NCBI RefSeq assembly: GCF_004360155.1
Contig: NZ_SAIS01000001.1
Coordinates: 62,001 to 126,000, forward strand
DNA length: 64,000 nt
Direction: 5' to 3'
Source: Paraglaciecola marina
GTDB lineage: Bacteria > Pseudomonadota > Gammaproteobacteria > Enterobacterales > Alteromonadaceae
Each line of letters starts with the position of its first letter. The stretch's first letter is position 1. Shown here in pieces: positions 1 to 64,000 of this stretch. The position numbers and the translations under genes were made by a program. The notes below the pieces were generated by a model. It had not been told where the DNA came from, ran no database searches, and saw nothing but the letters and a program-made list of their open reading frames with translations.

Positions 1-356
1 CTGATGGCATACATACCATAAGTAGGTGGGCAGATTAAGATGCTGTCTTTGCCTGGTGTGCAAAACGTACGAATCAGTAATTCAATCCCTTCATCTGCGC
101 CGCGAGTGACTACTATTTGGTCTTTCTCAACGCCTGCATATTCTGCGTAAGGCAAAATAACACTTGGTGGCTGACAGTCTGGATAACGATTAAAGTGAGC
201 TGGATCGACGTCGTAATCGTTGGCAAAAGGTGACTCGTTGGCATTTAGCCAGATTTCGCTGTCGCTGTCACCGCCCGCAAAAATGCGGCGTGCTGACTCA
301 TAGGGCTTTAAAGCCTTAAGGTTTTCGCATACTAGTTTGTTGACTAACTCACTCAT
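1..356 (-). CDS. hisC: Histidinol-phosphate aminotransferase, N-terminal part (cut by window edge)
   Basis: PLP-dependent enzyme that transaminates imidazole acetol phosphate to histidinol phosphate in cytoplasmic histidine synthesis. Only about the first 118 residues lie in the window; the C-terminal two thirds, including the PLP lysine, are beyond the left edge. The visible part reads [16 protein letters not shown], then an LNANESPF segment and an RYPDCQPP segment typical of class I/II aminotransferases of this family. The ATG overlaps the hisD stop as ATGA, so translation is probably coupled. It is the third gene of a leftward his operon. The family is clear; only completeness is unknown. 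Confidence 0.93.
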
Positions 357-1651
357 TCTGTCACCTCAGTGTTTAATCTAAGGGCTACGGCTTGTCTGTG
401 GGCGTCTAAACCTTCGGCATCTGCAAGGTCCATAATGGCGTTGCCAATATTTTGAAGCCCTTGGTAACTCAGTTCTTGCACTGTAAATCTGCGCATAAAA
501 TCTGCTAGGCCTAAGCTAGAGTAATTGCGAGCATAGCCATAGGTGGGCAATACGTGATTGGTGCCACTGGCGTAATCTCCCGCTGACTCTGGCGACCACT
601 TGCCTACAAATATTGAGCCGGCATTGGTAAGTTTACCTAAGCTGTCACGGGCATTTTCTATTTGTACAATTAAGTGCTCGGGTGCATAGCGGTTACTTAC
701 TTCAAAGGCTTGCTCTAGGCTGCCTGTTAAAATGTAACGGCTGTGCTTGACGGCTTTTTCGGCAATTTCTTTACGGCTTAGGGTATCAAGCTGTAAGTCT
801 ACCTGCTGTTTTACTGCTTTGATTAAGGTTTCGCTATCAGACACTAATACTGCTTGTGAATCAGCGCCGTGCTCTGCCTGAGACAGTAAATCAGATGCCA
901 CAAAAACTGGGTTGGCGTCTTTATCTGCAATCACTAGCACTTCAGATGGGCCAGCTGGCATATCGATAGCAGGGCCTGCTGGAATGCGGCTTACTTGTTG
1001 TTTAGCTTCGGTGACAAAGCTATTACCTGGCCCAAATATTTTATCGACTTTAGCAATAGACTCAGTACCTAATGCCATAGCAGCAATGGCTTGTGCGCCG
1101 CCTACTAGGTAGATTTCGTCAATGCCACAAAGACTGGCTGCGTAGCGAATTTCTACTGCGATTTCACCATCTTTATTGGGTGGCGTACACAATACTTTGC
1201 GAGGGCAGCCCGCTACTTGTGCTGTTGCCCCAAGCATTAGCACAGTTGATGGTAGTGGCGCAGTGCCCCCTGGAATGTATAAGCCTACCGATGCCAGTGG
1301 TGCATGTTTAAGCTCGCATACCACTCCTGGGGTAGTTTCTACTTCTATGTCTTCTGGATACTGAGCTTCATGAAACGCGTAAATATTGGCGTACGCTTGG
1401 TCTATGGCCCATTTAACTTCTGGCTTTAATGCGCTAGCAAAGGTGTCTTGTTCGTCTTGAGCAAGGCGTAATGATTCAAGCTTAGCCCCGTCAAAGCGTT
1501 CGGTTAGTTGCTTTAAGGCATGATCGCCATGGTCTGCAACTTGTTGAATAATATCTGCAACCGCCTCACTTAAAGAGCGGTTATCAGACAAGGCTGGTCG
1601 ACTTAGTAATTTAGCTTGTTGCTCAGAATTTAAATTGGCCCATATTTCCAT
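353..1651 (-). CDS. hisD: Histidinol dehydrogenase
   Basis: Zinc-dependent, NAD-linked enzyme that oxidises L-histidinol to histidine in two steps, the last reactions of the pathway. The product is 432 residues, the normal length. Visible landmarks are the [11 protein letters not shown] segment near residue 207, His261 in AEHGADS, the Glu325-His326 pair in APEHLIV that matches the catalytic Glu/His of the family, and the [15 protein letters not shown] segment near 358-372. It lies 21 bp downstream of hisG and its stop overlaps the hisC start, so it belongs to the same attenuated his transcript. Confidence 0.97.
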
Positions 1652-1672
1652 GATTAATACTCGCTTAGTATC

Positions 1673-2572
1673 TTAAGACATCATTTTTTCGATTGGCATA
1701 ACAAGGATAGAACTACATCCTAGTGCTTTTAGTTTTTCCATGGTTTCCCAGAATAAGGTTTCTGGACTTACTACATGAATCGCCACTGCGTCATCGTTAC
1801 CGGCTAGCGGCAATACAGTTGGGGTTTCAGAGCCTGGTAATAAGCTTTTAACTTGCTCTAAATAAGCTTTAGGGGCATGCAGCATGATGTATTTGCTTTC
1901 TTTCGCCTGAGTGACACCATCCATACGGGGTAGCATTTTATTAATTAACGCTTGTTTTGCTTCTGGCATGTCGCCAGCACGTTGAATGAACACAGCTTTT
2001 GATACGAATATTTCGTCAGCTTCTTGTAAACCGTTAGCTTCTAACGTGGCGCCAGTAGACACTAAGTCACAAATTGCATCAGCAACACCAGCACGAGGGG
2101 CAACTTCAACAGAACCAGTTAACATTACGGTACTGGCGTTGATGTTTTTCGCTTTGAAAAAACGCTCTAGTAGGTAAGGGTAAGTTGTAGCAACTTTTTT
2201 ACCTTCTAATGATTCTATGCCTTGATAATCCATCTCGTTAGGCACTGCGATAGATAAACGGCAACCACCGTAGTCAAGTCGTCTTAGCTCTTTATATTCA
2301 GCTTTTTTGCCAGAGGCTTGGCGCTCTAGCATTTTTTCTTCTAGTTCATTTTGTCCGATAAAGCCTAGGTCAACTACGCCATCCATCACTAGCCCAGGAA
2401 TGTCGTCGTCTCTCACTAATAGAAGGTCAATAGGTTGATTAGTCGAGTGAGCTATTAATAACCGGTCGCGAATTTGTAATTTAATGCCAATAGCTTTTAA
2501 CAGTGAAATACTGTCATCACTTAAACGGCCTTTTTTCTGTATTGCAATACGAAGTCTGTTGTTATCAGTCAT
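1673..2572 (-). CDS. hisG: ATP phosphoribosyltransferase, long form
   Basis: First committed enzyme of histidine synthesis; it condenses ATP with PRPP and is feedback-inhibited by histidine in the long-form family. At 299 residues this is the long (HisGL) type with the C-terminal regulatory domain, so no HisZ partner is needed. The N-terminus [21 protein letters not shown] and the [14 protein letters not shown] segment are characteristic. It is the first structural gene after the his leader and attenuator and is followed closely by hisD. Confidence 0.97.
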
Positions 2573-2671
2573 CTTTTATTCCGATTAAATATCAATAGTT
2601 AATTGTCAAATTGATGTGGCTCAACTCTGGCTAATGTGTACCTATTTCAGTACAAAAACCTTTAAAAATGA

Positions 2672-2703
2672 AAAACCCCCGAAAGTCGCCTTCCGGGGGT
2701 TTA
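2672..2703 (-). terminator. his operon attenuator terminator
   Basis: Read on the minus strand, AAACCCCCG pairs with CGGGGGTTT across a 12-base loop and is followed directly by a T-rich tract, TTTTTCATTTTT. It lies between the four-His leader peptide and hisG, the position of a transcription attenuator. By analogy with known his operons, ribosome stalling on the His codons would favour an antiterminator and let hisGDC be transcribed. I did not fold the alternative structure. Confidence 0.85.
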
Positions 2704-2760
2704 GAAAAATTCTGCGCCGCTAGAAGGATTCAATACACCTTCCAGCCCAAACCTGAAAGG

Positions 2761-2805
2761 TTAAGCTTTATGATGGTGATGAATAGCTTGCAGTACGTTT
2801 TTCAA
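2761..2805 (-). CDS. hisL: his operon leader peptide with four consecutive His codons
   Basis: A 14-codon reading frame on the minus strand, MKNVLQAIHHHHKA then TAA. It starts with TTG at 2803-2805, about seven bases after a GGGTAAG ribosome-binding stretch. An in-frame stop lies three codons upstream of the TTG and there is no ATG, so TTG is the only reasonable start. The run CAT CAC CAT CAT followed about 60 bases later by the terminator is the hallmark of his attenuation. Enteric leaders carry seven His codons, so four is a short version. Too short for normal gene calling. Confidence 0.8.
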   Translation of the reverse strand: MKNVLQAIHHHHKA

Positions 2806-3028
2806 AATTTTGTCTTACCCTATCGTGGTTAGTGCGTAAATATTTGCTACGCCCTAAATTATGGCGCATACATTATGCAATCGGCCTAGTTAATGCAAGG
2901 GGATTTACAGGGAAAGTGCCTGCTTTCTTACAATAAAATCAACTATGATAGGTTTGATTGAATGAAATGCTTATTTTGTTGTCCAATTATTGAGCGTTTA
3001 TTCATTTTGACTGAAAGGAGAGAGGCAA

Positions 3029-3313
3029 ATGGTGAATGATTTATTGTTTTCAGTATTACCTCGAGAAGGTAAAGAGCCAATCGCCCACGACACCCAAAAA
3101 ATTGAAAAAATAGATAAGATAGCAAGGGCGCGAGCATTAAAAGAGGAAGATGAAAAACTAAAAGGTCAACAACAAGACCCTAACGGAAGAAAGCAAAATC
3201 AGGCAAAGCAAGAGCCTGATGAGCAAACCGCTCAGAAAGATGACGCTAAACAAAGCCAAGATACCGCCCCTAAAAAGCCGAAGGGCCCCAAGCATTTAGA
3301 TGTTTATGTTTAG
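3029..3313 (+). CDS. Small highly charged protein of unknown function
   Basis: A 94-residue protein with a good ribosome-binding site (AAAGGAGAG) 7-8 bases before ATG. It is rich in Lys, Glu, Gln and Asp, with a low-complexity hydrophilic middle (residues 25-85) that is probably disordered. It has no signal peptide or membrane segment. The N-terminal ten residues (MVNDLLFSVL) are hydrophobic and the last residues are KHLDVYV. The C-terminal pattern, hydrophobic-Asp-x-aromatic-Val at the very end, recurs in the unrelated small protein at 15765-16070. It is monocistronic in this context. I do not recognise a family. Confidence 0.65.
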   Translation: MVNDLLFSVLPREGKEPIAHDTQKIEKIDKIARARALKEEDEKLKGQQQDPNGRKQNQAKQEPDEQTAQKDDAKQSQDTAPKKPKGPKHLDVYV

Positions 3314-3485
3314 CCTTATTAGCAGAGGTTTACTATCTGGAAGGAAATTTTGATAGATAAGCCATGACCTAGTCTGATGAGCAGTTTTGAGAGAAAAACT
3401 GAAGTTGATCCATCTCAATTTTAAAGTTGCTTTAAACAGCTAAATCTAGACATGAAGATGGCTGCTCTTAAGGTATAGCGGACAT

Positions 3486-3520
3486 CTTGCGTGCATACTT
3501 CAAGCTTTCATGCGCGCAAG
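3486..3520. repeat. Inverted repeat between small ORF and GST gene
   Basis: CTTGCGTGCAT and ATGCGCGCAAG form an 11-bp stem with one G-T pair around a 13-base loop. It sits between two convergent genes, the usual place for a shared terminator, but neither strand shows an immediate T-tract, so the role is a guess. Confidence 0.4.
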
Positions 3521-3563
3521 TTTCTCCCATTTAAACAGTATTTTTGTTTTTACACAGACGCAA

Positions 3564-4166
3564 CTACGACAATGCTTCGTCAAAAGGCTTATGAGTTTCT
3601 TTGTACGCAGGTCTTTGCCGGATTCTAAAAATATATGCAGCAACCTTAGGTGATGGCGTAAACATTCCAAAAGTAACTGCAGAGTCTAGTAATCCGCCGA
3701 AAACGACGTCTGCTGCTGTAAATTCTTCTCCCAAAGCCCAATCTTTTTCTGGCGTCATCGTTTCAATAGCCTCCAGGACTCGGGCTTTATCGCCCCACCC
3801 AGCGGTTGCTGAATTAGGGTGCTCGATGTTTGAAGCCGCTAAGGTTAATGCTGGCTCAATGGTATTTCCAGCAATAAATAGGTATCGATAATATAGTGCT
3901 CTTTGATTGGAATCTAAAGCAGGGGCGAGCTTCTTATTAAAATATTTATCAGCAAGATATGCACATATTGCCGCTACTTCTGTAACAACGACTTCGCCAT
4001 CTACCAGTGTAGGCAATTTACCCATTGGATTAATAGTTTGCAGATCGCGCAGCTCTGGTGAATCTTCTGCAAAATTAACAATAATTTGTTCATGTTGTGC
4101 GTCTAACTCTTTTAATATCCAGTCAGTTGTAATTGCTCTACTCATTGAGTTGTAATAGTGCTTCAT
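3564..4166 (-). CDS. Glutathione S-transferase family protein
   Basis: Cytosolic GST-like protein of 200 residues. The N-terminal thioredoxin-fold half carries the NPMGKLPTLVDGEVVVTEVA segment (cis-Pro loop and the Glu/Ser-type glutathione-binding stretch) and ends in an AYLADKYF helix; the rest is the all-alpha C-terminal domain. I place the start at the ATG at 4166, because AAAGGAG lies about ten bases upstream. A TTG ten codons earlier is in frame but has no ribosome-binding site. It is transcribed divergently from the WYL regulator at 4304, which may control it. Substrate unknown. Confidence 0.85.
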   Translation of the reverse strand: MKHYYNSMSRAITTDWILKELDAQHEQIIVNFAEDSPELRDLQTINPMGKLPTLVDGEVVVTEVAAICAYLADKYFNKKLAPALDSNQRALYYRYLFIAGNTIEPALTLAASNIEHPNSATAGWGDKARVLEAIETMTPEKDWALGEEFTAADVVFGGLLDSAVTFGMFTPSPKVAAYIFRIRQRPAYKETHKPFDEALS

Positions 4167-4303
4167 TTCGTGATGCTCCTTTGTGGATAAGTTCAATTGT
4201 CAAGATATGGTTGAAATTGGCTAGGTGCTTTTAAAATTCTAAGCTCTAGCAATTGAAATGAAGTATACTCGTAATATATGCCACTTAATGACACATTAAA
4301 TTT

Positions 4304-5041
4304 ATGGCGAAGACAAACTTTAAAAGCCGTGTCGAAAGGCGAAGCCGTCTCCTTGGTATGCTGCGTTCGGAACAGCATTGGACCACATCTGATTTACGAG
4401 CTCACCTACAAGTTAGCCAACGAACCTTGATGCGCGAACTAGCAAGCTTGAAAGATGAGGGATACCCTATAGAGTCAGATAGAGGTCGGGGCGGAGGTGT
4501 TCGTTTAGCAGGTCGATGGGGTATTGAACGGCTTATGTTAAGCCACAAGGAGGTGATTGAATTATTATTGGCGCTCGCAATCGTTGAGTCACTAAATTTC
4601 CCCTTCATGACAAGTAATTTGCAAGTCATTAAGCAGAAGTTGTATCAAGCATTTCCTGAAAATCAGCGTTCTAAAGTAAGCAGAATCCGAAAGCGGATAT
4701 TTGTAAGCAAACATTTTAGGAGCGCAGCAGCATATCAACCATCAGATGCCCACATTGATATATCACAGGCTATATGTGAATCTTTTCTTGAACAACGTTG
4801 TTTGAATATTGATTATATCTCGGAAGACAAGCGATGTTCTTCGAGAACCATAGAGCCTCATTATCTTATGCTCGCTTGGCCTGTTTGGTACATCGTTGCT
4901 TGGGACCACCTTAGAAATGCACCTAGAATTTTTCGTATAGATAGGATAAAAAATACTAAAAAAGTAGCGTCAAAGAGTTTTAAGCTTCGACCGGAATTAA
5001 TTGCGGACGACCCTTATGAGCATCATTTCTCATCAATTTAA
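4304..5041 (+). CDS. HTH transcriptional regulator with WYL domain (YafY type)
   Basis: A 245-residue regulator. Residues about 12-66 form a winged helix-turn-helix of the HTH_11 type (RRSRLLGMLRSEQHWTTSDL then VSQRTLMRELASLKDEG), followed by GRGGGVRLAGRWG, the usual linker. Residues about 140-225 form a WYL domain (WPVWYIVAWDHLRNAPRIFR, ending in FRIDRI). WYL domains are ligand-sensing modules in DNA-binding regulators. The 137-bp divergent promoter region shared with the GST gene suggests the GST as a target. The ATG has no strong ribosome-binding site. Confidence 0.85.
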   Translation: MAKTNFKSRVERRSRLLGMLRSEQHWTTSDLRAHLQVSQRTLMRELASLKDEGYPIESDRGRGGGVRLAGRWGIERLMLSHKEVIELLLALAIVESLNFPFMTSNLQVIKQKLYQAFPENQRSKVSRIRKRIFVSKHFRSAAAYQPSDAHIDISQAICESFLEQRCLNIDYISEDKRCSSRTIEPHYLMLAWPVWYIVAWDHLRNAPRIFRIDRIKNTKKVASKSFKLRPELIADDPYEHHFSSI

Positions 5042-5272
5042 TTCGTTTTAATGTATCAAGTAAATGTCTGCTATTGGTACTAGGTCGCCTTTAGGTTTCG
5101 TAGCTGCCCACTCATTCTTAAATCATTAATGTCAATGATTCGAATTGTCAGCATTGTTTGGCTCTGATAATCAGCGGGTTTTATGCCGAGCCATTCAAAT
5201 TTATGATGCCTTTCTCCTAGGCTTCAATCTTATACTCAGTCCACTAATTATCAGTAGCTACAGGCAGAGTAT

Positions 5273-6385
5273 ATGAGCAATTCTATTACAGTTACCCAAG
5301 TTTGGATTGAGAAGTCTAATGTCGCGAACACTAAAATTATTGAAAAAAATATAGATATTGACCTACTACAAGAGGGTGAGGTTTTACTGAAAATCGATTC
5401 ATTAGGGTTTTCTGCTAACAATATTACCTATGCTGTATTTGGAGATAAAATGGGATATTGGGGCTTTTTTCCTGCCTCTGATAACTGGGGGATCGTGCCT
5501 ATGTGGGGCTTTGCTACAGTGATCAAATCTAACCATTTGGATGTGCAGGTAGGTGAAAAAGTATACGGCTATCTACCCATGGCTTCTCACTTAATCATTA
5601 AAGCTGGTAAAACCTCTGCCACTCACTTTTTTGATGTTAGCGATAAACGTAAAAGTATTTCTCCGGTATACGATAACTATGTGCGCTGCGCCACAGACCC
5701 TGGGTATCAAGCTAGTAGAGAAGCGTGGCAATTAAACTATCGCCCTTTGTTTATGACATCCTTTGTATTAGATGATTTTGTTGGTGAAGGGCTAGCTGAG
5801 CTCGTAAACCCTGTTGTGCAGATTTTTGTTACCAGCGCCTCAAGTAAAACTGCCTATGGCACGGCCCATTTATTAATGAAGCATAAGCAAGCACGTGGTT
5901 TGAGTTATAAGGTGATAGGGTTAACATCTACACATAATAAGTCTTTTACCGAATGTTTAGCCTGCTATGACCAAGTAGTTACTTACGATGACATTGATAC
6001 ATTAGATGGAGGCAAACCTAGCTGGGTTTTAGATTTTGCGGGCAATAAAAGCTTATTGCTTAAGTTGCAGCAAGGGTTTGCTAAAAACTTAGGTAAGCTG
6101 ATTTTGATTGGCTCTACCGATGTGGATGCCCAGCAAAACAAACCTCAAGGACATCTAAATAGTGAGTTTTTCTTTGCGCCAAGCCAAGTGAAAAAACGTA
6201 CTAGCGAATGGGGCCATGAAGGCTTTGCAGAGTGTTATGCAAAAGCATGGCAGAGTTTCGCACTGCATATGAATGATAAGGTGAAAGTAGCTGAGTATTC
6301 TGGCGTAACCGCTATCGAGAGCCTTTATCACACTGGGCTTGAAAACAAGCTTAATAATGTAGAAATAAATGTTTTGACTTTTTAA
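5273..6385 (+). CDS. DUF2855 family protein
   Basis: A 370-residue protein that looks like the DUF2855 family, distantly related to medium-chain quinone reductases. The order GEVLLKIDSLGFSANNITYA near the N-terminus, YGYLPMASHL near 100 and a Rossmann-like half from about 180 (VQIFVTSASSKTAYGTAHLL) fits that fold, but a classical GxGxxG motif is not evident. There is no signal peptide. It stands alone between the WYL regulator and an inverted repeat. Biochemical function of the family is unknown; the assignment is from memory of the N-terminal pattern. Confidence 0.75.
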   Translation: MSNSITVTQVWIEKSNVANTKIIEKNIDIDLLQEGEVLLKIDSLGFSANNITYAVFGDKMGYWGFFPASDNWGIVPMWGFATVIKSNHLDVQVGEKVYGYLPMASHLIIKAGKTSATHFFDVSDKRKSISPVYDNYVRCATDPGYQASREAWQLNYRPLFMTSFVLDDFVGEGLAELVNPVVQIFVTSASSKTAYGTAHLLMKHKQARGLSYKVIGLTSTHNKSFTECLACYDQVVTYDDIDTLDGGKPSWVLDFAGNKSLLLKLQQGFAKNLGKLILIGSTDVDAQQNKPQGHLNSEFFFAPSQVKKRTSEWGHEGFAECYAKAWQSFALHMNDKVKVAEYSGVTAIESLYHTGLENKLNNVEINVLTF

Positions 6386-6852
6386 GGAGGGGGTATGGCT
6401 TTTTACACTCACGGTATTGTTAACTAAATACCGTGAGTGACTACTAAAACTATGCTAACAATAATTATCTATTTAAAGGTGTGTTCAGCAGATTCCATTT
6501 GATGTTCAAGAGCTACAACATACTAAGCCTCTGCTATTTTCATTGTTACTGCCCTCAGCAGAACTATTTTTTCAGACTGACACTTTTTGACTGTGTTGAA
6601 AGGGGGTTCTATTTCCTAAAGTTAGTGGCGACATAATCTTTACTCACTACTTGATTAATGTTATCCAAATACCTGTTTTTATTACCAATAAGTAATAAAA
6701 ATTAGATGATTGTTAAATAATATTTAATCCCATTGTAGTCGTTTATTCAGAACTGGATACCCTGATCACTTTATGTTCAAATGTGTTCACGGTTGCTTAA
6801 TTTGATTGCTTGTTAAGCTTAGAATTATTTCTCGCATTAGGTTTAAATTTTC
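6386..6852. other. 467-bp intergenic region
   Basis: No convincing open reading frame, tRNA or riboswitch. It holds one perfect inverted repeat close to the end of the DUF2855 gene (see 6406-6439). The rest is AT-rich sequence that presumably contains the promoter of the TauE/fdhD/YdeP genes. I could not pick a confident -35/-10 pair. Confidence 0.6.
6406..6439. repeat. Perfect 13-bp inverted repeat
   Basis: CACTCACGGTATT and its exact reverse complement flank the eight-base loop GTTAACTA. It begins 20 bp after the DUF2855 stop codon, so it may end that transcript. However, no T-tract follows on either strand, so it is not a standard Rho-independent terminator. A 3'-end stabiliser or an operator are alternatives. 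Confidence 0.6.
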
Positions 6853-7752
6853 TTGATAAACTCTCTCTCATCCATGCAAAGGCTTCCACTAATATTGATT
6901 AGTATATGGTTTGGTATTTTTCTATATCAAGGTGAGCCATTGTCAATACTGCAAGAGTACGGTGCATTTGCTTTTTTGGGGGTGCTTGGAGCAATTTTTG
7001 CCAATGCGACCGGAGCGGGTGGCGGTGTAGTATTTATCCCTTTCTTTAATCAATTGGGCTTTAATGTCGAAGCTTCTGTTGCCACTAGTTTTGCTATTCA
7101 GTGCTGTGGTATGACAGCAGGGGCTTTAACTTGGTATGCATATTTCACGCAACTTAAACGATATAACATTGCAGATGCCCGGGATTGGCAGACCTTGCCA
7201 AACGTCTTGCTTTTAGCGGTTCCCGCTTCGATTATTGGTTTGTGCTTAGTTCAATACAATTCTCAATCTTTAGCTCAATTTAGTGACCCAAATACTTTGC
7301 ACCTAGGGTTTGGAATTTTTTCTATATGTTTATCTCTGGCAATTATTTGTAGCGTGTTTCTGGTTAAAGTACAAAACTTTCAAATACGCTTAAGTTTGTA
7401 TGATTATATAGGGTTAGTTGTTATTGGCTTTGTAGGCGGAGGCATTACTGCTTGGTTGTCTATCGGAGTTGGTGAGTTAATCGCTGTGTATTTGATAGTG
7501 CGTGGTTTTAATGTGGCTTTTTCTATCGCTGTTGCAGTGATTATTAGTGCCTTTACTGTATGGGGGGGGATTGTATATCACTTAATTGTTACAGGCGCTG
7601 TATACTGGCCGGTAGTTTTATTTGCCGGGGCGGGGGCTATCATTGGGGGCGTTTTGGCTAAAAGGTTAGTTTTATATTTTTCGCCGAAAAATTTAAAGTT
7701 GTTTTTTGCTAGTTGGATATTTATCTTAGGCGTATCCTCTCTACCTTTCTAA
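6853..7752 (+). CDS. TauE/SafE family sulfite/anion exporter-like membrane protein
   Basis: A 299-residue integral membrane protein with about eight hydrophobic segments. The N-terminal LGVLGAIFANATGAGGGVVFIPFF and the repeat IGFVGGGITAWLSIGVGELIAVYLIVRG are the duplicated glycine-rich signatures of the TauE/SafE (DUF81) family, which exports sulfite, sulfoacetate or related organic anions. The start is taken as TTG at 6853; an ATG seven codons later has no better ribosome-binding site. It lies 55 bp upstream of fdhD and reads in the same direction. Substrate unknown. Confidence 0.8.
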   Translation: MINSLSSMQRLPLILISIWFGIFLYQGEPLSILQEYGAFAFLGVLGAIFANATGAGGGVVFIPFFNQLGFNVEASVATSFAIQCCGMTAGALTWYAYFTQLKRYNIADARDWQTLPNVLLLAVPASIIGLCLVQYNSQSLAQFSDPNTLHLGFGIFSICLSLAIICSVFLVKVQNFQIRLSLYDYIGLVVIGFVGGGITAWLSIGVGELIAVYLIVRGFNVAFSIAVAVIISAFTVWGGIVYHLIVTGAVYWPVVLFAGAGAIIGGVLAKRLVLYFSPKNLKLFFASWIFILGVSSLPF

Positions 7753-7807
7753 TGACCTGAACGTTCTCATTTTGTGATGTGGACATTGTTAGGCAATTAA
7801 ATTTTAT

Positions 7808-8707
7808 TTGTTGGCTTGTTTGAAACCCATTAAAGATTACTCTATCCAAAACATTTCTTTGGCGAAAAAAACAAAGAACTTGACGATGAACTCTGCCGTT
7901 TTTGACCTGATTATAGTAGAAGAGCCTTTAGAGGTTTGGTTTGGTTTTAGCACTAAAAATGCGCCACCTGCTGAGCTACTGTATACCACTATGCGCACCC
8001 CGGGTGATGATATAAACCTAGTATTAGGTTGGTTGTTTTGTAGTGGCATTATTCAAAATGTATCTGACGTATTTTCTATCGACTACACTGGCACAGGCAG
8101 ATTAAAGCGACACACCACTAATCGTATTATGGTTACCTTTTCAAAAAGGGTTGATGTGAGTCAGTTTAAAAGAGCTGATGTGGCGAACTCGGCTTGTGGT
8201 GTATGCGGTGAGCAGAGTATTGAAAAACTGCTAGAAAAGCTGCCTAAAAAGGCGAACTCTGCAACCAAACAAAATAGTATAACTGTTCAAAGCGTTTCTA
8301 AATTGGTTGCAGGTTTAAGTGAGCGACAACCGTTTTTTGAACAAACAGGTGGCAATCATGGTGTGGCCCTGTTTAATTATCAGGCTCATATACTTGATGT
8401 ACGTGAAGACGTTGGACGTCACAACGCTTTGGATAAGCTCATTGGTGCCAACCTTGGTAAGATTACTAATTCGAATCACAATCTCGCAGGAGTGGTTTTA
8501 AGCGGTCGAGTGGGCTTTGAAATGGTACAAAAAGCTGCGATGGCTGGTCTTAACTATATTATTGCTTTGGGTGCTCCATCTAGCCTAGCGATTGATTTAG
8601 CTGAAGATTGTGATATTTGCCTATTCGGCTTTGTGAAGCCGGAGCACTGTAATTTATACACAGGTGGACACCTACTAAGTGATAATCCTACCCACCAAGG
8701 AGTGTGA
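7808..8707 (+). CDS. fdhD: Formate dehydrogenase accessory sulfurtransferase FdhD
   Basis: FdhD passes sulfur from IscS to the molybdenum cofactor of formate dehydrogenases and is needed for their activity. The CGVCG pair of cysteines (ANSACGVCGEQSIE, near residue 133) is the sulfur-carrying motif. Further signatures are VEEPLEVWFG, MRTPGDDINLVLGWLFCSGII, and the C-terminal DVGRHNALDKLIG and SGRVGFEMVQKAA. The start is uncertain: a TTG is used here because family members extend upstream of EEPLE; an ATG at 7886 would give 273 residues. It ends one base before the ATG of the YdeP-like gene, strongly suggesting that enzyme is its client. Confidence 0.9.
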   Translation: MLACLKPIKDYSIQNISLAKKTKNLTMNSAVFDLIIVEEPLEVWFGFSTKNAPPAELLYTTMRTPGDDINLVLGWLFCSGIIQNVSDVFSIDYTGTGRLKRHTTNRIMVTFSKRVDVSQFKRADVANSACGVCGEQSIEKLLEKLPKKANSATKQNSITVQSVSKLVAGLSERQPFFEQTGGNHGVALFNYQAHILDVREDVGRHNALDKLIGANLGKITNSNHNLAGVVLSGRVGFEMVQKAAMAGLNYIIALGAPSSLAIDLAEDCDICLFGFVKPEHCNLYTGGHLLSDNPTHQGV

Positions 8708-8708
8708 T

Positions 8709-10991
8709 ATGACAACTAATAAAATAGCGATTAAAAACTTACAGGTCACCCCTCAAAAGCAATGGGCAGCAGGTATACCTGCCGTAGTCTCTGCCTATAA
8801 AAATGTGGGTGGTAAAGTAGGCCCAATAAAAGGCACCCGCTTGTTAACTCATTTAAATCAAATTGAAGGGTTTGATTGCCCCGGTTGTGCTTGGCCTGAT
8901 CCTCTAGGAAAGCGGGCTACGTTTGAATTTTGTGAAAATGGCGCTAAGGCTATCGCAGATGAAGCAACGAAAGACATTGTCGATGCGAGCTTTTTTGCCA
9001 AATACAGTGTTGCAGAGCTTAAACAAAAATCAGACCGATGGTTGAATGCCCAGGGCAGATTAGTTGAACCTATGTTTTTGGCTGAAGGGGCCACTCACTA
9101 CAAACCCATCAGTTGGGACATGGCTTTAGGGTTAACCGCTACCCATTTAAGTAAGTTGGCCTCGCCAAATGAAGCGGCTTTTTATACCTCTGGCCGAGCG
9201 AGCAATGAAGCGGCATTTTTGTATCAATTATTTGTGCGTCAGTTTGGTACCAACAACTTACCCGATTGTTCAAACATGTGTCACGAATCTAGTGGCGTGG
9301 GTCTTGGTGAAACTATAGGTGTGGGTAAAGGCACTGTTTCGTTAGAAGATTTAGAGCACGCTGAAGCCATTTTTGTATTTGGTCAAAATCCAGGTTCAAA
9401 CCACCCAAGAATGCTAGGCGCACTGCAAGACGCTAAACGTAATGGCGCTAAAATTGTCTCTATAAACCCCCTAGATGAAACAGGCCTTAAACGTTTTAAA
9501 AATCCCCAAGAGGTTAGTGGTGTTATTGGTACAGGAACAGAGTTACGTGATTTACATTTACCAGTAAAAATAAATGGTGATGTGGCTTTATTGAAGGGCT
9601 TGTGTAAGGCCTTGATTGAAAGGGATGAGTCAGGTTTAGATATATTAGACAAAGACTTTATTGCTGAGTATTGCCATGGTTATGACGCATTCAAGCAAGA
9701 TATCTTAGCATCCTCATGGGATGACATTATTAAGCATAGTGGCTTAACCCTAAGTCAAATTAATGAAGCGGCTGATATTGCGGCGTCTTCTAAAAAGACG
9801 ATTTGTTGCTGGGCTATGGGGGTCACACAACATAAGAATGCAGTGGCTAACATACAGCTAATGACAAACTTTTTAATGTTGCAGGGAAATCTAGGTAAGC
9901 CAGGGGCGGGAGTGTGTCCAGTGCGCGGCCACAGTAATGTGCAGGGTGACCGAACCATGGGGATTTGGGAAAAACCAAGTGATGCTTTACTTGATGCTTT
10001 GCAACATACCTATCAATTTGAGGTCCCTAGAGAGTTTGGTTATGACGCTGTAGAAACCGTTACCGCCATGGCCGAAAACAAGCTTAAAGTGTTTTTTGCC
10101 TTAGGCGGAAATTTTTATAGGGCCATGCCTGATCACTTATTAACTAAGGATGCTTTGGCAAATTGTGAATTGACAGTGCAGCTATCAACTAAGTTAAATC
10201 AAAGTCATTTGTATACTGGTAAAAACGCTTTAATTATGCCGGTATTGGGGCGAACTGAAATTGATACTCAAGCTTCTGGCGTTCAAACTGTTACCGTAGA
10301 AAACTCTATGGGAGTCGTGCAAACCTCCCATGGGAAGATCTCCCCTGCATCGAACTTATTAAAAAGCGAAATTGCCATAATCGCCGAACTTGCAGATTTA
10401 ACCCTAGATGCTAGTCACATAAACTGGCTGGGTATGAGAGATGACTATAGTTTAATACGAGATGGCATTGCTAAGGTTATCCCCGGTTTTGAAGACTTTA
10501 ACCGTCGTATAGATGAGTTAGGTGAGTTTGTATTACCTAATGCCGTACGAGACGCCCGCAAGTTTGCCACTGGCACCCAAAAAGCCAACTTTATCGTACA
10601 TCAAATTGAGCCCATAGCGGTCCCCGAAAACTGTTTATTGATGATGACAATTCGAAGTCATGATCAGTTTAATACAACGGTTTATACCAATAATGATAGG
10701 TACAGAGGGATCCATGGTAGCCGTAAGGTTTTCTTTTTAAGTGGCCAAGATATTAAAGCTTTCGGATTTGAAGCGGGTGATATAGTGGATATTCACAGTC
10801 ATTGGCCTGACGAAAATATTAAAACTCGCACTGCAAAAGGCTTTACTTTAGTCGAGTTTGAGATACCTCAAGGATCATCTGCTGCCTATTATCCCGAAAC
10901 CAATGATTTGATACCACTTAGTAGTGTGGCTGAAAAAAGTAATACGCCAGCATATAAGTCTGTGGTGGTAAGTTTGACTGCAGCCAGCTAA
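8709..10991 (+). CDS. FdhF/YdeP family molybdopterin oxidoreductase
   Basis: A 760-residue cytoplasmic molybdenum enzyme of the formate-dehydrogenase-alpha-like YdeP group. The N-terminal GFDCPGCAWPDP (Cys57, Cys60) is the family hallmark. FYTSGRASNEAAFLYQLFVRQFGTNN, GQNPGSNHPRML and GKPGAGVCPVRGHSNVQGDRTMG line the cofactor site, and a C-terminal molydopterin dinucleotide-binding domain runs from about 630 (FNTTVYTNNDRYRGI). It lacks the full ferredoxin-type cluster set of large FDHs. The start is the ATG at 8709 behind AAGGAG, not a further-upstream ATG inside fdhD. E. coli YdeP has been linked to acid resistance; the substrate is not established. Confidence 0.9.
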   Translation: MTTNKIAIKNLQVTPQKQWAAGIPAVVSAYKNVGGKVGPIKGTRLLTHLNQIEGFDCPGCAWPDPLGKRATFEFCENGAKAIADEATKDIVDASFFAKYSVAELKQKSDRWLNAQGRLVEPMFLAEGATHYKPISWDMALGLTATHLSKLASPNEAAFYTSGRASNEAAFLYQLFVRQFGTNNLPDCSNMCHESSGVGLGETIGVGKGTVSLEDLEHAEAIFVFGQNPGSNHPRMLGALQDAKRNGAKIVSINPLDETGLKRFKNPQEVSGVIGTGTELRDLHLPVKINGDVALLKGLCKALIERDESGLDILDKDFIAEYCHGYDAFKQDILASSWDDIIKHSGLTLSQINEAADIAASSKKTICCWAMGVTQHKNAVANIQLMTNFLMLQGNLGKPGAGVCPVRGHSNVQGDRTMGIWEKPSDALLDALQHTYQFEVPREFGYDAVETVTAMAENKLKVFFALGGNFYRAMPDHLLTKDALANCELTVQLSTKLNQSHLYTGKNALIMPVLGRTEIDTQASGVQTVTVENSMGVVQTSHGKISPASNLLKSEIAIIAELADLTLDASHINWLGMRDDYSLIRDGIAKVIPGFEDFNRRIDELGEFVLPNAVRDARKFATGTQKANFIVHQIEPIAVPENCLLMMTIRSHDQFNTTVYTNNDRYRGIHGSRKVFFLSGQDIKAFGFEAGDIVDIHSHWPDENIKTRTAKGFTLVEFEIPQGSSAAYYPETNDLIPLSSVAEKSNTPAYKSVVVSLTAAS

Positions 10992-11017
10992 TAAATTGTA
11001 GAAGTAGATATGCAACT

Positions 11018-11056
11018 CAAGATAGAAAGCAACGCTGAAGTTTGCTTTCTATCTTG
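11018..11056. terminator. Hairpin between convergent genes
   Basis: A perfect 15-bp inverted repeat (CAAGATAGAAAGCAA and its complement) with a nine-base loop sits between the converging YdeP-like and efpL genes. The T-tracts are weak on both sides, but position and stem strength suggest a bidirectional transcript end. Confidence 0.6.
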
Positions 11057-11077
11057 GTAGGCTTTGTTTAGATGAGG

Positions 11078-11650
11078 TTATGAGTCAGCACGGCTTACAA
11101 ATTTACTTTCAGAAGTACTCACTTTAATTTTTTCACCACTAGATATGTATTCAGGAACTTGTACCACTAAACCTGTGCTTAGTGTGGCAGGCTTAGTTCG
11201 AGCACTTGCTGACGCACCTTTTATGGACGGGTCGGTCTCGGTGATAACAAGCTCAACGTTGGGGGGCAATTCAATACCGACAGGTTTACCTTCAACTAAT
11301 AGAACCTGTAACCCTTGAGTGTCTTCTGTGACAAAAGGCAGCTCTTCACTGATTGTGTCTTTGTTTAAGAAGTAAGAAGTATAGTCTTCACTGTCCATGA
11401 AGACATATTCATCACCGTCCACATAAGAAAATGTGACTTTACTACGATGGAAATCTACGAGATTTAATACTTCGTCAGCTTTGAAACTTTCATCCGCTTT
11501 AGCCCCTGTTCCTACTTCATATAAACGCATACGATACAAGCTAGCACCGGCTCGGCCACTTGGGGTTAGTTTGTTGATTTCTTTAACAAGGTACACTTTA
11601 CCGTTATGTTCAACTGCGGCACTTTTTTTAATTTCACTGGCTTTAGGCAT
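11078..11650 (-). CDS. efpL: Elongation factor P-like protein EfpL (YeiP)
   Basis: A 190-residue EF-P paralogue that relieves ribosome stalling. It has the three OB/KOW-type domains of EF-P and the YeiP-specific start [10 protein letters not shown] and end GEKIKV. The tip of the first domain reads [12 protein letters not shown], so the Arg at position 33 matches the unmodified Arg33 of E. coli EfpL in place of the modified lysine of EF-P. The start is the ATG at 11650; an in-frame upstream codon would add 19 residues that are not family-like. [21 protein letters not shown] near 140-160 is the EF-P signature. Confidence 0.92.
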
Positions 11651-11831
11651 AGAAATGGCTCTTAAATTATTTGCGGGAAAAAATAACATGAAAAGTAAAT
11701 CTAGCAAAATGGTAGCTGTATTTTCAGGGTTTTTAATTTTTCTGAGTTTTTTATTTACCGTTTGAATGATGGTAAAGTGTCAGGTAAAGTCACAATGCAG
11801 AGTGTATTAACTAAAGCTGAAGGATCTTAAA

Positions 11832-12299
11832 ATGAAAATTTTACTACCAAGTATATTAGTTAGTTTAGTTTTATCAGGCTGTAGCAACTTTTCACCAGAA
11901 ATTGCTGATAATAACTTTAGGTTTGAAAATTTTAGGCGTTTACAAAATTACGACATTGAGCTTGTTTATTTGATGTGTGAAAACCAAAGGCCAGTGTCTT
12001 GGACCTCGCCAAAGCAATTCAAAAGTGGTGCTCATGATCTTTGGGTAAAAGCTAGGTTTGGTGACAGTGAGTCAATGAACTTAGCTAAAGAAGCGGTAGT
12101 TAATTTTAAAGTAACGCTAGATGAGGGTAAGGCTTACATGCTAAACAGAAAGATTACCGAAGATAAAGATTCTGTAGCCCTTTGGATCCAAGAATCTCAA
12201 ACAGGCATAGTCGTATCTGAAGTGATTACTGAAGAGCTTATTTTGCCTCCTTTCGTAGGAAATTTACGACAACAACAATGTAAATCTGGAAGTGTCTAA
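11832..12299 (+). CDS. Small predicted lipoprotein, unknown function
   Basis: A 155-residue protein with a lipoprotein signal: MKILLPSILVSLVLSGC, lipobox LSGC, lipidated Cys17. The residue after Cys is Ser, so outer-membrane sorting would be expected. AAGGATC precedes the ATG. The mature part has an even mixed composition with no repeats. I do not recognise the family; its neighbours (efpL, a GAF gene) are transcribed leftward and give no functional hint. Confidence 0.7.
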   Translation: MKILLPSILVSLVLSGCSNFSPEIADNNFRFENFRRLQNYDIELVYLMCENQRPVSWTSPKQFKSGAHDLWVKARFGDSESMNLAKEAVVNFKVTLDEGKAYMLNRKITEDKDSVALWIQESQTGIVVSEVITEELILPPFVGNLRQQQCKSGSV

Positions 12300-12359
12300 G
12301 AGTTAGTCATTTAATAGGCTATTTACTTTGTTTTAAGTGGTAAGGCGTTTTAGCCTAGG

Positions 12360-12854
12360 TTATTCGCCTGGAGTAAAAAACATCGATATTACATTCGATA
12401 TTTTACGAAGAGACGTTGAGTCTTGTTCTTGCCATTGGCTGAAAGAGCCAATACTTTCACAGCAAAGAATTCCTGTAGGTGAAAAGTCTTGGTGTAGTAT
12501 GTAATCAAGAAGTGAATAGATATCATTAGGTATAAAGTAATCAGCGTTGAAACATTCTGTTGAAGGGTGATTTCTTGCGTCTGATGCCACAATATGTTCA
12601 TTTTCTAAAATTGCGTCAAAGTATTCTGGAAAATCAGATTTACTTAAAATTTGCCCAGATGAAAACTCATGGGTTTGACGATCAAAACACATTAAACATT
12701 CTATTTTTTGATTGTTATCTTGTAGTCGCCAAATACTGGTGCGATTCGCGCCTTCAATACTTTCACAAGTAGCAATACATGCTTGCTTAAGTTTATCTGT
12801 ATTAGATTTGTCGGGGTGACTCATGGTAATGGTTAAGTCAGTAATGGGATCCAT
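12360..12854 (-). CDS. GAF-domain-like protein
   Basis: A 164-residue protein that appears to be one free-standing GAF domain. RTSIWRL near residue 38, KIECLMCFDRQTHEFSSG (residues about 50-67), FPEYFDAILENEHIVASDAR and the closing GILCCESIGSFSQWQEQDST (about 128-150) follow the usual GAF strand/helix order. No output domain is present. It could bind a small ligand or partner protein; the partner is not in the window. The assignment comes from pattern recognition, not a profile search. An internal ATG 11 codons in is also possible. Confidence 0.65.
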   Translation of the reverse strand: MDPITDLTITMSHPDKSNTDKLKQACIATCESIEGANRTSIWRLQDNNQKIECLMCFDRQTHEFSSGQILSKSDFPEYFDAILENEHIVASDARNHPSTECFNADYFIPNDIYSLLDYILHQDFSPTGILCCESIGSFSQWQEQDSTSLRKISNVISMFFTPGE

Positions 12855-13050
12855 AAATACTTCAAAGTAAATTTATCTTTTGGCAGGTTATATTCTAACC
12901 TACCGTTATTTTAACTCAATTCAATATGTTCTTTTAGTCGCAGGTAATCAGCGATTACTTAGACTTACAAAGAATAACACTCGTTTGCAGGCGAAGTATT
13001 TGGCATAATTAAACCATCTTATTTTTATCATGTCCTTTTTTTAAGGTGCT

Positions 13051-14976
13051 ATGCCTAGTATTTCACAAACTTTCTCTGAAACTGGCGATCTTTCATCAGC
13101 GATTTCTGGATTTACGCCACGTCAGGCACAAACCGATATGGCGAATGAAGTGGGCCGTACGATTCAAGAAAAATCAAAGTTGATTGTCGAAGCCGGTACA
13201 GGAACGGGAAAGACCTTTGCTTATTTAGTGCCTGCCATATTGTCCAACAAGAAAACCATAGTCTCTACGGGCACTAAAAACTTGCAAGAGCAACTTTTTC
13301 ATCGGGACTTACCCTTAGTCAAAAAAGCCTTAAATAGTAACGGTAAGATAGCCCTACTAAAAGGTCGCTCTAATTATTTGTGTATTCATCGATTACGTCA
13401 GCATGGTGGTAATAGCACCTTGTTGGAGCGTGAAACACTATCGGAATTAACTCAAGTAAGGCAGTGGTCATCAAGTACTAAAACCGGTGATATGGGAGAT
13501 TTAAAATCTTTAGCAGAGGATGCGAAGGTTTTACCTTTTGTAACCTCAACGACTGATAACTGCTTGGGTAAAGATTGCCAAGATTATGAAGATTGTTATT
13601 TGGTCAAAGCTAGACGCAAGGCCTTAGATGCAGATGTGGTTGTGGTCAATCATCATTTGTTTTTTGCCGATATGGCATTAAAAGATACTGGATTTGGTGA
13701 GCTCATTCCCGAAGCAGATTTAGTCATATTTGATGAAGCTCATCAAATACCAGATATAGCGAGTGAATACTTTGGTGAAACGTTCTCAAGCCGACAAGTT
13801 CAAGACATAAGTCGCGACATAGATGTGGTTTATCGCACCACCCTAAAAGATGCTAAACAAATACAAACTGCCGCTGAAAAATGCAAAATGATAGCTGCAG
13901 ATTTAAGGATTTTATTTCCTGAAAATCCTCACAAAGGCAATTGGCGACAAATGTTGCTTCGAGATGATGTGCAAACTCAAGTCAGTAAACTAACTGATTG
14001 CCTTGGGGTGTTGTATGAGGTGACTAAATTACATATTGGTCGCGATAAAGACCTTGATAATATCTTCGAGCGCATCTCAGAAGCTAAGGGTAAGTTGTCT
14101 CGTTTAATTGATACCACCAAACTAGGGGTGAGTTTGTGGTACGAAACTACAAAACGCCACATAGTACTGCATTTAACACCTTTGAGTATTGCTTCAAAAT
14201 TCGCTGATTTTATCGCTGAACCTAAGCGTAGTTGGGTGTTTACCTCTGCCACCTTAATGGTGGATGAAAGTTTTACCCACTTTCAAAAGCAAATGGGTTT
14301 AGATGATGCTACTACCTTGTCATTAGATAGTCCTTTTGATTATCCAAAACAGGCTATTTTATGTGTACCAAGATTTTTACCCGAGCCTAACGCTCGAGAA
14401 ATGCGCGCTACCTTAATTGATATTTCGGCTAAATTAGTAAAAGCCAGTAAAGGACGCTGTTTTTTGCTATTTACTAGTCATGCCGCCCTTAACGCTGTAG
14501 CTGCTCAATTAGAGGATAAAATAGACAACCCTATTCTTGTTCAAGGCACGACTACCAAAAGAGCTTTATTAGAGCGTTATATAGAAAATAAAAACGCAGT
14601 TTTATTAGGGACGGGGGCGTTTTGGGAAGGAGTCGATGTGCGGGGAGAGGATTTAACCTGCGTGTTAATTGATAAATTACCTTTTGCCTCACCAGATGAC
14701 CCACTATTGCAAGCACGGATTGATGACTGCAGAAAGCAAGGGGGCAACCCTTTTGCACAATTACAAATTCCCCAAGCAGCAATATCTTTAAAGCAAGGTG
14801 CAGGCAGATTGATCAGAGATGAAGACGACAAAGGGGTTTTGGTGATTTGCGATAATCGATTAGTTACCAAGGACTACGGGAAGATTTTTATGGGGAGCTT
14901 GCCTGATATGCATCGTACTCGGGACTTAAACAAAGCAATTGAATTTTTGCATACTATCCATGGGGAAAATCCGTGA
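13051..14976 (+). CDS. yoaA: ATP-dependent DNA helicase of the DinG/YoaA (XPD-like) family
   Basis: A 641-residue superfamily 2 iron-sulfur helicase, the length of E. coli YoaA, which works with DNA polymerase III chi in damage repair. Walker A is EAGTGTGKT at 47-55 and the DEAH box is at 228-231 (VIFDEAHQIPD). Cys111, Cys171, Cys176 and Cys182 fit the [4Fe-4S] ligands. Late motifs GTGAFWEGVDVRGEDL and QGAGRLIRDEDDKGV are present. The stop overlaps the tsaB start by four bases (GTGA), so the two are translationally coupled, as in many gammaproteobacteria. Confidence 0.93.
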   Translation: MPSISQTFSETGDLSSAISGFTPRQAQTDMANEVGRTIQEKSKLIVEAGTGTGKTFAYLVPAILSNKKTIVSTGTKNLQEQLFHRDLPLVKKALNSNGKIALLKGRSNYLCIHRLRQHGGNSTLLERETLSELTQVRQWSSSTKTGDMGDLKSLAEDAKVLPFVTSTTDNCLGKDCQDYEDCYLVKARRKALDADVVVVNHHLFFADMALKDTGFGELIPEADLVIFDEAHQIPDIASEYFGETFSSRQVQDISRDIDVVYRTTLKDAKQIQTAAEKCKMIAADLRILFPENPHKGNWRQMLLRDDVQTQVSKLTDCLGVLYEVTKLHIGRDKDLDNIFERISEAKGKLSRLIDTTKLGVSLWYETTKRHIVLHLTPLSIASKFADFIAEPKRSWVFTSATLMVDESFTHFQKQMGLDDATTLSLDSPFDYPKQAILCVPRFLPEPNAREMRATLIDISAKLVKASKGRCFLLFTSHAALNAVAAQLEDKIDNPILVQGTTTKRALLERYIENKNAVLLGTGAFWEGVDVRGEDLTCVLIDKLPFASPDDPLLQARIDDCRKQGGNPFAQLQIPQAAISLKQGAGRLIRDEDDKGVLVICDNRLVTKDYGKIFMGSLPDMHRTRDLNKAIEFLHTIHGENP

Positions 14977-15659
14977 ATTTATTAGTGATTGATACCGCTA
15001 CTGAAGCTTGTTCAGTAGCGGTACAAGTAGATGGCAAAATCTACAACCGTTTTGAGATTTGCCCACAACAACATAGTCAACGAATTTTGCCTATGATTGA
15101 TGAAGTATTACACGAAGCTAATATAACTTTAAAAGAGTTGGATTACTTGGGGTTTGGAAGGGGCCCTGGAAGCTTTACTGGTGTGCGGATTGCTACAGGA
15201 ATTTTGCAAGGCTTGTCCTTGGGCACGGGCTTAAAAGTGGTAGGTATTTCAACCCTAGCTGCCATGGCGCAAGAAGCGAGTGACAAGTTTAAAGTTAATC
15301 ATGTGTTTGCCGCAATTGATGCTCGCATGGCTGAAGTATATTTTGCTGAATATGCTTTTAGTGAAGGGATTGTAAGATTGATAGCTGAAGAGAGTGTATT
15401 ACCTCCAGAGGTTGCCTTACCTGAAACAGCAGAAAATTGTGAATACCTAGGAGTGGGGACGGGGTGGGCTGCCTATGAAGCTCTAGACGTCGATAATAAA
15501 GTCAATGTCATCTCTGATGTGATATACCCAAATGCTTTGTATATGTTGCCATTGGCGTTGGCACAAATTGAAGCGGGATTAGCCGTTGATGTTGAAGATA
15601 TCCAACCTGTATATTTACGAGATAAAGTTACTTGGAAGAAACTACCTGGACGAGAGTAA
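14973..15659 (+). CDS. tsaB: tRNA threonylcarbamoyladenosine biosynthesis protein TsaB
   Basis: A 228-residue ASKHA-fold protein that forms the TsaBDE complex making t6A37 in ANN-decoding tRNAs. The N-terminus MNLLVIDTATEACSVAV and the HSQRILPMIDEVLHEA and GRGPGSFTGVRIA segments are diagnostic. As usual for TsaB, it lacks the metal-binding residues of TsaD. It starts at GTG 14973, inside the yoaA stop. Confidence 0.94.
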   Translation: MNLLVIDTATEACSVAVQVDGKIYNRFEICPQQHSQRILPMIDEVLHEANITLKELDYLGFGRGPGSFTGVRIATGILQGLSLGTGLKVVGISTLAAMAQEASDKFKVNHVFAAIDARMAEVYFAEYAFSEGIVRLIAEESVLPPEVALPETAENCEYLGVGTGWAAYEALDVDNKVNVISDVIYPNALYMLPLALAQIEAGLAVDVEDIQPVYLRDKVTWKKLPGRE

Positions 15660-15764
15660 GTATTCAGCTTTAGTTTTTGGAACGAAATTTGTATGGATAA
15701 ACGGCTAAACATGGCCTCAAATATAGTTTGAGGCAATATATTGCCCATACGTTAGGACGTTTTT

Positions 15765-16070
15765 TTGGCCATAGACTCACTCTCAAATGCTTTAAGAGCA
15801 CCGGATTTATCTCGATCTTCTCGGGATAAAAACCGTGGTACTAAACCTATTCAAGACGAAAGCTCTGCTAGTTCGCCTTCAAAAGTTGAGATTATAAGAG
15901 CGGGTAGCCCTAAAGCATTCGCGCAAGCCGATAGTTTTAATCAAAATTCTGCCACTCAAGCGGGAGCAACTTTGAACGAAAAGTCTGCAATTAACGCATA
16001 TCAAAGTATTGCTAAAGACCAGCAACGAGAAGGGATACAACTGCTTTTAGGTGTTGATACTTTCGTTTAG
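15765..16070 (+). CDS. Small hydrophilic protein of unknown function
   Basis: A 101-residue protein with no signal peptide. I accept TTG at 15765 because TAGGA lies seven bases upstream and there is no ATG nearby. It is Ser/Ala/Gln-rich and probably disordered, except for a C-terminal helix INAYQSIAKDQQREGIQLLL followed by GVDTFV at the end. The final hydrophobic-Asp-x-aromatic-Val resembles the tail of the protein at 3029-3313. From memory, genes of this type follow tsaB in related marine bacteria, but I cannot confirm this here. Function unknown. Confidence 0.65.
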   Translation: MAIDSLSNALRAPDLSRSSRDKNRGTKPIQDESSASSPSKVEIIRAGSPKAFAQADSFNQNSATQAGATLNEKSAINAYQSIAKDQQREGIQLLLGVDTFV

Positions 16071-16208
16071 CTGTCACTAATATTCTCTATAATTTTTTAC
16101 TTGTGAGATAACTTGAGAGTTGTGTCCGATAAAAAACCGTTAAATTCAGCCACAGTTCAGTTAGAATTAATAAAATATCATGAAGTTTAATAAATCAAGA
16201 AGGCATAT

Positions 16209-16826
16209 ATGAGCATACGAGTGAGTTTATTGTTGTTAGCTATGTTTGTCAGTGGTTGTGCAACTTTTCCAGAAGAATTACAAGTTGACGATGCTTCTCA
16301 ATTAGTAAGTTATCAAGATGCCGCGTCTAAAGCTGAGCTGGTTAAAGGTAAAACAGTTCGCTGGGGTGGGGCAATTGCTAAAATAGAGAATAAAGCGGAT
16401 TCAACTGTGCTAGAAATGGTTCATTATCCTCTTACTGGTTACGGTAAACCTATTTCTGGAGATGAGAGCATTGGCCGTTATCGTATTACGGTAAATGGCT
16501 TTATGGATCCTATGGTTTACCAGGTTGGTCGCCTTATGACATTCACAGCTGAGCTAAATGGTTTAGAAGAAGGCTTAGTGGGTGAGCATGAATACGTATT
16601 TCCGAGTGCTACTGCTTTACAACACCATTTATGGAAAAATATCCAAAGAGTTAACATAAGTAGTGTAAGTATATGGCCTTACGGGTTTGGCTATGGGCAT
16701 TATTCCAGAGGGTTCCATAATCGATTGATTATACGGGGCTCTACAAACCTCCATAAAAAAGGCTCAAGGCCTAGTGGAGCGACAACTTTACCTAAGCCTA
16801 TAAAAGTGAAAAGTCAAAAAAAATAG
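16209..16826 (+). CDS. Slp family outer-membrane lipoprotein
   Basis: A 205-residue lipoprotein with signal MSIRVSLLLLAMFVSGC, lipidated at Cys17 (lipobox VSGC). The mature part matches the Slp family (starvation/stationary-phase lipoprotein): VRWGGAIAKIENKADSTVLEMVHYPL, then SIGRYRITVNGFMDP and GLEEGLVGEHEYVFP. The C-terminal 40 residues are basic and low-complexity. GAAGGC precedes the ATG. A terminator follows, so it is probably a single transcript or the end of the yoaA-tsaB unit. Function of Slp is unclear beyond the outer membrane. Confidence 0.88.
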   Translation: MSIRVSLLLLAMFVSGCATFPEELQVDDASQLVSYQDAASKAELVKGKTVRWGGAIAKIENKADSTVLEMVHYPLTGYGKPISGDESIGRYRITVNGFMDPMVYQVGRLMTFTAELNGLEEGLVGEHEYVFPSATALQHHLWKNIQRVNISSVSIWPYGFGYGHYSRGFHNRLIIRGSTNLHKKGSRPSGATTLPKPIKVKSQKK

Positions 16827-16865
16827 CGGTGGCCTATGGCCACATATGGCATAATAACGCAGTGA

Positions 16866-16891
16866 AAGCGGCAGGAAGTTGCCGCTTTTTT
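16866..16891 (+). terminator. Rho-independent terminator after the slp-like gene
   Basis: AAGCGGCA pairs with TGCCGCTT around a six-base loop, followed by TTTTT. It ends 22 bp before the start of the alpha/beta hydrolase gene. Confidence 0.85.
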
Positions 16892-16913
16892 GTGTTTGAA
16901 ATAAAGGGTATTA

Positions 16914-17756
16914 ATGCAACAAGCTCTGGAGTTTTCGTTAAACAATCTCACTATACGTGGGATAGGTTATGGCGATCCAAACAAGCAACAGATTTTAGCT
17001 TTACATGGTTGGCTTGATAACGCCGCTAGTTTTGAACCACTTTCTAAGTACCTTAATGATTATTATATAGTAGCAATTGATCTCGCTGGTCATGGTTTAT
17101 CGGACCATAGAGATGCGGGGGCTCATTATCACCTAATCGATTTTGTTTATGATTTACAAGAATTGGTGGAGTCACAAGGCTGGACCTCTTTGGTGTTAAT
17201 GGGTCATTCGATGGGGGGAATTATTGGCTCTTTGTATAGTGCTTGTTTTGGCGAAAGAGTGAAAAAGTATATTTCTATTGAATCATTCGGACCTTTGACT
17301 AAAGAAGCCCATACGAGCCCCTCACAACTAAGAGATTCTATTATTAGTAGACTCAAAGCTCAAAAGAGTAAATCAAGGCACCCAACTAATTTTGAACGTA
17401 CTGTCGAAGCTAGAACAATGGTTGGAGATATTACTTCTGATTCTGCGCGTCTATTAGTGGCAAGAAACACCCGTGAGATCAGCGGTCAATTGCGTTTTAC
17501 AACGGATCGACGATTAAGAACGTTATCGCCAATGAGACTGACCGCTCCACAAGCAGAAAGTTTTTTGCGTAATATTCAATGTCCAGTCTTGGCGGTAATG
17601 GGGAATGCTGGTTATCAGTCAATGGCAGAAGCCTTTCATACAAGGAAAGATTGGGTTGCTGATTTGGAATTTCATATCCTTGAAGGGCATCATCATTTAC
17701 ATATGGATAGCCCTAAAGTAGTAGCTGATGTTATTGACAGTTTTATAAAAAGTTAA
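16914..17756 (+). CDS. Alpha/beta hydrolase
   Basis: A 280-residue alpha/beta-hydrolase fold enzyme. Motifs are LALHGWLDNAASF (oxyanion region, residues 28-40), DLAGHGLSDHR (56-66), the nucleophile elbow MGHSMGG with Ser99, and a late histidine in EGHHHLHMDSP (about 260). There is no signal peptide, so it is cytoplasmic. AAAGGG precedes the ATG. Substrate cannot be told; it lies upstream of fadD but is separated from it by a 136-bp gap that carries a likely promoter and operator. Confidence 0.85.
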   Translation: MQQALEFSLNNLTIRGIGYGDPNKQQILALHGWLDNAASFEPLSKYLNDYYIVAIDLAGHGLSDHRDAGAHYHLIDFVYDLQELVESQGWTSLVLMGHSMGGIIGSLYSACFGERVKKYISIESFGPLTKEAHTSPSQLRDSIISRLKAQKSKSRHPTNFERTVEARTMVGDITSDSARLLVARNTREISGQLRFTTDRRLRTLSPMRLTAPQAESFLRNIQCPVLAVMGNAGYQSMAEAFHTRKDWVADLEFHILEGHHHLHMDSPKVVADVIDSFIKS

Positions 17757-17809
17757 ACTTGTTAACTACTTGTTGATTACTATTTTTAAAAAATTAGGTA
17801 TCATTAAGG

Positions 17810-17826
17810 TAGTGGTCCAACCTGTT
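17810..17826 (+). promoter_or_regulatory. Candidate FadR operator upstream of fadD
   Basis: TAGTGGTCCAACCTGTT resembles enterobacterial FadR sites (consensus about AACTGGTCNGACCAGTT) with the core TGGTC-N-xACC intact. It lies 66 bp upstream of the fadD start, just after a TATCAT that could be a -10. fadR itself is in the window at 26094. Inference from motif similarity only. Confidence 0.45.
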
Positions 17827-17892
17827 GTTTTGGTTATAGTGCCTTCAGGTGTGTGGTTTGTGTAGTTTTTATATTTTATTCCCGGAGGCGTA

Positions 17893-19548
17893 GTGGAAAA
17901 AATTTGGTTAAATAATTATGACTCTGACATTTCTAAAGAAATAGATGCAGATAAGTATCCATCTCTTGTGGATGTGTTTGAGCAGTCAACTGCGACGTAT
18001 GCTAATACCGTTAGCTATATTAATATGGGCAAGAGTATTACCTTTGCTGAGCTCGATCAGCTATCTAAAGATTTTGCAGCCTATTTGCAAAGCATTGGCC
18101 TCAAGAAAGGCGATGCAGTAGCTATTATGATGCCTAACTTATTGCAATACCCAGTGGCACTATTCGGTGTTTTAAGGGCGGGTATGACAGTGGTGAACGT
18201 TAACCCTTTGTATACAGCGAGAGAGTTACAACATCAATTAAACGACTCTAATTCTAAAGCTATTGTTATTGTAGAAAATTTTGCATGCACTTTAAGTGAA
18301 GTGATTGCTGATACAGCAATTGAGAAAGTGCTGTTAACGTCAATTGGAGATATGTTGCCTACCGTTAAAAAATGGGCTGTAAATTTCGCTATTAAATACG
18401 TTAAAAAAATGGTGCCTAGTTACAACTTACCAGAAGCAAAACCATTTTTAAAGGCTCTAAATATCGGTGCATCTGAAACCTATACACGACCAACCATAAC
18501 TGGCAAAGACTTGGCCTTTTTACAATATACAGGTGGAACGACTGGGGTATCAAAAGGCGCGATGTTAACCCATAGAAACGCTGTGGCTAATTTAGAACAG
18601 GTAGCCAGTATATTAGCGCCTGTTGTTGTGCCTGGTAAAGAAAACGTTGTGACGGCATTGCCTCTTTATCATATCTTTGCACTGCAAGCGAATTGCTTAG
18701 CTTTCATAAAATTTGGTTGTCCAAATCTATTAATTACTAACCCAAGAGATATGCCTGCGTTTGTAAAGGCATTGAGTAAATATCCATTTACGATAATAAC
18801 AGGCGTTAATACATTATTTAATGGCCTGCTTAACACTGCGGGTTTTTCTGATATTGATTTTACCAATGTCAAAATATCTTTAGCGGGTGGTGCAGCAGTA
18901 CAAAAATCTGTAGCCGAGCGCTGGAAAGCCACAACAGGACACGTGTTATTAGAAGGTTATGGGCTCACCGAATGTTCCCCTGTGGTGACTGTTAATCACC
19001 CATCCTTAAAAATTTATAAAGGCTCTATAGGCATGCCTGTGCCATCCACAGATATTAAACTTGTGGATGATGACGGTATTGAAGTTGCCCTTGGTGAGTC
19101 TGGTGAGATGTTAGTGAAAGGCCCTCAAGTTATGTCAGGGTATTTGAATCGTGAAGAGGCCACGAATGACATTATAAAAGATGGTTGGCTTGCCACAGGT
19201 GATATAGCAAGATGCGATGAAGATGGCTTTTTCTATATTGTCGATCGTAAAAAAGATATGATTTTGGTTTCAGGTTTTAACGTGTACCCGAATGAAATTG
19301 AAGATGTGACTGCAATGCACCCAGACATAATAGAAGCCGCAGCTGTAGGTGTGCCCCATGAAAACTCTGGAGAAATCGTAAAAGTTTATGTTGTGAGTGA
19401 AAACGAAGCGTTAACAGAAGATGATGTGATAAAACATTGCCGTGAACACCTAACTGGGTACAAAGTTCCTAAAAAAGTTGAGTTTAGAAACGAGCTTCCT
19501 AAAAGTAATGTTGGTAAGATACTCCGTAGAGAGTTAAGAGATGAATAA
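17893..19548 (+). CDS. fadD: Long-chain fatty acid-CoA ligase
   Basis: A 551-residue ANL-superfamily enzyme that activates imported long-chain fatty acids to acyl-CoA with ATP at the inner membrane. The start [31 protein letters not shown] parallels E. coli FadD closely. The P-loop [12 protein letters not shown] is near residue 212, [13 protein letters not shown] and [15 protein letters not shown] are the adenylation motifs, and [11 protein letters not shown] carries the C-terminal catalytic Lys. It starts at GTG behind GGAGG. A FadR-like operator precedes it and a strong terminator follows. Confidence 0.93.
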
Positions 19549-19573
19549 AGCCTAGTTAAACTAGTTTAAATTT

Positions 19574-19609
19574 CAGATAAAAAACCGGCTTTAGCCGGTT
19601 TTTTATCTG
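19574..19609 (+). terminator. Terminator after fadD
   Basis: A 17-bp perfect inverted repeat (CAGATAAAAAACCGGCT) with a TT loop. The AGCCGGTTTTTT arm supplies the T-tract, and the A-tract on the other side would make it work in both directions. Confidence 0.9.
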
Positions 19610-19632
19610 TTACCAGCCGATTTTGGACCCCC

Positions 19633-20799
19633 ATGCAATATACTTTTATAACAGACACTCAGGCATTAAATGATTTTTGCCTGCAAGCGAGCAAAGAGCA
19701 AGCCATTGCTGTAGATACTGAGTTCGTTAGAACCCGTACTCTGTACCCCAAACTTGGCTTGATTCAAATATATGATGGCAAGCAATTAGTTTTGGTTGAC
19801 CCACTCAGTATTGATGATTTTTCAAGTTTACAATCATTGTTGACTAACCCAAAGGTCGTTAAGGTTTTACACTCATGCTCCGAAGATTTAGAAGCATTTT
19901 GGCACGCTTTAAAAGTGGTTCCAGCGCCAATTTTTGATAGTCAGTTTGCAGCGAGCATTGTGGGTATGGGTCCTGCATTAGGTTATGCAAAATTAGTTGA
20001 GATGATGCTAGGGGTAGTGGTTGATAAAGGTGAGTCCAGAACAGATTGGATCGCTCGCCCACTAAGTGAACAGCAATGTGTATATGCTGCCAATGATGTG
20101 TTGTATTTATTCCAACTATATCCAGAATTAAAAGCCAAAGTGGAGCAACAACAAAAGTTGCCATGGGTTTATGCAGAAATTGAACAGTTAGCCCGTAAAA
20201 AACAATCAGAGTTACCATTAGATGCAGTGTATTTGACGGTTAAAAATAACTGGAAATTGTCAGGCAAACCCTTGCTTACCTTGAAACACTTAGCAGCGTG
20301 GCGCACAAAAACTGCCAGAGAAAGAGATTTAGCGTTGAATTTTGTGGTACGTGAAGAAAATTTAATAGAAATAGCTAGGCGTCAACCTATCACCAAAAAT
20401 GATCTCAGGGGAATACAAGGTATGAACCCCCATGAAATAAGAATTCATGGGCAAACTCTGCTTGCTATCGTCTCTGAATGTGATGTAGTTGACCCTGCCT
20501 CTTATCCAGCAAATATTGAAAGAATAAACTTATTTCCAGAATATAAAAATACACACGCTCGAGTTAAAAAAATATGCGAGCAAGTCGCTACAGAACTTGA
20601 GGTGCCTATAGAGTTAATGGGGTCAAAAAAACAATTAAACCAATTATTTAAATGGTGTTGGTTAAACTTTGATGAAACCAAAGCGTTAGGGTTAATGCCC
20701 GATTTATTAAGTGGTTGGCGCAAAAAATATTTAATTCCAGAACTTCTTAAAGTAGATAATTTAAAGACTGCTATAAGCCAAATTGAGGAAGCTGAATAA
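19633..20799 (+). CDS. rnd: Ribonuclease D
   Basis: A 388-residue 3'-5' exoribonuclease of the DEDD family that trims tRNA and small RNA 3' ends. Residues 28-30 of AVDTEFVRT give the first D and E. VLHSCSEDLEAF carries the second D, and DWIARPLSEQQCVYAANDVLYL the last Y/D pair. HRDC-type helical domains follow (about 210-290 and 300-385). It starts 23 bp after the fadD terminator and its stop shares one base with the ycgL start. Confidence 0.93.
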   Translation: MQYTFITDTQALNDFCLQASKEQAIAVDTEFVRTRTLYPKLGLIQIYDGKQLVLVDPLSIDDFSSLQSLLTNPKVVKVLHSCSEDLEAFWHALKVVPAPIFDSQFAASIVGMGPALGYAKLVEMMLGVVVDKGESRTDWIARPLSEQQCVYAANDVLYLFQLYPELKAKVEQQQKLPWVYAEIEQLARKKQSELPLDAVYLTVKNNWKLSGKPLLTLKHLAAWRTKTARERDLALNFVVREENLIEIARRQPITKNDLRGIQGMNPHEIRIHGQTLLAIVSECDVVDPASYPANIERINLFPEYKNTHARVKKICEQVATELEVPIELMGSKKQLNQLFKWCWLNFDETKALGLMPDLLSGWRKKYLIPELLKVDNLKTAISQIEEAE

Positions 20800-21074
20800 T
20801 GTTATGTGCAGTGTACAAAAGCAGTAAAAAGCAGGAGACATATCTATATGTACCCGGAAGAGACGATTTTTCTAAGGTACCTGATGCCTTAATGAAAACC
20901 TTTGGAACGCCTGTGTTTTTAATGATTATGCCTTTAAAAAAAGACCGTCCTTTAGCTCAAGTTGATATTAAAAAATTACGTAGTGAGTTGACAGTTAAAG
21001 GCTACTATTTACAGCTTCCCCCACCATCAGAAAATCTATTAAAAGCGCATTTAGCACAAAATACAGCAAATTAA
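20799..21074 (+). CDS. ycgL: YcgL family protein
   Basis: A 91-residue protein with the YcgL domain: MLCAVYKSSKKQETYLYVP at the start, FGTPVFLMIMPLKKDRPL in the middle and GYYLQLPPP near residue 68. The function of the family is not established. TAATG overlap with rnd indicates coupled translation; rnd-ycgL adjacency is common in related bacteria. Confidence 0.92.
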   Translation: MLCAVYKSSKKQETYLYVPGRDDFSKVPDALMKTFGTPVFLMIMPLKKDRPLAQVDIKKLRSELTVKGYYLQLPPPSENLLKAHLAQNTAN

Positions 21075-21086
21075 AGGAAGGGCTAT

Positions 21087-22082
21087 ATGTTAACGAATAG
21101 AGTTATATACAAACATGCCACTGTATTACTTAGTTTGTTGCTAGTAATGTTTAGTGGTAATAGTTACGCAAAGAAAAGTTTTGAATTATACGTCCAAGAA
21201 TTGAAGCAAGAAGCGGTATTAAAAGGTCATGATCCTGTTTTCGTTGATACTGCATTTTCAGCAGTTAGCTATAGAAAATCGGCAGTTAAGGCTGATAAAA
21301 ACCAACCTGAGACGAAGATTACCTTAGATACCTATCTTGCAACCAGAGTGCCCGATTGGAAAGTTAAACAAGCAGTGCAACTGTTGGCTGAAAATGAGCA
21401 GGTGCTAGATATTATTGAGCAGCGATATGGTGTACAGAAACGTTTCATTGTTGCCCTTTGGGGAAATGAAAGTAACTTTGGAAAGTATATGGGGGAGCAC
21501 CCAGTACTGAATTCATTGACAACTTTGGCATACGATGGTCGAAGAGAAGACTTTTTTAAAAAGCAAATATTTGCAGCGTTAATCATAGCCGAGCAAGGAC
21601 ATATTAAGTTAGAAGAGTTTGTGGGGTCGTGGGCTGGAGCGATGGGACAGACACAGTTTATGCCAAGTTCTTTTTTAAACTATGCCGTTGATTTTGACGG
21701 TGATGGTAAAAAAGATATTTGGTCTAATAAAGCAGATGTATTTGCTTCAATCGCCAATTACTTAAAATCAGAAGGCTGGAGCCAGCAGTTAACTTGGGGG
21801 CGACAGGTTAAATTACCCACAAACATTGATGGTGATACTATTGGCCTATCACGCCAAAAAATGCAAACTTTAGAACAATGGGCCGCATTAGGGGTGACTC
21901 GACATAATGGCAAGGTACTTCCAAATGCTGCTATTAAGGCTTCTTTAATCGCTCCTGATGGCATTCAGGGTAGGGTATATTTAGTATATGAAAATTTTCA
22001 CACCTTAATGAAATGGAACCGTTCTAGTTATTTTGGTGTGTCGGTGAGTTACCTTTCAGAAAGAATAAAAAAAGGTTTTTAG
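21087..22082 (+). CDS. Lytic murein transglycosylase (MltB family)
   Basis: A 331-residue periplasmic enzyme that cleaves peptidoglycan to 1,6-anhydromuramyl products. A signal peptide covers about residues 1-28 (ending GNSYA-KK) without a lipobox cysteine. So it is a soluble or loosely bound member of the MltB_2 subgroup, not MltB itself. The catalytic Glu128 sits in ALWGNESNFGKYMG, and SWAGAMGQTQFMPSSFLNYAVDFDGDGKKDIW follows, as in the family. There is no C-terminal peptidoglycan-binding domain at this length. It is 12 bp downstream of ycgL. Confidence 0.9.
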   Translation: MLTNRVIYKHATVLLSLLLVMFSGNSYAKKSFELYVQELKQEAVLKGHDPVFVDTAFSAVSYRKSAVKADKNQPETKITLDTYLATRVPDWKVKQAVQLLAENEQVLDIIEQRYGVQKRFIVALWGNESNFGKYMGEHPVLNSLTTLAYDGRREDFFKKQIFAALIIAEQGHIKLEEFVGSWAGAMGQTQFMPSSFLNYAVDFDGDGKKDIWSNKADVFASIANYLKSEGWSQQLTWGRQVKLPTNIDGDTIGLSRQKMQTLEQWAALGVTRHNGKVLPNAAIKASLIAPDGIQGRVYLVYENFHTLMKWNRSSYFGVSVSYLSERIKKGF

Positions 22083-22086
22083 GTTC

Positions 22087-22752
22087 ATGAATCACTATAA
22101 ACACATTGGTAACGACGGCAAAGTTATACCTTTACCGGTTGGTAAAGTGGTGTGTGTGGGGAGAAATTACCTGAAGCACATACAAGAATTGAATAATGAA
22201 GTACCAAGTGAGCCTTTATTATTCATGAAACCTGCAACTGCATTGTGTCCGCTGCATCAACCTATCGTCATCCCCAAAGATAAAGGCCCTTGTCATAATG
22301 AACTAGAAGTGGCTGTGCTGATAAAAGAGACTCTTACCCAAGCCTCAATTAAAGATGCAAAGGAAGCAATCTGGGGCCTAGGCTTAGGGTTAGATTTAAC
22401 ATTAAGAGATGTGCAAAGTAAATTAAAAGCCAAAGGTCAGCCTTGGGAGCGAGCTAAGGCATTTGATCATAGCTGCCCAGTATCTCAGTTCATCGAAAAG
22501 CAACATGTACTTGATTATACCAATTTAAGTTTTAGTTTAATGGTAGATGGAGATATCAGGCAGCAAGGAAATACTCAACACATGATGTACTCAATACTTG
22601 AGCTAATAGTAGAAATATCCAACCATTTTACTTTAGTCGCAGGGGATATTGTGATGACAGGCACCCCTGAAGGTGTTGGTCCTTTGTTTGTTGAAGACCA
22701 CATAGAAGTAACCTTAGATAACCACTTTGCTGTAAGGACTTTCGTTGTTTAA
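22087..22752 (+). CDS. ycgM: Fumarylacetoacetate hydrolase family protein (YcgM-like)
   Basis: A 221-residue FAH-fold protein. It has VGRNYLKHIQELNNEVP, the metal-binding HNELEVAVLI, GLGLGLDLTLRDVQ, ERAKAFDHSCPVS and the C-terminal GDIVMTGTPEGVGPL, all typical of the acylpyruvase/oxaloacetate-decarboxylase group. These enzymes cleave or decarboxylate small acylpyruvates with Mg2+. It follows the transglycosylase by 4 bp and is in the conserved ycgL-ycgM-ycgN neighbourhood. Confidence 0.9.
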   Translation: MNHYKHIGNDGKVIPLPVGKVVCVGRNYLKHIQELNNEVPSEPLLFMKPATALCPLHQPIVIPKDKGPCHNELEVAVLIKETLTQASIKDAKEAIWGLGLGLDLTLRDVQSKLKAKGQPWERAKAFDHSCPVSQFIEKQHVLDYTNLSFSLMVDGDIRQQGNTQHMMYSILELIVEISNHFTLVAGDIVMTGTPEGVGPLFVEDHIEVTLDNHFAVRTFVV

Positions 22753-22754
22753 AG

Positions 22755-23144
22755 ATGTCATTTACTCTCAATTATACCTTAGATGCAGCTAATAGAATTT
22801 TAATATGTGAAGTACAGGGGCAAGTTACCACTCCTTGTAGTTTGGTACAGATATTCAAAACTACCGTTAAAATGGCTGGTAAACACCAAATTAAGAATGT
22901 TGTACATGACGTAACAGAGTCTATTATTCAATGCTCTAATCTTGAAATGGGGAAGTTTGTCATGGAAGTAAAAGAGCAGGGTTGGATCGCAGATTTGAAG
23001 ATTGCGCAAATTGTAGAGGTGAATCAAGGTCGTCATAGCATGCTTCATAGATTGGCTAATAGATTCGATTTACCAATTAAAAACTTTACTTCCCGAAGTG
23101 AAGCTATGTTGTGGTTACTCTTTAATAAACAACATTTAAATTAA
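22755..23144 (+). CDS. Small protein, possibly STAS/SpoIIAA-like
   Basis: A 129-residue cytoplasmic protein, 2 bp after ycgM. The alternation of strands and helices (FTLNYTLDAANRILICEVQG, then VVHDVTE, then a helix containing KIAQIV and NRFDLPIKNFTSRSEAMLWL at the end) recalls the SpoIIAA/STAS-like fold, and the last segment is the usual SRSEAMAWL-type ending of that family. I do not recognise a named member. Position between ycgM and ycgN is unexplained. Confidence 0.65.
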   Translation: MSFTLNYTLDAANRILICEVQGQVTTPCSLVQIFKTTVKMAGKHQIKNVVHDVTESIIQCSNLEMGKFVMEVKEQGWIADLKIAQIVEVNQGRHSMLHRLANRFDLPIKNFTSRSEAMLWLLFNKQHLN

Positions 23145-23169
23145 CATTTGGAATATTTTAAAATTTACT

Positions 23170-23661
23170 ATGAATAAATATTGGGAAGAGAAACTCCTAA
23201 CAGATATGACAACGAGTGAGTGGGAGGGGATCTGTGATGGTTGCGCTAAGTGTTGCTTACATAAGTTTATTGACGATGAAGAAGCAAAAGAGGTAGCTAC
23301 AACTGATCATATAAACCCTAATGAAGAAATTCATTATACCAATATTGCCTGTGGTTTATTAAATACAAAAAGTTGCGCCTGTACTAAGTATTCGGAGCGA
23401 ACTAAGTTGGTGCCAGAGTGTGTAAAGCTCACTAAAGACAACCTTCAAGATATCTTTTTTATGCCTCCAAGCTGCAGTTATAGAAGATTACATGAGGGCC
23501 GAGGTTTACCAAGTTGGCATCCTTTACTACATAAAGGTAAAAAGTCAGCTATGCACAAGGCTGGTATGTCCGTAAGAGGTAAAACCATTGCCGACCATGA
23601 TGTAGATTTAGAAAAGTTTGAAGATTATATTGCCATGTGGCCGTTGGAGGATCTTGATTAA
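23170..23661 (+). CDS. ycgN: YcgN family cysteine-cluster protein
   Basis: A 163-residue protein matching the UPF0260/YcgN family: WEGICDGCAKCCLHKF at 18-33 (CxxCxxCC), NIACGLLNTKSCACTKYSER, VPECVKLT, MPPSCSYRRLHEGRGLPSWHPLL. Ten or so conserved cysteines suggest metal or cluster binding. It carries a longer insert after the first cluster than E. coli YcgN (EEAKEVATTDHINPNEEIH). Function unknown; last gene of the rightward run. Confidence 0.92.
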   Translation: MNKYWEEKLLTDMTTSEWEGICDGCAKCCLHKFIDDEEAKEVATTDHINPNEEIHYTNIACGLLNTKSCACTKYSERTKLVPECVKLTKDNLQDIFFMPPSCSYRRLHEGRGLPSWHPLLHKGKKSAMHKAGMSVRGKTIADHDVDLEKFEDYIAMWPLEDLD

Positions 23662-23686
23662 CACATCAGTTCAATTTGGAAATTGG

Positions 23687-23724
23687 TAATAGCGGCTTAT
23701 CTAAAGTTATATAAACCGCTATTA
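23687..23724. terminator. Hairpin between convergent ycgN and dsbB
   Basis: TAATAGCGG pairs with CCGCTATTA, extended inward by TTAT/ATAA, between two converging genes. T-tracts are short, so efficiency is uncertain. Confidence 0.5.
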
Positions 23725-23732
23725 GACTAGTT

Positions 23733-24251
23733 TTAGAAGCTTCTACTGACAAATAATCGATTGAATAACATGATTGCCCATATCACAGTATATATAGTAA
23801 AGATCACTATCATCCACTGGGGCATGCTCATATCAAATAACGCCCAATCAATATCACCACAGTCTCCAGTTGCCCCAAAGATATTAGGTAACCATTGATG
23901 AAGTGGTGCCCAGGTTGGAAAGTTAGGCACAATTTCACAGGTTGCAAAAAATGGGTTGGTAGCAGTTTGAATATCAACATGTTCCATGGCTAGCCGTAGT
24001 CCCCAAATAGCGGCTACTCCCCAACCAACAAAGCCGATTGCTCTCGTTATGACATTATTCAATATCGTTGCAGGCAGTGCAGAAAAAAGCACACCAAACA
24101 CTGCTGTGCGTTGGTAAATACACATGATGCAGGGTTGTAAGTCCATACGATGTTGAAAATACAAGGCTACAACCTCTAAACCTAGAGCTGTCAGAAACAA
24201 TAGCCCCCAAGACAATCTGGAGGCTGTAAAAGTTGAAAGTGCTAAAAACAT
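23733..24251 (-). CDS. dsbB: Disulfide bond formation protein B
   Basis: Inner-membrane protein of 172 residues with four transmembrane helices that reoxidises periplasmic DsbA using quinone. The first periplasmic pair is Cys41-Cys44 in LQPCIMCIYQRT and the second is Cys105 and Cys131 (FFATCEI and GDCGD), all four catalytic cysteines. The gene follows nhaB by 32 bp on the minus strand, the same order as in enteric bacteria. Confidence 0.94.
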   Translation of the reverse strand: MFLALSTFTASRLSWGLLFLTALGLEVVALYFQHRMDLQPCIMCIYQRTAVFGVLFSALPATILNNVITRAIGFVGWGVAAIWGLRLAMEHVDIQTATNPFFATCEIVPNFPTWAPLHQWLPNIFGATGDCGDIDWALFDMSMPQWMIVIFTIYTVIWAIMLFNRLFVSRSF

Positions 24252-24283
24252 CTGTAGTACTTTTTTGACAATTTCGCCATACC

Positions 24284-25867
24284 TTAATGAGTCGCCGGAG
24301 CTACTTCAGATATTGCGCCGCTATGGTGCTCAATCAAATTCATGTCGTACAACCAACTCGTAAGGTCATAAAGTCCAAAATAAGTAGCTGCAAGACCTGC
24401 TAAGGTTAATACTACTGTATAAGGCAATGCCATATAAACCATAGTGCCATAAGACAACCTAAGAAGAGGAGCAATGGCCGACGTCAACAAGAACAAGAAT
24501 GCAGCTTGGCCATTAGGCGTAGCAACACTTGGTAAATTAGTACCAGTGTTAATGGCAACTGCTAACATATCAAACTGGTCTCTAGTAATAGTGCCATTGT
24601 TTAGCGCTGCTGTTACTTCAGTTATATACACAGAACCTACAAAAACATTGTCACTTACCATAGATAACAGACCGTTGGCTAAATAAAACATAACCAGCTG
24701 TGTTTTACCTTCAAAGGTAAGTACCCAATTGATTACTGGGCTAAATAGGCCTTGATCAATGATAACTGCTACCACACCAAAAAATACACAGAGTAGGGCG
24801 GTAAAAGGCAATGCTTCTTCAAAGGCCTCACCAATCGAGTGTTCATCTATTATACCGCTCATTGATGTAGCTAAAACGATAATTGATAGTCCAATCAGGC
24901 CCACAGCCGCTAAGTGACCTGCTAGGCCAATAACTAACCAAATTATAATTAATCCTTGAACGGCTAATCTTGCTTTGTCTTGGGTAGTTAAGTGCTCTTG
25001 AGTGTGCTTATCGTAGTCAGTTAATATGGTTCTAACTACAGGTGGTAATTGAGCCCCGTAGCTGAATAGTTTAAATTTTTCTACAACAAAAGTAGTGGCT
25101 AGACCTGCAAAAAATACAGGGATGGTAATTGGAGACATGCGAATGAAAAACTCAACAAAGTCCCACCCTGCTTTTTCAGCAATGATTAGGTTTTGGGGCT
25201 CACCTACCATAGTCATTACACCACCTAATGCGGTACCTATACCAGCATGCATCATTAAGTTACGTAAAAACGCTCTAAAATCCTCTAAATCATTGCGATT
25301 GGGGTGAGGCACGCCATCATCATGAGAGTGGTCGTGGTCTGAGTGAAAATCTTTACCTGAGGCGACTTTATGATAAATAGAATAAAATCCCAAGCCAACA
25401 GTAATGATTACAGCAACCACGGTTAACGCATCTAAAAATGCTGAAAGTAGAGCTGAAGATGCCGCAAAAGCGATAGACAACGCTATTTTATTCTCAAGTT
25501 TGAGTAGTAATTTCGTGAATAATAGTAGTAACAGGCCCTTCATAAAGTAAATGCCTGCAACCATAAACACTAATAATAGTACCACCTCAATGTTGACGAC
25601 TATTTCGTGTTTCATATGTTCAGGGGTTGTCATACCAATAAACAGGGCTTCAATCAGTAAGAGTCCGCCCGGTTGTAATGGATAACATTTTAGCGCCATG
25701 GCTAAAGTAAAAATAAACTCCAGTACTAAGGCCCAACCTGCCACATAAGGATTTATGATAAACAAAATGGGATTAATAACGAGAAAGGCCACAATTGCTT
25801 GTTTGTACCAATTTGGGGCTTTCCCCAAAAAATTGGCGGCTACTGCTTTAGATATTGACATTTGCAT
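24284..25867 (-). CDS. nhaB: Na+/H+ antiporter NhaB
   Basis: A 527-residue polytopic inner-membrane sodium/proton antiporter used for salt and pH homeostasis. [42 protein letters not shown] and [18 protein letters not shown] are NhaB signatures; a His/Asp-rich cytoplasmic loop ([16 protein letters not shown]) lies near 176. I choose the ATG at 25867, with AAGGAA about ten bases upstream. It is divergent from fadR, as in E. coli. Confidence 0.94.
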
Positions 25868-26093
25868 AAGCAAAAATTCCTTGCTGAATATTATAGTTTT
25901 CGAATCAACCAGAGTCAGAGTGTAACCAAAAAAACTGACAAAATCCTATACTTGATATGTAAATAGGTTAATTTTAACTGCTTTTTAACAATTGAGACTT
26001 AACATATTAAAGATTCATTGTTACCAACAATTATGATCTGGTACAATCAGTCTTGGAAAATTACAAAAACAATAATGAATAAGTGAGTTATTG

Positions 26094-26804
26094 ATGATCT
26101 ATAAAGCACAAAGCCCTGCAGGTTTCGCAGAAGAATATATTGTGGAATCTATTTGGAGTGGACGCTTTCCCCCCGGTACTATTCTTCCTGCTGAACGGGA
26201 GTTGTCTGAATTAATCGGTGTTACCAGAACAACGTTACGTGAAGTCTTGCAGCGTTTAGCTCGTGACGGTTGGTTAACCATACAACATGGTAAACCAACT
26301 AAAGTAAATAATTTTTGGGAGACCTCTGGGCTAAATATTTTAGAAACTTTAGCTCGATTAGATGAAGATGGAATATCTGAGTTGGTTGATCATTTACTCG
26401 CCGCAAGAACCAACTTAAGTGCTGTGTTTATACGTGGAGCAATTCGCCATAATCAAGAAAAATCTATTGAAATTGTTAAAAAAGGCCTTGAAATCAATGA
26501 CGATAGCCAGACCTTCGCAATAAAAGATTATCAAATTAATCATGATTTGGCTTTTGCTTCAGGAAATCCCGTTTATGTATTAATGATGAACGGTTTTAAA
26601 GGGCTATACGCCAGAATTGGTAGTTATTATTTCTCTAACCAGAAGTCTAGAGATTTAACCAGAGACTATTATCAGCAGTTATTAGAGTTGGCTGAAGCTA
26701 GGGACTACGAAAAGGTACAATTAGTGGTCCGTAATTATGGTATTGAAAGTGGCAAACTTTGGGGAGCTATGAGGGCAGACATGCCCAAAGGTCTAGTAGA
26801 TTAA
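26094..26804 (+). CDS. fadR: Fatty acid metabolism regulator FadR
   Basis: A 236-residue GntR-family regulator that binds long-chain acyl-CoA, represses beta-oxidation genes and activates unsaturated fatty acid synthesis genes in known species. The winged HTH (residues about 7-70, with [20 protein letters not shown] and [19 protein letters not shown]) is almost identical to the E. coli sequence. The acyl-CoA domain continues to [13 protein letters not shown] and [10 protein letters not shown]. The start is the ATG at 26094, three bases after a TTG. A FadR-like operator before fadD in this window is a likely target. Confidence 0.95.
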
Positions 26805-27078
26805 TCTTTTTGTAAAGTGATTAAAAAATTACTTAACTCGCTTGCTTGGGCTTTGGTTTTTAATTCACAGCAGGATCGCTTAGTCTATTGCTCTTTTACA
26901 CTTAGTAATTCATGTTAACAAAAATTAAATCTTTGGTTTGCTCAGTAATTTACTAGCCCTTTTTACAAGAAGAGTGTAGGTATACCCGCAAACACAATTT
27001 TAGGATGGATAACTAATTCTGAAAACTGTATGTTTTACCTTAGTATCATTATTCGTATTTTTAAGAGAGGCATTTCAA

Positions 27079-28227
27079 ATGCTAGATTTTAGGTTAGCTT
27101 TTTTAATTTTGATTCTAGCAAGCTGTGCAGCACAACCCGATTTTTCTAGTAACAATATAACCCCTGCTTTAGATTGGAAAAGTGACGATTTTAAGTTAGT
27201 TAATGTTCCTTTGAAGGATGAAATTTTCTTCCTAAAAGATGACAAGAAACAGCAGTTCTTGTCTTATTACTATGCCCCTGAAAATCAAGATGTAGAAGGC
27301 CATATACGTCTTAGCAATTATTTAAGTGAGTTTATTAGTGGGTTTTCCTATAAGGGGGATACCTATAATGCGGACTTAGCATCAACTAAACATGCTGGTA
27401 ATTGTTTGTCTCTGGCTATTTTAACTAAGGCATATGCGTCATTGGTTGGTCTTAAAATTGAATACCGTCGTGTTAATTCTGCCCCTATTTATGCTCGGGA
27501 GGGGGGGCTGATAACCATTTCTTCTCATGTCCAAACTCATGTACATGCTCCTAGAAATAGTGACGTCAAGAAGGGCAGCTTTTATTTTGCAAAAACTATT
27601 ATCGATTATTTTCCATCTGCTAGGGGGATGGTAGGCGATGCAGTTAATTTTGCAGATTTCGTTTCTATGTATTACCAAAATTTAGCTGCGATTGAATTAG
27701 CCAATAAAGATTATGATAAAGCTTACTCACTATTGGCAGCTGCAATAGATATATCACCTGGCAATGTTGAAACATTAAATACATTGGCCGTTTTATACAA
27801 ACTATCAGGTAATACAACTAAAGCAGAATCGATTTATCAGTATGTGTTAAATCATACGCAAGGCTCGGTGAGTGCTTTAAGTAATTATGTAATCTTATTA
27901 AAACAATATGAGCGAAATGATGATGCTGTTTTATATACAAGTCGCTATCGAGATATTGAAGATGATAACCCTTATCGTTGGTACGATTTAGCCAATCAGG
28001 CCTATGGGCTTAAAAATTATCAAGGTGCTTTAGAATTATATAAAAAGTCGTCAAAAATGGCGCCTTACTTACATGAAAGTTTTTACGGTCAAGCCAAAGC
28101 GTATTTTCAATTAGGCAATATCCAAAAAGCCAAACTTGCAATGAAAAAGGCTGTACAACTGGCCTACACTCCAAAAGAAGAAAAACTATACTCGGCCAAG
28201 TTGCAGATATTAGGAGCAGCTAATTAG
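27079..28227 (+). CDS. Lipoprotein with transglutaminase-like and TPR domains
   Basis: A 382-residue predicted lipoprotein: signal MLDFRLAFLILILASC, lipobox LASC, Cys16. An N-terminal transglutaminase-like region has Cys109 in KHAGNCLSLAILTKAYASLVGL and histidines near 153-158 (SSHVQTHVHA), followed by YFPS. Four or so tetratricopeptide repeats follow (about 200-375: EVALNTLAVLY-like helices, YRWYDLANQAYGLKNYQGALELYKK). Transglutaminase-fold plus TPR proteins can be proteases or scaffolds; the true activity is unknown. AGAGAGG precedes the ATG. Stands alone between fadR and a hydrolase. Confidence 0.75.
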   Translation: MLDFRLAFLILILASCAAQPDFSSNNITPALDWKSDDFKLVNVPLKDEIFFLKDDKKQQFLSYYYAPENQDVEGHIRLSNYLSEFISGFSYKGDTYNADLASTKHAGNCLSLAILTKAYASLVGLKIEYRRVNSAPIYAREGGLITISSHVQTHVHAPRNSDVKKGSFYFAKTIIDYFPSARGMVGDAVNFADFVSMYYQNLAAIELANKDYDKAYSLLAAAIDISPGNVETLNTLAVLYKLSGNTTKAESIYQYVLNHTQGSVSALSNYVILLKQYERNDDAVLYTSRYRDIEDDNPYRWYDLANQAYGLKNYQGALELYKKSSKMAPYLHESFYGQAKAYFQLGNIQKAKLAMKKAVQLAYTPKEEKLYSAKLQILGAAN

Positions 28228-28315
28228 TTGTGGCATCTTAATTAATTTAACCAAGATAGACCCTATGGGAAGTGATTGAAAACCATTAGAGGTTCGTTTT
28301 AAAAACTCAACTATC

Positions 28316-29200
28316 TTAGATAAGTTCCGGTAATAATAAATCTGGCCATAAACTATCTTCAAATTGGGCCTTAAAAAAGCCTAAATGGCCTACTCGCTCA
28401 ACCCCCATATCAGTTGGTGTTAGTTCACTTAATTGCTTATTTTTATGAGTGAACAAAGCATGCAAATCTCGCATATTGGTAACAGACAACATTTCATCGT
28501 CGGTAAAGCATATGGAATGTAAAGGAGTGTTGGTTTGTTTAAAAATCAGCCTTAGTTTATCTGTTTCAACCCCTACGCAATATTCTGGGTGCAAGCACCA
28601 TTTACGCCACTGAAACATCACTTTTTTAGGCAAGTTGCCAATAATTCCTAATTTCTTGCCTGGAAAGTAACCACATAAAGCTGTACTAATGGGGGCAATA
28701 AAATACCAAAATAACGGTGCTTTTTTCCTTAAACTAGCAGCGTTATGTTTCCAATAACCTGTTCCAGAAGAAATAGTGATCACCTTGCTAACAAGTTCAA
28801 TATTTTCAACTAATGGAAATACTTGGCCTCCTAAACTATGGCCTATCCAGAATACTGGAGGCTTGATTTCAGTGGAGTCTATTGGCTGTTTAAGGGCAAA
28901 GTTTAATGCTGCAGAATAGTCTTGCTGTGCCCAATCAATAATGTCGCAATCATAGTACTTTAAGTGTTGTGTTTTACTTTCACCTATCCCTCTGCAATCA
29001 AAGGTCAATACCGCATAACCTTGTTCTGCTAACCAAGTGGCAATAGGGCGGTAGTAAACCTGTTCTACACCCATTGCAGAAGCAATGACTATCCTGCCTT
29101 TAACGGCATCGAGTACGTGATCTTGGGGCGTGAACCAATATGCTTGTAGGTTGTCGCCTGATTTAGTCTGCAAAGTAATGGAATGGATACTTTGACTCAT
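28316..29200 (-). CDS. Alpha/beta hydrolase (serine aminopeptidase-like)
   Basis: A 294-residue cytoplasmic hydrolase. It has the N-terminal VIASAMGVEQVYYRPIATWLAEQGYAV stretch, DCRGIGES (oxyanion region), and the nucleophile elbow WIGHSLGGQ with Ser122. A late H in GHLGFF would complete the triad. The gene begins 2 bp after the stop of the upstream TetR gene and is therefore in its operon. Thioesterase or lipase activity is plausible next to fatty-acid genes but is an inference. Confidence 0.82.
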   Translation of the reverse strand: MSQSIHSITLQTKSGDNLQAYWFTPQDHVLDAVKGRIVIASAMGVEQVYYRPIATWLAEQGYAVLTFDCRGIGESKTQHLKYYDCDIIDWAQQDYSAALNFALKQPIDSTEIKPPVFWIGHSLGGQVFPLVENIELVSKVITISSGTGYWKHNAASLRKKAPLFWYFIAPISTALCGYFPGKKLGIIGNLPKKVMFQWRKWCLHPEYCVGVETDKLRLIFKQTNTPLHSICFTDDEMLSVTNMRDLHALFTHKNKQLSELTPTDMGVERVGHLGFFKAQFEDSLWPDLLLPELI

Positions 29201-29202
29201 AT

Positions 29203-29850
29203 TCAGTCTACCTCATCGGAGATACTTAACTGTCTAGTAAATAAGTTCACCGCACAGTCACACATTTCATCTATATGGGTACGATCTGCGTAAATACCAT
29301 CAATCAACAAACGTGCAATACCATGCATCGTGCCCCATGTTACTTGGGACAATCGTAACGTATTTTCATTGCTAGGCATAATCCCTTGTTTCTGCCAACT
29401 TTTAGTCATGTCTACTTGATGCTGAAAACTTGGAAAAGCCACGTCTTTGAGTGCTTGTGTTGCACTGTTTTGCTTCCATATAGTTCGGCCAAACATTAAA
29501 TCGTATAGCTCTGGGTTGTCTGCAGCATATTGGATATAACCATGAAAAAATACTCGATACTTCTGTTGTGCACTTATGTCATCACGATTAAATATTAACT
29601 CGGCATCACTTTGCCAACGTTCAAAACCTTGCTCGGCAATGGTACATAATAACTGGTTTTTATCTTTAAAATGATGGTAGGGAGCTGTTCGTGATACACC
29701 TGCTCTGTCGGCTAGTTTTCGTAACGATAAACCTTCAACACCACTTTCTTTGAGTATTTGAGTGGCTTCATTAATCAGCGCGCTTCGTAAGTCTCCGTGA
29801 TGATAGTTGGACTTATTTGAGCTCGTCTTTTTTGATGTTTTCTGATTCAT
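29203..29850 (-). CDS. TetR family transcriptional regulator
   Basis: A 215-residue repressor-type protein. The N-terminal HTH spans about 15-65 (HGDLRSALINEATQILKESG, then LSLRKLADRAGVSRTAPYHHFKDKNQLL), and the remaining helices form the ligand domain. It is divergent from the dienoyl-CoA isomerase and FadH genes and shares a 120-bp intergenic region containing two TTGAC-type palindromes. It probably controls both directions, with an acyl-CoA or fatty acid as likely inducer (inference from neighbours). Confidence 0.88.
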   Translation of the reverse strand: MNQKTSKKTSSNKSNYHHGDLRSALINEATQILKESGVEGLSLRKLADRAGVSRTAPYHHFKDKNQLLCTIAEQGFERWQSDAELIFNRDDISAQQKYRVFFHGYIQYAADNPELYDLMFGRTIWKQNSATQALKDVAFPSFQHQVDMTKSWQKQGIMPSNENTLRLSQVTWGTMHGIARLLIDGIYADRTHIDEMCDCAVNLFTRQLSISDEVD

Positions 29851-29883
29851 ATACGTCTATTAATAAATGTGATGTGAGTTATC

Positions 29884-29896
29884 TTGACAGTGTCAA
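29884..29896. promoter_or_regulatory. Candidate TetR operator 1
   Basis: TTGACAGTGTCAA is a perfect 5-bp dyad around three bases (TTGAC-AGT-GTCAA) in the tetR/isomerase divergent region. The preceding TTATC is repeated in the second copy 27 bp downstream. Confidence 0.6.
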
Positions 29897-29910
29897 TATA
29901 AGCTATTATC

Positions 29911-29923
29911 TTGACGCAGTCTA
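29911..29923. promoter_or_regulatory. Candidate TetR operator 2
   Basis: TTGACGCAGTCTA is an imperfect copy of operator 1, preceded by the same TTATC. The 27-bp centre-to-centre spacing is somewhat under three helical turns, so two dimers could sit near each other. Confidence 0.5.
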
Positions 29924-29970
29924 GTTAGAGTTTTTGTTAGCTACTTTTAGCTAATATAAGGAGAATACCT

Positions 29971-30828
29971 GTGTCAGAAATTGACTTTTCAACATTAGAA
30001 ACACTGTCTGTAAGCATTGAAAATCACATCGCTCATATACAATTGAGTCGTCCAGAGGCGTTAAATAGTATGGTGCCAGCCTTTTGGATAGAGCTACCTT
30101 TAGTGGTTCGTAAAATAGATGCTGACTCCTTAGCCAGAGTGATTGTTATTTCGTCACAGGGTAAACACTTTAGTGCAGGTATGGATTTATCTGTTTTTAC
30201 AAACATGGCTAAAGACTTTAAAGGTGAACCAGCTCGCCGAGCAGAAAGAACTCGCCGTTTGGTTTTAACATTACAAGATAGCTTTAATGCCATGGAAGAA
30301 GTACGTATTCCAGTTTTAGCCGCGGTACAAGGTGGTGTTATTGGTGGTGCGGTAGATATGATTTGTGCTGCCGATAGTCGTTATTGTACTCAAGACGCCT
30401 TCTTTACAATTAAAGAAACCGAATTAGGTATGACTGCAGACGTGGGGACATTGCAGCGCTTACCACACTTAATGCCTCAAGGTTTAATTCGTGAATTGGC
30501 GTATACGGGCCGCAATATGCTGAGTAACGAAGCCAAAGAGTGTGGATTTGTAAATCAAGTTTTTGCAGATCAGGCAAGCATGCTTGAAGCCGTGATGGAA
30601 ATTGCCGTAAAAATAGCAAGTCACTCACCTATGGCAGTGGCTGGGTGTAAAGAGATGATCAATTACACCCGTGACCATGATGTCACAGACAGCTTAACTT
30701 ATATGGCTACCTGGCAAAGTGGCATGTTTCAAATGCCAGATGTACAAGAAGCCATGGCCGCCAGCCAAGAAAAGCGTCTTCCTGTATATGCAGAACTTCA
30801 CAAAAAATCATCAGGCTTGCAAGCCTGA
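29971..30828 (+). CDS. Crotonase family enzyme, probable delta3,5-delta2,4-dienoyl-CoA isomerase
   Basis: A 285-residue enoyl-CoA hydratase/isomerase-fold protein. The oxyanion-hole segments are GKHFSAGMDLSVF (63-75) and GGVIGGAVDM (121-130). Asp129, Glu149 (FTIKE) and Asp157 (ADVGTLQRLP) align with the three acidic residues of mammalian delta3,5-delta2,4-dienoyl-CoA isomerase, which ordinary hydratases lack. GTG start at 29971 behind AAGGAG. The next gene is fadH, so the pair would handle double bonds of unsaturated fatty acids in beta-oxidation. Assignment beyond crotonase is by residue comparison from memory. Confidence 0.82.
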   Translation: MSEIDFSTLETLSVSIENHIAHIQLSRPEALNSMVPAFWIELPLVVRKIDADSLARVIVISSQGKHFSAGMDLSVFTNMAKDFKGEPARRAERTRRLVLTLQDSFNAMEEVRIPVLAAVQGGVIGGAVDMICAADSRYCTQDAFFTIKETELGMTADVGTLQRLPHLMPQGLIRELAYTGRNMLSNEAKECGFVNQVFADQASMLEAVMEIAVKIASHSPMAVAGCKEMINYTRDHDVTDSLTYMATWQSGMFQMPDVQEAMAASQEKRLPVYAELHKKSSGLQA

Positions 30829-32922
<2,094 letters not shown>

Positions 32923-32933
32923 GTATTAATAAA

Positions 32934-32961
32934 AAGGCTAAGCAGTTAACTGCTTAGCCTT
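32934..32961. terminator. Bidirectional terminator between fadH and the OYE gene
   Basis: AAGGCTAAGCAGTT is followed directly by its exact complement, a 14-bp stem whose loop is the central GTTAAC. On the minus strand it is followed by TTTTTATTAATA, a good T-tract for the leftward gene; the rightward side is weaker. Confidence 0.8.
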
Positions 32962-32989
32962 ATCGTTAATGTGAGGGTGCAAAGCAAAC

Positions 32990-34093
32990 CTAAGACAAGG
33001 TTTTTAACGCTTCACCTGAATACTGTTCTAGTTTATCCAATTCATTTTTGCGAATTTTATTAGACCATTCTGGATCTTGTAATAATGCGCGGCCTACTGC
33101 CACTAAATCAAACTCACCTTTATCTAGTCTTTCAATTAAATCGTCGATTGAGCGAGTGCTTGAATCTTTACCAGCAAATGCGCCAAAGAAATCATCATTT
33201 AAGCCCACTGAGCCTACCGTCATAGTTGGCTTGCCAGTGATTTTTTTAGTCCAGCCAGCTAGGTTTAAGTCAGAGCCTTCAAACTCTGGCTCCCAGTAAC
33301 GTCTGGTAGAGCAATGGAATATATCGACGCCGGCTTCACTTAAGGGAAGCAAGAATTCTTTAAGCTGTTCAGGTGTCTCTACTAATCGGGCAGTGTAATC
33401 TTGTTGTTTCCATTGTGAGTAACGCAACATAATTGGGTAATCTTCACCCACAGCAGCTCTAATTGCTTTAATAATTTCAATGGCAAAACGGCTACGGTTT
33501 TTCATGTTGCCGCCCCATTCATCGGTGCGCTGATTGGTCCCTTCCCAAAAGAATTGGTCCACTAGATAACCGTGTGCGCCATGAATTTCAATACCATCGA
33601 ACCCTAATTCTTTAGCGTCTAAGGCGGCTTGAGCAAACCCAGCTATCACGCTTTTAATGTGCTCAACTGTCATAGGTTCAGCCACTTTTTTGCCTGGCGA
33701 TAATAGCCCTGATGGCCCAGCGCTTGGTAATTCCGGGAAAGGCGCTTTTTCAGGATTACGAGCCATACCCACATGCCAAAGTTGCGGCATGATTTTACCG
33801 CCCGCTGCGTGAACCTCATCCACTACATATTTCCAACCAGCTAAAGAGTCTACCCCATGAAATTTAGGAACATTGCCATCCATAGTCGCTACAGGATCGT
33901 TAATGGTAGTGCCTTCGGTTATTAGCAAACCGGTTCCGCCTTCTGCGCGGCGACGGTAATAACCCGCTACTTCTTTGGTGGGAATGCCATCTGGAGAAAA
34001 GCTGCGGGTCATAGGTGCCATGGCTATTCTGTTTTCCAGAGATAAACCTTTCATATTGAAAGTAGAAAAAAGTGCGTCTAAGGACTTACTCAT
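32990..34093 (-). CDS. Old yellow enzyme family NADH:flavin oxidoreductase
   Basis: A 367-residue FMN TIM-barrel enzyme of the NemA/N-ethylmaleimide-reductase-like class. It has LENRIAMAPMTRSFSPDGIPTKEVAGYYRRRAEGGTGLLITEGT at 20-63, PQLWHVGMA (about 103), FDGIEIHGAHGYLVDQFFWEGTNQR (His-x-x-His-type substrate pair) and DLVAVGRALLQDPEW near the end. These enzymes reduce activated alkenes or nitro compounds with NADPH or NADH. GGAATT precedes the ATG. Converges with fadH. Confidence 0.9.
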   Translation of the reverse strand: MSKSLDALFSTFNMKGLSLENRIAMAPMTRSFSPDGIPTKEVAGYYRRRAEGGTGLLITEGTTINDPVATMDGNVPKFHGVDSLAGWKYVVDEVHAAGGKIMPQLWHVGMARNPEKAPFPELPSAGPSGLLSPGKKVAEPMTVEHIKSVIAGFAQAALDAKELGFDGIEIHGAHGYLVDQFFWEGTNQRTDEWGGNMKNRSRFAIEIIKAIRAAVGEDYPIMLRYSQWKQQDYTARLVETPEQLKEFLLPLSEAGVDIFHCSTRRYWEPEFEGSDLNLAGWTKKITGKPTMTVGSVGLNDDFFGAFAGKDSSTRSIDDLIERLDKGEFDLVAVGRALLQDPEWSNKIRKNELDKLEQYSGEALKTLS

Positions 34094-34137
34094 AAAAATT
34101 CCTATTGTTTGGTGATTGAAAGGGGAGAGCGCTGAAG

Positions 34138-34422
34138 TTACTCAGGCTTATTGGTGATATCTGGCCACACAAAGTCGTTAGGGTCTTCTTGGGTGGGCTG
34201 TTGTTTGTTTACGGTAGACAAGTAGAGTTGTTCTACCTTTTCTCTGGCCCAAGGGGTTTTTCGTAAAAACTTTAAACTAGATTTAATAGACGGGTCAGAG
34301 GTAAAACAATTGATTTTTACTTCTTGCCCCATTTTTTCAAAACCTAACTGGTTCTCAAGGGTTTCGAGAATAGTTTGCAAGGTCAAGCCATGCAAAGGGT
34401 TATTTTTTTGTTGTTCTGCCAT
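34138..34422 (-). CDS. VF530 family (DUF2132) DNA-binding-like protein
   Basis: A 94-residue small protein that fits the VF530 family: [25 protein letters not shown], then [32 protein letters not shown]. The motif around [10 protein letters not shown] is strongly characteristic. Structures of the family suggest a DNA-binding fold, but the role is unknown. Upstream of the OYE gene on the same strand, 44 bp away. Confidence 0.88.
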
Positions 34423-34490
34423 GTTTATGGATCATGCCTTGTTTACGGTACACGCCTTAATTGATTGAGGATATTGTCTGCTGAAAAATA

Positions 34491-34521
34491 CCAAAAAAAA
34501 AAGCCCTGTTTAACAGGGCTT
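34491..34521 (-). terminator. Terminator after sodB
   Basis: AAGCCCTGTT/AACAGGGCTT, one-base spacer, with a run of ten T on the minus strand immediately after the stem. It ends the sodB transcript. Confidence 0.9.
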
Positions 34522-34547
34522 CCATTTACTATTTTGATGATTAGCTA

Positions 34548-35129
34548 TTAAGCAAAGTTTGCCGCAGCAAAATCCCAGTTAGCTAGAGCCCAAAAACCTT
34601 CAAGGTACTTAGGACGAACGTTACGGTAATCGATGTAGTATGCGTGTTCCCACAAATCTACTGTAAGTAGAGGAGTAAGGCTGCTATCAGTCAGAGGAGT
34701 AGCTGCATTGCTAGTGTTAACAATATCTAGGCTACCGTCTGCTGTTTTAACTAACCAAGTCCAGCTTGAACCAAAGTTGTTTACTGCTTTGTCATTAAGT
34801 GCCGCTTGGAAGTCTGCAAAAGAACCCCATTTAGCATTGATTGCGTCAGCAAGTGCGCCAGTTGGTTCACCGCCGCCATTTGGGCTTAGGCTATTCCAGT
34901 AAAAAGTATGGTTCCATATCTGAGCAGCGTTATTGAATACACCACCCTCAGAATCTTTCACTATTTCTTCAAGGCTTTTACTTGCTAAATCAGTACCTTC
35001 TACTAAGCCGTTTAACTTAGTTACATAAGTTGCATGGTGCTTACCATAATGGTATTCCAACGTTTCAGCAGAGATATGTGGTTCTAGGGCGTTCTTTTCG
35101 TAAGGAAGAGCGGGTAATTCAAAAGCCAT
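34548..35129 (-). CDS. sodB: Superoxide dismutase [Fe]
   Basis: A 193-residue cytoplasmic iron [42 protein letters not shown], then [22 protein letters not shown] and the metal-binding [13 protein letters not shown] are textbook. The Gly-rich NGGGEPTG and [10 protein letters not shown] sequences favour iron over manganese type. GGAG lies eight bases before the ATG. Monocistronic; terminator follows. Confidence 0.95.
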
Positions 35130-35403
35130 GTTAAATTCTCCATAAATGTGTGATGGGTGTTTTCTAAAATTAGAATATGTAAATGCTATTACTTTATTAG
35201 CTAATGTAAAAGCACTGCTTTGTTATTTGTTAAAACTATTTATCTCTTATAATGAATATTGCGTTTTATCTTGGTAATTCAAGTCATTAATTATGTAAAC
35301 TTTAACGAATGTTTCAATAGCTTAGTAGAATGCTATTAATCAATCCTTGAAAACTGTAAACTTAGGGCCATATCAGCCATTAAATATTCAGACGAGAGTT
35401 CCT

Positions 35404-35745
35404 ATGGAAACTATTGATAAAATTAAGCAACAAATTGAAGAAAACCCTATTTTGTTATACATGAAGGGCTCGCCTAAATTGCCAAACTGTGGTTTTTCAG
35501 CCCAAGCCTCCCAAGCGCTTATGAGTTGTGGTGAACAGTTTGCTTATGTAGATATTTTGCAAAACCCTGATATCCGTGCTGAGCTGCCTAAATATGCAGA
35601 TTGGCCGACATTTCCGCAGCTATGGGTAGATGGTGAGCTAGTAGGCGGGTGTGACATAATTATGGAAATGACTCAACAAGGTGAATTACAGCAAGTGGTT
35701 AAAGAGTCTGTAGCAAAACGTGATGCTGAGAAACCAGCTGAATAA
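35404..35745 (+). CDS. grxD: Monothiol glutaredoxin (Grx4/GrxD)
   Basis: A 113-residue CGFS-type glutaredoxin that holds a bridging [2Fe-2S] cluster with glutathione and takes part in iron-sulfur trafficking. ILLYMKGSPKLPNCGFSAQASQAL contains the CGFS active site; WPTFPQLWVDGELVGGCDIIMEM is conserved. The start is the ATG at 35404 (METIDKIKQQI), not the 19-codon-longer frame, because E. coli GrxD begins there and GAGAG lies eight bases upstream. Terminator follows. Confidence 0.95.
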   Translation: METIDKIKQQIEENPILLYMKGSPKLPNCGFSAQASQALMSCGEQFAYVDILQNPDIRAELPKYADWPTFPQLWVDGELVGGCDIIMEMTQQGELQQVVKESVAKRDAEKPAE

Positions 35746-35768
35746 GTTTTGTTTAAGGTTTTAAAGAC

Positions 35769-35801
35769 AAAAAATAGAGCCTTTATAGCTCTATTTTTTT
35801 G
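35769..35801. terminator. Bidirectional terminator between grxD and the coiled-coil gene
   Basis: AAAATAGAGC / GCTCTATTTT with a seven-base loop; T7 follows on the plus strand and the A-tract on the left gives T's for the minus-strand gene. Sits between two converging stop codons. Confidence 0.88.
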
Positions 35802-35816
35802 TCTTAAATTTAGATT

Positions 35817-36593
35817 TTAAGATTTAGGTGTTCCGATATTGCCAATGTTAGGGTTAGCCTTTTCAGCCGCCAGTACTCTTGTGTTTAGAATATCAATTTC
35901 ATTGCTTAAATCATTAATACGATTAGTTAAGTTATTATTGGCAAGCGCAGTAGAAATCATCTTTTCTTTTAAACTTGCGAACTCTTGCTCAGTAGATACG
36001 GCAGATAAGTTCACATCATCGAGTTCAATGTTTAACTGTTTTACTAAACTAGCTTGGTTTTCTAATTGCTCTTGTAGTAACCCCAGTGTAGTTTGATTGT
36101 CGGCAGCATCGCTTTTAAGTTGCTTATCTAGCTTTTGAGAGGAGGCTTGTAAGCTAGCAACTGATTTATTTAGCGTGCCTATTTCTGCTTGATTTTTACG
36201 CCATGCAGAAGCCCAAAGTTTATCCATTTGCTCCCACAGTTCATTGGTTTTAGCTGTAAGCTCAACTACCTTCACCTGTAGAGCGGCTGCGGATTGATCC
36301 ATATCTTCACCCGTAGCAGAAAGGCGGTTTTCTAGCTCAGTGATACGGGTTTGTGCTTGTTGTAACACTTCATATTGCAAAAACGACCAATATCCAAACC
36401 CAGCTCCTAGTAACAAAATTAAAAATAAAAAGCTCAACCACGAAGGTGAGTTTGTCTGTGCATTAGGTGTTTTATCTGGGGTGGGGCTTTTTTTGTTTTT
36501 GTTATTAGCCTGAGAGCGCGTGCGATGAAAACTATCTAGGTCATCTTTGTCTAAGGTAATGTTGGGGAAGTCCCCTCTAGTCTCGTTGGTCAT
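35817..36593 (-). CDS. Single-pass membrane protein with long coiled coil
   Basis: A 258-residue protein of unknown function. The N-terminal 50 residues are hydrophilic and cytoplasmic-looking. One transmembrane segment, WLSFLFLILLLGAGFGYWSF, lies at about 52-71. From about 72 to 245 it is almost entirely heptad-like coiled coil (RITELENRLSATGED, LQEQLENQASLVKQLNIEL, INDLSNEIDILNTRV). The long helical part would be periplasmic if the N-terminus is inside. I recognise no family. Possible roles are envelope spacer or cell-division accessory protein; both are guesses. Confidence 0.7.
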   Translation of the reverse strand: MTNETRGDFPNITLDKDDLDSFHRTRSQANNKNKKSPTPDKTPNAQTNSPSWLSFLFLILLLGAGFGYWSFLQYEVLQQAQTRITELENRLSATGEDMDQSAAALQVKVVELTAKTNELWEQMDKLWASAWRKNQAEIGTLNKSVASLQASSQKLDKQLKSDAADNQTTLGLLQEQLENQASLVKQLNIELDDVNLSAVSTEQEFASLKEKMISTALANNNLTNRINDLSNEIDILNTRVLAAEKANPNIGNIGTPKS

Positions 36594-36689
36594 CTTAGGT
36601 TTTATTATTCTTTTGAGTGGTTAATTATAGATTATACATAGCTGTAATAATAATGGCATAGGTCAAAGGTTCAAATTCAAATAAGCCTA

Positions 36690-36722
36690 CTAGATTACAT
36701 ACTTTTATGTCATGTAATCTAG
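36690..36722. repeat. Inverted repeat downstream of ydbL
   Basis: CTAGATTACAT and its complement flank an 11-base loop, 20 bp after the ydbL stop. No clear T-tract follows on the minus strand, so it may be a weak terminator or an RNA 3' structure. Confidence 0.45.
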
Positions 36723-36741
36723 GTGCTACTAAGTATACCTA

Positions 36742-37068
36742 TTACTTTTTGACCCATTTACCATTGGTCCACAGGTAATGACCCGAGCTGGTTTTGTTAT
36801 AGGCTTTTTGAGCGGCAAGTTTTTCTACTTGTTGAACTGTTATTCCATTTTTCTGAGCTAATTTGGCATACACAGTTTTACGTTTTGCATTAATGTCATT
36901 TACTAGGCTCTGTACATCATCTGATGCTACCACTACGCCTAAATAACCATTGTCTTTTTCGCCCACAAGACCTTGTTGTTTCGCTTGATCTAGGTTGAGT
37001 GCAAAAGCGATGCTACTAAATAGCAAGCTGATAATTATCAGAGATTTAAAAAATACTTTGGTTTTCAT
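36742..37068 (-). CDS. ydbL: YdbL family protein (DUF1318)
   Basis: A 108-residue periplasmic protein with signal peptide MKTKVFFKSLIIISLLFSSIAFA and mature part LNLDQAKQQGLVGEKDNGYLGVV, GITVQQVEKLAAQKAYNKTSSGHYLWTNGKWVKK, matching E. coli YdbL. The start is the ATG at 37068 with AGGAA seven bases upstream; the in-frame extension of 19 residues is unlikely. YdbL has been reported to act with YdbH and YnbE in E. coli, affecting YnbE multimer formation. Last gene of the operon. Confidence 0.9.
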   Translation of the reverse strand: MKTKVFFKSLIIISLLFSSIAFALNLDQAKQQGLVGEKDNGYLGVVVASDDVQSLVNDINAKRKTVYAKLAQKNGITVQQVEKLAAQKAYNKTSSGHYLWTNGKWVKK

Positions 37069-37087
37069 AAAATTATTCCTAAGTTGC

Positions 37088-37270
37088 CTAAAACAAGCTG
37101 CTGTCATCACTGAATACGTCATCAAGCTCTTTATCTACTTTGACGCGTATTTCATGATCAATTTTAACGTTAATATTAATGGTAATGGGCTCTTTGGTTT
37201 CAACTTGTACGGTATGAGTACAAGCACCTATAAACCCTGTTGCCGTAAGCACTAAAACTGTTTTTTTCAC
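37088..37270 (-). CDS. ynbE: YnbE family lipoprotein
   Basis: A 60-residue outer-membrane lipoprotein: MKKTVLVLTATGFIGAC, lipobox IGAC, Cys17. The mature part VQVETKEPITININVKIDHEIRVKVDKELDDVF is the conserved YnbE sequence. YnbE is the outer-membrane partner of the AsmA-like bridge protein YdbH and is thought to extend its beta-sheet. GTG start overlaps the ydbH stop by four bases (GTGA). Confidence 0.92.
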   Translation of the reverse strand: MKKTVLVLTATGFIGACTHTVQVETKEPITININVKIDHEIRVKVDKELDDVFSDDSSLF

Positions 37271-39828
37271 TTTTTATCACCTTGATTGATTTTTTGCTCA
37301 ATTGTATCGCCAACTGCATTTACCAGTCTTACTGACTCTAGCAATGAATATAAGTTTTCTTCGTGGCTATAGTTAAAGTTAACACTTTGGTTTTTATCTG
37401 GATTATTACCTTTTAAAGCAATATCAAAAAACACCCACCCATCTGGATTGAACTTAACCTTGCTCTCGAGTTGTGTAAAGTCTAGGTTTTCTAAAAGCGC
37501 TAATTCAGGCTGTTGCATTTTAATAGAATCAAATGAAGGGTTATTGTTAATGGTTAATTTACCTCCTGTTAGACTCGACAACCAACCATTGTCAACCATG
37601 AGCCCTTGTTGATTGATGTACATAGGTAAATTACCACTCACCTTGCCTGTAATCTTTATACCGGGTTGTTGCTGCAAGGCCACTACCTCCGCTAATTCTA
37701 TATTGCTTAGATTGACATTAAACTGTTGTTCTCGGCCATCTAACCATAAATTTGGTATTAAAAACTCACCCTCGAATATATTACCTTTAACTTTTTGTAG
37801 CCCCAATACAGTATTTTTTGAACTAACACTGGCTGTAATGTCACTGATGGTAAGGCCCACATCAATTGAGTCTATGTATAGATTAGCGTTTGATAACTGA
37901 AGCCCCGCTGAATTGTATGTTACAGGCGTAAGGTAATTAATATTATTTACAAGGTAGTCTTGATACTTGACTGATAGGTTTTGAATACTAGCCTGACCTT
38001 TTGCCATCAACTCTTGTGAGTCTAGAGGTAGGGTTATATCAAGACTGGCTGAAAGCTTACCTTGGTTAATCTCTAGTGTATGTATAATCTGGGCTAGAGT
38101 ATTATTTAACCTTGATATTGCCTGTTCAGGTATACCTATATTTACCTTTGCTTGTTGCTGGGTAACTTCGAGCACAAAGTCTTGCTCTAAGTTCACATAA
38201 TGCTGGCTAGAGAGCTCTTCACTTTGTAAATTTACTTGTGCCAAATGGGTGATGTTTATGGGCTGAAAATTGATATTCTGAATCGCTAAACTTGTAAGGT
38301 TAGACTGACCGGTCACACTCATTGAATCGAGGTCAGTGATGTTTAAATCTAGATGGTTACTGAAGTTCTGTAGATTGAAACCTGTATCTTGTAATTGGAC
38401 TAAATGGCTATCTAAGCTTAACTGTAAGTCATTGTAATGTTTGCCACTAACAACAAAATTACTCCTTGCTTGGTCAATATTAATAGTGTCTAGCTTTGCC
38501 TGTGAAATATGAATGTTTCCGCTCATTTCTAGAGAGTTTGCTGCGTTACTGTCGAATGTAAATCCGCTTGTGACTTCGGCCAAAGCTAAAGCTTTTGACT
38601 GCAAATTTTTAATTCTAATTTGCTGCTTATTATCAGTAATATTAAAATTTATTGTGTTTGCAGCGTTTGGGTTCTTAAAGTTTGATAGATCAACGTTAAG
38701 CTTACCCACTCCTTGAAAATCTACCATTTCTGCTGATAGGTTTGTCATGCTGGTGGTCTGAATATCAATCGGTTGCTTGAGAGTAAATTGATAGCCAACC
38801 TCCAGATTACCTGCTGTTTTGTAACTTAAGTTAACGAGTTCAAGTAACCGAATAATATCGACTTCATTTGTACTTTGTAAATCTATGATACTCAATTTAG
38901 GTATCTTGATTTCGTTGCCGCTGAGGGTGAATGGGGTGGGTATGAGTAGCGACAGCTGTGGGCTGTCACCATCTGCTAAATAGTTATGCACCATTGAGCA
39001 GTTTTCAAGTGATACTTGATTTGTTAATTGATTAACATCTATCTCGAATGAAAAGTCTACAAGGTTAATGTCAGTTATTAATGTTCCCGCAAGTACGAAA
39101 TCAATTGGGCAATTTTTAATAGCAACATTACTGGATATGTTTAGGGCGTTTTGGCTGTGTAATGTTTGCCCGTCAAAGGTTAGCAAAGTGCTAATGATAG
39201 CTTGATCTAATGCTGCTTTTTTTAATAACTCGGGTTTACTTCTGGCCCACTCTTGTATCTGGGGAATAAACTTTTTTAGGTCAGATAAACGCCATTCAAT
39301 GTCGGTCGTTAGATAGCTTGGGTTAACTTGGATTGTCGCGCTTAAATCTCCTGTTATCTTAACTTTTGTTTCTGCGACAGATTTAACAGTTAATTTGATA
39401 GGCTGCACTAAAACGTCAGAGTTTATATATAAACTGGTGATATTTAGCCTAGGTAAGGATTGAGGCAACGATAGGCGTTCGGCTTTCTGCTCTGAAGATG
39501 CCTTGATGTCTGAAGTTGCGGCGTTACTATGGTTTATGTGTATTTCTTCAATAGCCAAATCATTAGTCCACAGTTGCCAAGTCATATTTTCTATCGACAA
39601 CTCACCCATAGGAGAGCTTACACAGGCTTCTTGAACTTTCAGTTTAAAAGGTAAAGCAAATGAAAAGTCTAAGCACTGAATGGTTATATTATGACTGTCG
39701 GTAAAGTATTCGATACTTTTAACCGCAAGAGGGCGTTTAAAAATGAACGCACATATCACTAAAATGATTAGCAAAAAAAAGGTAGTTAAGGTTTTAGCTG
39801 CCCATGTTCGCTCAAAAAAGCGTGTCAT
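37267..39828 (-). CDS. ydbH: YdbH family AsmA-like intermembrane phospholipid transport protein
   Basis: An 853-residue periplasm-spanning protein anchored by one N-terminal transmembrane segment (TLTTFFLLIILVICAFIF at about 14-31). The rest is a beta-rich repeated groove of the TamB/YhdP/YdbH group, rich in Ser/Asn/Leu with alternating strands. The C-terminal WLSSLTGGKLTIN and the LALLENLDFTQLESKVKFNPDGWVFFDIALKGNNP segment are typical of YdbH. In E. coli YdbH, YhdP and TamB are redundantly required for outer-membrane lipid supply. First gene of ydbH-ynbE-ydbL; AAGGAAA precedes the ATG. Confidence 0.9.
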   Translation of the reverse strand: MTRFFERTWAAKTLTTFFLLIILVICAFIFKRPLAVKSIEYFTDSHNITIQCLDFSFALPFKLKVQEACVSSPMGELSIENMTWQLWTNDLAIEEIHINHSNAATSDIKASSEQKAERLSLPQSLPRLNITSLYINSDVLVQPIKLTVKSVAETKVKITGDLSATIQVNPSYLTTDIEWRLSDLKKFIPQIQEWARSKPELLKKAALDQAIISTLLTFDGQTLHSQNALNISSNVAIKNCPIDFVLAGTLITDINLVDFSFEIDVNQLTNQVSLENCSMVHNYLADGDSPQLSLLIPTPFTLSGNEIKIPKLSIIDLQSTNEVDIIRLLELVNLSYKTAGNLEVGYQFTLKQPIDIQTTSMTNLSAEMVDFQGVGKLNVDLSNFKNPNAANTINFNITDNKQQIRIKNLQSKALALAEVTSGFTFDSNAANSLEMSGNIHISQAKLDTINIDQARSNFVVSGKHYNDLQLSLDSHLVQLQDTGFNLQNFSNHLDLNITDLDSMSVTGQSNLTSLAIQNINFQPINITHLAQVNLQSEELSSQHYVNLEQDFVLEVTQQQAKVNIGIPEQAISRLNNTLAQIIHTLEINQGKLSASLDITLPLDSQELMAKGQASIQNLSVKYQDYLVNNINYLTPVTYNSAGLQLSNANLYIDSIDVGLTISDITASVSSKNTVLGLQKVKGNIFEGEFLIPNLWLDGREQQFNVNLSNIELAEVVALQQQPGIKITGKVSGNLPMYINQQGLMVDNGWLSSLTGGKLTINNNPSFDSIKMQQPELALLENLDFTQLESKVKFNPDGWVFFDIALKGNNPDKNQSVNFNYSHEENLYSLLESVRLVNAVGDTIEQKINQGDKK

Positions 39829-40049
39829 TAGTTTCCTTAGTGTTTTTATTAGTCCCGGTATTGTCAGACTAATGATATTGAATAAAGTTTATATAAGAGC
39901 AGTAAGAAGGACCGAGTGAAATTATTGTATAAGCGCGATTATTTATAAATAGGTAATTTCAATAAAAATATAGATTTGGCTGAAAATCTGTATCTATAAA
40001 GAGTTATGGGGTTTTAAGTTAACTGAGATGTATGAAGATGTGGGCGGTA

Positions 40050-40124
40050 TGGCGTCCCCACCAGGAATCGAACCTAGATCTAAGCCTTAGGAGGGCCTTG
40101 TTTTATCCATTAAACTACGGGGAC
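40050..40124 (-). tRNA. tRNA-Arg (anticodon CCT)
   Basis: On the minus strand the acceptor stem GTCCCCG pairs with TGGGGAC (one G-T), discriminator G and an encoded CCA end. A D arm TAGTTTAATGGATA, anticodon loop CTCCTAA (anticodon CCT) closed by AGGCC/GGCTT, and a T arm with GGTTCGATTCC follow. It decodes AGG. No integrase or direct-repeat scar lies beside it, although tRNA-Arg genes often serve as integration sites. Confidence 0.92.
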
Positions 40125-40173
40125 GTCGCAGTTAGCGATGCATTATGTCTTAGTCCTGAGTGGATTTAAACTG

Positions 40174-41325
40174 CTATTGTCTTGCTACAAAATCGTTTGC
40201 TTGAATATTCACCAGTAGTGCCCCTGTTGGTGATTTTACTATAGCGGTATCTGTAAACACTTCGACTACTGTGACCTTTTCGGGGTGAAGGTGAAATTGT
40301 CTACCTTGCTCACCTTGTGGCGAGTGATATTGATTCATTTTGAATAGGGTCAGCTTATCACCTTTTTTAACACCGTTTTGAAGTCCAATATTGATAATAA
40401 GACTTTCATTGCCTGTCTTAATCACTCTCCCAAATGCAGGTTGGCAACTGATGGTTTCTTCGATTTCTTGGATGCTTTGTTGTTGTAATTCTTGAGCGGC
40501 GAGTCCAAATTTTGAGTTCCAAAGTTTGTGGCTATTACTATCAATACTTTGATGCAAATCAAAATCCCATAATGCATTCATAGTTTTATGCTTTTGATAG
40601 ATCATTTCTCCAGAATATCCATCATACATAGTAAGTGTAACGGCTAGATTACGAGTGACTTTGTCATCTGCCCACGGGTTCCAGTTTTGAGTGGGCGCTG
40701 TTTCAATTGAAAACTCGTTGATTTCGCCAAATATAACAAATTGACTGTTGGTTTTTCGAGATAATTCATAGGCAAAGGATTTTTGCTCACTTGGGTCTGA
40801 CTTTAAGTAATAGGGTTCAATTTGTTTTATATAGCTAAATTGAGTGTTTTCTTGAGACGCAAGTTGTAGCCGGGTGGCAAAGGCTTTTCCAAAATCATAT
40901 AAGTTGCCGGCTGCAGCTTGTTGCCGCTTTTGAAAGTCGTACCAAGTAGTGACTATGCTTTTTTTGTAGTCTGAAGCGGCACAGGTAGTTTCAATTGGGA
41001 ATATATCGGCACGAATAGACACAGTTACATAGTCTTGATGATAAACTTCATTTATGAGCTCAATATGATTTACGTCGCCGGCTGAGGTGATTTCTAGGGT
41101 GTCATCTTTCAATAGACCATTTGCCATGATTTGCACATTTTTTACTGCTGCGCCAGAAAACAACAGGGCTTGCTTGATGGCTTCTTGGGTGGCGAGTTGC
41201 CGTGCTGCTTGCTTTTGGCCATCATGAATAACGGCTTGGCCACTTGCTTCAATCCATGTTGCTTGCGTGGTAAGGCTAGTTACCAATATAACTAGAAATA
41301 GAATTTGGTTTTTCACAGCTGGCAT
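40174..41325 (-). CDS. flgT: Flagellar assembly protein FlgT (H-ring)
   Basis: A 383-residue periplasmic protein with a signal peptide (MPAVKNQILFLVILVTSLTTQATW). FlgT forms the middle H-ring around the basal body of sodium-driven polar flagella and helps MotX/MotY assembly. The N-terminal WIEASGQAVIHDGQKQAARQLATQEAIKQALLFSGA, the central TNSQFVIFGEINEFS and the C-terminal INIGLQNGVKKGDKLTLF are typical. The start is the ATG at 41325; the TTG 13 codons upstream is less likely. Divergent from flgP; a sigma-54-like site lies 82 bp upstream. Confidence 0.88.
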   Translation of the reverse strand: MPAVKNQILFLVILVTSLTTQATWIEASGQAVIHDGQKQAARQLATQEAIKQALLFSGAAVKNVQIMANGLLKDDTLEITSAGDVNHIELINEVYHQDYVTVSIRADIFPIETTCAASDYKKSIVTTWYDFQKRQQAAAGNLYDFGKAFATRLQLASQENTQFSYIKQIEPYYLKSDPSEQKSFAYELSRKTNSQFVIFGEINEFSIETAPTQNWNPWADDKVTRNLAVTLTMYDGYSGEMIYQKHKTMNALWDFDLHQSIDSNSHKLWNSKFGLAAQELQQQSIQEIEETISCQPAFGRVIKTGNESLIINIGLQNGVKKGDKLTLFKMNQYHSPQGEQGRQFHLHPEKVTVVEVFTDTAIVKSPTGALLVNIQANDFVARQ

Positions 41326-41362
41326 GTTTTGACCCGTTAAGTATTTGCAAAACCACAGAGAC

Positions 41363-41381
41363 AATATTCTGTCAGAATATT
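41363..41381. repeat. Perfect palindrome between flgT and flgP
   Basis: AATATTCTGTCAGAATATT is a 9-bp perfect dyad with a single central T, placed in the divergent promoter region 38 bp before the flgT start. It resembles a dimeric operator more than a terminator, since no T-tract follows. Confidence 0.6.
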
Positions 41382-41406
41382 AGGTTTCAATTTTAAATTG
41401 GGATTA

Positions 41407-41422
41407 AGCACAAATCGTACCT
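41407..41422 (-). promoter_or_regulatory. Candidate sigma-54 promoter for flgT
   Basis: Minus strand AGGTACGATTTGTGCT keeps the invariant GG-N10-GC spacing and fits TGGCAC-N5-TTGCW in most positions. Weaker than the flgB and flgF sites; about 82 bp before the flgT ATG. Confidence 0.45.
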
Positions 41423-41457
41423 ATCAAGTTTTTACACCCTTGTAGCTGGTTGGTTTT

Positions 41458-41473
41458 GGGTATGGTTATTGCT
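41458..41473 (+). promoter_or_regulatory. Candidate sigma-54 promoter for flgP
   Basis: GGGTATGGTTATTGCT: GG-N10-GC spacing correct, TTGCT exact, -24 box imperfect. It ends 38 bp before the flgP ATG, the same distance as for flgF. Confidence 0.5.
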
Positions 41474-41511
41474 TTACAATTGATATGAGACTAATTTTAG
41501 GCGGTAAATCA

Positions 41512-41988
41512 ATGTTGCTAAATTTCCAAAAGAGCTTAAAGGGCTGGATTTTAATTTTACCTATTTTTTTAATGGGTTGTACTAGTTGGTTTAGTAAACA
41601 CGTGGAATGGGAAACAATAGAGCCTGACACTTACCCGGTTATTTCTGCTATTGGTTATGCACCAATTTCTGCTCAGCGTGGAGCAAATGACTCAGTGAAA
41701 ATGCTAATGGCACTTAAAGCCTCTAAGTTGGATGCTTATCGAGAATTAACTCAACAAGTTTACGGACAAAAACTTGACGGTGATCAGTCGTTACAAAGTT
41801 TGGTGTTAGAGAACACCCAATTAGATAGTTCAGTTCAAGGAGTAATTAGAGGCGCAAGGGTGGTTAAGAGTTACCCGGTTGGTAACGATACCTATGCGAC
41901 AGAATTAGAATTAGATTTTAAATTAGTAAATGATATTTATTTATCTACTGCTAGGCCTAAACGAATTAAAGATGTTCGTTATTATTAA
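41512..41988 (+). CDS. flgP: FlgP-like flagellar outer-membrane lipoprotein
   Basis: A 158-residue lipoprotein: MLLNFQKSLKGWILILPIFLMGC, lipobox LMGC, Cys23. The mature part (PVISAIGYAPISAQRGAND, KASKLDAYRELTQQVYGQKL, GARVVKSYPVGNDTYATELELDF) is the LPP20/FlgP fold found in the outer H-ring disc of Vibrio and Campylobacter flagella. I choose the ATG at 41512 behind AGGCGG; the annotated longer frame adds nine residues. In Vibrio a flgO gene usually neighbours it; none is seen here. Confidence 0.82.
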   Translation: MLLNFQKSLKGWILILPIFLMGCTSWFSKHVEWETIEPDTYPVISAIGYAPISAQRGANDSVKMLMALKASKLDAYRELTQQVYGQKLDGDQSLQSLVLENTQLDSSVQGVIRGARVVKSYPVGNDTYATELELDFKLVNDIYLSTARPKRIKDVRYY

Positions 41989-42010
41989 GCTTAACTGTTG
42001 CTGTCTCGCT

Positions 42011-42706
42011 TTAATCTAGTCGTATTTTTTGAGATTGCCGTTTACTCAAATAGGTGATAAAACCATCACTTAATTGATTGGCATGTTGTTGGGCTAATTG
42101 GTCTGCAAGGTTACTATCTTGGTTTTCAATAGCGTCGATGATCAAGTCATGGTTATCCACCATCTCAGGTGGAGGGTTGTCGTTAAACAGGCGATAGTAA
42201 ATTCTTAATGTCCTTTTTCCTTCATCCAAGAGTCGTTTGTACATTAAAGTAAAGTAGCTGTTTTGTGAGGCTTCACTTACTGCTATGTGAAATGCGTGAT
42301 TACAGTCAATCATTGCGACCACGTCATGGGCGCGAACTGCTTCTTTAAACTTCTGGTTTTTATCTTTTATTAGCTGTAAGTCTGATTCTGTGCGGTTCTC
42401 AGCTGCTAAGCGGGTCACAGCCCTTTGAACTAGATCGAGTGCGTCCATAAAGTTAGGAAAGTCTTCTAGGGTTAGAGGAGACACTTGAGAGCTTTTATTC
42501 GGCAGAGTTTTAATTAGGCCATCAGCGGCCAAACGTATAAATGCCTCTCTTACTGGAGAGCGGGAGACCTCAAAACGCTTGGCCATGCTGTTTTCGTCTA
42601 TGGTACTGCTAGGAGCTAATACTAGGGTGAGTATTTCTTCTCTAATGGTTTCGTAAATGGTAACAGCATTAGATACCTTGCTATTTGGGGCAGGGCTTTT
42701 AGGCAT
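42011..42706 (-). CDS. GntR family regulator (FadR/FCD subgroup)
   Basis: A 231-residue GntR-type repressor: winged HTH at about 15-75 (IREEILTLVLAPSSTIDEN, RFEVSRSPVREAFIRLAADGLI) and a helical FCD ligand domain (about 85-220, with histidines of the HAFHIAVSEASQN motif likely binding metal). FCD regulators control transport and metabolism of organic acids and amino acids. It lies inside the flagellar locus next to SulP and NhaC genes and probably controls them. Start is the ATG at 42706. Confidence 0.85.
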   Translation of the reverse strand: MPKSPAPNSKVSNAVTIYETIREEILTLVLAPSSTIDENSMAKRFEVSRSPVREAFIRLAADGLIKTLPNKSSQVSPLTLEDFPNFMDALDLVQRAVTRLAAENRTESDLQLIKDKNQKFKEAVRAHDVVAMIDCNHAFHIAVSEASQNSYFTLMYKRLLDEGKRTLRIYYRLFNDNPPPEMVDNHDLIIDAIENQDSNLADQLAQQHANQLSDGFITYLSKRQSQKIRLD

Positions 42707-42776
42707 AGTATGATTTAACAAGTGTTAGATATTCTCTCGGTATTATAAAGGTGTTACGGCTAATAAGCAGTAGCAC

Positions 42777-44483
42777 CTAGCCTTTAAGTTGCTCATTATT
42801 ATTCTCAAGATAGCTCATGGCTTCATCGGCGGTAAAAAATAACTTCCCTGGGGCTAATGTTAACAAAATATCTGTCAATTTTAATTTATCTTGAATAATG
42901 CCTTTCACGTCTGACAGGTGCAGTGTTATGCCAGCTTCTCTTAAGTTCAAGATTAAGGTTTCTAGGGTCTCAAGGGCGCTTTCATCAATAGAGCTAACCG
43001 AGCTAAAAATTAATACAAGATTCTTAACTTCTTGGTTTTGTTCACACCTCTCCATAATATAGTTTTCAATGTATTGAACGTTGGCAAAAAACAAATTTTC
43101 GTCAATTCTTAAATACACACTGTGTTTTTGTGTTTTTACATTGAGGCGGTTCACGTTTCTGAAATAGCCGCCTTGTGCCCTTCCAACTTCTGCGATATGA
43201 GGATGGGTGGTTCGATGCATAAACAATATCATTGAACATGCAATACCCGCCCAAATTCCAATTTCTACCCCTAACAATAATGAACTTAGAAAGGTAAAAA
43301 GCAAACTAATGGCATCGGCTTTGTTAAAAGCCCAACAGCGCCGAATATGTTTAAAATCTATCATGGGCAACACAGACATGATCACGACTACCCCTAAAAT
43401 AGCCTTGGGTAGGCTAATTAGATATGGCGTAAGAAAAAATAAACTTATGACTAATACCACAGCAGATACTAGATTTGCTACTTGGGTAACAGCACCGGAT
43501 GCATAGTTCACCATAGAGCGGCTGACACTGCCTGCCAACGCAAAAGATCCTATTAGAGCCGAGCCAATATTGGCCGCTCCTAAAGCTAATAACTCTTGAT
43601 TTGAGTTAATCTTCTCACGTCTTTTACTGGCAAGGGTTACCCCAGTGGCAATACTGGTTAAAAAACAAATTAGCGCAATAGATGCCGCTGGAAAGGCTAG
43701 TTCAGGCCAGTGAGCAAAGGTCAGAATATCAAGATTAATAGTGGGAAATGAGTTAGGAATTTGACCTATAACCGCTACATTGTAGTTGTCTTGCATGTGG
43801 AATTGACTCACTAAAATTATGCTAATGATGACCAATATAACTGGGCTAGACTTACTTAATGCTAATGCGATAGGGCCCGTTAGCTGCAGTTTTTCTAGTA
43901 AAGCAGGAAGTAGCAATTTACTAGACCAAAGTAAGATAATTCCTAGAATACTTAAAGTCATTACTGCCGAGTTAACTTGATTTAAGTGAGTGGCAGTAAA
44001 AATTAAAATATCTTTAAAGGATAATCCACTATTAGGCTGTAAACCTAGAATTACCGGGATTTGACTACTAGCTATGATGATCGCAGATGCGCTAGTAAAG
44101 CCACTAATTACCGGCTTGCTTATAAAGGTGGTTAAGCTTCCCAACCGCAATAAGCTAAGTAGTGATAAAAATATGCCTGTTAAAATCGTTAGGTTAACCC
44201 CTAGGCTTATATATTCTTGTGTGGTTTGTGGTGCTAGTTTGGTAATGGATGAACCTATTAACAAACTTATTAGTGCAGCTGGGCCAATCACTAATGTACG
44301 ACTACTTCCTAAACAGGCATATATCAACAGGGGTAAAATAGCCGCGTATAGGCCATATTCAGGTGGAAACCCAGCAAGTTGCGCATAAGCTAATGATTGG
44401 GGGAGGGCAATACTTGCTGTAACTAATCCCGCCACACAGTCACTAACAAACATACCTGAATTGTAGTTTTTGAGTCGAGTCAT
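42777..44483 (-). CDS. SulP family inorganic anion transporter with STAS domain
   Basis: A 568-residue SLC26/SulP transporter: about 14 membrane segments with PQSLAYAQLAGFPPEYGLYAAILPLLIYACLGSSR near the N-terminus, LALGAANIGSALIGSFALAGSVSRSMVNYASGA near 300 and a cytoplasmic STAS domain from about 440 (VYLRIDENLFFANVQYIENYIMERC, then FSSVSSIDESALETLETLI). Substrates in the family include sulfate, bicarbonate and C4-dicarboxylates. I favour the ATG at 44483, with GAGG eight bases before it, over the ATG five codons upstream. Confidence 0.9.
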   Translation of the reverse strand: MTRLKNYNSGMFVSDCVAGLVTASIALPQSLAYAQLAGFPPEYGLYAAILPLLIYACLGSSRTLVIGPAALISLLIGSSITKLAPQTTQEYISLGVNLTILTGIFLSLLSLLRLGSLTTFISKPVISGFTSASAIIIASSQIPVILGLQPNSGLSFKDILIFTATHLNQVNSAVMTLSILGIILLWSSKLLLPALLEKLQLTGPIALALSKSSPVILVIISIILVSQFHMQDNYNVAVIGQIPNSFPTINLDILTFAHWPELAFPAASIALICFLTSIATGVTLASKRREKINSNQELLALGAANIGSALIGSFALAGSVSRSMVNYASGAVTQVANLVSAVVLVISLFFLTPYLISLPKAILGVVVIMSVLPMIDFKHIRRCWAFNKADAISLLFTFLSSLLLGVEIGIWAGIACSMILFMHRTTHPHIAEVGRAQGGYFRNVNRLNVKTQKHSVYLRIDENLFFANVQYIENYIMERCEQNQEVKNLVLIFSSVSSIDESALETLETLILNLREAGITLHLSDVKGIIQDKLKLTDILLTLAPGKLFFTADEAMSYLENNNEQLKG

Positions 44484-44626
44484 CTGCGATTGCCTCATTG
44501 ATTAGTAAATAACCCTACCTTGGTGTCCTTTATACCTCAATAATTGCTATTGTGTACAGTTATGTCGACAATTGTTTTTTATCCTGATATTCTTTTACCA
44601 CTGAGTATTGATAGGTGACGACCAAG

Positions 44627-46102
44627 ATGAAAGAAATTCGACAGCCAAGTTGGCAGGTTGCGTTAGTACCTATTATGAGCACTCTAGCTATATTGATGGT
44701 ACAGATTTTAGTGTTTAAAGGGGCTCCGCACATACCTCTCATTTTAGGTATTGGTATTACCGCCATCTTTGGAATTTTACACGGCCATAAATGGTCAGGT
44801 TTACAACAGGGCATGCTATCAAGTGTTTCAGTAGCTTTACCTGTGCTTGGCATTTTTATGGTGGTGGGTATGACTATAGGTACTTGGATTGCCAGTGGTA
44901 CAGTGCCGTTTTTAACTAAGGTAGGCTTGGAAATTTTGACCCCCACTGGCTTTTTACCTCTTACTTGTATTATTTGCGCCATTGTCTCGGTTTTTACGGG
45001 AACCTCTTGGGGCACAGTGGGCACTATTGGTTTAGCATTACTTGGCATAGGCGAGAGTTTAGGTATACCCAGTTACTTTACTGCAGGGGCTGTTGTCTCT
45101 GGTGCTTGGTTTGGAGACAAAATGTCTCCCTTGTCTGATACCACCAACTTTACAGCGGCCATCACAGGCACTAACCTTTACACACATATGCGCAATATGT
45201 TGCCTACTACTTTTCCAGCTTTAGTTATTTCTCTAATTATCTATACCTACTTAGGAAGCGCCTACACAAGTACCTTAGCTGAACTGGGTAATGTAGAAGC
45301 CCTAGACAAATTACTGTCTGAATCTTTTGTATTAAACCTTTGGGTATTATTACCGCCTTTGGTGATAGGTATATGTATATGGAAGAAAGTTGAGCCTATG
45401 CCTTGTATGTTTTTAGGTGTGTTTACGGCGAGTTTAGTTGCATTTTTTGTACAGGGTATGCCGGTAAACGAGATTTTACAGGTGATGATGAGTGGTTATG
45501 TCAGTGAAAGTGGTAACCCTGCCATTGATACTTTGTTATCTAAAGGTGGGATCATGTCTATGACATGGGTGATCACTCTTATTATGATAGCAATGGCATT
45601 TGGTGGGGTACTGCAAAAAACGGGATGTTTTGATGCTATTTTATCTAGTGTGATGCCATTTCTTAAGGGGCGCATCGGTTTGGTATTTGCCACTATGTTT
45701 GCAACTGTAAGTTTTAACTTTGCCAGCAATGCTTTTATTGCTTACACCATACCAGGGCGAATGTTTACTCCAGCATTCAGAGGACAGGGGTTTTCAAGCT
45801 GTAATGTGTCTAGAATACTAGAAGATGGAGCCACTATGAGCGCTCCGCTCATTCCATGGAATTCAGGAGCTGTGTTTGTATCTGGCACCTTAGGTATTCC
45901 TACTGTGCTCTATGCCCCCTTCGCATTTTGTAACTGGATATCTTTTCTTATCAATTTATTTTGGGGCCTAACTGGCTGGTTTATTCCTAAAGCCTCAGAG
46001 GCGGAGATTCAAAATTGGTGTCAGCAAAAAGCTCTGATTTTGCGGGACGGCAATATAATTGAAGCTACGCCTGAAAATACCCAATATTTAATAAGTAAAT
46101 AA
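44627..46102 (+). CDS. Na+/H+ antiporter NhaC family
   Basis: A 491-residue polytopic antiporter of the NhaC group: GIGITAIFGILHGHKWSGLQQGML near 40, CAIVSVFTGTSWGTVGTIGLALLGIG near 120, GAVVSGAWFGDKMSPLSDTTNFTAA near 155 and FASNAFIAYTIPGRMFTPAFRGQG toward the end, with LEDGATMSAPLIPWNSGAVF. NhaC members exchange Na+ for H+, or amino acids with malate in paralogues. Start is the ATG at 44627 behind AGGTGA; a GTG four codons earlier is possible. Divergent from SulP. Confidence 0.88.
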   Translation: MKEIRQPSWQVALVPIMSTLAILMVQILVFKGAPHIPLILGIGITAIFGILHGHKWSGLQQGMLSSVSVALPVLGIFMVVGMTIGTWIASGTVPFLTKVGLEILTPTGFLPLTCIICAIVSVFTGTSWGTVGTIGLALLGIGESLGIPSYFTAGAVVSGAWFGDKMSPLSDTTNFTAAITGTNLYTHMRNMLPTTFPALVISLIIYTYLGSAYTSTLAELGNVEALDKLLSESFVLNLWVLLPPLVIGICIWKKVEPMPCMFLGVFTASLVAFFVQGMPVNEILQVMMSGYVSESGNPAIDTLLSKGGIMSMTWVITLIMIAMAFGGVLQKTGCFDAILSSVMPFLKGRIGLVFATMFATVSFNFASNAFIAYTIPGRMFTPAFRGQGFSSCNVSRILEDGATMSAPLIPWNSGAVFVSGTLGIPTVLYAPFAFCNWISFLINLFWGLTGWFIPKASEAEIQNWCQQKALILRDGNIIEATPENTQYLISK

Positions 46103-46150
46103 TGCTGCCGAGTATTAGTGACAGCAACCCTTTTAGTGTGGAGAAAAAAC

Positions 46151-47077
46151 GTGAAACCAACAACCGTAGCATATGTGCCTTCAACTCATGATAGCGAAAA
46201 TGATCCTCGTAATGAGCATATAAAAATTTATGTAAATGGAGAGTTAGTTGACAAGGAAGACGCAAAAGTTTCTGTCTACGATAGTGGATTTTTATTAGGT
46301 GATGGGGTGTGGGAAGGTTTACGTTTGTACAAAGGGAAATTAGCTTTTCTTGATGAGCATTTAGAGCGTTTATATGAGTCGGCTTATTTTCTGGATATAG
46401 ACATTGGTGTCAGTCGCGATGAAATGAAAGTCATTTTGCAGCAAACCCTTGATGCTAACAATATGACAGATAATGTACATGTGCGCTTAATGGTGAGCCG
46501 GGGTAAAAAGACTAAACCTTTCCAAGACCCACGTTTAAGCATTTTTGGCTCAACTATAGTGGTAATTGCTGAACATAGTATAATTAACTTGGAAACCGCT
46601 AACAATGGCGTAACTTTACATACCGTGCCTATTGTTAGAGGTTTGCCCACTACTCAAGACCCTAAATTGAATTGCCATAACAAGTTGAACTGTATAACAG
46701 CCCTTAATCACGCTTTGAAAGCAGGGGCGAATGAAGCACTAATGCTTGACCCTCATGGTTTTGTGAATACCTCTAATTCATGTAACTTTTTCATTGTGCG
46801 TAAAGGTGAGCTTTGGACCTCATCTGGTGATTATTGTATGAATGGTATTACTCGTAAAAAGGTAATTGAAATCTGTGAAGAACATGGCATCCCTATTAAA
46901 TTAAAGAATTATTCTTTGTATGAAACCTATTCAGCCGATGAGGCATTTCTTACCGGGACATTTGCGGGGCAAACCCCTGTTACTGAAATAGATGGTAGGC
47001 AAATCGGTGATGGTAAAGCAGGCCCAGTCTTAGCCAAAATAAAGTCCTTGTATAAACAAAGGGCGACGAGTTTGTAA
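46151..47077 (+). CDS. Class IV aminotransferase (branched-chain or D-amino acid type)
   Basis: A 308-residue PLP enzyme of fold IV: IKIYVNGELVDKEDAKVSVYDSGFLLGDGVWEGLRLYKGKLAFLDEHLERL is the BCAT/DAAT N-terminal half; the catalytic Lys is in LNCHNKLNC, and the C-terminal half holds FLTGTFAGQTPVTEIDGR. The start is GTG 46151 with GGAG seven bases upstream. Whether it acts on branched-chain, D-amino acid or aminodeoxychorismate substrates cannot be told. It follows the NhaC gene by 48 bp and forms one transcript with it. Confidence 0.85.
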   Translation: MKPTTVAYVPSTHDSENDPRNEHIKIYVNGELVDKEDAKVSVYDSGFLLGDGVWEGLRLYKGKLAFLDEHLERLYESAYFLDIDIGVSRDEMKVILQQTLDANNMTDNVHVRLMVSRGKKTKPFQDPRLSIFGSTIVVIAEHSIINLETANNGVTLHTVPIVRGLPTTQDPKLNCHNKLNCITALNHALKAGANEALMLDPHGFVNTSNSCNFFIVRKGELWTSSGDYCMNGITRKKVIEICEEHGIPIKLKNYSLYETYSADEAFLTGTFAGQTPVTEIDGRQIGDGKAGPVLAKIKSLYKQRATSL

Positions 47078-47156
47078 TTTTAGGGCTCAAAATTATAGAA
47101 TTAACACTTGCGCTTACTGATTGTGACAGGTTAGTAAGCCTTAGCTGCTCAATTAA

Positions 47157-47585
47157 TTAAGCGCTGATACCGCCACTGGTAGAGCCGCCACGGGTTTTGC
47201 CACTCCTGTCGTAAGTCATTGATTCTTTAGCTCTAGATTCAAGTAGTAGGCTACGCAGGTGCTCAAGTCGGAGCTGACCTTGTTCTACAGCGGTTTGGTT
47301 GATTTGGGTGCGAAATTTACACTGACTTACTAATTCTTTTGCATCATCAAACAGGGAGGTAATTTCTGGGTTGTCTTTTAATTCTTGACTAGCTCTGCTG
47401 TATATCTTTGATATGACAAGATCTTGCTCTTGGATTGTGGCTAGTAATGTTTCTTTGGTATTAAGAAGTGATATTAAGGCTTCAGCATCTCTGCTACTAA
47501 TAAGATGCAATTCTGTTTCCAGAATTTGTTGCAGTTCTTGGAGGTTTGTATTTTGTGCAGTAATTGTAGTTTTTAATTCAAGCAT
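47157..47585 (-). CDS. flgN: Flagellar export chaperone FlgN
   Basis: A 142-residue helical chaperone for the hook-filament junction proteins FlgK and FlgL. It is all helix (LELKTTITAQNTNLQELQQILETELHLI, then KFRTQINQTAVEQGQLRLEHLRSLLL), in the usual FlgN length, with a Gly/Ser-rich tail (SGKTRGGSTSGGISA). It lies directly downstream of flgM on the same strand. Identity rests mainly on position and shape, as FlgN sequences are poorly conserved. Confidence 0.85.
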   Translation of the reverse strand: MLELKTTITAQNTNLQELQQILETELHLISSRDAEALISLLNTKETLLATIQEQDLVISKIYSRASQELKDNPEITSLFDDAKELVSQCKFRTQINQTAVEQGQLRLEHLRSLLLESRAKESMTYDRSGKTRGGSTSGGISA

Positions 47586-47626
47586 AAGAATAACCGGTGT
47601 TAAGATGATTATTCATTATGCTTTTT

Positions 47627-47959
47627 TTAGGCATCAGTACCAAATATTTCTGACTCAAGTGCTGATATTTTTTTAGCTAAGCTTTCAGCATTAACTGTAT
47701 ATTCACCGCTTTGAATGGCTTTCTTGAGCTTATCTACTTTCTCTTGATTAACCGGAGCTTCAGAGCCTCTCTTTTGAACTTGATTAAGCTGTTGCGCTGA
47801 AGATGTCAGTGATACTGAGTCTTGACGAGGCGCAGCCGCACTTTTTTGCGGATCAGCCAGTTGTGCTTTATCGTTATTTAAAGCTTGCTGTTGCTGACTC
47901 AACTTCTGGTTGTCTAGCGGTGCTTTAGGGCTACCGTTATTTACGTTGTTAATAGACAT
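47627..47959 (-). CDS. flgM: Anti-sigma-28 factor FlgM
   Basis: A 110-residue secreted inhibitor of FliA. The N-terminal part is low-complexity and disordered; the C-terminal part SVSLTSSAQQLNQVQKRGS, VDKLKKAIQSGEYTVNAESLAKKISALES is the FliA-binding helix pair. A near-perfect sigma-28 promoter lies 40 bp upstream, so FlgM can feed back on its own sigma factor. Followed by flgN. Confidence 0.93.
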   Translation of the reverse strand: MSINNVNNGSPKAPLDNQKLSQQQQALNNDKAQLADPQKSAAAPRQDSVSLTSSAQQLNQVQKRGSEAPVNQEKVDKLKKAIQSGEYTVNAESLAKKISALESEIFGTDA

Positions 47960-47998
47960 AATGACCTTCCACTACCTTAAATTTTGTCCTCAAATATT

Positions 47999-48025
47999 TT
48001 ATCGGCCGCAACATCAAATAATTTA
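47999..48025 (-). promoter_or_regulatory. Sigma-28 (FliA) promoter of flgM
   Basis: On the minus strand TAAA, 15 bases, then GCCGATAA: a perfect match to the enteric FliA consensus (TAAA-N15-GCCGATAA). It lies 40 bp upstream of the flgM ATG. Confidence 0.88.
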
Positions 48026-48087
48026 GTATTAAAAGCAAATTATTTAATAAATTACATAAAGCTTTGTTGTATATGCCTTTATTGAAA

Positions 48088-48798
48088 CTACATATTTACT
48101 TCTACTTGTCCGGTATTGGTTACTTTAGCTTGTATGCGCTTATTTGAACGACTATTTTTTACTTGAATTGTGTCGCCCATTTTACCATCTTCTAATGCAA
48201 TACCGCTAGTCTTAACTCGCATACTCTGTGAACCCGCTGAAATAACTACACTATCACCTTTGCACACATAACATAAGTTATGTGGGGCAACAGGACGACC
48301 CGCAGTGACTCTGCGCTTAATACGAGCACCTAAGACTTGTTCGACTTTAGAAAAGGTCGAGCTTCTTAGCCTTTTCACATCCATATTGACTATATTAACA
48401 TTATTGGCAGTAAGGATAGTACCAGGGCTTACCGCACTTGAAAAAACAACCACCGATTGGGTTTGAAGTGCTTTAACAACCATAAATATGTACCAATTGT
48501 TAGATGGGCACTGGGCTTTAACCGTTATATTGGATTGTTTCAATGCTTCTGGGCTAGCCGTAAACTCTAAGCCTGAACTGCAGTGGGGAATATTTATTCG
48601 GTCGTCAATGGGCATAGATGAAACATCTATTTTATTCGTTGGATTAGGAGATAACTTCTGTAAAACGAATTGTTCTGCTTGAAATATAAGCTGTTGTTTA
48701 GCTAAATTATTTTCTGGTGCGGCCGCTACAGAAGTCAATGTAAAGCAAATAATTGCTATAAACTTGAGTGGACTTTGATAATAATGTGATTTTTTCAT
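48088..48798 (-). CDS. flgA: Flagellar P-ring chaperone FlgA
   Basis: A 236-residue periplasmic chaperone for FlgI. The signal peptide is MKKSHYYQSPLKFIAIICFTLTSVAAA. FTASPEALKQSNITVKAQCPSNNWYIFMVVKAL and the SAF-type C-terminal half (SPGTILTANNVNIVNMDVKRL, GRPVAPHNLCYVCKGDSVVISAGSQSMRVKTSGIALEDGKMGDTIQVKNSRSNK pattern) are typical. The start is the ATG at 48798; a GTG two codons earlier is possible. It is separated from flgM by a 128-bp gap with FlgM's own promoter. Confidence 0.92.
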   Translation of the reverse strand: MKKSHYYQSPLKFIAIICFTLTSVAAAPENNLAKQQLIFQAEQFVLQKLSPNPTNKIDVSSMPIDDRINIPHCSSGLEFTASPEALKQSNITVKAQCPSNNWYIFMVVKALQTQSVVVFSSAVSPGTILTANNVNIVNMDVKRLRSSTFSKVEQVLGARIKRRVTAGRPVAPHNLCYVCKGDSVVISAGSQSMRVKTSGIALEDGKMGDTIQVKNSRSNKRIQAKVTNTGQVEVNM

Positions 48799-48928
48799 GT
48801 TCACTTGTCGTTAAGTTGTCTATGCTAGAGGCATTAAACCTCAGGTTTTAAACACAACCTATTGAGATAGTTGTATTCAATAGGCTAGGTAGAAAGCGTC
48901 AATTATTTGTTACGATATAAAGTTGTAA

Positions 48929-48944
48929 AGCAAATTACACGCCG
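48929..48944 (-). promoter_or_regulatory. Candidate sigma-54 promoter for flgA
   Basis: CGGCGTGTAATTTGCT on the minus strand keeps GG-N10-GC and an exact TTGCT. It would leave a leader of about 130 bases before flgA and overlaps the cheV upstream region. Confidence 0.5.
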
Positions 48945-48968
48945 GATTTAAATGAATTGGAGTTACAT

Positions 48969-49898
48969 ATGTCTGAAATCCTTAACTCAGTTAACCAACG
49001 TACGCAGTTGGTGGGTGAAAACAGGTTAGAGTTATTACTGTTCAAACTTAATTCAAGACAAAGGTTTGGTATAAACGTATTTAAAGTGCGAGAGGTTCTA
49101 CAATGTCCCCCTCTAACTTCTATGCCCAAATTAAATGGCTTGGTTAGAGGTATAGCGCATATACGTGGTCAAACTATATCTGTTATTGACATGAGTTTAG
49201 CTACTGGAGGGAAACGCATTGAAGATGTGGAAAACTCTTTTATTATTATTGCAGAATATAATAGTTCAGTGCAGGGTTTTTTGGTGGGTTCAGTTGAACG
49301 TATTATTAATACCAATTGGCAGTCGATTATGCCGCCGCCAAAAGGTAGTGGTAAAGCAAGCTATTTAACCGCGGTAACAGAAATAGAAGACGAACTAATC
49401 GAAATTTTAGATGTTGAGAAAATTTTGAATGAAATATCTCCTGTCAATACCGACTTAAGTGATGACTTTGAGAGCACTATTGATGTTGAAAACGAAACTC
49501 AACAAAAAATTATTTTTATCGCTGATGACTCTTCTGTTGCCCGTAACCAAGTTAAAAAAGCTCTATCAGCTTTAGGCTTAGAAATTGAGCTTGCTAAAAA
49601 TGGTTTAGAAGCACTTGAACGCTTGAAGGAAATTGGAGCTGAAACCGGTGATGTTACCGATAAAGTAGGTGTGTTAGTTTCTGATATTGAAATGCCAGAG
49701 ATGGACGGTTATACCCTAACAGCAGAAATTAGAAATACTCCTGAACTTAAAAACTTACACGTGATTTTGCATACGTCATTGAGTGGCGTTTTCAATCAAG
49801 CTATGGTGCAGAAAGTAGGGGCCGATGACTTTATTGCCAAGTTTCACCCGGACGAGCTGGCAACGTCAGTGCAAAAATGGTTCGGTAATACGAAATAG
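48969..49898 (+). CDS. cheV: Chemotaxis protein CheV (CheW-receiver fusion)
   Basis: A 309-residue coupling protein. The CheW-like domain covers about 15-155 (LLLFKLNSRQRFGINVFKVREVL, then RGIAHIRGQTISVIDMSLA) and a CheY-like receiver covers about 175-305 (IFIADDSSVARNQVKKALSALG; phospho-acceptor Asp in VLVSDIEMPEMDGYTL). It links chemoreceptors to CheA and tunes adaptation. Start is the ATG at 48969 with GGAG six bases before it. Followed 40-70 bp later by cheR. Confidence 0.94.
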   Translation: MSEILNSVNQRTQLVGENRLELLLFKLNSRQRFGINVFKVREVLQCPPLTSMPKLNGLVRGIAHIRGQTISVIDMSLATGGKRIEDVENSFIIIAEYNSSVQGFLVGSVERIINTNWQSIMPPPKGSGKASYLTAVTEIEDELIEILDVEKILNEISPVNTDLSDDFESTIDVENETQQKIIFIADDSSVARNQVKKALSALGLEIELAKNGLEALERLKEIGAETGDVTDKVGVLVSDIEMPEMDGYTLTAEIRNTPELKNLHVILHTSLSGVFNQAMVQKVGADDFIAKFHPDELATSVQKWFGNTK

Positions 49899-49968
49899 AT
49901 GCAGTTTTGTAAAAGGTGTTGCCCGCTAAAATGGAATCTTGTTTGTTAATAGAAAAGAAGTGGGTGGG

Positions 49969-50799
49969 ATGATGGAAAAAGACCTAGATATAAAGCGCTA
50001 CTCTTCTTTTTCGCAGTTTCTAGAGCAAGCTTGCGGCATAGTCTTAGGTAACAATAGACAATACCTAGTTCGCAGCCGTTTAACGCCTATTGTTAGGCAG
50101 TTACAGTTAGACTCTATTGAAGACTGTGTTGATAAAATTTTAGCTGGAGATAGTCGAGTTCGAGAACTCGCGGTCGAGGCTATGACCACTAACGAGACTT
50201 TATGGTTTCGTGACCAATACCCTTTCGTGTTGCTAGAAAAGGATATCTTGCAGCAATTCGCAACTAAACCCAGCCCTCTTAGAATTTGGAGTGCAGCTTG
50301 TTCATCTGGACAAGAAGCTTATTCAATTGCCATGACAATTCTGAATTTTAAGAAGTTAGGTAGTGGTCTTCGGTATGGTGCAGAAATAATAGGTACTGAT
50401 ATTTCTGACGAAATGTTACAACGGGCTAAACTTGCAGAATACGATTATTTGGCTATGTCTAGAGGCATAGAAGAAAAATTTAAGACTGAATATTTTGAAC
50501 CAGTGGGTAGTGATAAATTAAGAGTAAAGTCAAATGTTAGGGCGTTAACGCAATTTAAACCCTTAAATTTGTTAGGCAGTTATCAATCACTAGGGCGTTT
50601 TGACATTATCTTTTGTCGAAATGTGCTGATCTACTTTTCACCTGAAGTTAAAAAGAAAATCCTGCAAAAGTTTGCCGCTTGCCTGCAAGAAGGCGGCATA
50701 TTATTTTTAGGAGCATCTGAATCTATATCTAATTTAACAGATGAATTCACTATGGTTCGTTGCCAATCTGGCCTGTATTACCGGAAAAACCCCTCTTAA
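49969..50799 (+). CDS. cheR: Chemotaxis protein methyltransferase CheR
   Basis: A 276-residue AdoMet-dependent methyltransferase that methylates glutamates on chemoreceptors. The N-terminal helical domain is followed by AMTTNETLWFRDQYPF, PLRIWSAACSSGQEAYSIAM (AdoMet-binding), IIGTDISDEML and FDIIFCRNVLIYFSPEVKKKIL. I start at the ATG at 49969; a second ATG follows directly. It precedes the flgB operon, a normal position for polar flagellar loci. Confidence 0.93.
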   Translation: MMEKDLDIKRYSSFSQFLEQACGIVLGNNRQYLVRSRLTPIVRQLQLDSIEDCVDKILAGDSRVRELAVEAMTTNETLWFRDQYPFVLLEKDILQQFATKPSPLRIWSAACSSGQEAYSIAMTILNFKKLGSGLRYGAEIIGTDISDEMLQRAKLAEYDYLAMSRGIEEKFKTEYFEPVGSDKLRVKSNVRALTQFKPLNLLGSYQSLGRFDIIFCRNVLIYFSPEVKKKILQKFAACLQEGGILFLGASESISNLTDEFTMVRCQSGLYYRKNPS

Positions 50800-50838
50800 A
50801 CCCCGTATTTCCGTTATTTTTCACTGAATGCCCCTCTC

Positions 50839-50854
50839 TGGCATAGGCTTTGCT
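50839..50854 (+). promoter_or_regulatory. Sigma-54 promoter of flgBCDE
   Basis: TGGCATAGGCTTTGCT fits TGGCAC-N5-TTGCW at all but one position. It ends 26 bp before the flgB ATG, which has the ribosome-binding site AGAGGAG. Confidence 0.88.
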
Positions 50855-50880
50855 TTGTCTAGTTCATAGAGGAGAAATAC

Positions 50881-51282
50881 ATGGCAATCAGCTTAGATAA
50901 ATTGATGGGGTTTCATCATAAGGCTTTACAAGTTCGCACTGAGCGAATGGAAGTTATCGCTGGAAATCTCGCTAACGCCAATACACCGGGTTACAAAGCA
51001 AAAGATATTGATTTTCAGCAGGCGATGAAATCTGCACAGTTCAATCAAAGCCACAATCTAACCCGAACTCACGAAGGTCATATTAAAGGCTCAATGAAAG
51101 CCGTTGATGATTTGCAATTTCGTACCCCAAATCAACCTGATACAGGAGATGGTAATACGGTAGATGTGCAAATCGAAAGAAATACCTTCTTAGACAATGG
51201 CCTGCGTTATCAAGCTGGCATGGAATTTCTTAACGGCAAGATTAAAGGCATGAAAAAGGCCATCAGTGGAGGGCAGCAATAA
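50881..51282 (+). CDS. flgB: Flagellar proximal rod protein FlgB
   Basis: A 133-residue rod subunit. ISLDKLMGFHHKALQVRTERMEVIAGNLANANTPGYKAKDIDFQ is the conserved N-terminal rod/hook motif, and the C-terminal helix holds the usual MEFLNGKIKGMKKAI. The stop and the flgC start overlap by one base (TAATG). First gene of the sigma-54 driven rod-hook run. Confidence 0.95.
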   Translation: MAISLDKLMGFHHKALQVRTERMEVIAGNLANANTPGYKAKDIDFQQAMKSAQFNQSHNLTRTHEGHIKGSMKAVDDLQFRTPNQPDTGDGNTVDVQIERNTFLDNGLRYQAGMEFLNGKIKGMKKAISGGQQ

Positions 51283-51704
51283 TGAGTCTATTTAATGTAA
51301 TGGATATCGCTAGTACGGGCATGAGTGCACAGAGTATTCGTTTGAATACCACCGCCAGTAACGTTGCTAATGCGAACAGTGTTAGTAGTAGTTATGAAGA
51401 TACTTACAAAGCTCGTCACCCTGTATTTGCCGCCGAAATGCAGCGTGCATCGCAAGAGCAAAGCGCTGGTTCTCGGGTGAATGTGCTTGGTGTGGTTGAG
51501 AGTACTAAACCATTACAGATTGAATACAGCCCTGGGCATCCAATGGCAGATGGCGATGGTTATATATATAAACCTAACGTTAACGTTGTTGAAGAGATGG
51601 CAGACATGATGTCAGCATCAAAAGCTTATGAGACTAACGTGCAGGTAGCTGATACCACCAAACGTATTTTTAGAAACGTGTTGAGACTGGGTCAAGGTAG
51701 TTAG
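51282..51704 (+). CDS. flgC: Flagellar proximal rod protein FlgC
   Basis: A 140-residue rod subunit: MDIASTGMSAQSIRLNTTASNVANANSVSSSYEDTYKARHPVF and PNVNVVEEMADMMSASKAYETNVQV are diagnostic. Translation is coupled to flgB. Confidence 0.95.
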   Translation: MSLFNVMDIASTGMSAQSIRLNTTASNVANANSVSSSYEDTYKARHPVFAAEMQRASQEQSAGSRVNVLGVVESTKPLQIEYSPGHPMADGDGYIYKPNVNVVEEMADMMSASKAYETNVQVADTTKRIFRNVLRLGQGS

Positions 51705-51743
51705 TCAGGTGAGCAGTGATATGATTGATAGAGAGGATAGATT

Positions 51744-52427
51744 GTGGATACAGTAAATAATGGCTTAAACAGCTCACTTTATTGGCAGCCAGAAACCCCT
51801 GAAGTGGCTGATGACTCTAATCAGACCTTGTCCCAGGAAGATTTCTTTTCGTTATTGACAGAACAATTGGCGAATCAGGATCCTACTGCTCCCGTAGATA
51901 ATGACCAAATGGTTGCACAGATGACTAGCTTTACTATGGCTGACGGCATAGATCAGCTTAATACTCAATTTAGTGACTTTGCTAGTTCAATGACATCAAA
52001 TCAAGCGTTGCAAGCGTCAAGCTTAATTGGACAAGATGTATTGTTACAAGGTGATATTGGTTATATATCTGAAGAAGGCCAAAGTATTTCTGGTGTAGTA
52101 ATTAGTGAAGAAACGATTCAGAACTTGGAAATTACCATAGAAAACGAAACAGGTGAGATTATTAAAACCATTAGTGCCGGCACACAAGCTGCGGGCAATA
52201 TTGAGTTTAATTGGGATGGCACAGATGCAAACGGCAATTATGCGCCGGTTGGTAATTATGTTGTCAGTGCCCAAGGAAAAATAAGCGGCGAGTCGGTACA
52301 AATGCCAACCGCGATAAACAGGCATGTTGATAGTGTCAGTTTGGCGGCAAGTAGCCAAGGTATAATTCTTAATTTGGATGGCGATGTCAGTGTCACACTT
52401 GATGACGTAATTCAAATCGGTGGTTAA
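51744..52427 (+). CDS. flgD: Flagellar hook-assembly scaffold FlgD
   Basis: A 227-residue hook cap. LSQEDFFSLLTEQLANQDPTAPVDNDQMVAQMTSFTMADGIDQL is the conserved N-terminus; a FlgD Ig-like/Tudor region follows at about 80-215 (NIEFNWDGTDANGNYAPVGNYVVSAQG). The GTG start at 51744 has GAGGATAG just upstream. Required for polymerising FlgE. Confidence 0.94.
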   Translation: MDTVNNGLNSSLYWQPETPEVADDSNQTLSQEDFFSLLTEQLANQDPTAPVDNDQMVAQMTSFTMADGIDQLNTQFSDFASSMTSNQALQASSLIGQDVLLQGDIGYISEEGQSISGVVISEETIQNLEITIENETGEIIKTISAGTQAAGNIEFNWDGTDANGNYAPVGNYVVSAQGKISGESVQMPTAINRHVDSVSLAASSQGIILNLDGDVSVTLDDVIQIGG

Positions 52428-52442
52428 CAGGAGTAATTAAAT

Positions 52443-53822
52443 ATGTCTTTTAATATAGCACTAAGCGGTGTATCAGCGGCACAGAGAGACCTAGATACAA
52501 CAGCAAATAACATTGCTAACGTGAATACAGTGGGCTTTAAAGAATCCCGTGCTGAATTTGGTGATGTTTATGCACAATCCCTGTTAGCAGGTGGTAAAAC
52601 TAAAGTGGGTGATGGGGTACTAACTCAAGAAGTTGCTCAACAGTTTTCGCAAGGTAGTTTGCAGTTCACTGAAAATGCGTTGGACTTAGCAGTAACGGGT
52701 ACAGGTTTTTTTGCCACTGTACCAGATATAGATAACCGTGACTTTTCTTACACTCGAGCTGGGGCGTTCAAATTAAATTCTGACAACTTTGTGGTTAACT
52801 CAAATGGCGATCACTTGTTAGGCTTCCCAGTCAACACCGACGGTACTTCAGCTTCTGTGGCGTTAAGTACTACAGAGCCAGTTACCATTCCTGATTCATC
52901 AGGTTCACCTTCTGCCACATCAGAAGTCTCTCTTACAATGAATTTACCAGCAGGTGAAGAAGCAGTTAACCCTGCATTATTTGACCCAGATGATCCAACA
53001 ACTTATAACTCAGCTACATCAATCACTGTTTATGATTCATTAGGTGACAGCCATGTGATGACCTATTACTTCATGAAAGATAGTACCGCTGCAAGCAGCA
53101 ATGAATGGATTGGCGTAACTTATGTTGATGACCTTCCATTAGAAGATGGAGTGGAAGGAACCACTAATGAAGTGGGGATCACCTCTTTAGGAGATGGGAC
53201 TGCTGGCTCTGGTGTTTCTGCCTTTAAAATGGTGTTTAGTAGTGGCGGTGACTTCACCTCAATGCAAGACTCTAATGGAGATGATCTTCCCTTAGGTGAT
53301 GCACTTTCAGCTGAACTTGGTGCTGGTATATTGACGAATGGCTCTGAGCCGTCTCAGACTATTACCACTAATTTTGTGTTGAACTCTCTTACGTCAGTAG
53401 CAGATGAGCCTACCCAATATGCTTCTGCATTTGAGGTAACATCTTTAGAGCAAGATGGTTTAGCGGTTGGTAGATTAACAGGTGTTGATATAGATACCGA
53501 TGGCTTGTTACGCGCAACTTATTCAAATGGTACATCTGAGCCTATCATTCGGGTAGCTTTGGTAAGGTTTGCTAACGAGCAAGGCCTGACACAACAAAGT
53601 AACACTGCTTGGAAAGAAAGTATCGCTTCTGGTGAAGGCTTAGCGGGTGAAGCAACGACAGGTACCTTTGGTGACATTAACTCTTCGGCATTAGAGCAGG
53701 CAAATGTTAACCTCACCACAGAGTTAATCGACTTGATTATTGCCCAGCGTAACTTCCAAGCTAACTCCCGAGCACTAGAAATAAATAATCAGCTTAATCA
53801 AACGGTATTGAATATTAGATAG
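52443..53822 (+). CDS. flgE: Flagellar hook protein FlgE
   Basis: A 459-residue hook subunit. ALSGVSAAQRDLDTTANNIANVNTVGFKESRAEFGDVY is the N-terminal D0 motif, VTGTGFFATVPD the start of D1, and NLTTELIDLIIAQRNFQANSRALEINNQLNQTVLNI the C-terminal D0. AGGAG precedes the ATG. A strong terminator follows, ending the flgBCDE unit. Confidence 0.95.
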   Translation: MSFNIALSGVSAAQRDLDTTANNIANVNTVGFKESRAEFGDVYAQSLLAGGKTKVGDGVLTQEVAQQFSQGSLQFTENALDLAVTGTGFFATVPDIDNRDFSYTRAGAFKLNSDNFVVNSNGDHLLGFPVNTDGTSASVALSTTEPVTIPDSSGSPSATSEVSLTMNLPAGEEAVNPALFDPDDPTTYNSATSITVYDSLGDSHVMTYYFMKDSTAASSNEWIGVTYVDDLPLEDGVEGTTNEVGITSLGDGTAGSGVSAFKMVFSSGGDFTSMQDSNGDDLPLGDALSAELGAGILTNGSEPSQTITTNFVLNSLTSVADEPTQYASAFEVTSLEQDGLAVGRLTGVDIDTDGLLRATYSNGTSEPIIRVALVRFANEQGLTQQSNTAWKESIASGEGLAGEATTGTFGDINSSALEQANVNLTTELIDLIIAQRNFQANSRALEINNQLNQTVLNIR

Positions 53823-53847
53823 TAACCATCTGATTTATATGATGTTT

Positions 53848-53875
53848 AAGGGCTGCCAAATGGCAGCCCTTTTTT
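53848..53875 (+). terminator. Terminator after flgE
   Basis: AAGGGCTGCCA pairs with TGGCAGCCCTT, two-base loop, then TTTTT. It separates flgBCDE from flgF onward, which has its own sigma-54 promoter. Confidence 0.92.
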
Positions 53876-53917
53876 GTTTAATAATTATGCAGCGTTAACT
53901 TGTCTTATTTATATAGC

Positions 53918-53933
53918 TGGCACCCTATTTGCA
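53918..53933 (+). promoter_or_regulatory. Sigma-54 promoter of flgF operon
   Basis: TGGCACCCTATTTGCA is an exact match to the -24/-12 consensus TGGCAC-N5-TTGCW. It ends 39 bp before the flgF ATG at 53973. Confidence 0.92.
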
Positions 53934-53972
53934 CATCTATTTGTAATATTTTCATTAAGTCAAGATTCTGTC

Positions 53973-54716
53973 ATGGATAAATTACTCTACATTGCCGCAA
54001 GTGGTGCTAATCAAGATTTGGTTGGTGCTTCAGTCCGCGCCAATAACCTGGCTAATGCTCAAACTACTGGTTTTAAGGCTCAGCTAGAACAAGCCCGAGC
54101 AATGCCGGCATACGGCGAAGGTTTGCCGACACGAGTATTCTCAATGACAGAAAGTCCCTCAAATGATTATGAGGGGGGGACTATGATACAGACTGGCCGT
54201 GAATTAGACCTAGCATTGCAAGGTGACGGGTGGTTTTCGGTTTTAGATGCGAATGGCAATGAAGCTTACAGCCGCAATGGTAGTTTTGAGTTAGGGGCTA
54301 ATGGAGAATTAAAAGATTCTCATGGTAATGCTGTTGTAGGAGATTTTGGGCCAGTTTTTCTGCCTATCCCTGTTTCAAATATCAATATTGCCACTGATGG
54401 TACTTTGTCTGTGCAACCACAGGGGGCACCTGAAAGTGTCTTAGAAGAAGTGGGACGGTTGAAATTTGTAAACCCTGATGTGGCTAACATGCAGCGAGGC
54501 TCAGATGGGCTGTTTCGTATGAAAGATGGTGAATTGGCTGCAGAGGACCCCACTGTATCCATTCGTACAGGTTTTTTAGAAAGCAGTAATGTTAACCCAG
54601 TAGAAGAAATGGTTAGCATGATTACATTGCAGCGCCATTATGAAATGCAGGTGAAGTTAATGAAACGCGCTGAGAGTATGGATACTCGTGGTAATCAATT
54701 GCTGCGTATCATTTAA
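53973..54716 (+). CDS. flgF: Flagellar proximal rod protein FlgF
   Basis: A 247-residue rod subunit starting MDKLLYIAASGANQDLVGASVRANNLANAQTTGFKAQLEQ. The longer frame beginning at 53874 is not used because it would contain the sigma-54 promoter and has no family-like N-terminus. The C-terminal VNPVEEMVSMITLQRHYEMQVKLMKRAESMDTRGNQLLRI is conserved. Confidence 0.93.
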   Translation: MDKLLYIAASGANQDLVGASVRANNLANAQTTGFKAQLEQARAMPAYGEGLPTRVFSMTESPSNDYEGGTMIQTGRELDLALQGDGWFSVLDANGNEAYSRNGSFELGANGELKDSHGNAVVGDFGPVFLPIPVSNINIATDGTLSVQPQGAPESVLEEVGRLKFVNPDVANMQRGSDGLFRMKDGELAAEDPTVSIRTGFLESSNVNPVEEMVSMITLQRHYEMQVKLMKRAESMDTRGNQLLRII

Positions 54717-54754
54717 ATAACCGTAACAAATTTAGTGATTTTAGGAGACAACCT

Positions 54755-55543
54755 ATGCATCCCGCATTATGGATAAGTAAAACTGGTTTAGACGCCGCGC
54801 AAACAGATGTGGCTGTAATATCCAATAACTTGGCAAATGCCAGCACAGTCGGATTCAAAAAAGACAGGGCGGTTTTTGAAGATTTACTGTATCAAAATAT
54901 TAACCAGCCTGGTGGCCGCTCATCAGCAGACACAGAGTTACCTTCAGGTTTGATGCTAGGGGCTGGTAGTAAAGTAGTTGCTACACAAAAAAGTCATACC
55001 CAGGGCAATATGTTAACCACTGATAACGCCTTAGATATGCTTGTAAACGGCAATGGTTTTTTTGAGGTGTTACAGCCAGATGGGTCAATTGCTTACACCC
55101 GTAATGGCCAGTTTACCTTAAATGATCAAGGGCAAATCGTAACACCTGGAGCAGGATTTTTATTGCAGCCAGAAATAACAGTTCCAGAAGATGCCCAGCA
55201 AATTACTGTGTCTCAGGATGGTGAAGTTTCTGCTTCAATAAACGGTGAAGCTGAACCTCAAGTACTGGGGCAAATTACCTTGTCTGATTTTATTAATGAC
55301 ACAGGATTGCAACCTATTGGACAGAACTTATATGTTGAAACCGCAGTAAGTGGTGCACCGATTCAAGGTGTACCTGGGTTAGAAGGCATTGGCACAATCT
55401 TACAAGGTGCTCTTGAGACCTCCAATGTCAACGTAACAGAAGAGTTGGTGAATTTAATTGAGAGTCAACGATTGTATGAGATGAATTCTAAAGTTATTTC
55501 TGCTGTTGACACTATGTTAGGTCAGGTCATTCAGCAGTTATAG
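54755..55543 (+). CDS. flgG: Flagellar distal rod protein FlgG
   Basis: A 262-residue distal rod subunit: MHPALWISKTGLDAAQTDVAVISNNLANASTVGFKKDRAVFEDLLYQNI, then GNGFFEVLQPDGSIAYTRNGQF and NVNVTEELVNLIESQRLYEMNSKVISAVDTML. AGGAGA precedes the ATG. Follows flgF by 38 bp. Confidence 0.95.
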   Translation: MHPALWISKTGLDAAQTDVAVISNNLANASTVGFKKDRAVFEDLLYQNINQPGGRSSADTELPSGLMLGAGSKVVATQKSHTQGNMLTTDNALDMLVNGNGFFEVLQPDGSIAYTRNGQFTLNDQGQIVTPGAGFLLQPEITVPEDAQQITVSQDGEVSASINGEAEPQVLGQITLSDFINDTGLQPIGQNLYVETAVSGAPIQGVPGLEGIGTILQGALETSNVNVTEELVNLIESQRLYEMNSKVISAVDTMLGQVIQQL

Positions 55544-55559
55544 TAGAAGGGGCAATTTG

Positions 55560-56258
55560 ATGATGTATCAAATCTTGGTGAAAGTGATTACGGTTTTTTT
55601 AGGAGCGTTAATTTTAACGGGGTGTGGCTCAACGAGCGCTCACAACCCTCTTCCCAATGATCCTTTTTATGCCCCTATTGTGCCCGAGTCTCCGCGACCA
55701 AAGATTTCCAGTGATGGGGCCATTTTTCAGTCAGACTTGGCTGATAGTTTGTATTCAGATGTTAAGGCTAGGAGGGTAGGTGACATTATTACTGTTACCC
55801 TGCAAGAAAACACCAGTGCAACAAAGTCTGCTGGTACTAGTAATTCTAAAGAAACAGGTATTGATGTTAGTCCCATCATAGGGTTAGGTGGCAACGCAGT
55901 AAATATTGGAGGCCAATCTATTCAATTAGGGTTAGATACCTCGAATGAGTTTGACGGCGATGCATCTGCTAATCAGAGCAATAATCTCAGTGGCAATATT
56001 TCCGTGACAGTGGTGCAGGTTTTAGCCAATCAAAATTTATTAGTGAGAGGCGAAAAGTGGCTTACTTTAAATAATGGTGATGAGTATATTCGTTTAACTG
56101 GGGTTGTTCGCCCTGCAGATGTAAGTCCTTCCAATGAAATTGTCTCTACTAAAATAGCTAACGCACGTATTCAATATAGCGGCACAGGTAGTTTTGCCTC
56201 AGCTCAGCAAGCTGGATGGTTGAGTGGTTTTTTCTCATCGGAATATTGGCCGTTTTAG
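55560..56258 (+). CDS. flgH: Flagellar L-ring protein FlgH
   Basis: A 232-residue outer-membrane lipoprotein forming the L-ring. The signal MMYQILVKVITVFLGALILTGC gives lipobox LTGC, Cys22. LYSDVKARRVGDIITVTLQENTSATKSA and the C-terminal GVVRPADVSPSNEIVSTKIANARIQYSGTGSFASAQQAGWLSGFF are typical. Start is the ATG at 55560 behind AAGGGG. Confidence 0.95.
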   Translation: MMYQILVKVITVFLGALILTGCGSTSAHNPLPNDPFYAPIVPESPRPKISSDGAIFQSDLADSLYSDVKARRVGDIITVTLQENTSATKSAGTSNSKETGIDVSPIIGLGGNAVNIGGQSIQLGLDTSNEFDGDASANQSNNLSGNISVTVVQVLANQNLLVRGEKWLTLNNGDEYIRLTGVVRPADVSPSNEIVSTKIANARIQYSGTGSFASAQQAGWLSGFFSSEYWPF

Positions 56259-56271
56259 GCTGGAGAGTTAA

Positions 56272-57384
56272 ATGAAAATATTTGTATCCCTTTTTGTGTT
56301 CGCGAGCTTGATTTTATCGCCCGTATCTAATGCTCAAAGAATTAAAGATTTAGCATCGATTCAGGGCGTCAGAAGTAACCAATTGGTTGGTTATGGGCTA
56401 GTAGTAGGTTTACCGGGAACAGGTGAACAAAGCCCATTTACTGAACAAAGTTTTAGAACAATGTTAGCGAACTTTGGGATTAGCTTAGACAGTAGTGTTA
56501 AACCAAAAATAAAAAATGTAGCAGCTGTTGCAGTACATGCCGAATTAAAACCATTCGTTAAACCCGGTCAAACCATAGATGTTACCGTTTCATCTATCGG
56601 TGAAGCCGCAAGCTTACAAGGTGGCACTTTGGTACAAACCTTCCTGAAAGGCTTAGATGGCAATGTGTATGCTGTGGCTCAAGGAAGCTTAGTAGTGAGT
56701 GGCTTTGGCGCTGAAGGTGGCGATGGTTCAAAGATTGTTGTTAATACACCAACTGTGGGCAGGATTGCTAATGGTGCATTGGTAGAGCGTGCCGTTACCA
56801 GTGGATTTATGCAGAATGATTTTTTAACCCTTAACTTAAATTATCCCGATTTTACCACTGCAAAAATTTTAGCAGATACCATAAATAGCCGGTTAGGAGC
56901 AGATCCATCTAAAGGTTATGTGATTGCTACCCCATTAGATGCTGCTTCTGTTCGAGTTACCGCACCTAGAGATGTGGGGGAAAGAGTTGGTTTTTTGGCC
57001 ATTTTAGAGAATTTTGAGTTTACTCCAGCTAAAGCATCGGCTCGTGTGGTTATCAATAGCCGTACTGGTACCATAGTGATAGGTCAAGATGTTCGCCTGT
57101 TACCTGCAGCTATCACTCATGGTGGATTGACAGTCACCATTGCTGAAAATCAAATGGTATCCCAACCTAATGCATTAGCCGATGGTGAGACTGTTGTTAC
57201 CACCCAGTCAATTGTTGATGTGAATTTAGACGATACTCGGATGTTTAGTTTTGACCCAGGTGTAACACTTGACGAACTAGTACGCGCTGTAAATGAAGTT
57301 GGCGCAGCACCAGGCGACCTAATGGCGATACTTGAAGCACTTCGAGAAGCAGGTGCCCTGCAAGGCGAACTAGTGGTTATCTAG
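56272..57384 (+). CDS. flgI: Flagellar P-ring protein FlgI
   Basis: A 370-residue periplasmic ring subunit with a signal peptide ([21 protein letters not shown]). [39 protein letters not shown] is the conserved start of the mature protein. It is exported and then assembled with help from FlgA, whose gene is in the same locus. Confidence 0.95.
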
Positions 57385-57393
57385 GTAATAATT

Positions 57394-58380
57394 ATGGACC
57401 AAACTCTGCTCACCCAAAGCCCCTTAGAGGCATCTAGAAACGCCAATGACATAAAAGGTTTGGATACCTTACGTCAAGCTGCCCAAAGTGGTGATAAGGG
57501 GGCTCTAGAGGAGGCGGCTAAGCAGTTTGAAGCTATTTTTGTACAGATGATGCTGAAGTCCATGCGTAAAGCGCAAGATGTACTGGCTGATAAAGACAGC
57601 ACTACTAATTCTGACCAGGTGAAATTCTACCGGGATATGCATGACCAACAGCTAGCTACCGATTTATCTAGTAATGGTAGTATAGGCTTGGCAGACATTA
57701 TTGTACGCCAATTAGGGCAGTTAGGTGATGGTTATATGCCTGCCGGAGTTATCCGTGATGATGGTAATTTATCTAGTATTAATCGTCAGTCAATAAAGCA
57801 AACTCAAGTAGCACAAAGTACTGTTTTAGGTGATTTGAACCCTAGCAATCAAGGTAGAGATTTAGATCAGCAAGTTAAGTCATCTAATGCTTTTAAATCT
57901 CCTGGTTTTACTGATGCCCAAGCTTTTGTAGAGCAGCTATATCCAATAGCCCAACAGGCGGCAGAAACGCTAGGACTTGATCCTAAAGCCTTACTAGCCC
58001 AAGCCGCGCTAGAAACTGGTTGGGGTAAACATATGATCCATAATGTCGATGGTGAAAACTCCCATAACTTATTTGGAATAAAAGCGAACCGAAGTTGGCA
58101 GGGTGATAGAGCGCTAGTGGATACCCTTGAGTTTGAACAAGGTATCGCCTCTACTAAAAAGCAGCCCTTTAAAGTATATGAAAACTTTTCTGAGGCAATG
58201 AAAGACTACGTGAATTTAGTTCAGCAGAGCCCACGTTACGAAGAAGCTGTCAAAAATACCCAATCACCACAAAATTATTTCTCTGAATTGCAGAAGGCGG
58301 GTTATGCCACTGACCCCGAATATGCAAATAAGGTTATCTCAGTATTTGAAAGCCCTCAATTTAAACAGTATTTACCATGA
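57394..58380 (+). CDS. flgJ: Flagellar rod-cap protein/muramidase FlgJ
   Basis: A 328-residue two-domain protein. The N-terminal rod-cap part (about 30-105: LEEAAKQFEAIFVQMMLKSMRKAQ, DQVKFYRDMHDQQLATDLS) is joined by a Ser/Gln-rich linker to a C-terminal glucosaminidase domain (about 175-325). The latter has the catalytic Glu207 in AQAALETGWGKHM and NLFGIKANRSWQGDRA. It opens the peptidoglycan for the rod. Confidence 0.94.
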   Translation: MDQTLLTQSPLEASRNANDIKGLDTLRQAAQSGDKGALEEAAKQFEAIFVQMMLKSMRKAQDVLADKDSTTNSDQVKFYRDMHDQQLATDLSSNGSIGLADIIVRQLGQLGDGYMPAGVIRDDGNLSSINRQSIKQTQVAQSTVLGDLNPSNQGRDLDQQVKSSNAFKSPGFTDAQAFVEQLYPIAQQAAETLGLDPKALLAQAALETGWGKHMIHNVDGENSHNLFGIKANRSWQGDRALVDTLEFEQGIASTKKQPFKVYENFSEAMKDYVNLVQQSPRYEEAVKNTQSPQNYFSELQKAGYATDPEYANKVISVFESPQFKQYLP

Positions 58381-58413
58381 TAAAGCTCGCGATTAGGACT
58401 AGGAGATTTTACA

Positions 58414-60579
58414 TTGATTACAAGTAATTCTAATCGAAATATCGTCACTGCCGATTTGTATTCCATTGCTACCAGTGGTGTGAATGCCAGTAATCAACTA
58501 TTAACTACTACCGGTAACAATATTGCCAATGTTAATACTGAAGGGTATGTACGAGAGCAAACCATATTTGAAGGACAACTTTATGGAGGAGTAGGTGAGT
58601 CTACTACTTCAAGGGTACTCAATACCTTTGCACAAAATCAATTGCGTCGCGATACCACCATGCAAAGTGAGTTTCAGACCTATTACGATAAAACCTCTGT
58701 TTTAGATAATTTATTTGCCAGTGAAGCCAATAGCATATCAAGTAGTATGAGCCGTTTTTTTGCAGCTATTCAGACAGCTACTGATGACCCAACTAGTATG
58801 GCCGCGAGACAGGTCGTACTAGGGGAAGCTGAGTTAATGGTTAGCCAAATAGGCATAGTTTCTAATTTTTTAGATGAGAGAGAAGATGAGGTCAATAAAG
58901 AGTTTGAAGCTACAATTGGTGTCGCCAATACTTTAATTCAGTCTATTTCTGATTTAAATGAATCAATACGCAGCATTCAAGGCAATAACCCTAATAGTGA
59001 ACCTGGTGCACTAAAAAACGAGCGTGACCAAGCTATTATGGAGCTTGCAGAATTGGTATCTATAGAAACACGAGTCGATGCTGATGATGGTGGTGTATTA
59101 GTTAATTTATCATCGGGTGAATCTTTAGTATTACAAGATGGCTCCTTTAATGTTTTTACTGTCAGTAATGATGCTGACTTAAGCTATACCTCATTGCAAT
59201 TAACCAGTGATGACAATGTCACAAGTTTAAACATTCATGAAACTGATATGGGCGGAACCCTAGGTGGTTTGTTTAGATATAGAGATGAAGTGCTAGAAAG
59301 TAGTCGCCGGGAGTTAGGTCAAATAGCCCTAGCTTTAACCGATGCGGTTAATACTCAAAACAAACTGGGTATGGATTTTGATCAGCAACTAGGTACTGAC
59401 ATTTTTACTAGGCCAGAGGTTACCGGCTTAAAATATCCTGATAACTCAGATCCCAGCTTATTAGTTTCTGGCCGTATGACTGCTGGTGAGAGCTCCAGTC
59501 TTACTAGTGCCGATTATCGTGTCACGGTTGATGGAACAACTAGTGGTACTCCAGATACCATTGATATTACCGTCGCCTTAGTAAATGTAGATGGTACACC
59601 GGTTACAGACACGGATGGCAATGCCATCACACAAAGTTATTCTGGGTTAATCGCAGAAGAAGGCACCTTCAATTCTGTGATAGGTGGGATTGAATTGGAA
59701 TTTGCAAGCGGTGATGCATATGCTGTAGGAGATGAGTTTCTACTGCAACCTACCAAAGAGGCTGCTAGCGAAATTGAGTTGGCGATAACTCGCCCAGAAG
59801 ACTTAGCTTTTGCTTCACCTATTCGCGTTGAAGGTAATATAAATAATCTCGGTGATACCGAGGTAACATCAAGCTCTGTTACAAACACCACTGTGGATAA
59901 TACCTTTGCAGATTTAGGTGCTTCAGCATTTGATGGTGCTGGTGGTATTCATAGTGCAGGCACTTCGCCAACAGGGGCGGGTGGTGTCGGTGCGCCAGCA
60001 GAAATTTATTTTACATCAGCCACTGATTATCAAGTACTAGATGATGCGGGAAATGTGATCACAGAAGTTTCAGGCGCCACCAGTTTTTCAAACATGTTGG
60101 CACAAGCTGAAGCTTCTGGAACTGGTCCAGCATGGCCTAGCGAGTTTTCTGCCATGGATAATTATCCTGGTTATGATTTCAGTTTGCAGGGCGAGCCGAA
60201 AGCCGGTGATAGCTTTACAATTGGATACAATACTGATGGTTTAAGTGACACCAGTAATGGTTTAGCGTTAGCCAACCTGCAAACTGCAGATAGCATGCTG
60301 TTAAATAATAATGGTGCTGGCAATCTAGTTACTTTTCATGAAAGTTATTCAAATATTGTGACCGATATTGGACAAAAGGCATCAAGCGCAGATATCTCAC
60401 TACAAGCCGCAGATGCCCTAAAATCCCAATCTAATAATTGGTTTCAATCCGTGTCTGGGGTTAGCTTAGATGAAGAAGCCGCGAACTTGGTTAAATATCA
60501 GCAATCTTATGCTGCATCCGCTAGGCTGCTGAGTACGGCTCAAGATTTATTCAATACAATTTTAAGTGTGGTTTCTTAA
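58414..60579 (+). CDS. flgK: Flagellar hook-filament junction protein FlgK
   Basis: A 721-residue HAP1. The start is a TTG at 58414 behind AGGAG with eight-base spacing; no ATG is in frame before the conserved part. LYSIATSGVNASNQLLTTTGNNIANVNTEGYVREQTIF and the C-terminal SGVSLDEEAANLVKYQQSYAASARLLSTAQDLFNTIL are diagnostic. A variable central region of about 400 residues, rich in Thr/Asp/Gly, makes it longer than E. coli FlgK (about 550). Confidence 0.93.
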   Translation: MITSNSNRNIVTADLYSIATSGVNASNQLLTTTGNNIANVNTEGYVREQTIFEGQLYGGVGESTTSRVLNTFAQNQLRRDTTMQSEFQTYYDKTSVLDNLFASEANSISSSMSRFFAAIQTATDDPTSMAARQVVLGEAELMVSQIGIVSNFLDEREDEVNKEFEATIGVANTLIQSISDLNESIRSIQGNNPNSEPGALKNERDQAIMELAELVSIETRVDADDGGVLVNLSSGESLVLQDGSFNVFTVSNDADLSYTSLQLTSDDNVTSLNIHETDMGGTLGGLFRYRDEVLESSRRELGQIALALTDAVNTQNKLGMDFDQQLGTDIFTRPEVTGLKYPDNSDPSLLVSGRMTAGESSSLTSADYRVTVDGTTSGTPDTIDITVALVNVDGTPVTDTDGNAITQSYSGLIAEEGTFNSVIGGIELEFASGDAYAVGDEFLLQPTKEAASEIELAITRPEDLAFASPIRVEGNINNLGDTEVTSSSVTNTTVDNTFADLGASAFDGAGGIHSAGTSPTGAGGVGAPAEIYFTSATDYQVLDDAGNVITEVSGATSFSNMLAQAEASGTGPAWPSEFSAMDNYPGYDFSLQGEPKAGDSFTIGYNTDGLSDTSNGLALANLQTADSMLLNNNGAGNLVTFHESYSNIVTDIGQKASSADISLQAADALKSQSNNWFQSVSGVSLDEEAANLVKYQQSYAASARLLSTAQDLFNTILSVVS

Positions 60580-60596
60580 GAGGCTTAGGGGGATTT

Positions 60597-61820
60597 ATGC
60601 GTATTTCAACAGCACAACTTTATGACCGCAGTATTCAAGCTGTCTTAGAAAACCAAAGCGACTTGTCTGACGTGCAGTTACAGTTATCTTCTGGGAAAAA
60701 GTTGTTAACGCCTGCTGATGATCCTGTTGGTGCTGCTCAAGTGATTAGATTAACTGAAGAAATTGATCAGATAAATCAATTCAAGGTCAATAATAACCTC
60801 TTAAATAACAGTTTAGAGCAAGAAGAAACTGTTCTTGGAAGTGTTAATGATGCTATCGACCGTGCAAGAGTCTTGATGGTGCAATCTGGAAATGGCATTT
60901 TTACAGCGGACGATAAACGTGCTATCGCTATTGAGATTGAAGAAATACGCGATCAAGTCTTTGATTTAATGAATACTCAAAACTCTGCTGGTGAATATAT
61001 TTTTGCAGGTTATCAATCAGAGTCTCCCGCTTTTAGTTTTAATGCCAGTTCACCGGGTAATAAATATAGCTTTGAAGGTGATAATGGCTTTAATGAAATT
61101 AAAATATCTGATTCAGTTAATTTACAAGTAAACAATAGTGGATTTGATGTATTTGAAAATGTAAGTGCTAGAAATAAAGCTTCTATTAGTGGCTCTGTAG
61201 GGGTGACAGAGTCAAGTATGCAAATAGCAGAGCAAGCTAACTTCGAAAAGTTTCACGAAAACAATTACGATGCAGTGGATACTGCAAATAATGAATTTAG
61301 GTTAACTATAGTATCAGCTACTCAAGTACAAGTGACAAATGTTGGCACTGGTGCGGTATTAGATACAGTAGATTTTGAAAGTGGCAGTGGCTTATTATAC
61401 CAAGGTCTAGAATTTAATATTACTGGTACAACAGGCGATTCCGTTGATTTTGAGTTGGCACCACCTGAAAAGAAGAATATTGCAGAAACATTAAATGATT
61501 TTGTTATCGCTTTAAGTAATGAAGATCTTTCAGACTCTGATTTTGAAGAAGCATTAACGGATGCGTTAACAGGAGCCGATAATGCTTTAACTAGTATTGG
61601 TGAGTCGGTATCAGCTATTGGTGCAAGAATGAATGTAGCTGATTCGGTGCTGGCTTCGAATTTAAATTTACAAATTGCCAACCAAACTGCAAGAGCCAAT
61701 ATTGAAGAAGTAGATTATGCAGAGGCGGTTTCAGAATTAAGCCGGCAAGAAACCGCCCTGCAAGCCGCTCAGTCTACTTTTAGTTTGGTGACTGGAACAT
61801 CATTATTTGACTACCTGTAA
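60597..61820 (+). CDS. flgL: Flagellar hook-filament junction protein FlgL
   Basis: A 407-residue HAP3. MRISTAQLYDRSIQAVLENQSDLSDVQLQLSSGKKLLTPADDPVGAAQVIRL and the C-terminal ANIEEVDYAEAVSELSRQETALQAAQSTFSLVTGTSLFDYL are flagellin-like. Starts with ATG 18 bp after flgK. No terminator is obvious before the leftward sialidase-like gene. Confidence 0.94.
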   Translation: MRISTAQLYDRSIQAVLENQSDLSDVQLQLSSGKKLLTPADDPVGAAQVIRLTEEIDQINQFKVNNNLLNNSLEQEETVLGSVNDAIDRARVLMVQSGNGIFTADDKRAIAIEIEEIRDQVFDLMNTQNSAGEYIFAGYQSESPAFSFNASSPGNKYSFEGDNGFNEIKISDSVNLQVNNSGFDVFENVSARNKASISGSVGVTESSMQIAEQANFEKFHENNYDAVDTANNEFRLTIVSATQVQVTNVGTGAVLDTVDFESGSGLLYQGLEFNITGTTGDSVDFELAPPEKKNIAETLNDFVIALSNEDLSDSDFEEALTDALTGADNALTSIGESVSAIGARMNVADSVLASNLNLQIANQTARANIEEVDYAEAVSELSRQETALQAAQSTFSLVTGTSLFDYL

Positions 61821-61851
61821 GCAGTTTATTTAATTCAGTTTACTACTTACG

Positions 61852-62793
61852 CTAGTTTTTTAGTCCATTAATATCTATTTCAGACATGTACACATTGCTT
61901 TTGTTATCTTCATGGGAAGAGTAATAACAGACATATAATTTCGTTTCTTTCAGTACCAGACCGGGGTAACTATTATCACCCTTGGATGGCAAGATAAGTT
62001 GTTCCGTTAACTCGGCTGTTTTCAAATTTAGCGTTAAAATTCCTGTTACTAACTTTCCTTTTTTGATAATTCTTCCCGCGACTACAGCACATTCAGAGTT
62101 GAGCTTTAGCATTGCGGGGCCGCCAATGTATCTTTTTAAATCAATCCACTTCCAGGTTTTATAAGGAAAATGGCTCACCCCTAATTGTGCCGTGTAACTA
62201 TCAGCGTCGCGTCTTATTAGCGCATAAGCAGTTTGGTTATCAAAGATAATATCACTTTCGTTGGGGTAACCTTTGCCGTGTTTCTTTAAGCTAAATGCTT
62301 CGGATACATGGCGATGGAAACTCCGACGGGGATCGCCTGAAAATAAGTTTATAGCATTTCGTTTGCGGTTGTAGGCGAAGCCATAACCCAAGCCTAGGTG
62401 CCAAGTTATTCGCCATAACCACCATCCTTTTTCGGCAAACTCTTTAAAAGACGACCAACTTTCGCCTGTTTGTGATACCCAACACAGGTTGCGAGTACCA
62501 AGAGTACGATTTTCATTATTGGTTTTCCTAGCGTAGGCGATGAGTAATAAATGCCCATTAGGGGTAATACTTAATTTGGGATCTCTAAGGTCAGTATTTG
62601 GCAAATGAATTCGAGTTTTGTTTTGTACTTTACCTGTATTATCTAGAGTTAATACGCAAATTCGCCCATCAGCACTTATATGGTTTGTAGCCTCTCGATA
62701 GCAGCAATAAAATTGCTCATCAAAGTGGCATAAATCCACAAAAGCATTGTGACCTGCCCAGTTTCCTATCTTTTTAGACCAATTTATCTGCAT
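61852..62793 (-). CDS. Sialidase-like beta-propeller protein
   Basis: A 313-residue protein with no signal peptide. It shows repeating four-stranded units with the pattern of BNR/Asp-box sialidases: FDEQFYCCYREATNHISADGRICVLTLDNTGKVQNK, DLRDPKLSITPNGHLLLIAYAR and SQTGESWSSF (a degenerate Asp box). The RDPKLS motif resembles a catalytic Arg-Asp region. It faces away from its neighbours, between flgL and the flagellin. The ATG at 62793 has no clear ribosome-binding site. It may act on, or bind, flagellar glycan, but this is inference; the fold is also used by inert propellers. Confidence 0.6.
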   Translation of the reverse strand: MQINWSKKIGNWAGHNAFVDLCHFDEQFYCCYREATNHISADGRICVLTLDNTGKVQNKTRIHLPNTDLRDPKLSITPNGHLLLIAYARKTNNENRTLGTRNLCWVSQTGESWSSFKEFAEKGWWLWRITWHLGLGYGFAYNRKRNAINLFSGDPRRSFHRHVSEAFSLKKHGKGYPNESDIIFDNQTAYALIRRDADSYTAQLGVSHFPYKTWKWIDLKRYIGGPAMLKLNSECAVVAGRIIKKGKLVTGILTLNLKTAELTEQLILPSKGDNSYPGLVLKETKLYVCYYSSHEDNKSNVYMSEIDINGLKN

Positions 62794-62853
62794 TTTCAAA
62801 ATAATTTTATCGAATTTAACTTATTGAAACTCAAGTAAATATTAATAGCAATA

Positions 62854-62869
62854 CGGCAAAAAATTGCCG
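62854..62869. repeat. Short hairpin upstream of the sialidase-like gene
   Basis: CGGCAA and TTGCCG around an AAAA loop, 60 bp before the sialidase-like start and 29 bp before the flagellin sigma-28 promoter. Role unknown. Confidence 0.4.
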
Positions 62870-62897
62870 AGTTCTCAAAAATAAGGCAATGAATGAC

Positions 62898-62924
62898 TAA
62901 AGGGATTTTTAAAAGCGTCGATAC
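62898..62924 (+). promoter_or_regulatory. Sigma-28 (FliA) promoter of the flagellin gene
   Basis: TAAA, exactly 15 bases, then GTCGATAC, six of eight matches to GCCGATAA. It lies about 125 bp upstream of the flagellin ATG. Confidence 0.75.
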
Positions 62925-63051
62925 ATTTTTTGAGAGAGCCAGTAATAATGATTTTTTGAAGTACAAAATTATTATTCTATTAGTGTTATTTAACCAGCCG
63001 AATTTGTTTCGGTCGCCAGCATCGTCTGGACTGAGAGTGTAGGAGAAAACC
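62925..63051 (+). promoter_or_regulatory. Structured 5' leader of the flagellin mRNA
   Basis: Three hairpins can be drawn in order. The first is an A/T-rich 12-bp stem (62944-62955 with 62965-62976, one G-T pair). The second is CCGAA/TTCGG (62998-63002 with 63008-63012). The third is CCAG/CTGG (63016-63019 with 63026-63029). The third is followed by GGA at 63028-63030 and the ribosome-binding AGGAG near the ATG. GGA motifs near a start are the hallmark of CsrA targets; this is a suggestion only. Confidence 0.5.
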
Positions 63052-63876
63052 ATGAGTTTATTCGTAAATACCAACGTATCTTCTTTGAATGCGCAACGTC
63101 AGTTGTTTGATTCAGGGAATGCTTTAAGTACATCTTTTGAACGTTTGTCATCAGGATTCCGTATTAACAGCGCTGCAGATGATGCCGCTGGTCTACAGAT
63201 TACCGACAGAATGACTACGCAAATCCAAGGTCTAAACCAGGCCGCACGAAACGCTAACGATGCTATATCATTAGCCCAAACCGCTGAAGGCGCGTTAGGC
63301 GAAGTGACAACTGCTTTACAGCGAATTCGTACCCTAGCAGTACAATCACAGAATGGTATTAACTCTTCTGCTGACCGTACGGCTTTGCAGAAAGAAGTCA
63401 GTGCCCTTAAAACTGAAATTACACGTATCTCAACTGACACACAGTTTGGGGGGGTAGATATATTAAAAGGTGATTTTTCTGCGACTTTCTTAGTAGGGGC
63501 CAATGCAGGTCAGACTATTGCTGTCGGTCTTACTAGAACTGATGGTTTTGGGGCTTCAGGCTTAGCTGTTAACGATACTACAGTACAAACTGAAGCCGGA
63601 GCCTCTGCTGCTTTGACTGCTGTTAGTGAAGCAATATCTGCCATTGGTGGTGTCAGAGCTGACCTAGGTGCTTTACAGAATCGTTTTCAGTCTACTATTC
63701 GTAACTTAACCAATATATCTGAAAACGTATCGAGTGCCAGAAGCCGAATCAAAGATACTGATTTTGCTACTGAAACAGCAGAGCTAACTCGTAACCAGAT
63801 TGTACAGCAAGCAAGTTTAACGGTTTTAAGTCAGGCTAATCAGCGTCCACAGTCAGCTCTATCTTTACTAGGTTAA
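63052..63876 (+). CDS. Flagellin
   Basis: A 274-residue filament subunit. N-terminal D0/D1 [53 protein letters not shown] and C-terminal [50 protein letters not shown] are complete. The variable middle is very short (about 140-185), so the outer D2/D3 domain is almost absent, as in many polar marine flagellins. AGGAG precedes the ATG. Preceded by a sigma-28 promoter and a long leader. More flagellin genes may lie beyond the window. Confidence 0.96.
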
Positions 63877-64000
63877 TAACACAGTAACCTAGGTTTCGAG
63901 ACTCTTCATCTGTTTTGAGGCGTAGAAGCCAGGAGGTAGTGCTCTGGATTTAACGAACCGAGCAGTTGGGAGTTTTGCTCACTCTCTCCTAATAAAAGAG
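63877..64000. other. Downstream of flagellin; no gene seen
   Basis: 124 bp to the window edge. An AGGAGGTAG stretch occurs, but the following frame closes within a few codons. I see no complete terminator before the edge. Confidence 0.5.

Follow-up and report, generated by a model that had tools for sequence, protein, structure and literature searches.

A gene that we call PROP, predicted to encode a six-bladed propeller of the sialidase type, lies between flgL and the first flagellin gene of Paraglaciecola marina, a position shared by many related genomes that also encode Pse synthesis and a long Maf transferase. We estimate at roughly one half the probability that its product is a putative cytoplasmic glycosidase or transglycosidase acting on the Pse-based glycan of flagellin. 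The more general idea that PROP concerns the flagellin sugar is much strengthened by the data below.

The PROP Gene and Its Surroundings

The window, i.e., the whole stretch of 64,000 nucleotides analysed here (contig NZ_SAIS01000001.1, positions 62,001 to 126,000), ends in a flagellar run (Table 1). The flagellar genes flanking PROP are all on the + strand and PROP alone is leftward among them. Pfam models of FlgK, FlgJ, flagellins, FlaG, FliD and FliS match at this locus; the product named FlgL matches Flagellin_N/C and owes its name to size and position. A TTG located two codons upstream of the PROP ATG would provide an alternative start, giving 315 aa. PROP has one match in its own genome, and its GC content (39.6%) is about that of the window (39.9%), so that composition gives no sign of recent import. 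By inspection, no signal peptide is seen: a hydrophobic start is absent, and residues 2-10 form a confident strand in the structural model.

The dN/dS of PROP in three close pairs (dS < 0.5) is about 0.13-0.16, which indicates purifying selection, and that of flgL in the same pairs is about 0.01-0.06; PROP thus evolves faster than flgL. Joined to the homologues found in relatives and to the conserved synteny described below, these values indicate that PROP is more than a chance ORF. The leftward gene that the original prediction placed between flgL and flagellin, in an otherwise rightward flagellar run, is therefore confirmed as a real and constrained gene.

The promoter of flagellin 1 was called with a motif that we take to be the sigma-28 consensus, and a similar site precedes flagellin in 27 of the 29 compared loci, the window's own included. 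Control of PROP itself by sigma-28 was considered and rejected, since 28 of the 29 upstream regions have no such site and the remaining one has a weak site. A promoter scan found none for PROP, the candidate given in Table 1 being under the scan threshold. A GGCAA/TTGCC inverted repeat is present upstream of PROP (window 62854-62869) and is seen in several relatives too.

Table 1. Features at the flgL-flagellin junction (window coordinates)
Feature	Position	Strand	Remark
flgK, in the + strand flagellar run	58414..60579	+	
flgL (hook-filament junction protein), usual left neighbour of PROP	60597..61820	+	
PROP (sialidase-fold propeller gene)	61852..62793	-	313 aa from ATG
Possible separate PROP promoter, TTGAGT-17-GATAAA	62806..62834	-	by eye, weak
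Sigma-28-like promoter of flagellin 1, TAAA-N15-GTCGATAC	62898..62924	+	no shuffle control
Flagellin gene 1, usual right neighbour of PROP	63052..63876	+	

Synteny at the Flagellin Locus

PROP homologues were found in 38 of the 98 relatives of a first set, own genome included. Two of these copies are fragmentary, each lying next to flagellar genes where a contig ends, and the 36 complete ones are flanked by flgL and flagellin (28 copies), by one of them (3) or by neither (5). Among the loci L061-L091, flgL and/or flagellin is a neighbour in 28 of 31. The family sample includes 73 carriers among 196 genomes (E <= 1e-20), and PROP lies beside flgL and/or flagellin in 48 of the 73, which represent 17 genera. 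Within three ORFs, flgL and flagellin are found on the two sides of PROP in 42 carriers, flagellin only in five, flgL only in one and neither in 25. A count by hand of the carrier genera gives 17 with a flagellar and nine with a non-flagellar location, none being mixed.

Eleven junctions were compared in genomes lacking PROP at this place, one of which has a copy elsewhere. In all 11, flagellin follows flgL with no gene between them (gap of -14 to 491 bp). PROP is thus likely to have entered this junction in a single insertion and to have been retained across 17 genera. Furthermore, the 39 flagellar members included in a tree of 93 sequences, some of which are two records of one genome, form one clade with a support of 0.994. 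The nearest outgroups (L030, L083, L085 and L086) come from Alteromonadales, have a non-flagellar location and show no evident signal peptide. This single flagellar clade and the 48 of 73 carriers with PROP at the flagellin locus indicate that the location is not due to chance. According to the original prediction, the idea of a protein that acts on flagellin sugars would be refuted if the gene stood next to non-flagellar genes in most relatives; in the family sample, flagellar neighbours prevail (48/73). Outside that sample, none of the 49 loci L092-L140 is flagellar, according to labels obtained by BLAST to the flagellar genes of the own genome and with flanks shortened by contig ends in many loci. 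One of these loci has an isolated match to a sigma-54 regulator.

It should be emphasized that PROP is dispensable, being lost within genera and decayed in the congener G020. In the fragmented assembly of this congener, a PROP copy with several stops lies beside an intact flagellin gene (L038 34-821) and accompanies a pse operon that has kept all its ORFs. G118 carries a shortened PROP of 233 aa (L231 2558-3259) beside a gene that looks flgE-like by eye; none of flgF to flgL is visible there. In G043, a 230-aa protein, oxygenase-like by eye (L174 762-1454), is encoded on the usual flgL side.

Relatives outside the Flagellin Locus

An alignment-based search retrieved at least 574 PROP relatives across many phyla, of which the best 80 were kept. 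Alignment A1 comprises the window and 26 others and leaves out 10 of the 36 complete copies, the window's copy standing for one of the 36. Alignment A2 omits four of the best 80 loci: L088 and L091, which were not needed, and L124 and L137, whose matched stretch contains a stop. When genome contigs were scanned by pattern with the single PROP sequence, no relative was found, and viral contigs gave none. Single-sequence searches of PADLOC, plasmids and phages gave no PROP match and PHROGs gave one, at E 0.3.

Pfam families were tallied for 53 of 63 same-strand neighbours of non-flagellar homologues, and no dominant sugar theme appears among the families listed (25 out of 60). Of the 49 loci L092-L140, nine were excluded from this tally, five more failed the ORF match and others have no same-strand neighbour within 400 bp. 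Nothing was found on the PROP gene in the literature, subscription papers being mostly outside the search, and the leads GH143 and BT1020 likewise gave nothing on the PROP family.

The Pse Island and the Long Maf

Beyond the right edge of the window are found three more flagellin genes, flaG, fliD, fliS and, by its position, presumably a fliT-like gene, and then a Pse island. PseB, PseC, PseF, PseI, PseG and PseH models are matched over the NCBI cut-offs from window coordinate 71216, i.e., a complete Pse pathway begins 7.2 kb past the edge. Behind the Pse genes are found ACP, AMP-ligase, SDR, LicD and GT2 genes. The Maf protein (1178 aa, about 94.5-98.0 kb) matches PF20157 at 2e-119 and contains two Maf_flag10_N stretches. 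The flagellin glycosylation island, as delimited here, covers L059 1217-18007 and L060 4583-8119 (window coordinates 71216 to 98019); it also holds acyl genes (ACP/ligase/SDR), sulfotransferase-like genes identified by eye and a glycosyltransferase.

The original prediction had proposed a look beyond the right edge for pse genes and a flagellin glycosylation island, and had counted it as a weakness that no nonulosonic acid gene was visible. Both the Pse genes and Maf are present there, and this weakness was an edge effect. By its location, with flagellin, Pse and Maf genes, PROP is a candidate protein of a flagellin glycosylation island.

The island organization is largely shared. A conserved gene of 361 aa without Pfam or NCBIfam match (x; L059 4066-5151) separates pseF from pseI in 16 of the 21 compared islands, which include cut ones. 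Among 18 carrier islands besides the own one, the row pseF-x-pseI-pseG-pseH is found in 14 and x is missing in two (G039, G044); in the remaining two, the island is truncated by the range retrieved (G009) or its genes are ordered differently (G012). The full row is present in G020, where PROP is decayed, and the non-carrier G034 has a different set.

Over the family sample, PseI passes its cut-off in all 48 flagellar carriers, in 24 of the 25 other carriers (G050 has none) and in 61 of 123 non-carriers. PROP and PseI are on one contig, 9-37 kb apart, in 44 flagellar carriers and on different contigs in four. Six of the 25 other carriers have both genes on one contig, PROP being 0.1-2.9 Mb from PseI. 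Several genera mix PROP carriers with Pse-positive non-carriers. Flagellation was controlled for in the first 98 genomes: among the 84 that are flagellin-positive, PseI is present in 37 of 38 carriers versus 27 of 46 non-carriers. A flagellin search over the 196 genomes used a cut-off of 1e-43, which was too strict (the own genome failed), and its result was set aside.

Three length classes of Maf open frames can be distinguished (about 670-763, 937-1003 and 1036-1308 aa). All 48 flagellar carriers have a frame of at least 1036 aa. Among the other carriers, 22 of 23 have a Maf of at least 900 aa (763 aa in G192), and two have no Maf at E <= 1e-40. With this 900-aa limit, which was set after the lengths had been seen, a long Maf is found in 70 of 71 carriers with Maf versus 15 of 56 non-carriers with Maf, 41 of the 56 having a short one. 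The genera g14, g17, g24 and g75 each include one short-Maf genome (G034, G220, G126 and G141, respectively) among long-Maf mates, and all four lack PROP. However, a long Maf without PROP is also seen in genera that include carriers, e.g., G121, G201, G185, G222 and five genomes of g3.

Fisher tests that treat the genomes as independent, though they are related, give about 4e-15 for PseI, 2e-19 for Maf length and 2e-5 for the flagellin-positive set; counted by genus, PseI is found in 26 of 26 versus 18 of 26 (p about 0.004). Since carriers are related, the co-occurrence with PseI and Maf is not independent evidence.

Predicted Fold and Active Site

PROP was modelled with AlphaFold2 on 77 sequences, and the model (mean pLDDT 96.9) was compared by Foldseek and VIA-align. 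The 24 strands listed in the model were grouped by us into six blades. The closest structure is 5hx0 (Z 35.0); GH33 sialidases, among the 50 matches listed, reach Z of about 30-32 over 289-307 residues, and the P. aeruginosa pseudaminidase 2w38 ranks eighth in Foldseek. According to this model, PROP is a six-bladed sialidase propeller over its full length. The BNR-type propeller without signal peptide of the original prediction is thus upheld as a predicted fold and, for the signal peptide, by inspection.

NCBIfam models, including the curated sialidase and BNR ones, do not match PROP itself, and Pfam gives only Agenet at E 0.15. BNR_2 is matched at E <= 0.01 by 17 of the 77 relatives (from the best 80 of at least 574), yet not by PROP. 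Glycosyltransferase family models of Pfam and NCBIfam have no match, and PDB sequences give chance-level matches (best E 0.05).

Active-site residues were assigned by sequence, strand and motif register, using what we take to be the strand positions of the GH33 Glu, Arg2, Tyr and Asp. Since the profile-profile alignment with three GH33 domains, nearly identical to one another, could not be relied on, the positions depend on strand register and on a weak alignment to 5hx0. In the 77 sequences (27 flagellar and 50 other members, from the best 80 of at least 574), 27 columns are invariant. Glu179, Tyr276, R194 and D71, invariant in 77/77, would occupy the places of the GH33 Glu, Tyr, Arg2 and Asp; in the model, blade 4 carries Glu179 on its first strand and R194 and R195 where its second strand ends, and the first strands of blades 6 and 2 hold Tyr276 and D71, respectively. 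H15, R33, H38, R70, R241 and H294 are also invariant in this set, and R195, beside R194, is kept in 73 of 77 members. By register, the Tyr/Glu nucleophile pair (Tyr276 and Glu179) thus appears to be kept in all 77.

The same register leaves the arginine triad incomplete. The Arg1 place is occupied by H15-x-A17-F18 (HxAF) and has an Arg in 0 of 77 members; position 249, at the Arg3 place, has an Arg in 1 of 27 flagellar members (L078) versus 42 of 50 others. In the blade 1 loop, at the place of the GH33 acid Asp by register only, H38 is found in 77/77 and D42 in 25 of 27 flagellar and 48 of 50 other members. PROP is therefore unlikely to be a canonical sialidase. The proposed check of structure and triad gives a split answer, i.e., a sialidase fold with Glu and Tyr apparently kept, and a triad of which Arg2 alone seems to remain. 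Likewise, of the proposed link with nonulosonic acids, the association of flagellin with Pse stands, while trimming or binding by the usual triad is not supported, Arg1 being absent and Arg3 lost in 26 of 27 flagellar members by register.

Possible Functions

The scenario that we prefer would begin with a single recruitment event, by which the ancestor of an Alteromonadaceae clade acquired a sialidase-superfamily gene at its flagellin locus. The long Maf transferase would put a Pse-based glycan on flagellin, and PROP could act on it in the cytoplasm, before flagellin export, either by glycoside hydrolysis (trimming or editing) or by transglycosylation. We infer, for PROP, its catalytic activity, its substrate, the direction of the reaction and its action before export. 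A glycosidase or transglycosidase has to be reconciled with an incomplete triad, with a dispensable gene that is oriented differently from its neighbours and, in 28 of 29 loci, lacks a sigma-28 site, with the Pse genes that G034 has at its flagellin locus without PROP, with the 61 non-carriers having PseI and the 15 having a long Maf, and with the carrier G192, whose Maf frame is only 763 aa. A more specific form, in which PROP would be a putative sialidase-fold transglycosidase or glycan-remodelling partner of the long Maf, building rather than degrading the flagellin nonulosonic glycan, seems rather unlikely.

The missing arginines could also mean that PROP recognises the flagellin Pse glycan without catalysis, as a checkpoint, a chaperone or a cofactor of the long Maf. 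Arg1 is missing in 77/77 and Arg3 in 26 of the 27 flagellar members (249 is Arg in 42 of 50 others), PROP is associated with the long Maf, and the available part of PMC13317340 provides a precedent in GlfM, the Maf cofactor of Maf-2. However, Glu179, Tyr276, R194, D71, H38 and 22 further residues are invariant in all 77 sequences, export-type homologues included, and 27 invariant residues would seem to exceed what a lectin needs; such a glycan-binding pseudoenzyme is a tentative alternative, of low probability. We also regard as improbable that PROP is unrelated cargo, a gene that came to be fixed here by chance and stayed because the order of flagellar genes is stable. Its opposite orientation, the lack of a sigma-28 site, the losses within genera and the non-flagellar location in 25 of 73 carriers would fit this, but carriers outside the flagellar locus still have PseI (24/25) and Maf (23/25), and the 11 empty junctions point to probably one insertion kept over 17 genera.

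The association with PseI whatever the location of PROP, together with its dispensability and the lack of a visible signal peptide, would suit an enzyme that, in a salvage or housekeeping role, hydrolyses soluble precursors (CMP-Pse, free or misassembled Pse conjugates) and not flagellin itself. This would leave the retained position beside flagellin and the link with the Maf type unexplained, and we consider it quite improbable. Finally, a canonical GH33 sialidase directed at sialic acid of the host or the environment shares the fold, but is very hard to reconcile with the incomplete triad, the curated sialidase and BNR models without match and, again, the lack of a visible signal peptide.

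As parts of the pathway, the available portions of PMC13317340 and PMC7874193 describe sugar synthesis, Maf transferases, a cofactor of Maf and additional glycosyltransferases. If the glycosidase or transglycosidase reading is true, an unnamed and widespread sialidase-fold protein would add an editing or remodelling step to the Pse-flagellin pathway in a marine bacterial family. PROP could also yield an enzyme active on Pse, and its role is directly testable in Alteromonadaceae that are culturable and non-pathogenic.

Comparison with Known Systems

In Aeromonas caviae, the Maf-dependent transfer of Pse to flagellin is cytoplasmic and precedes chaperone binding and export, and filament assembly requires this glycosylation, according to the part of PMC4065374 that is available. 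As far as the accessible text of PMC7874193 goes, heteroglycans started by Fgi-1 are built on flagellin Pse in Aeromonas, and in the accessible text of PMC13317340 Maf-2 requires the cofactor GlfM. The flagellum glycosylation island of A. macleodii is presented as a replacement island in the available part of PMC4033161.

PROP shares its six-bladed propeller, over the full length, with the GH33 enzymes (NanA, NanH, NanI, Neu2 and Salmonella NanH), and their Glu, Tyr, Arg2 and Asp would have counterparts at matching strand positions. However, identity to PROP is 8-15% among the matches listed, PROP is shorter with no signal peptide seen, Arg1 appears absent, Arg3 appears lost in the flagellar clade, and a H38/D42 loop would stand at the place of the acid Asp. 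The P. aeruginosa "pseudaminidase" (2w38, 3h6j) has the same fold, and 2w38 is, by its title, a Pse-directed enzyme; it shares 14-15% identity with PROP and has a longer chain. The uncharacterised Dfer_1899 (5hx0) shares the HxAF, FR, NHV, NE and SYY pattern with PROP in a weak profile alignment (E 0.012), with 15% identity.

Homologues from Planctomycetota, Verrucomicrobiota, Acidobacteriota, Bacteroidota and other phyla are closer to PROP (about 35-41% identity over the whole length) and have the same 27 invariant columns. However, those from Planctomycetota and other phyla mostly have hydrophobic N-termini of export type, judged by eye, and mostly an Arg at 249, and the genes around them are non-flagellar. 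As for the Aeromonas group II islands (Fgi-1, Maf-2), they combine Pse genes and Maf at the flagellin glycosylation island, as here, whereas neither "sialidase" nor "neuraminidase" appears in the main text of PMC7874193 in its accessible form.
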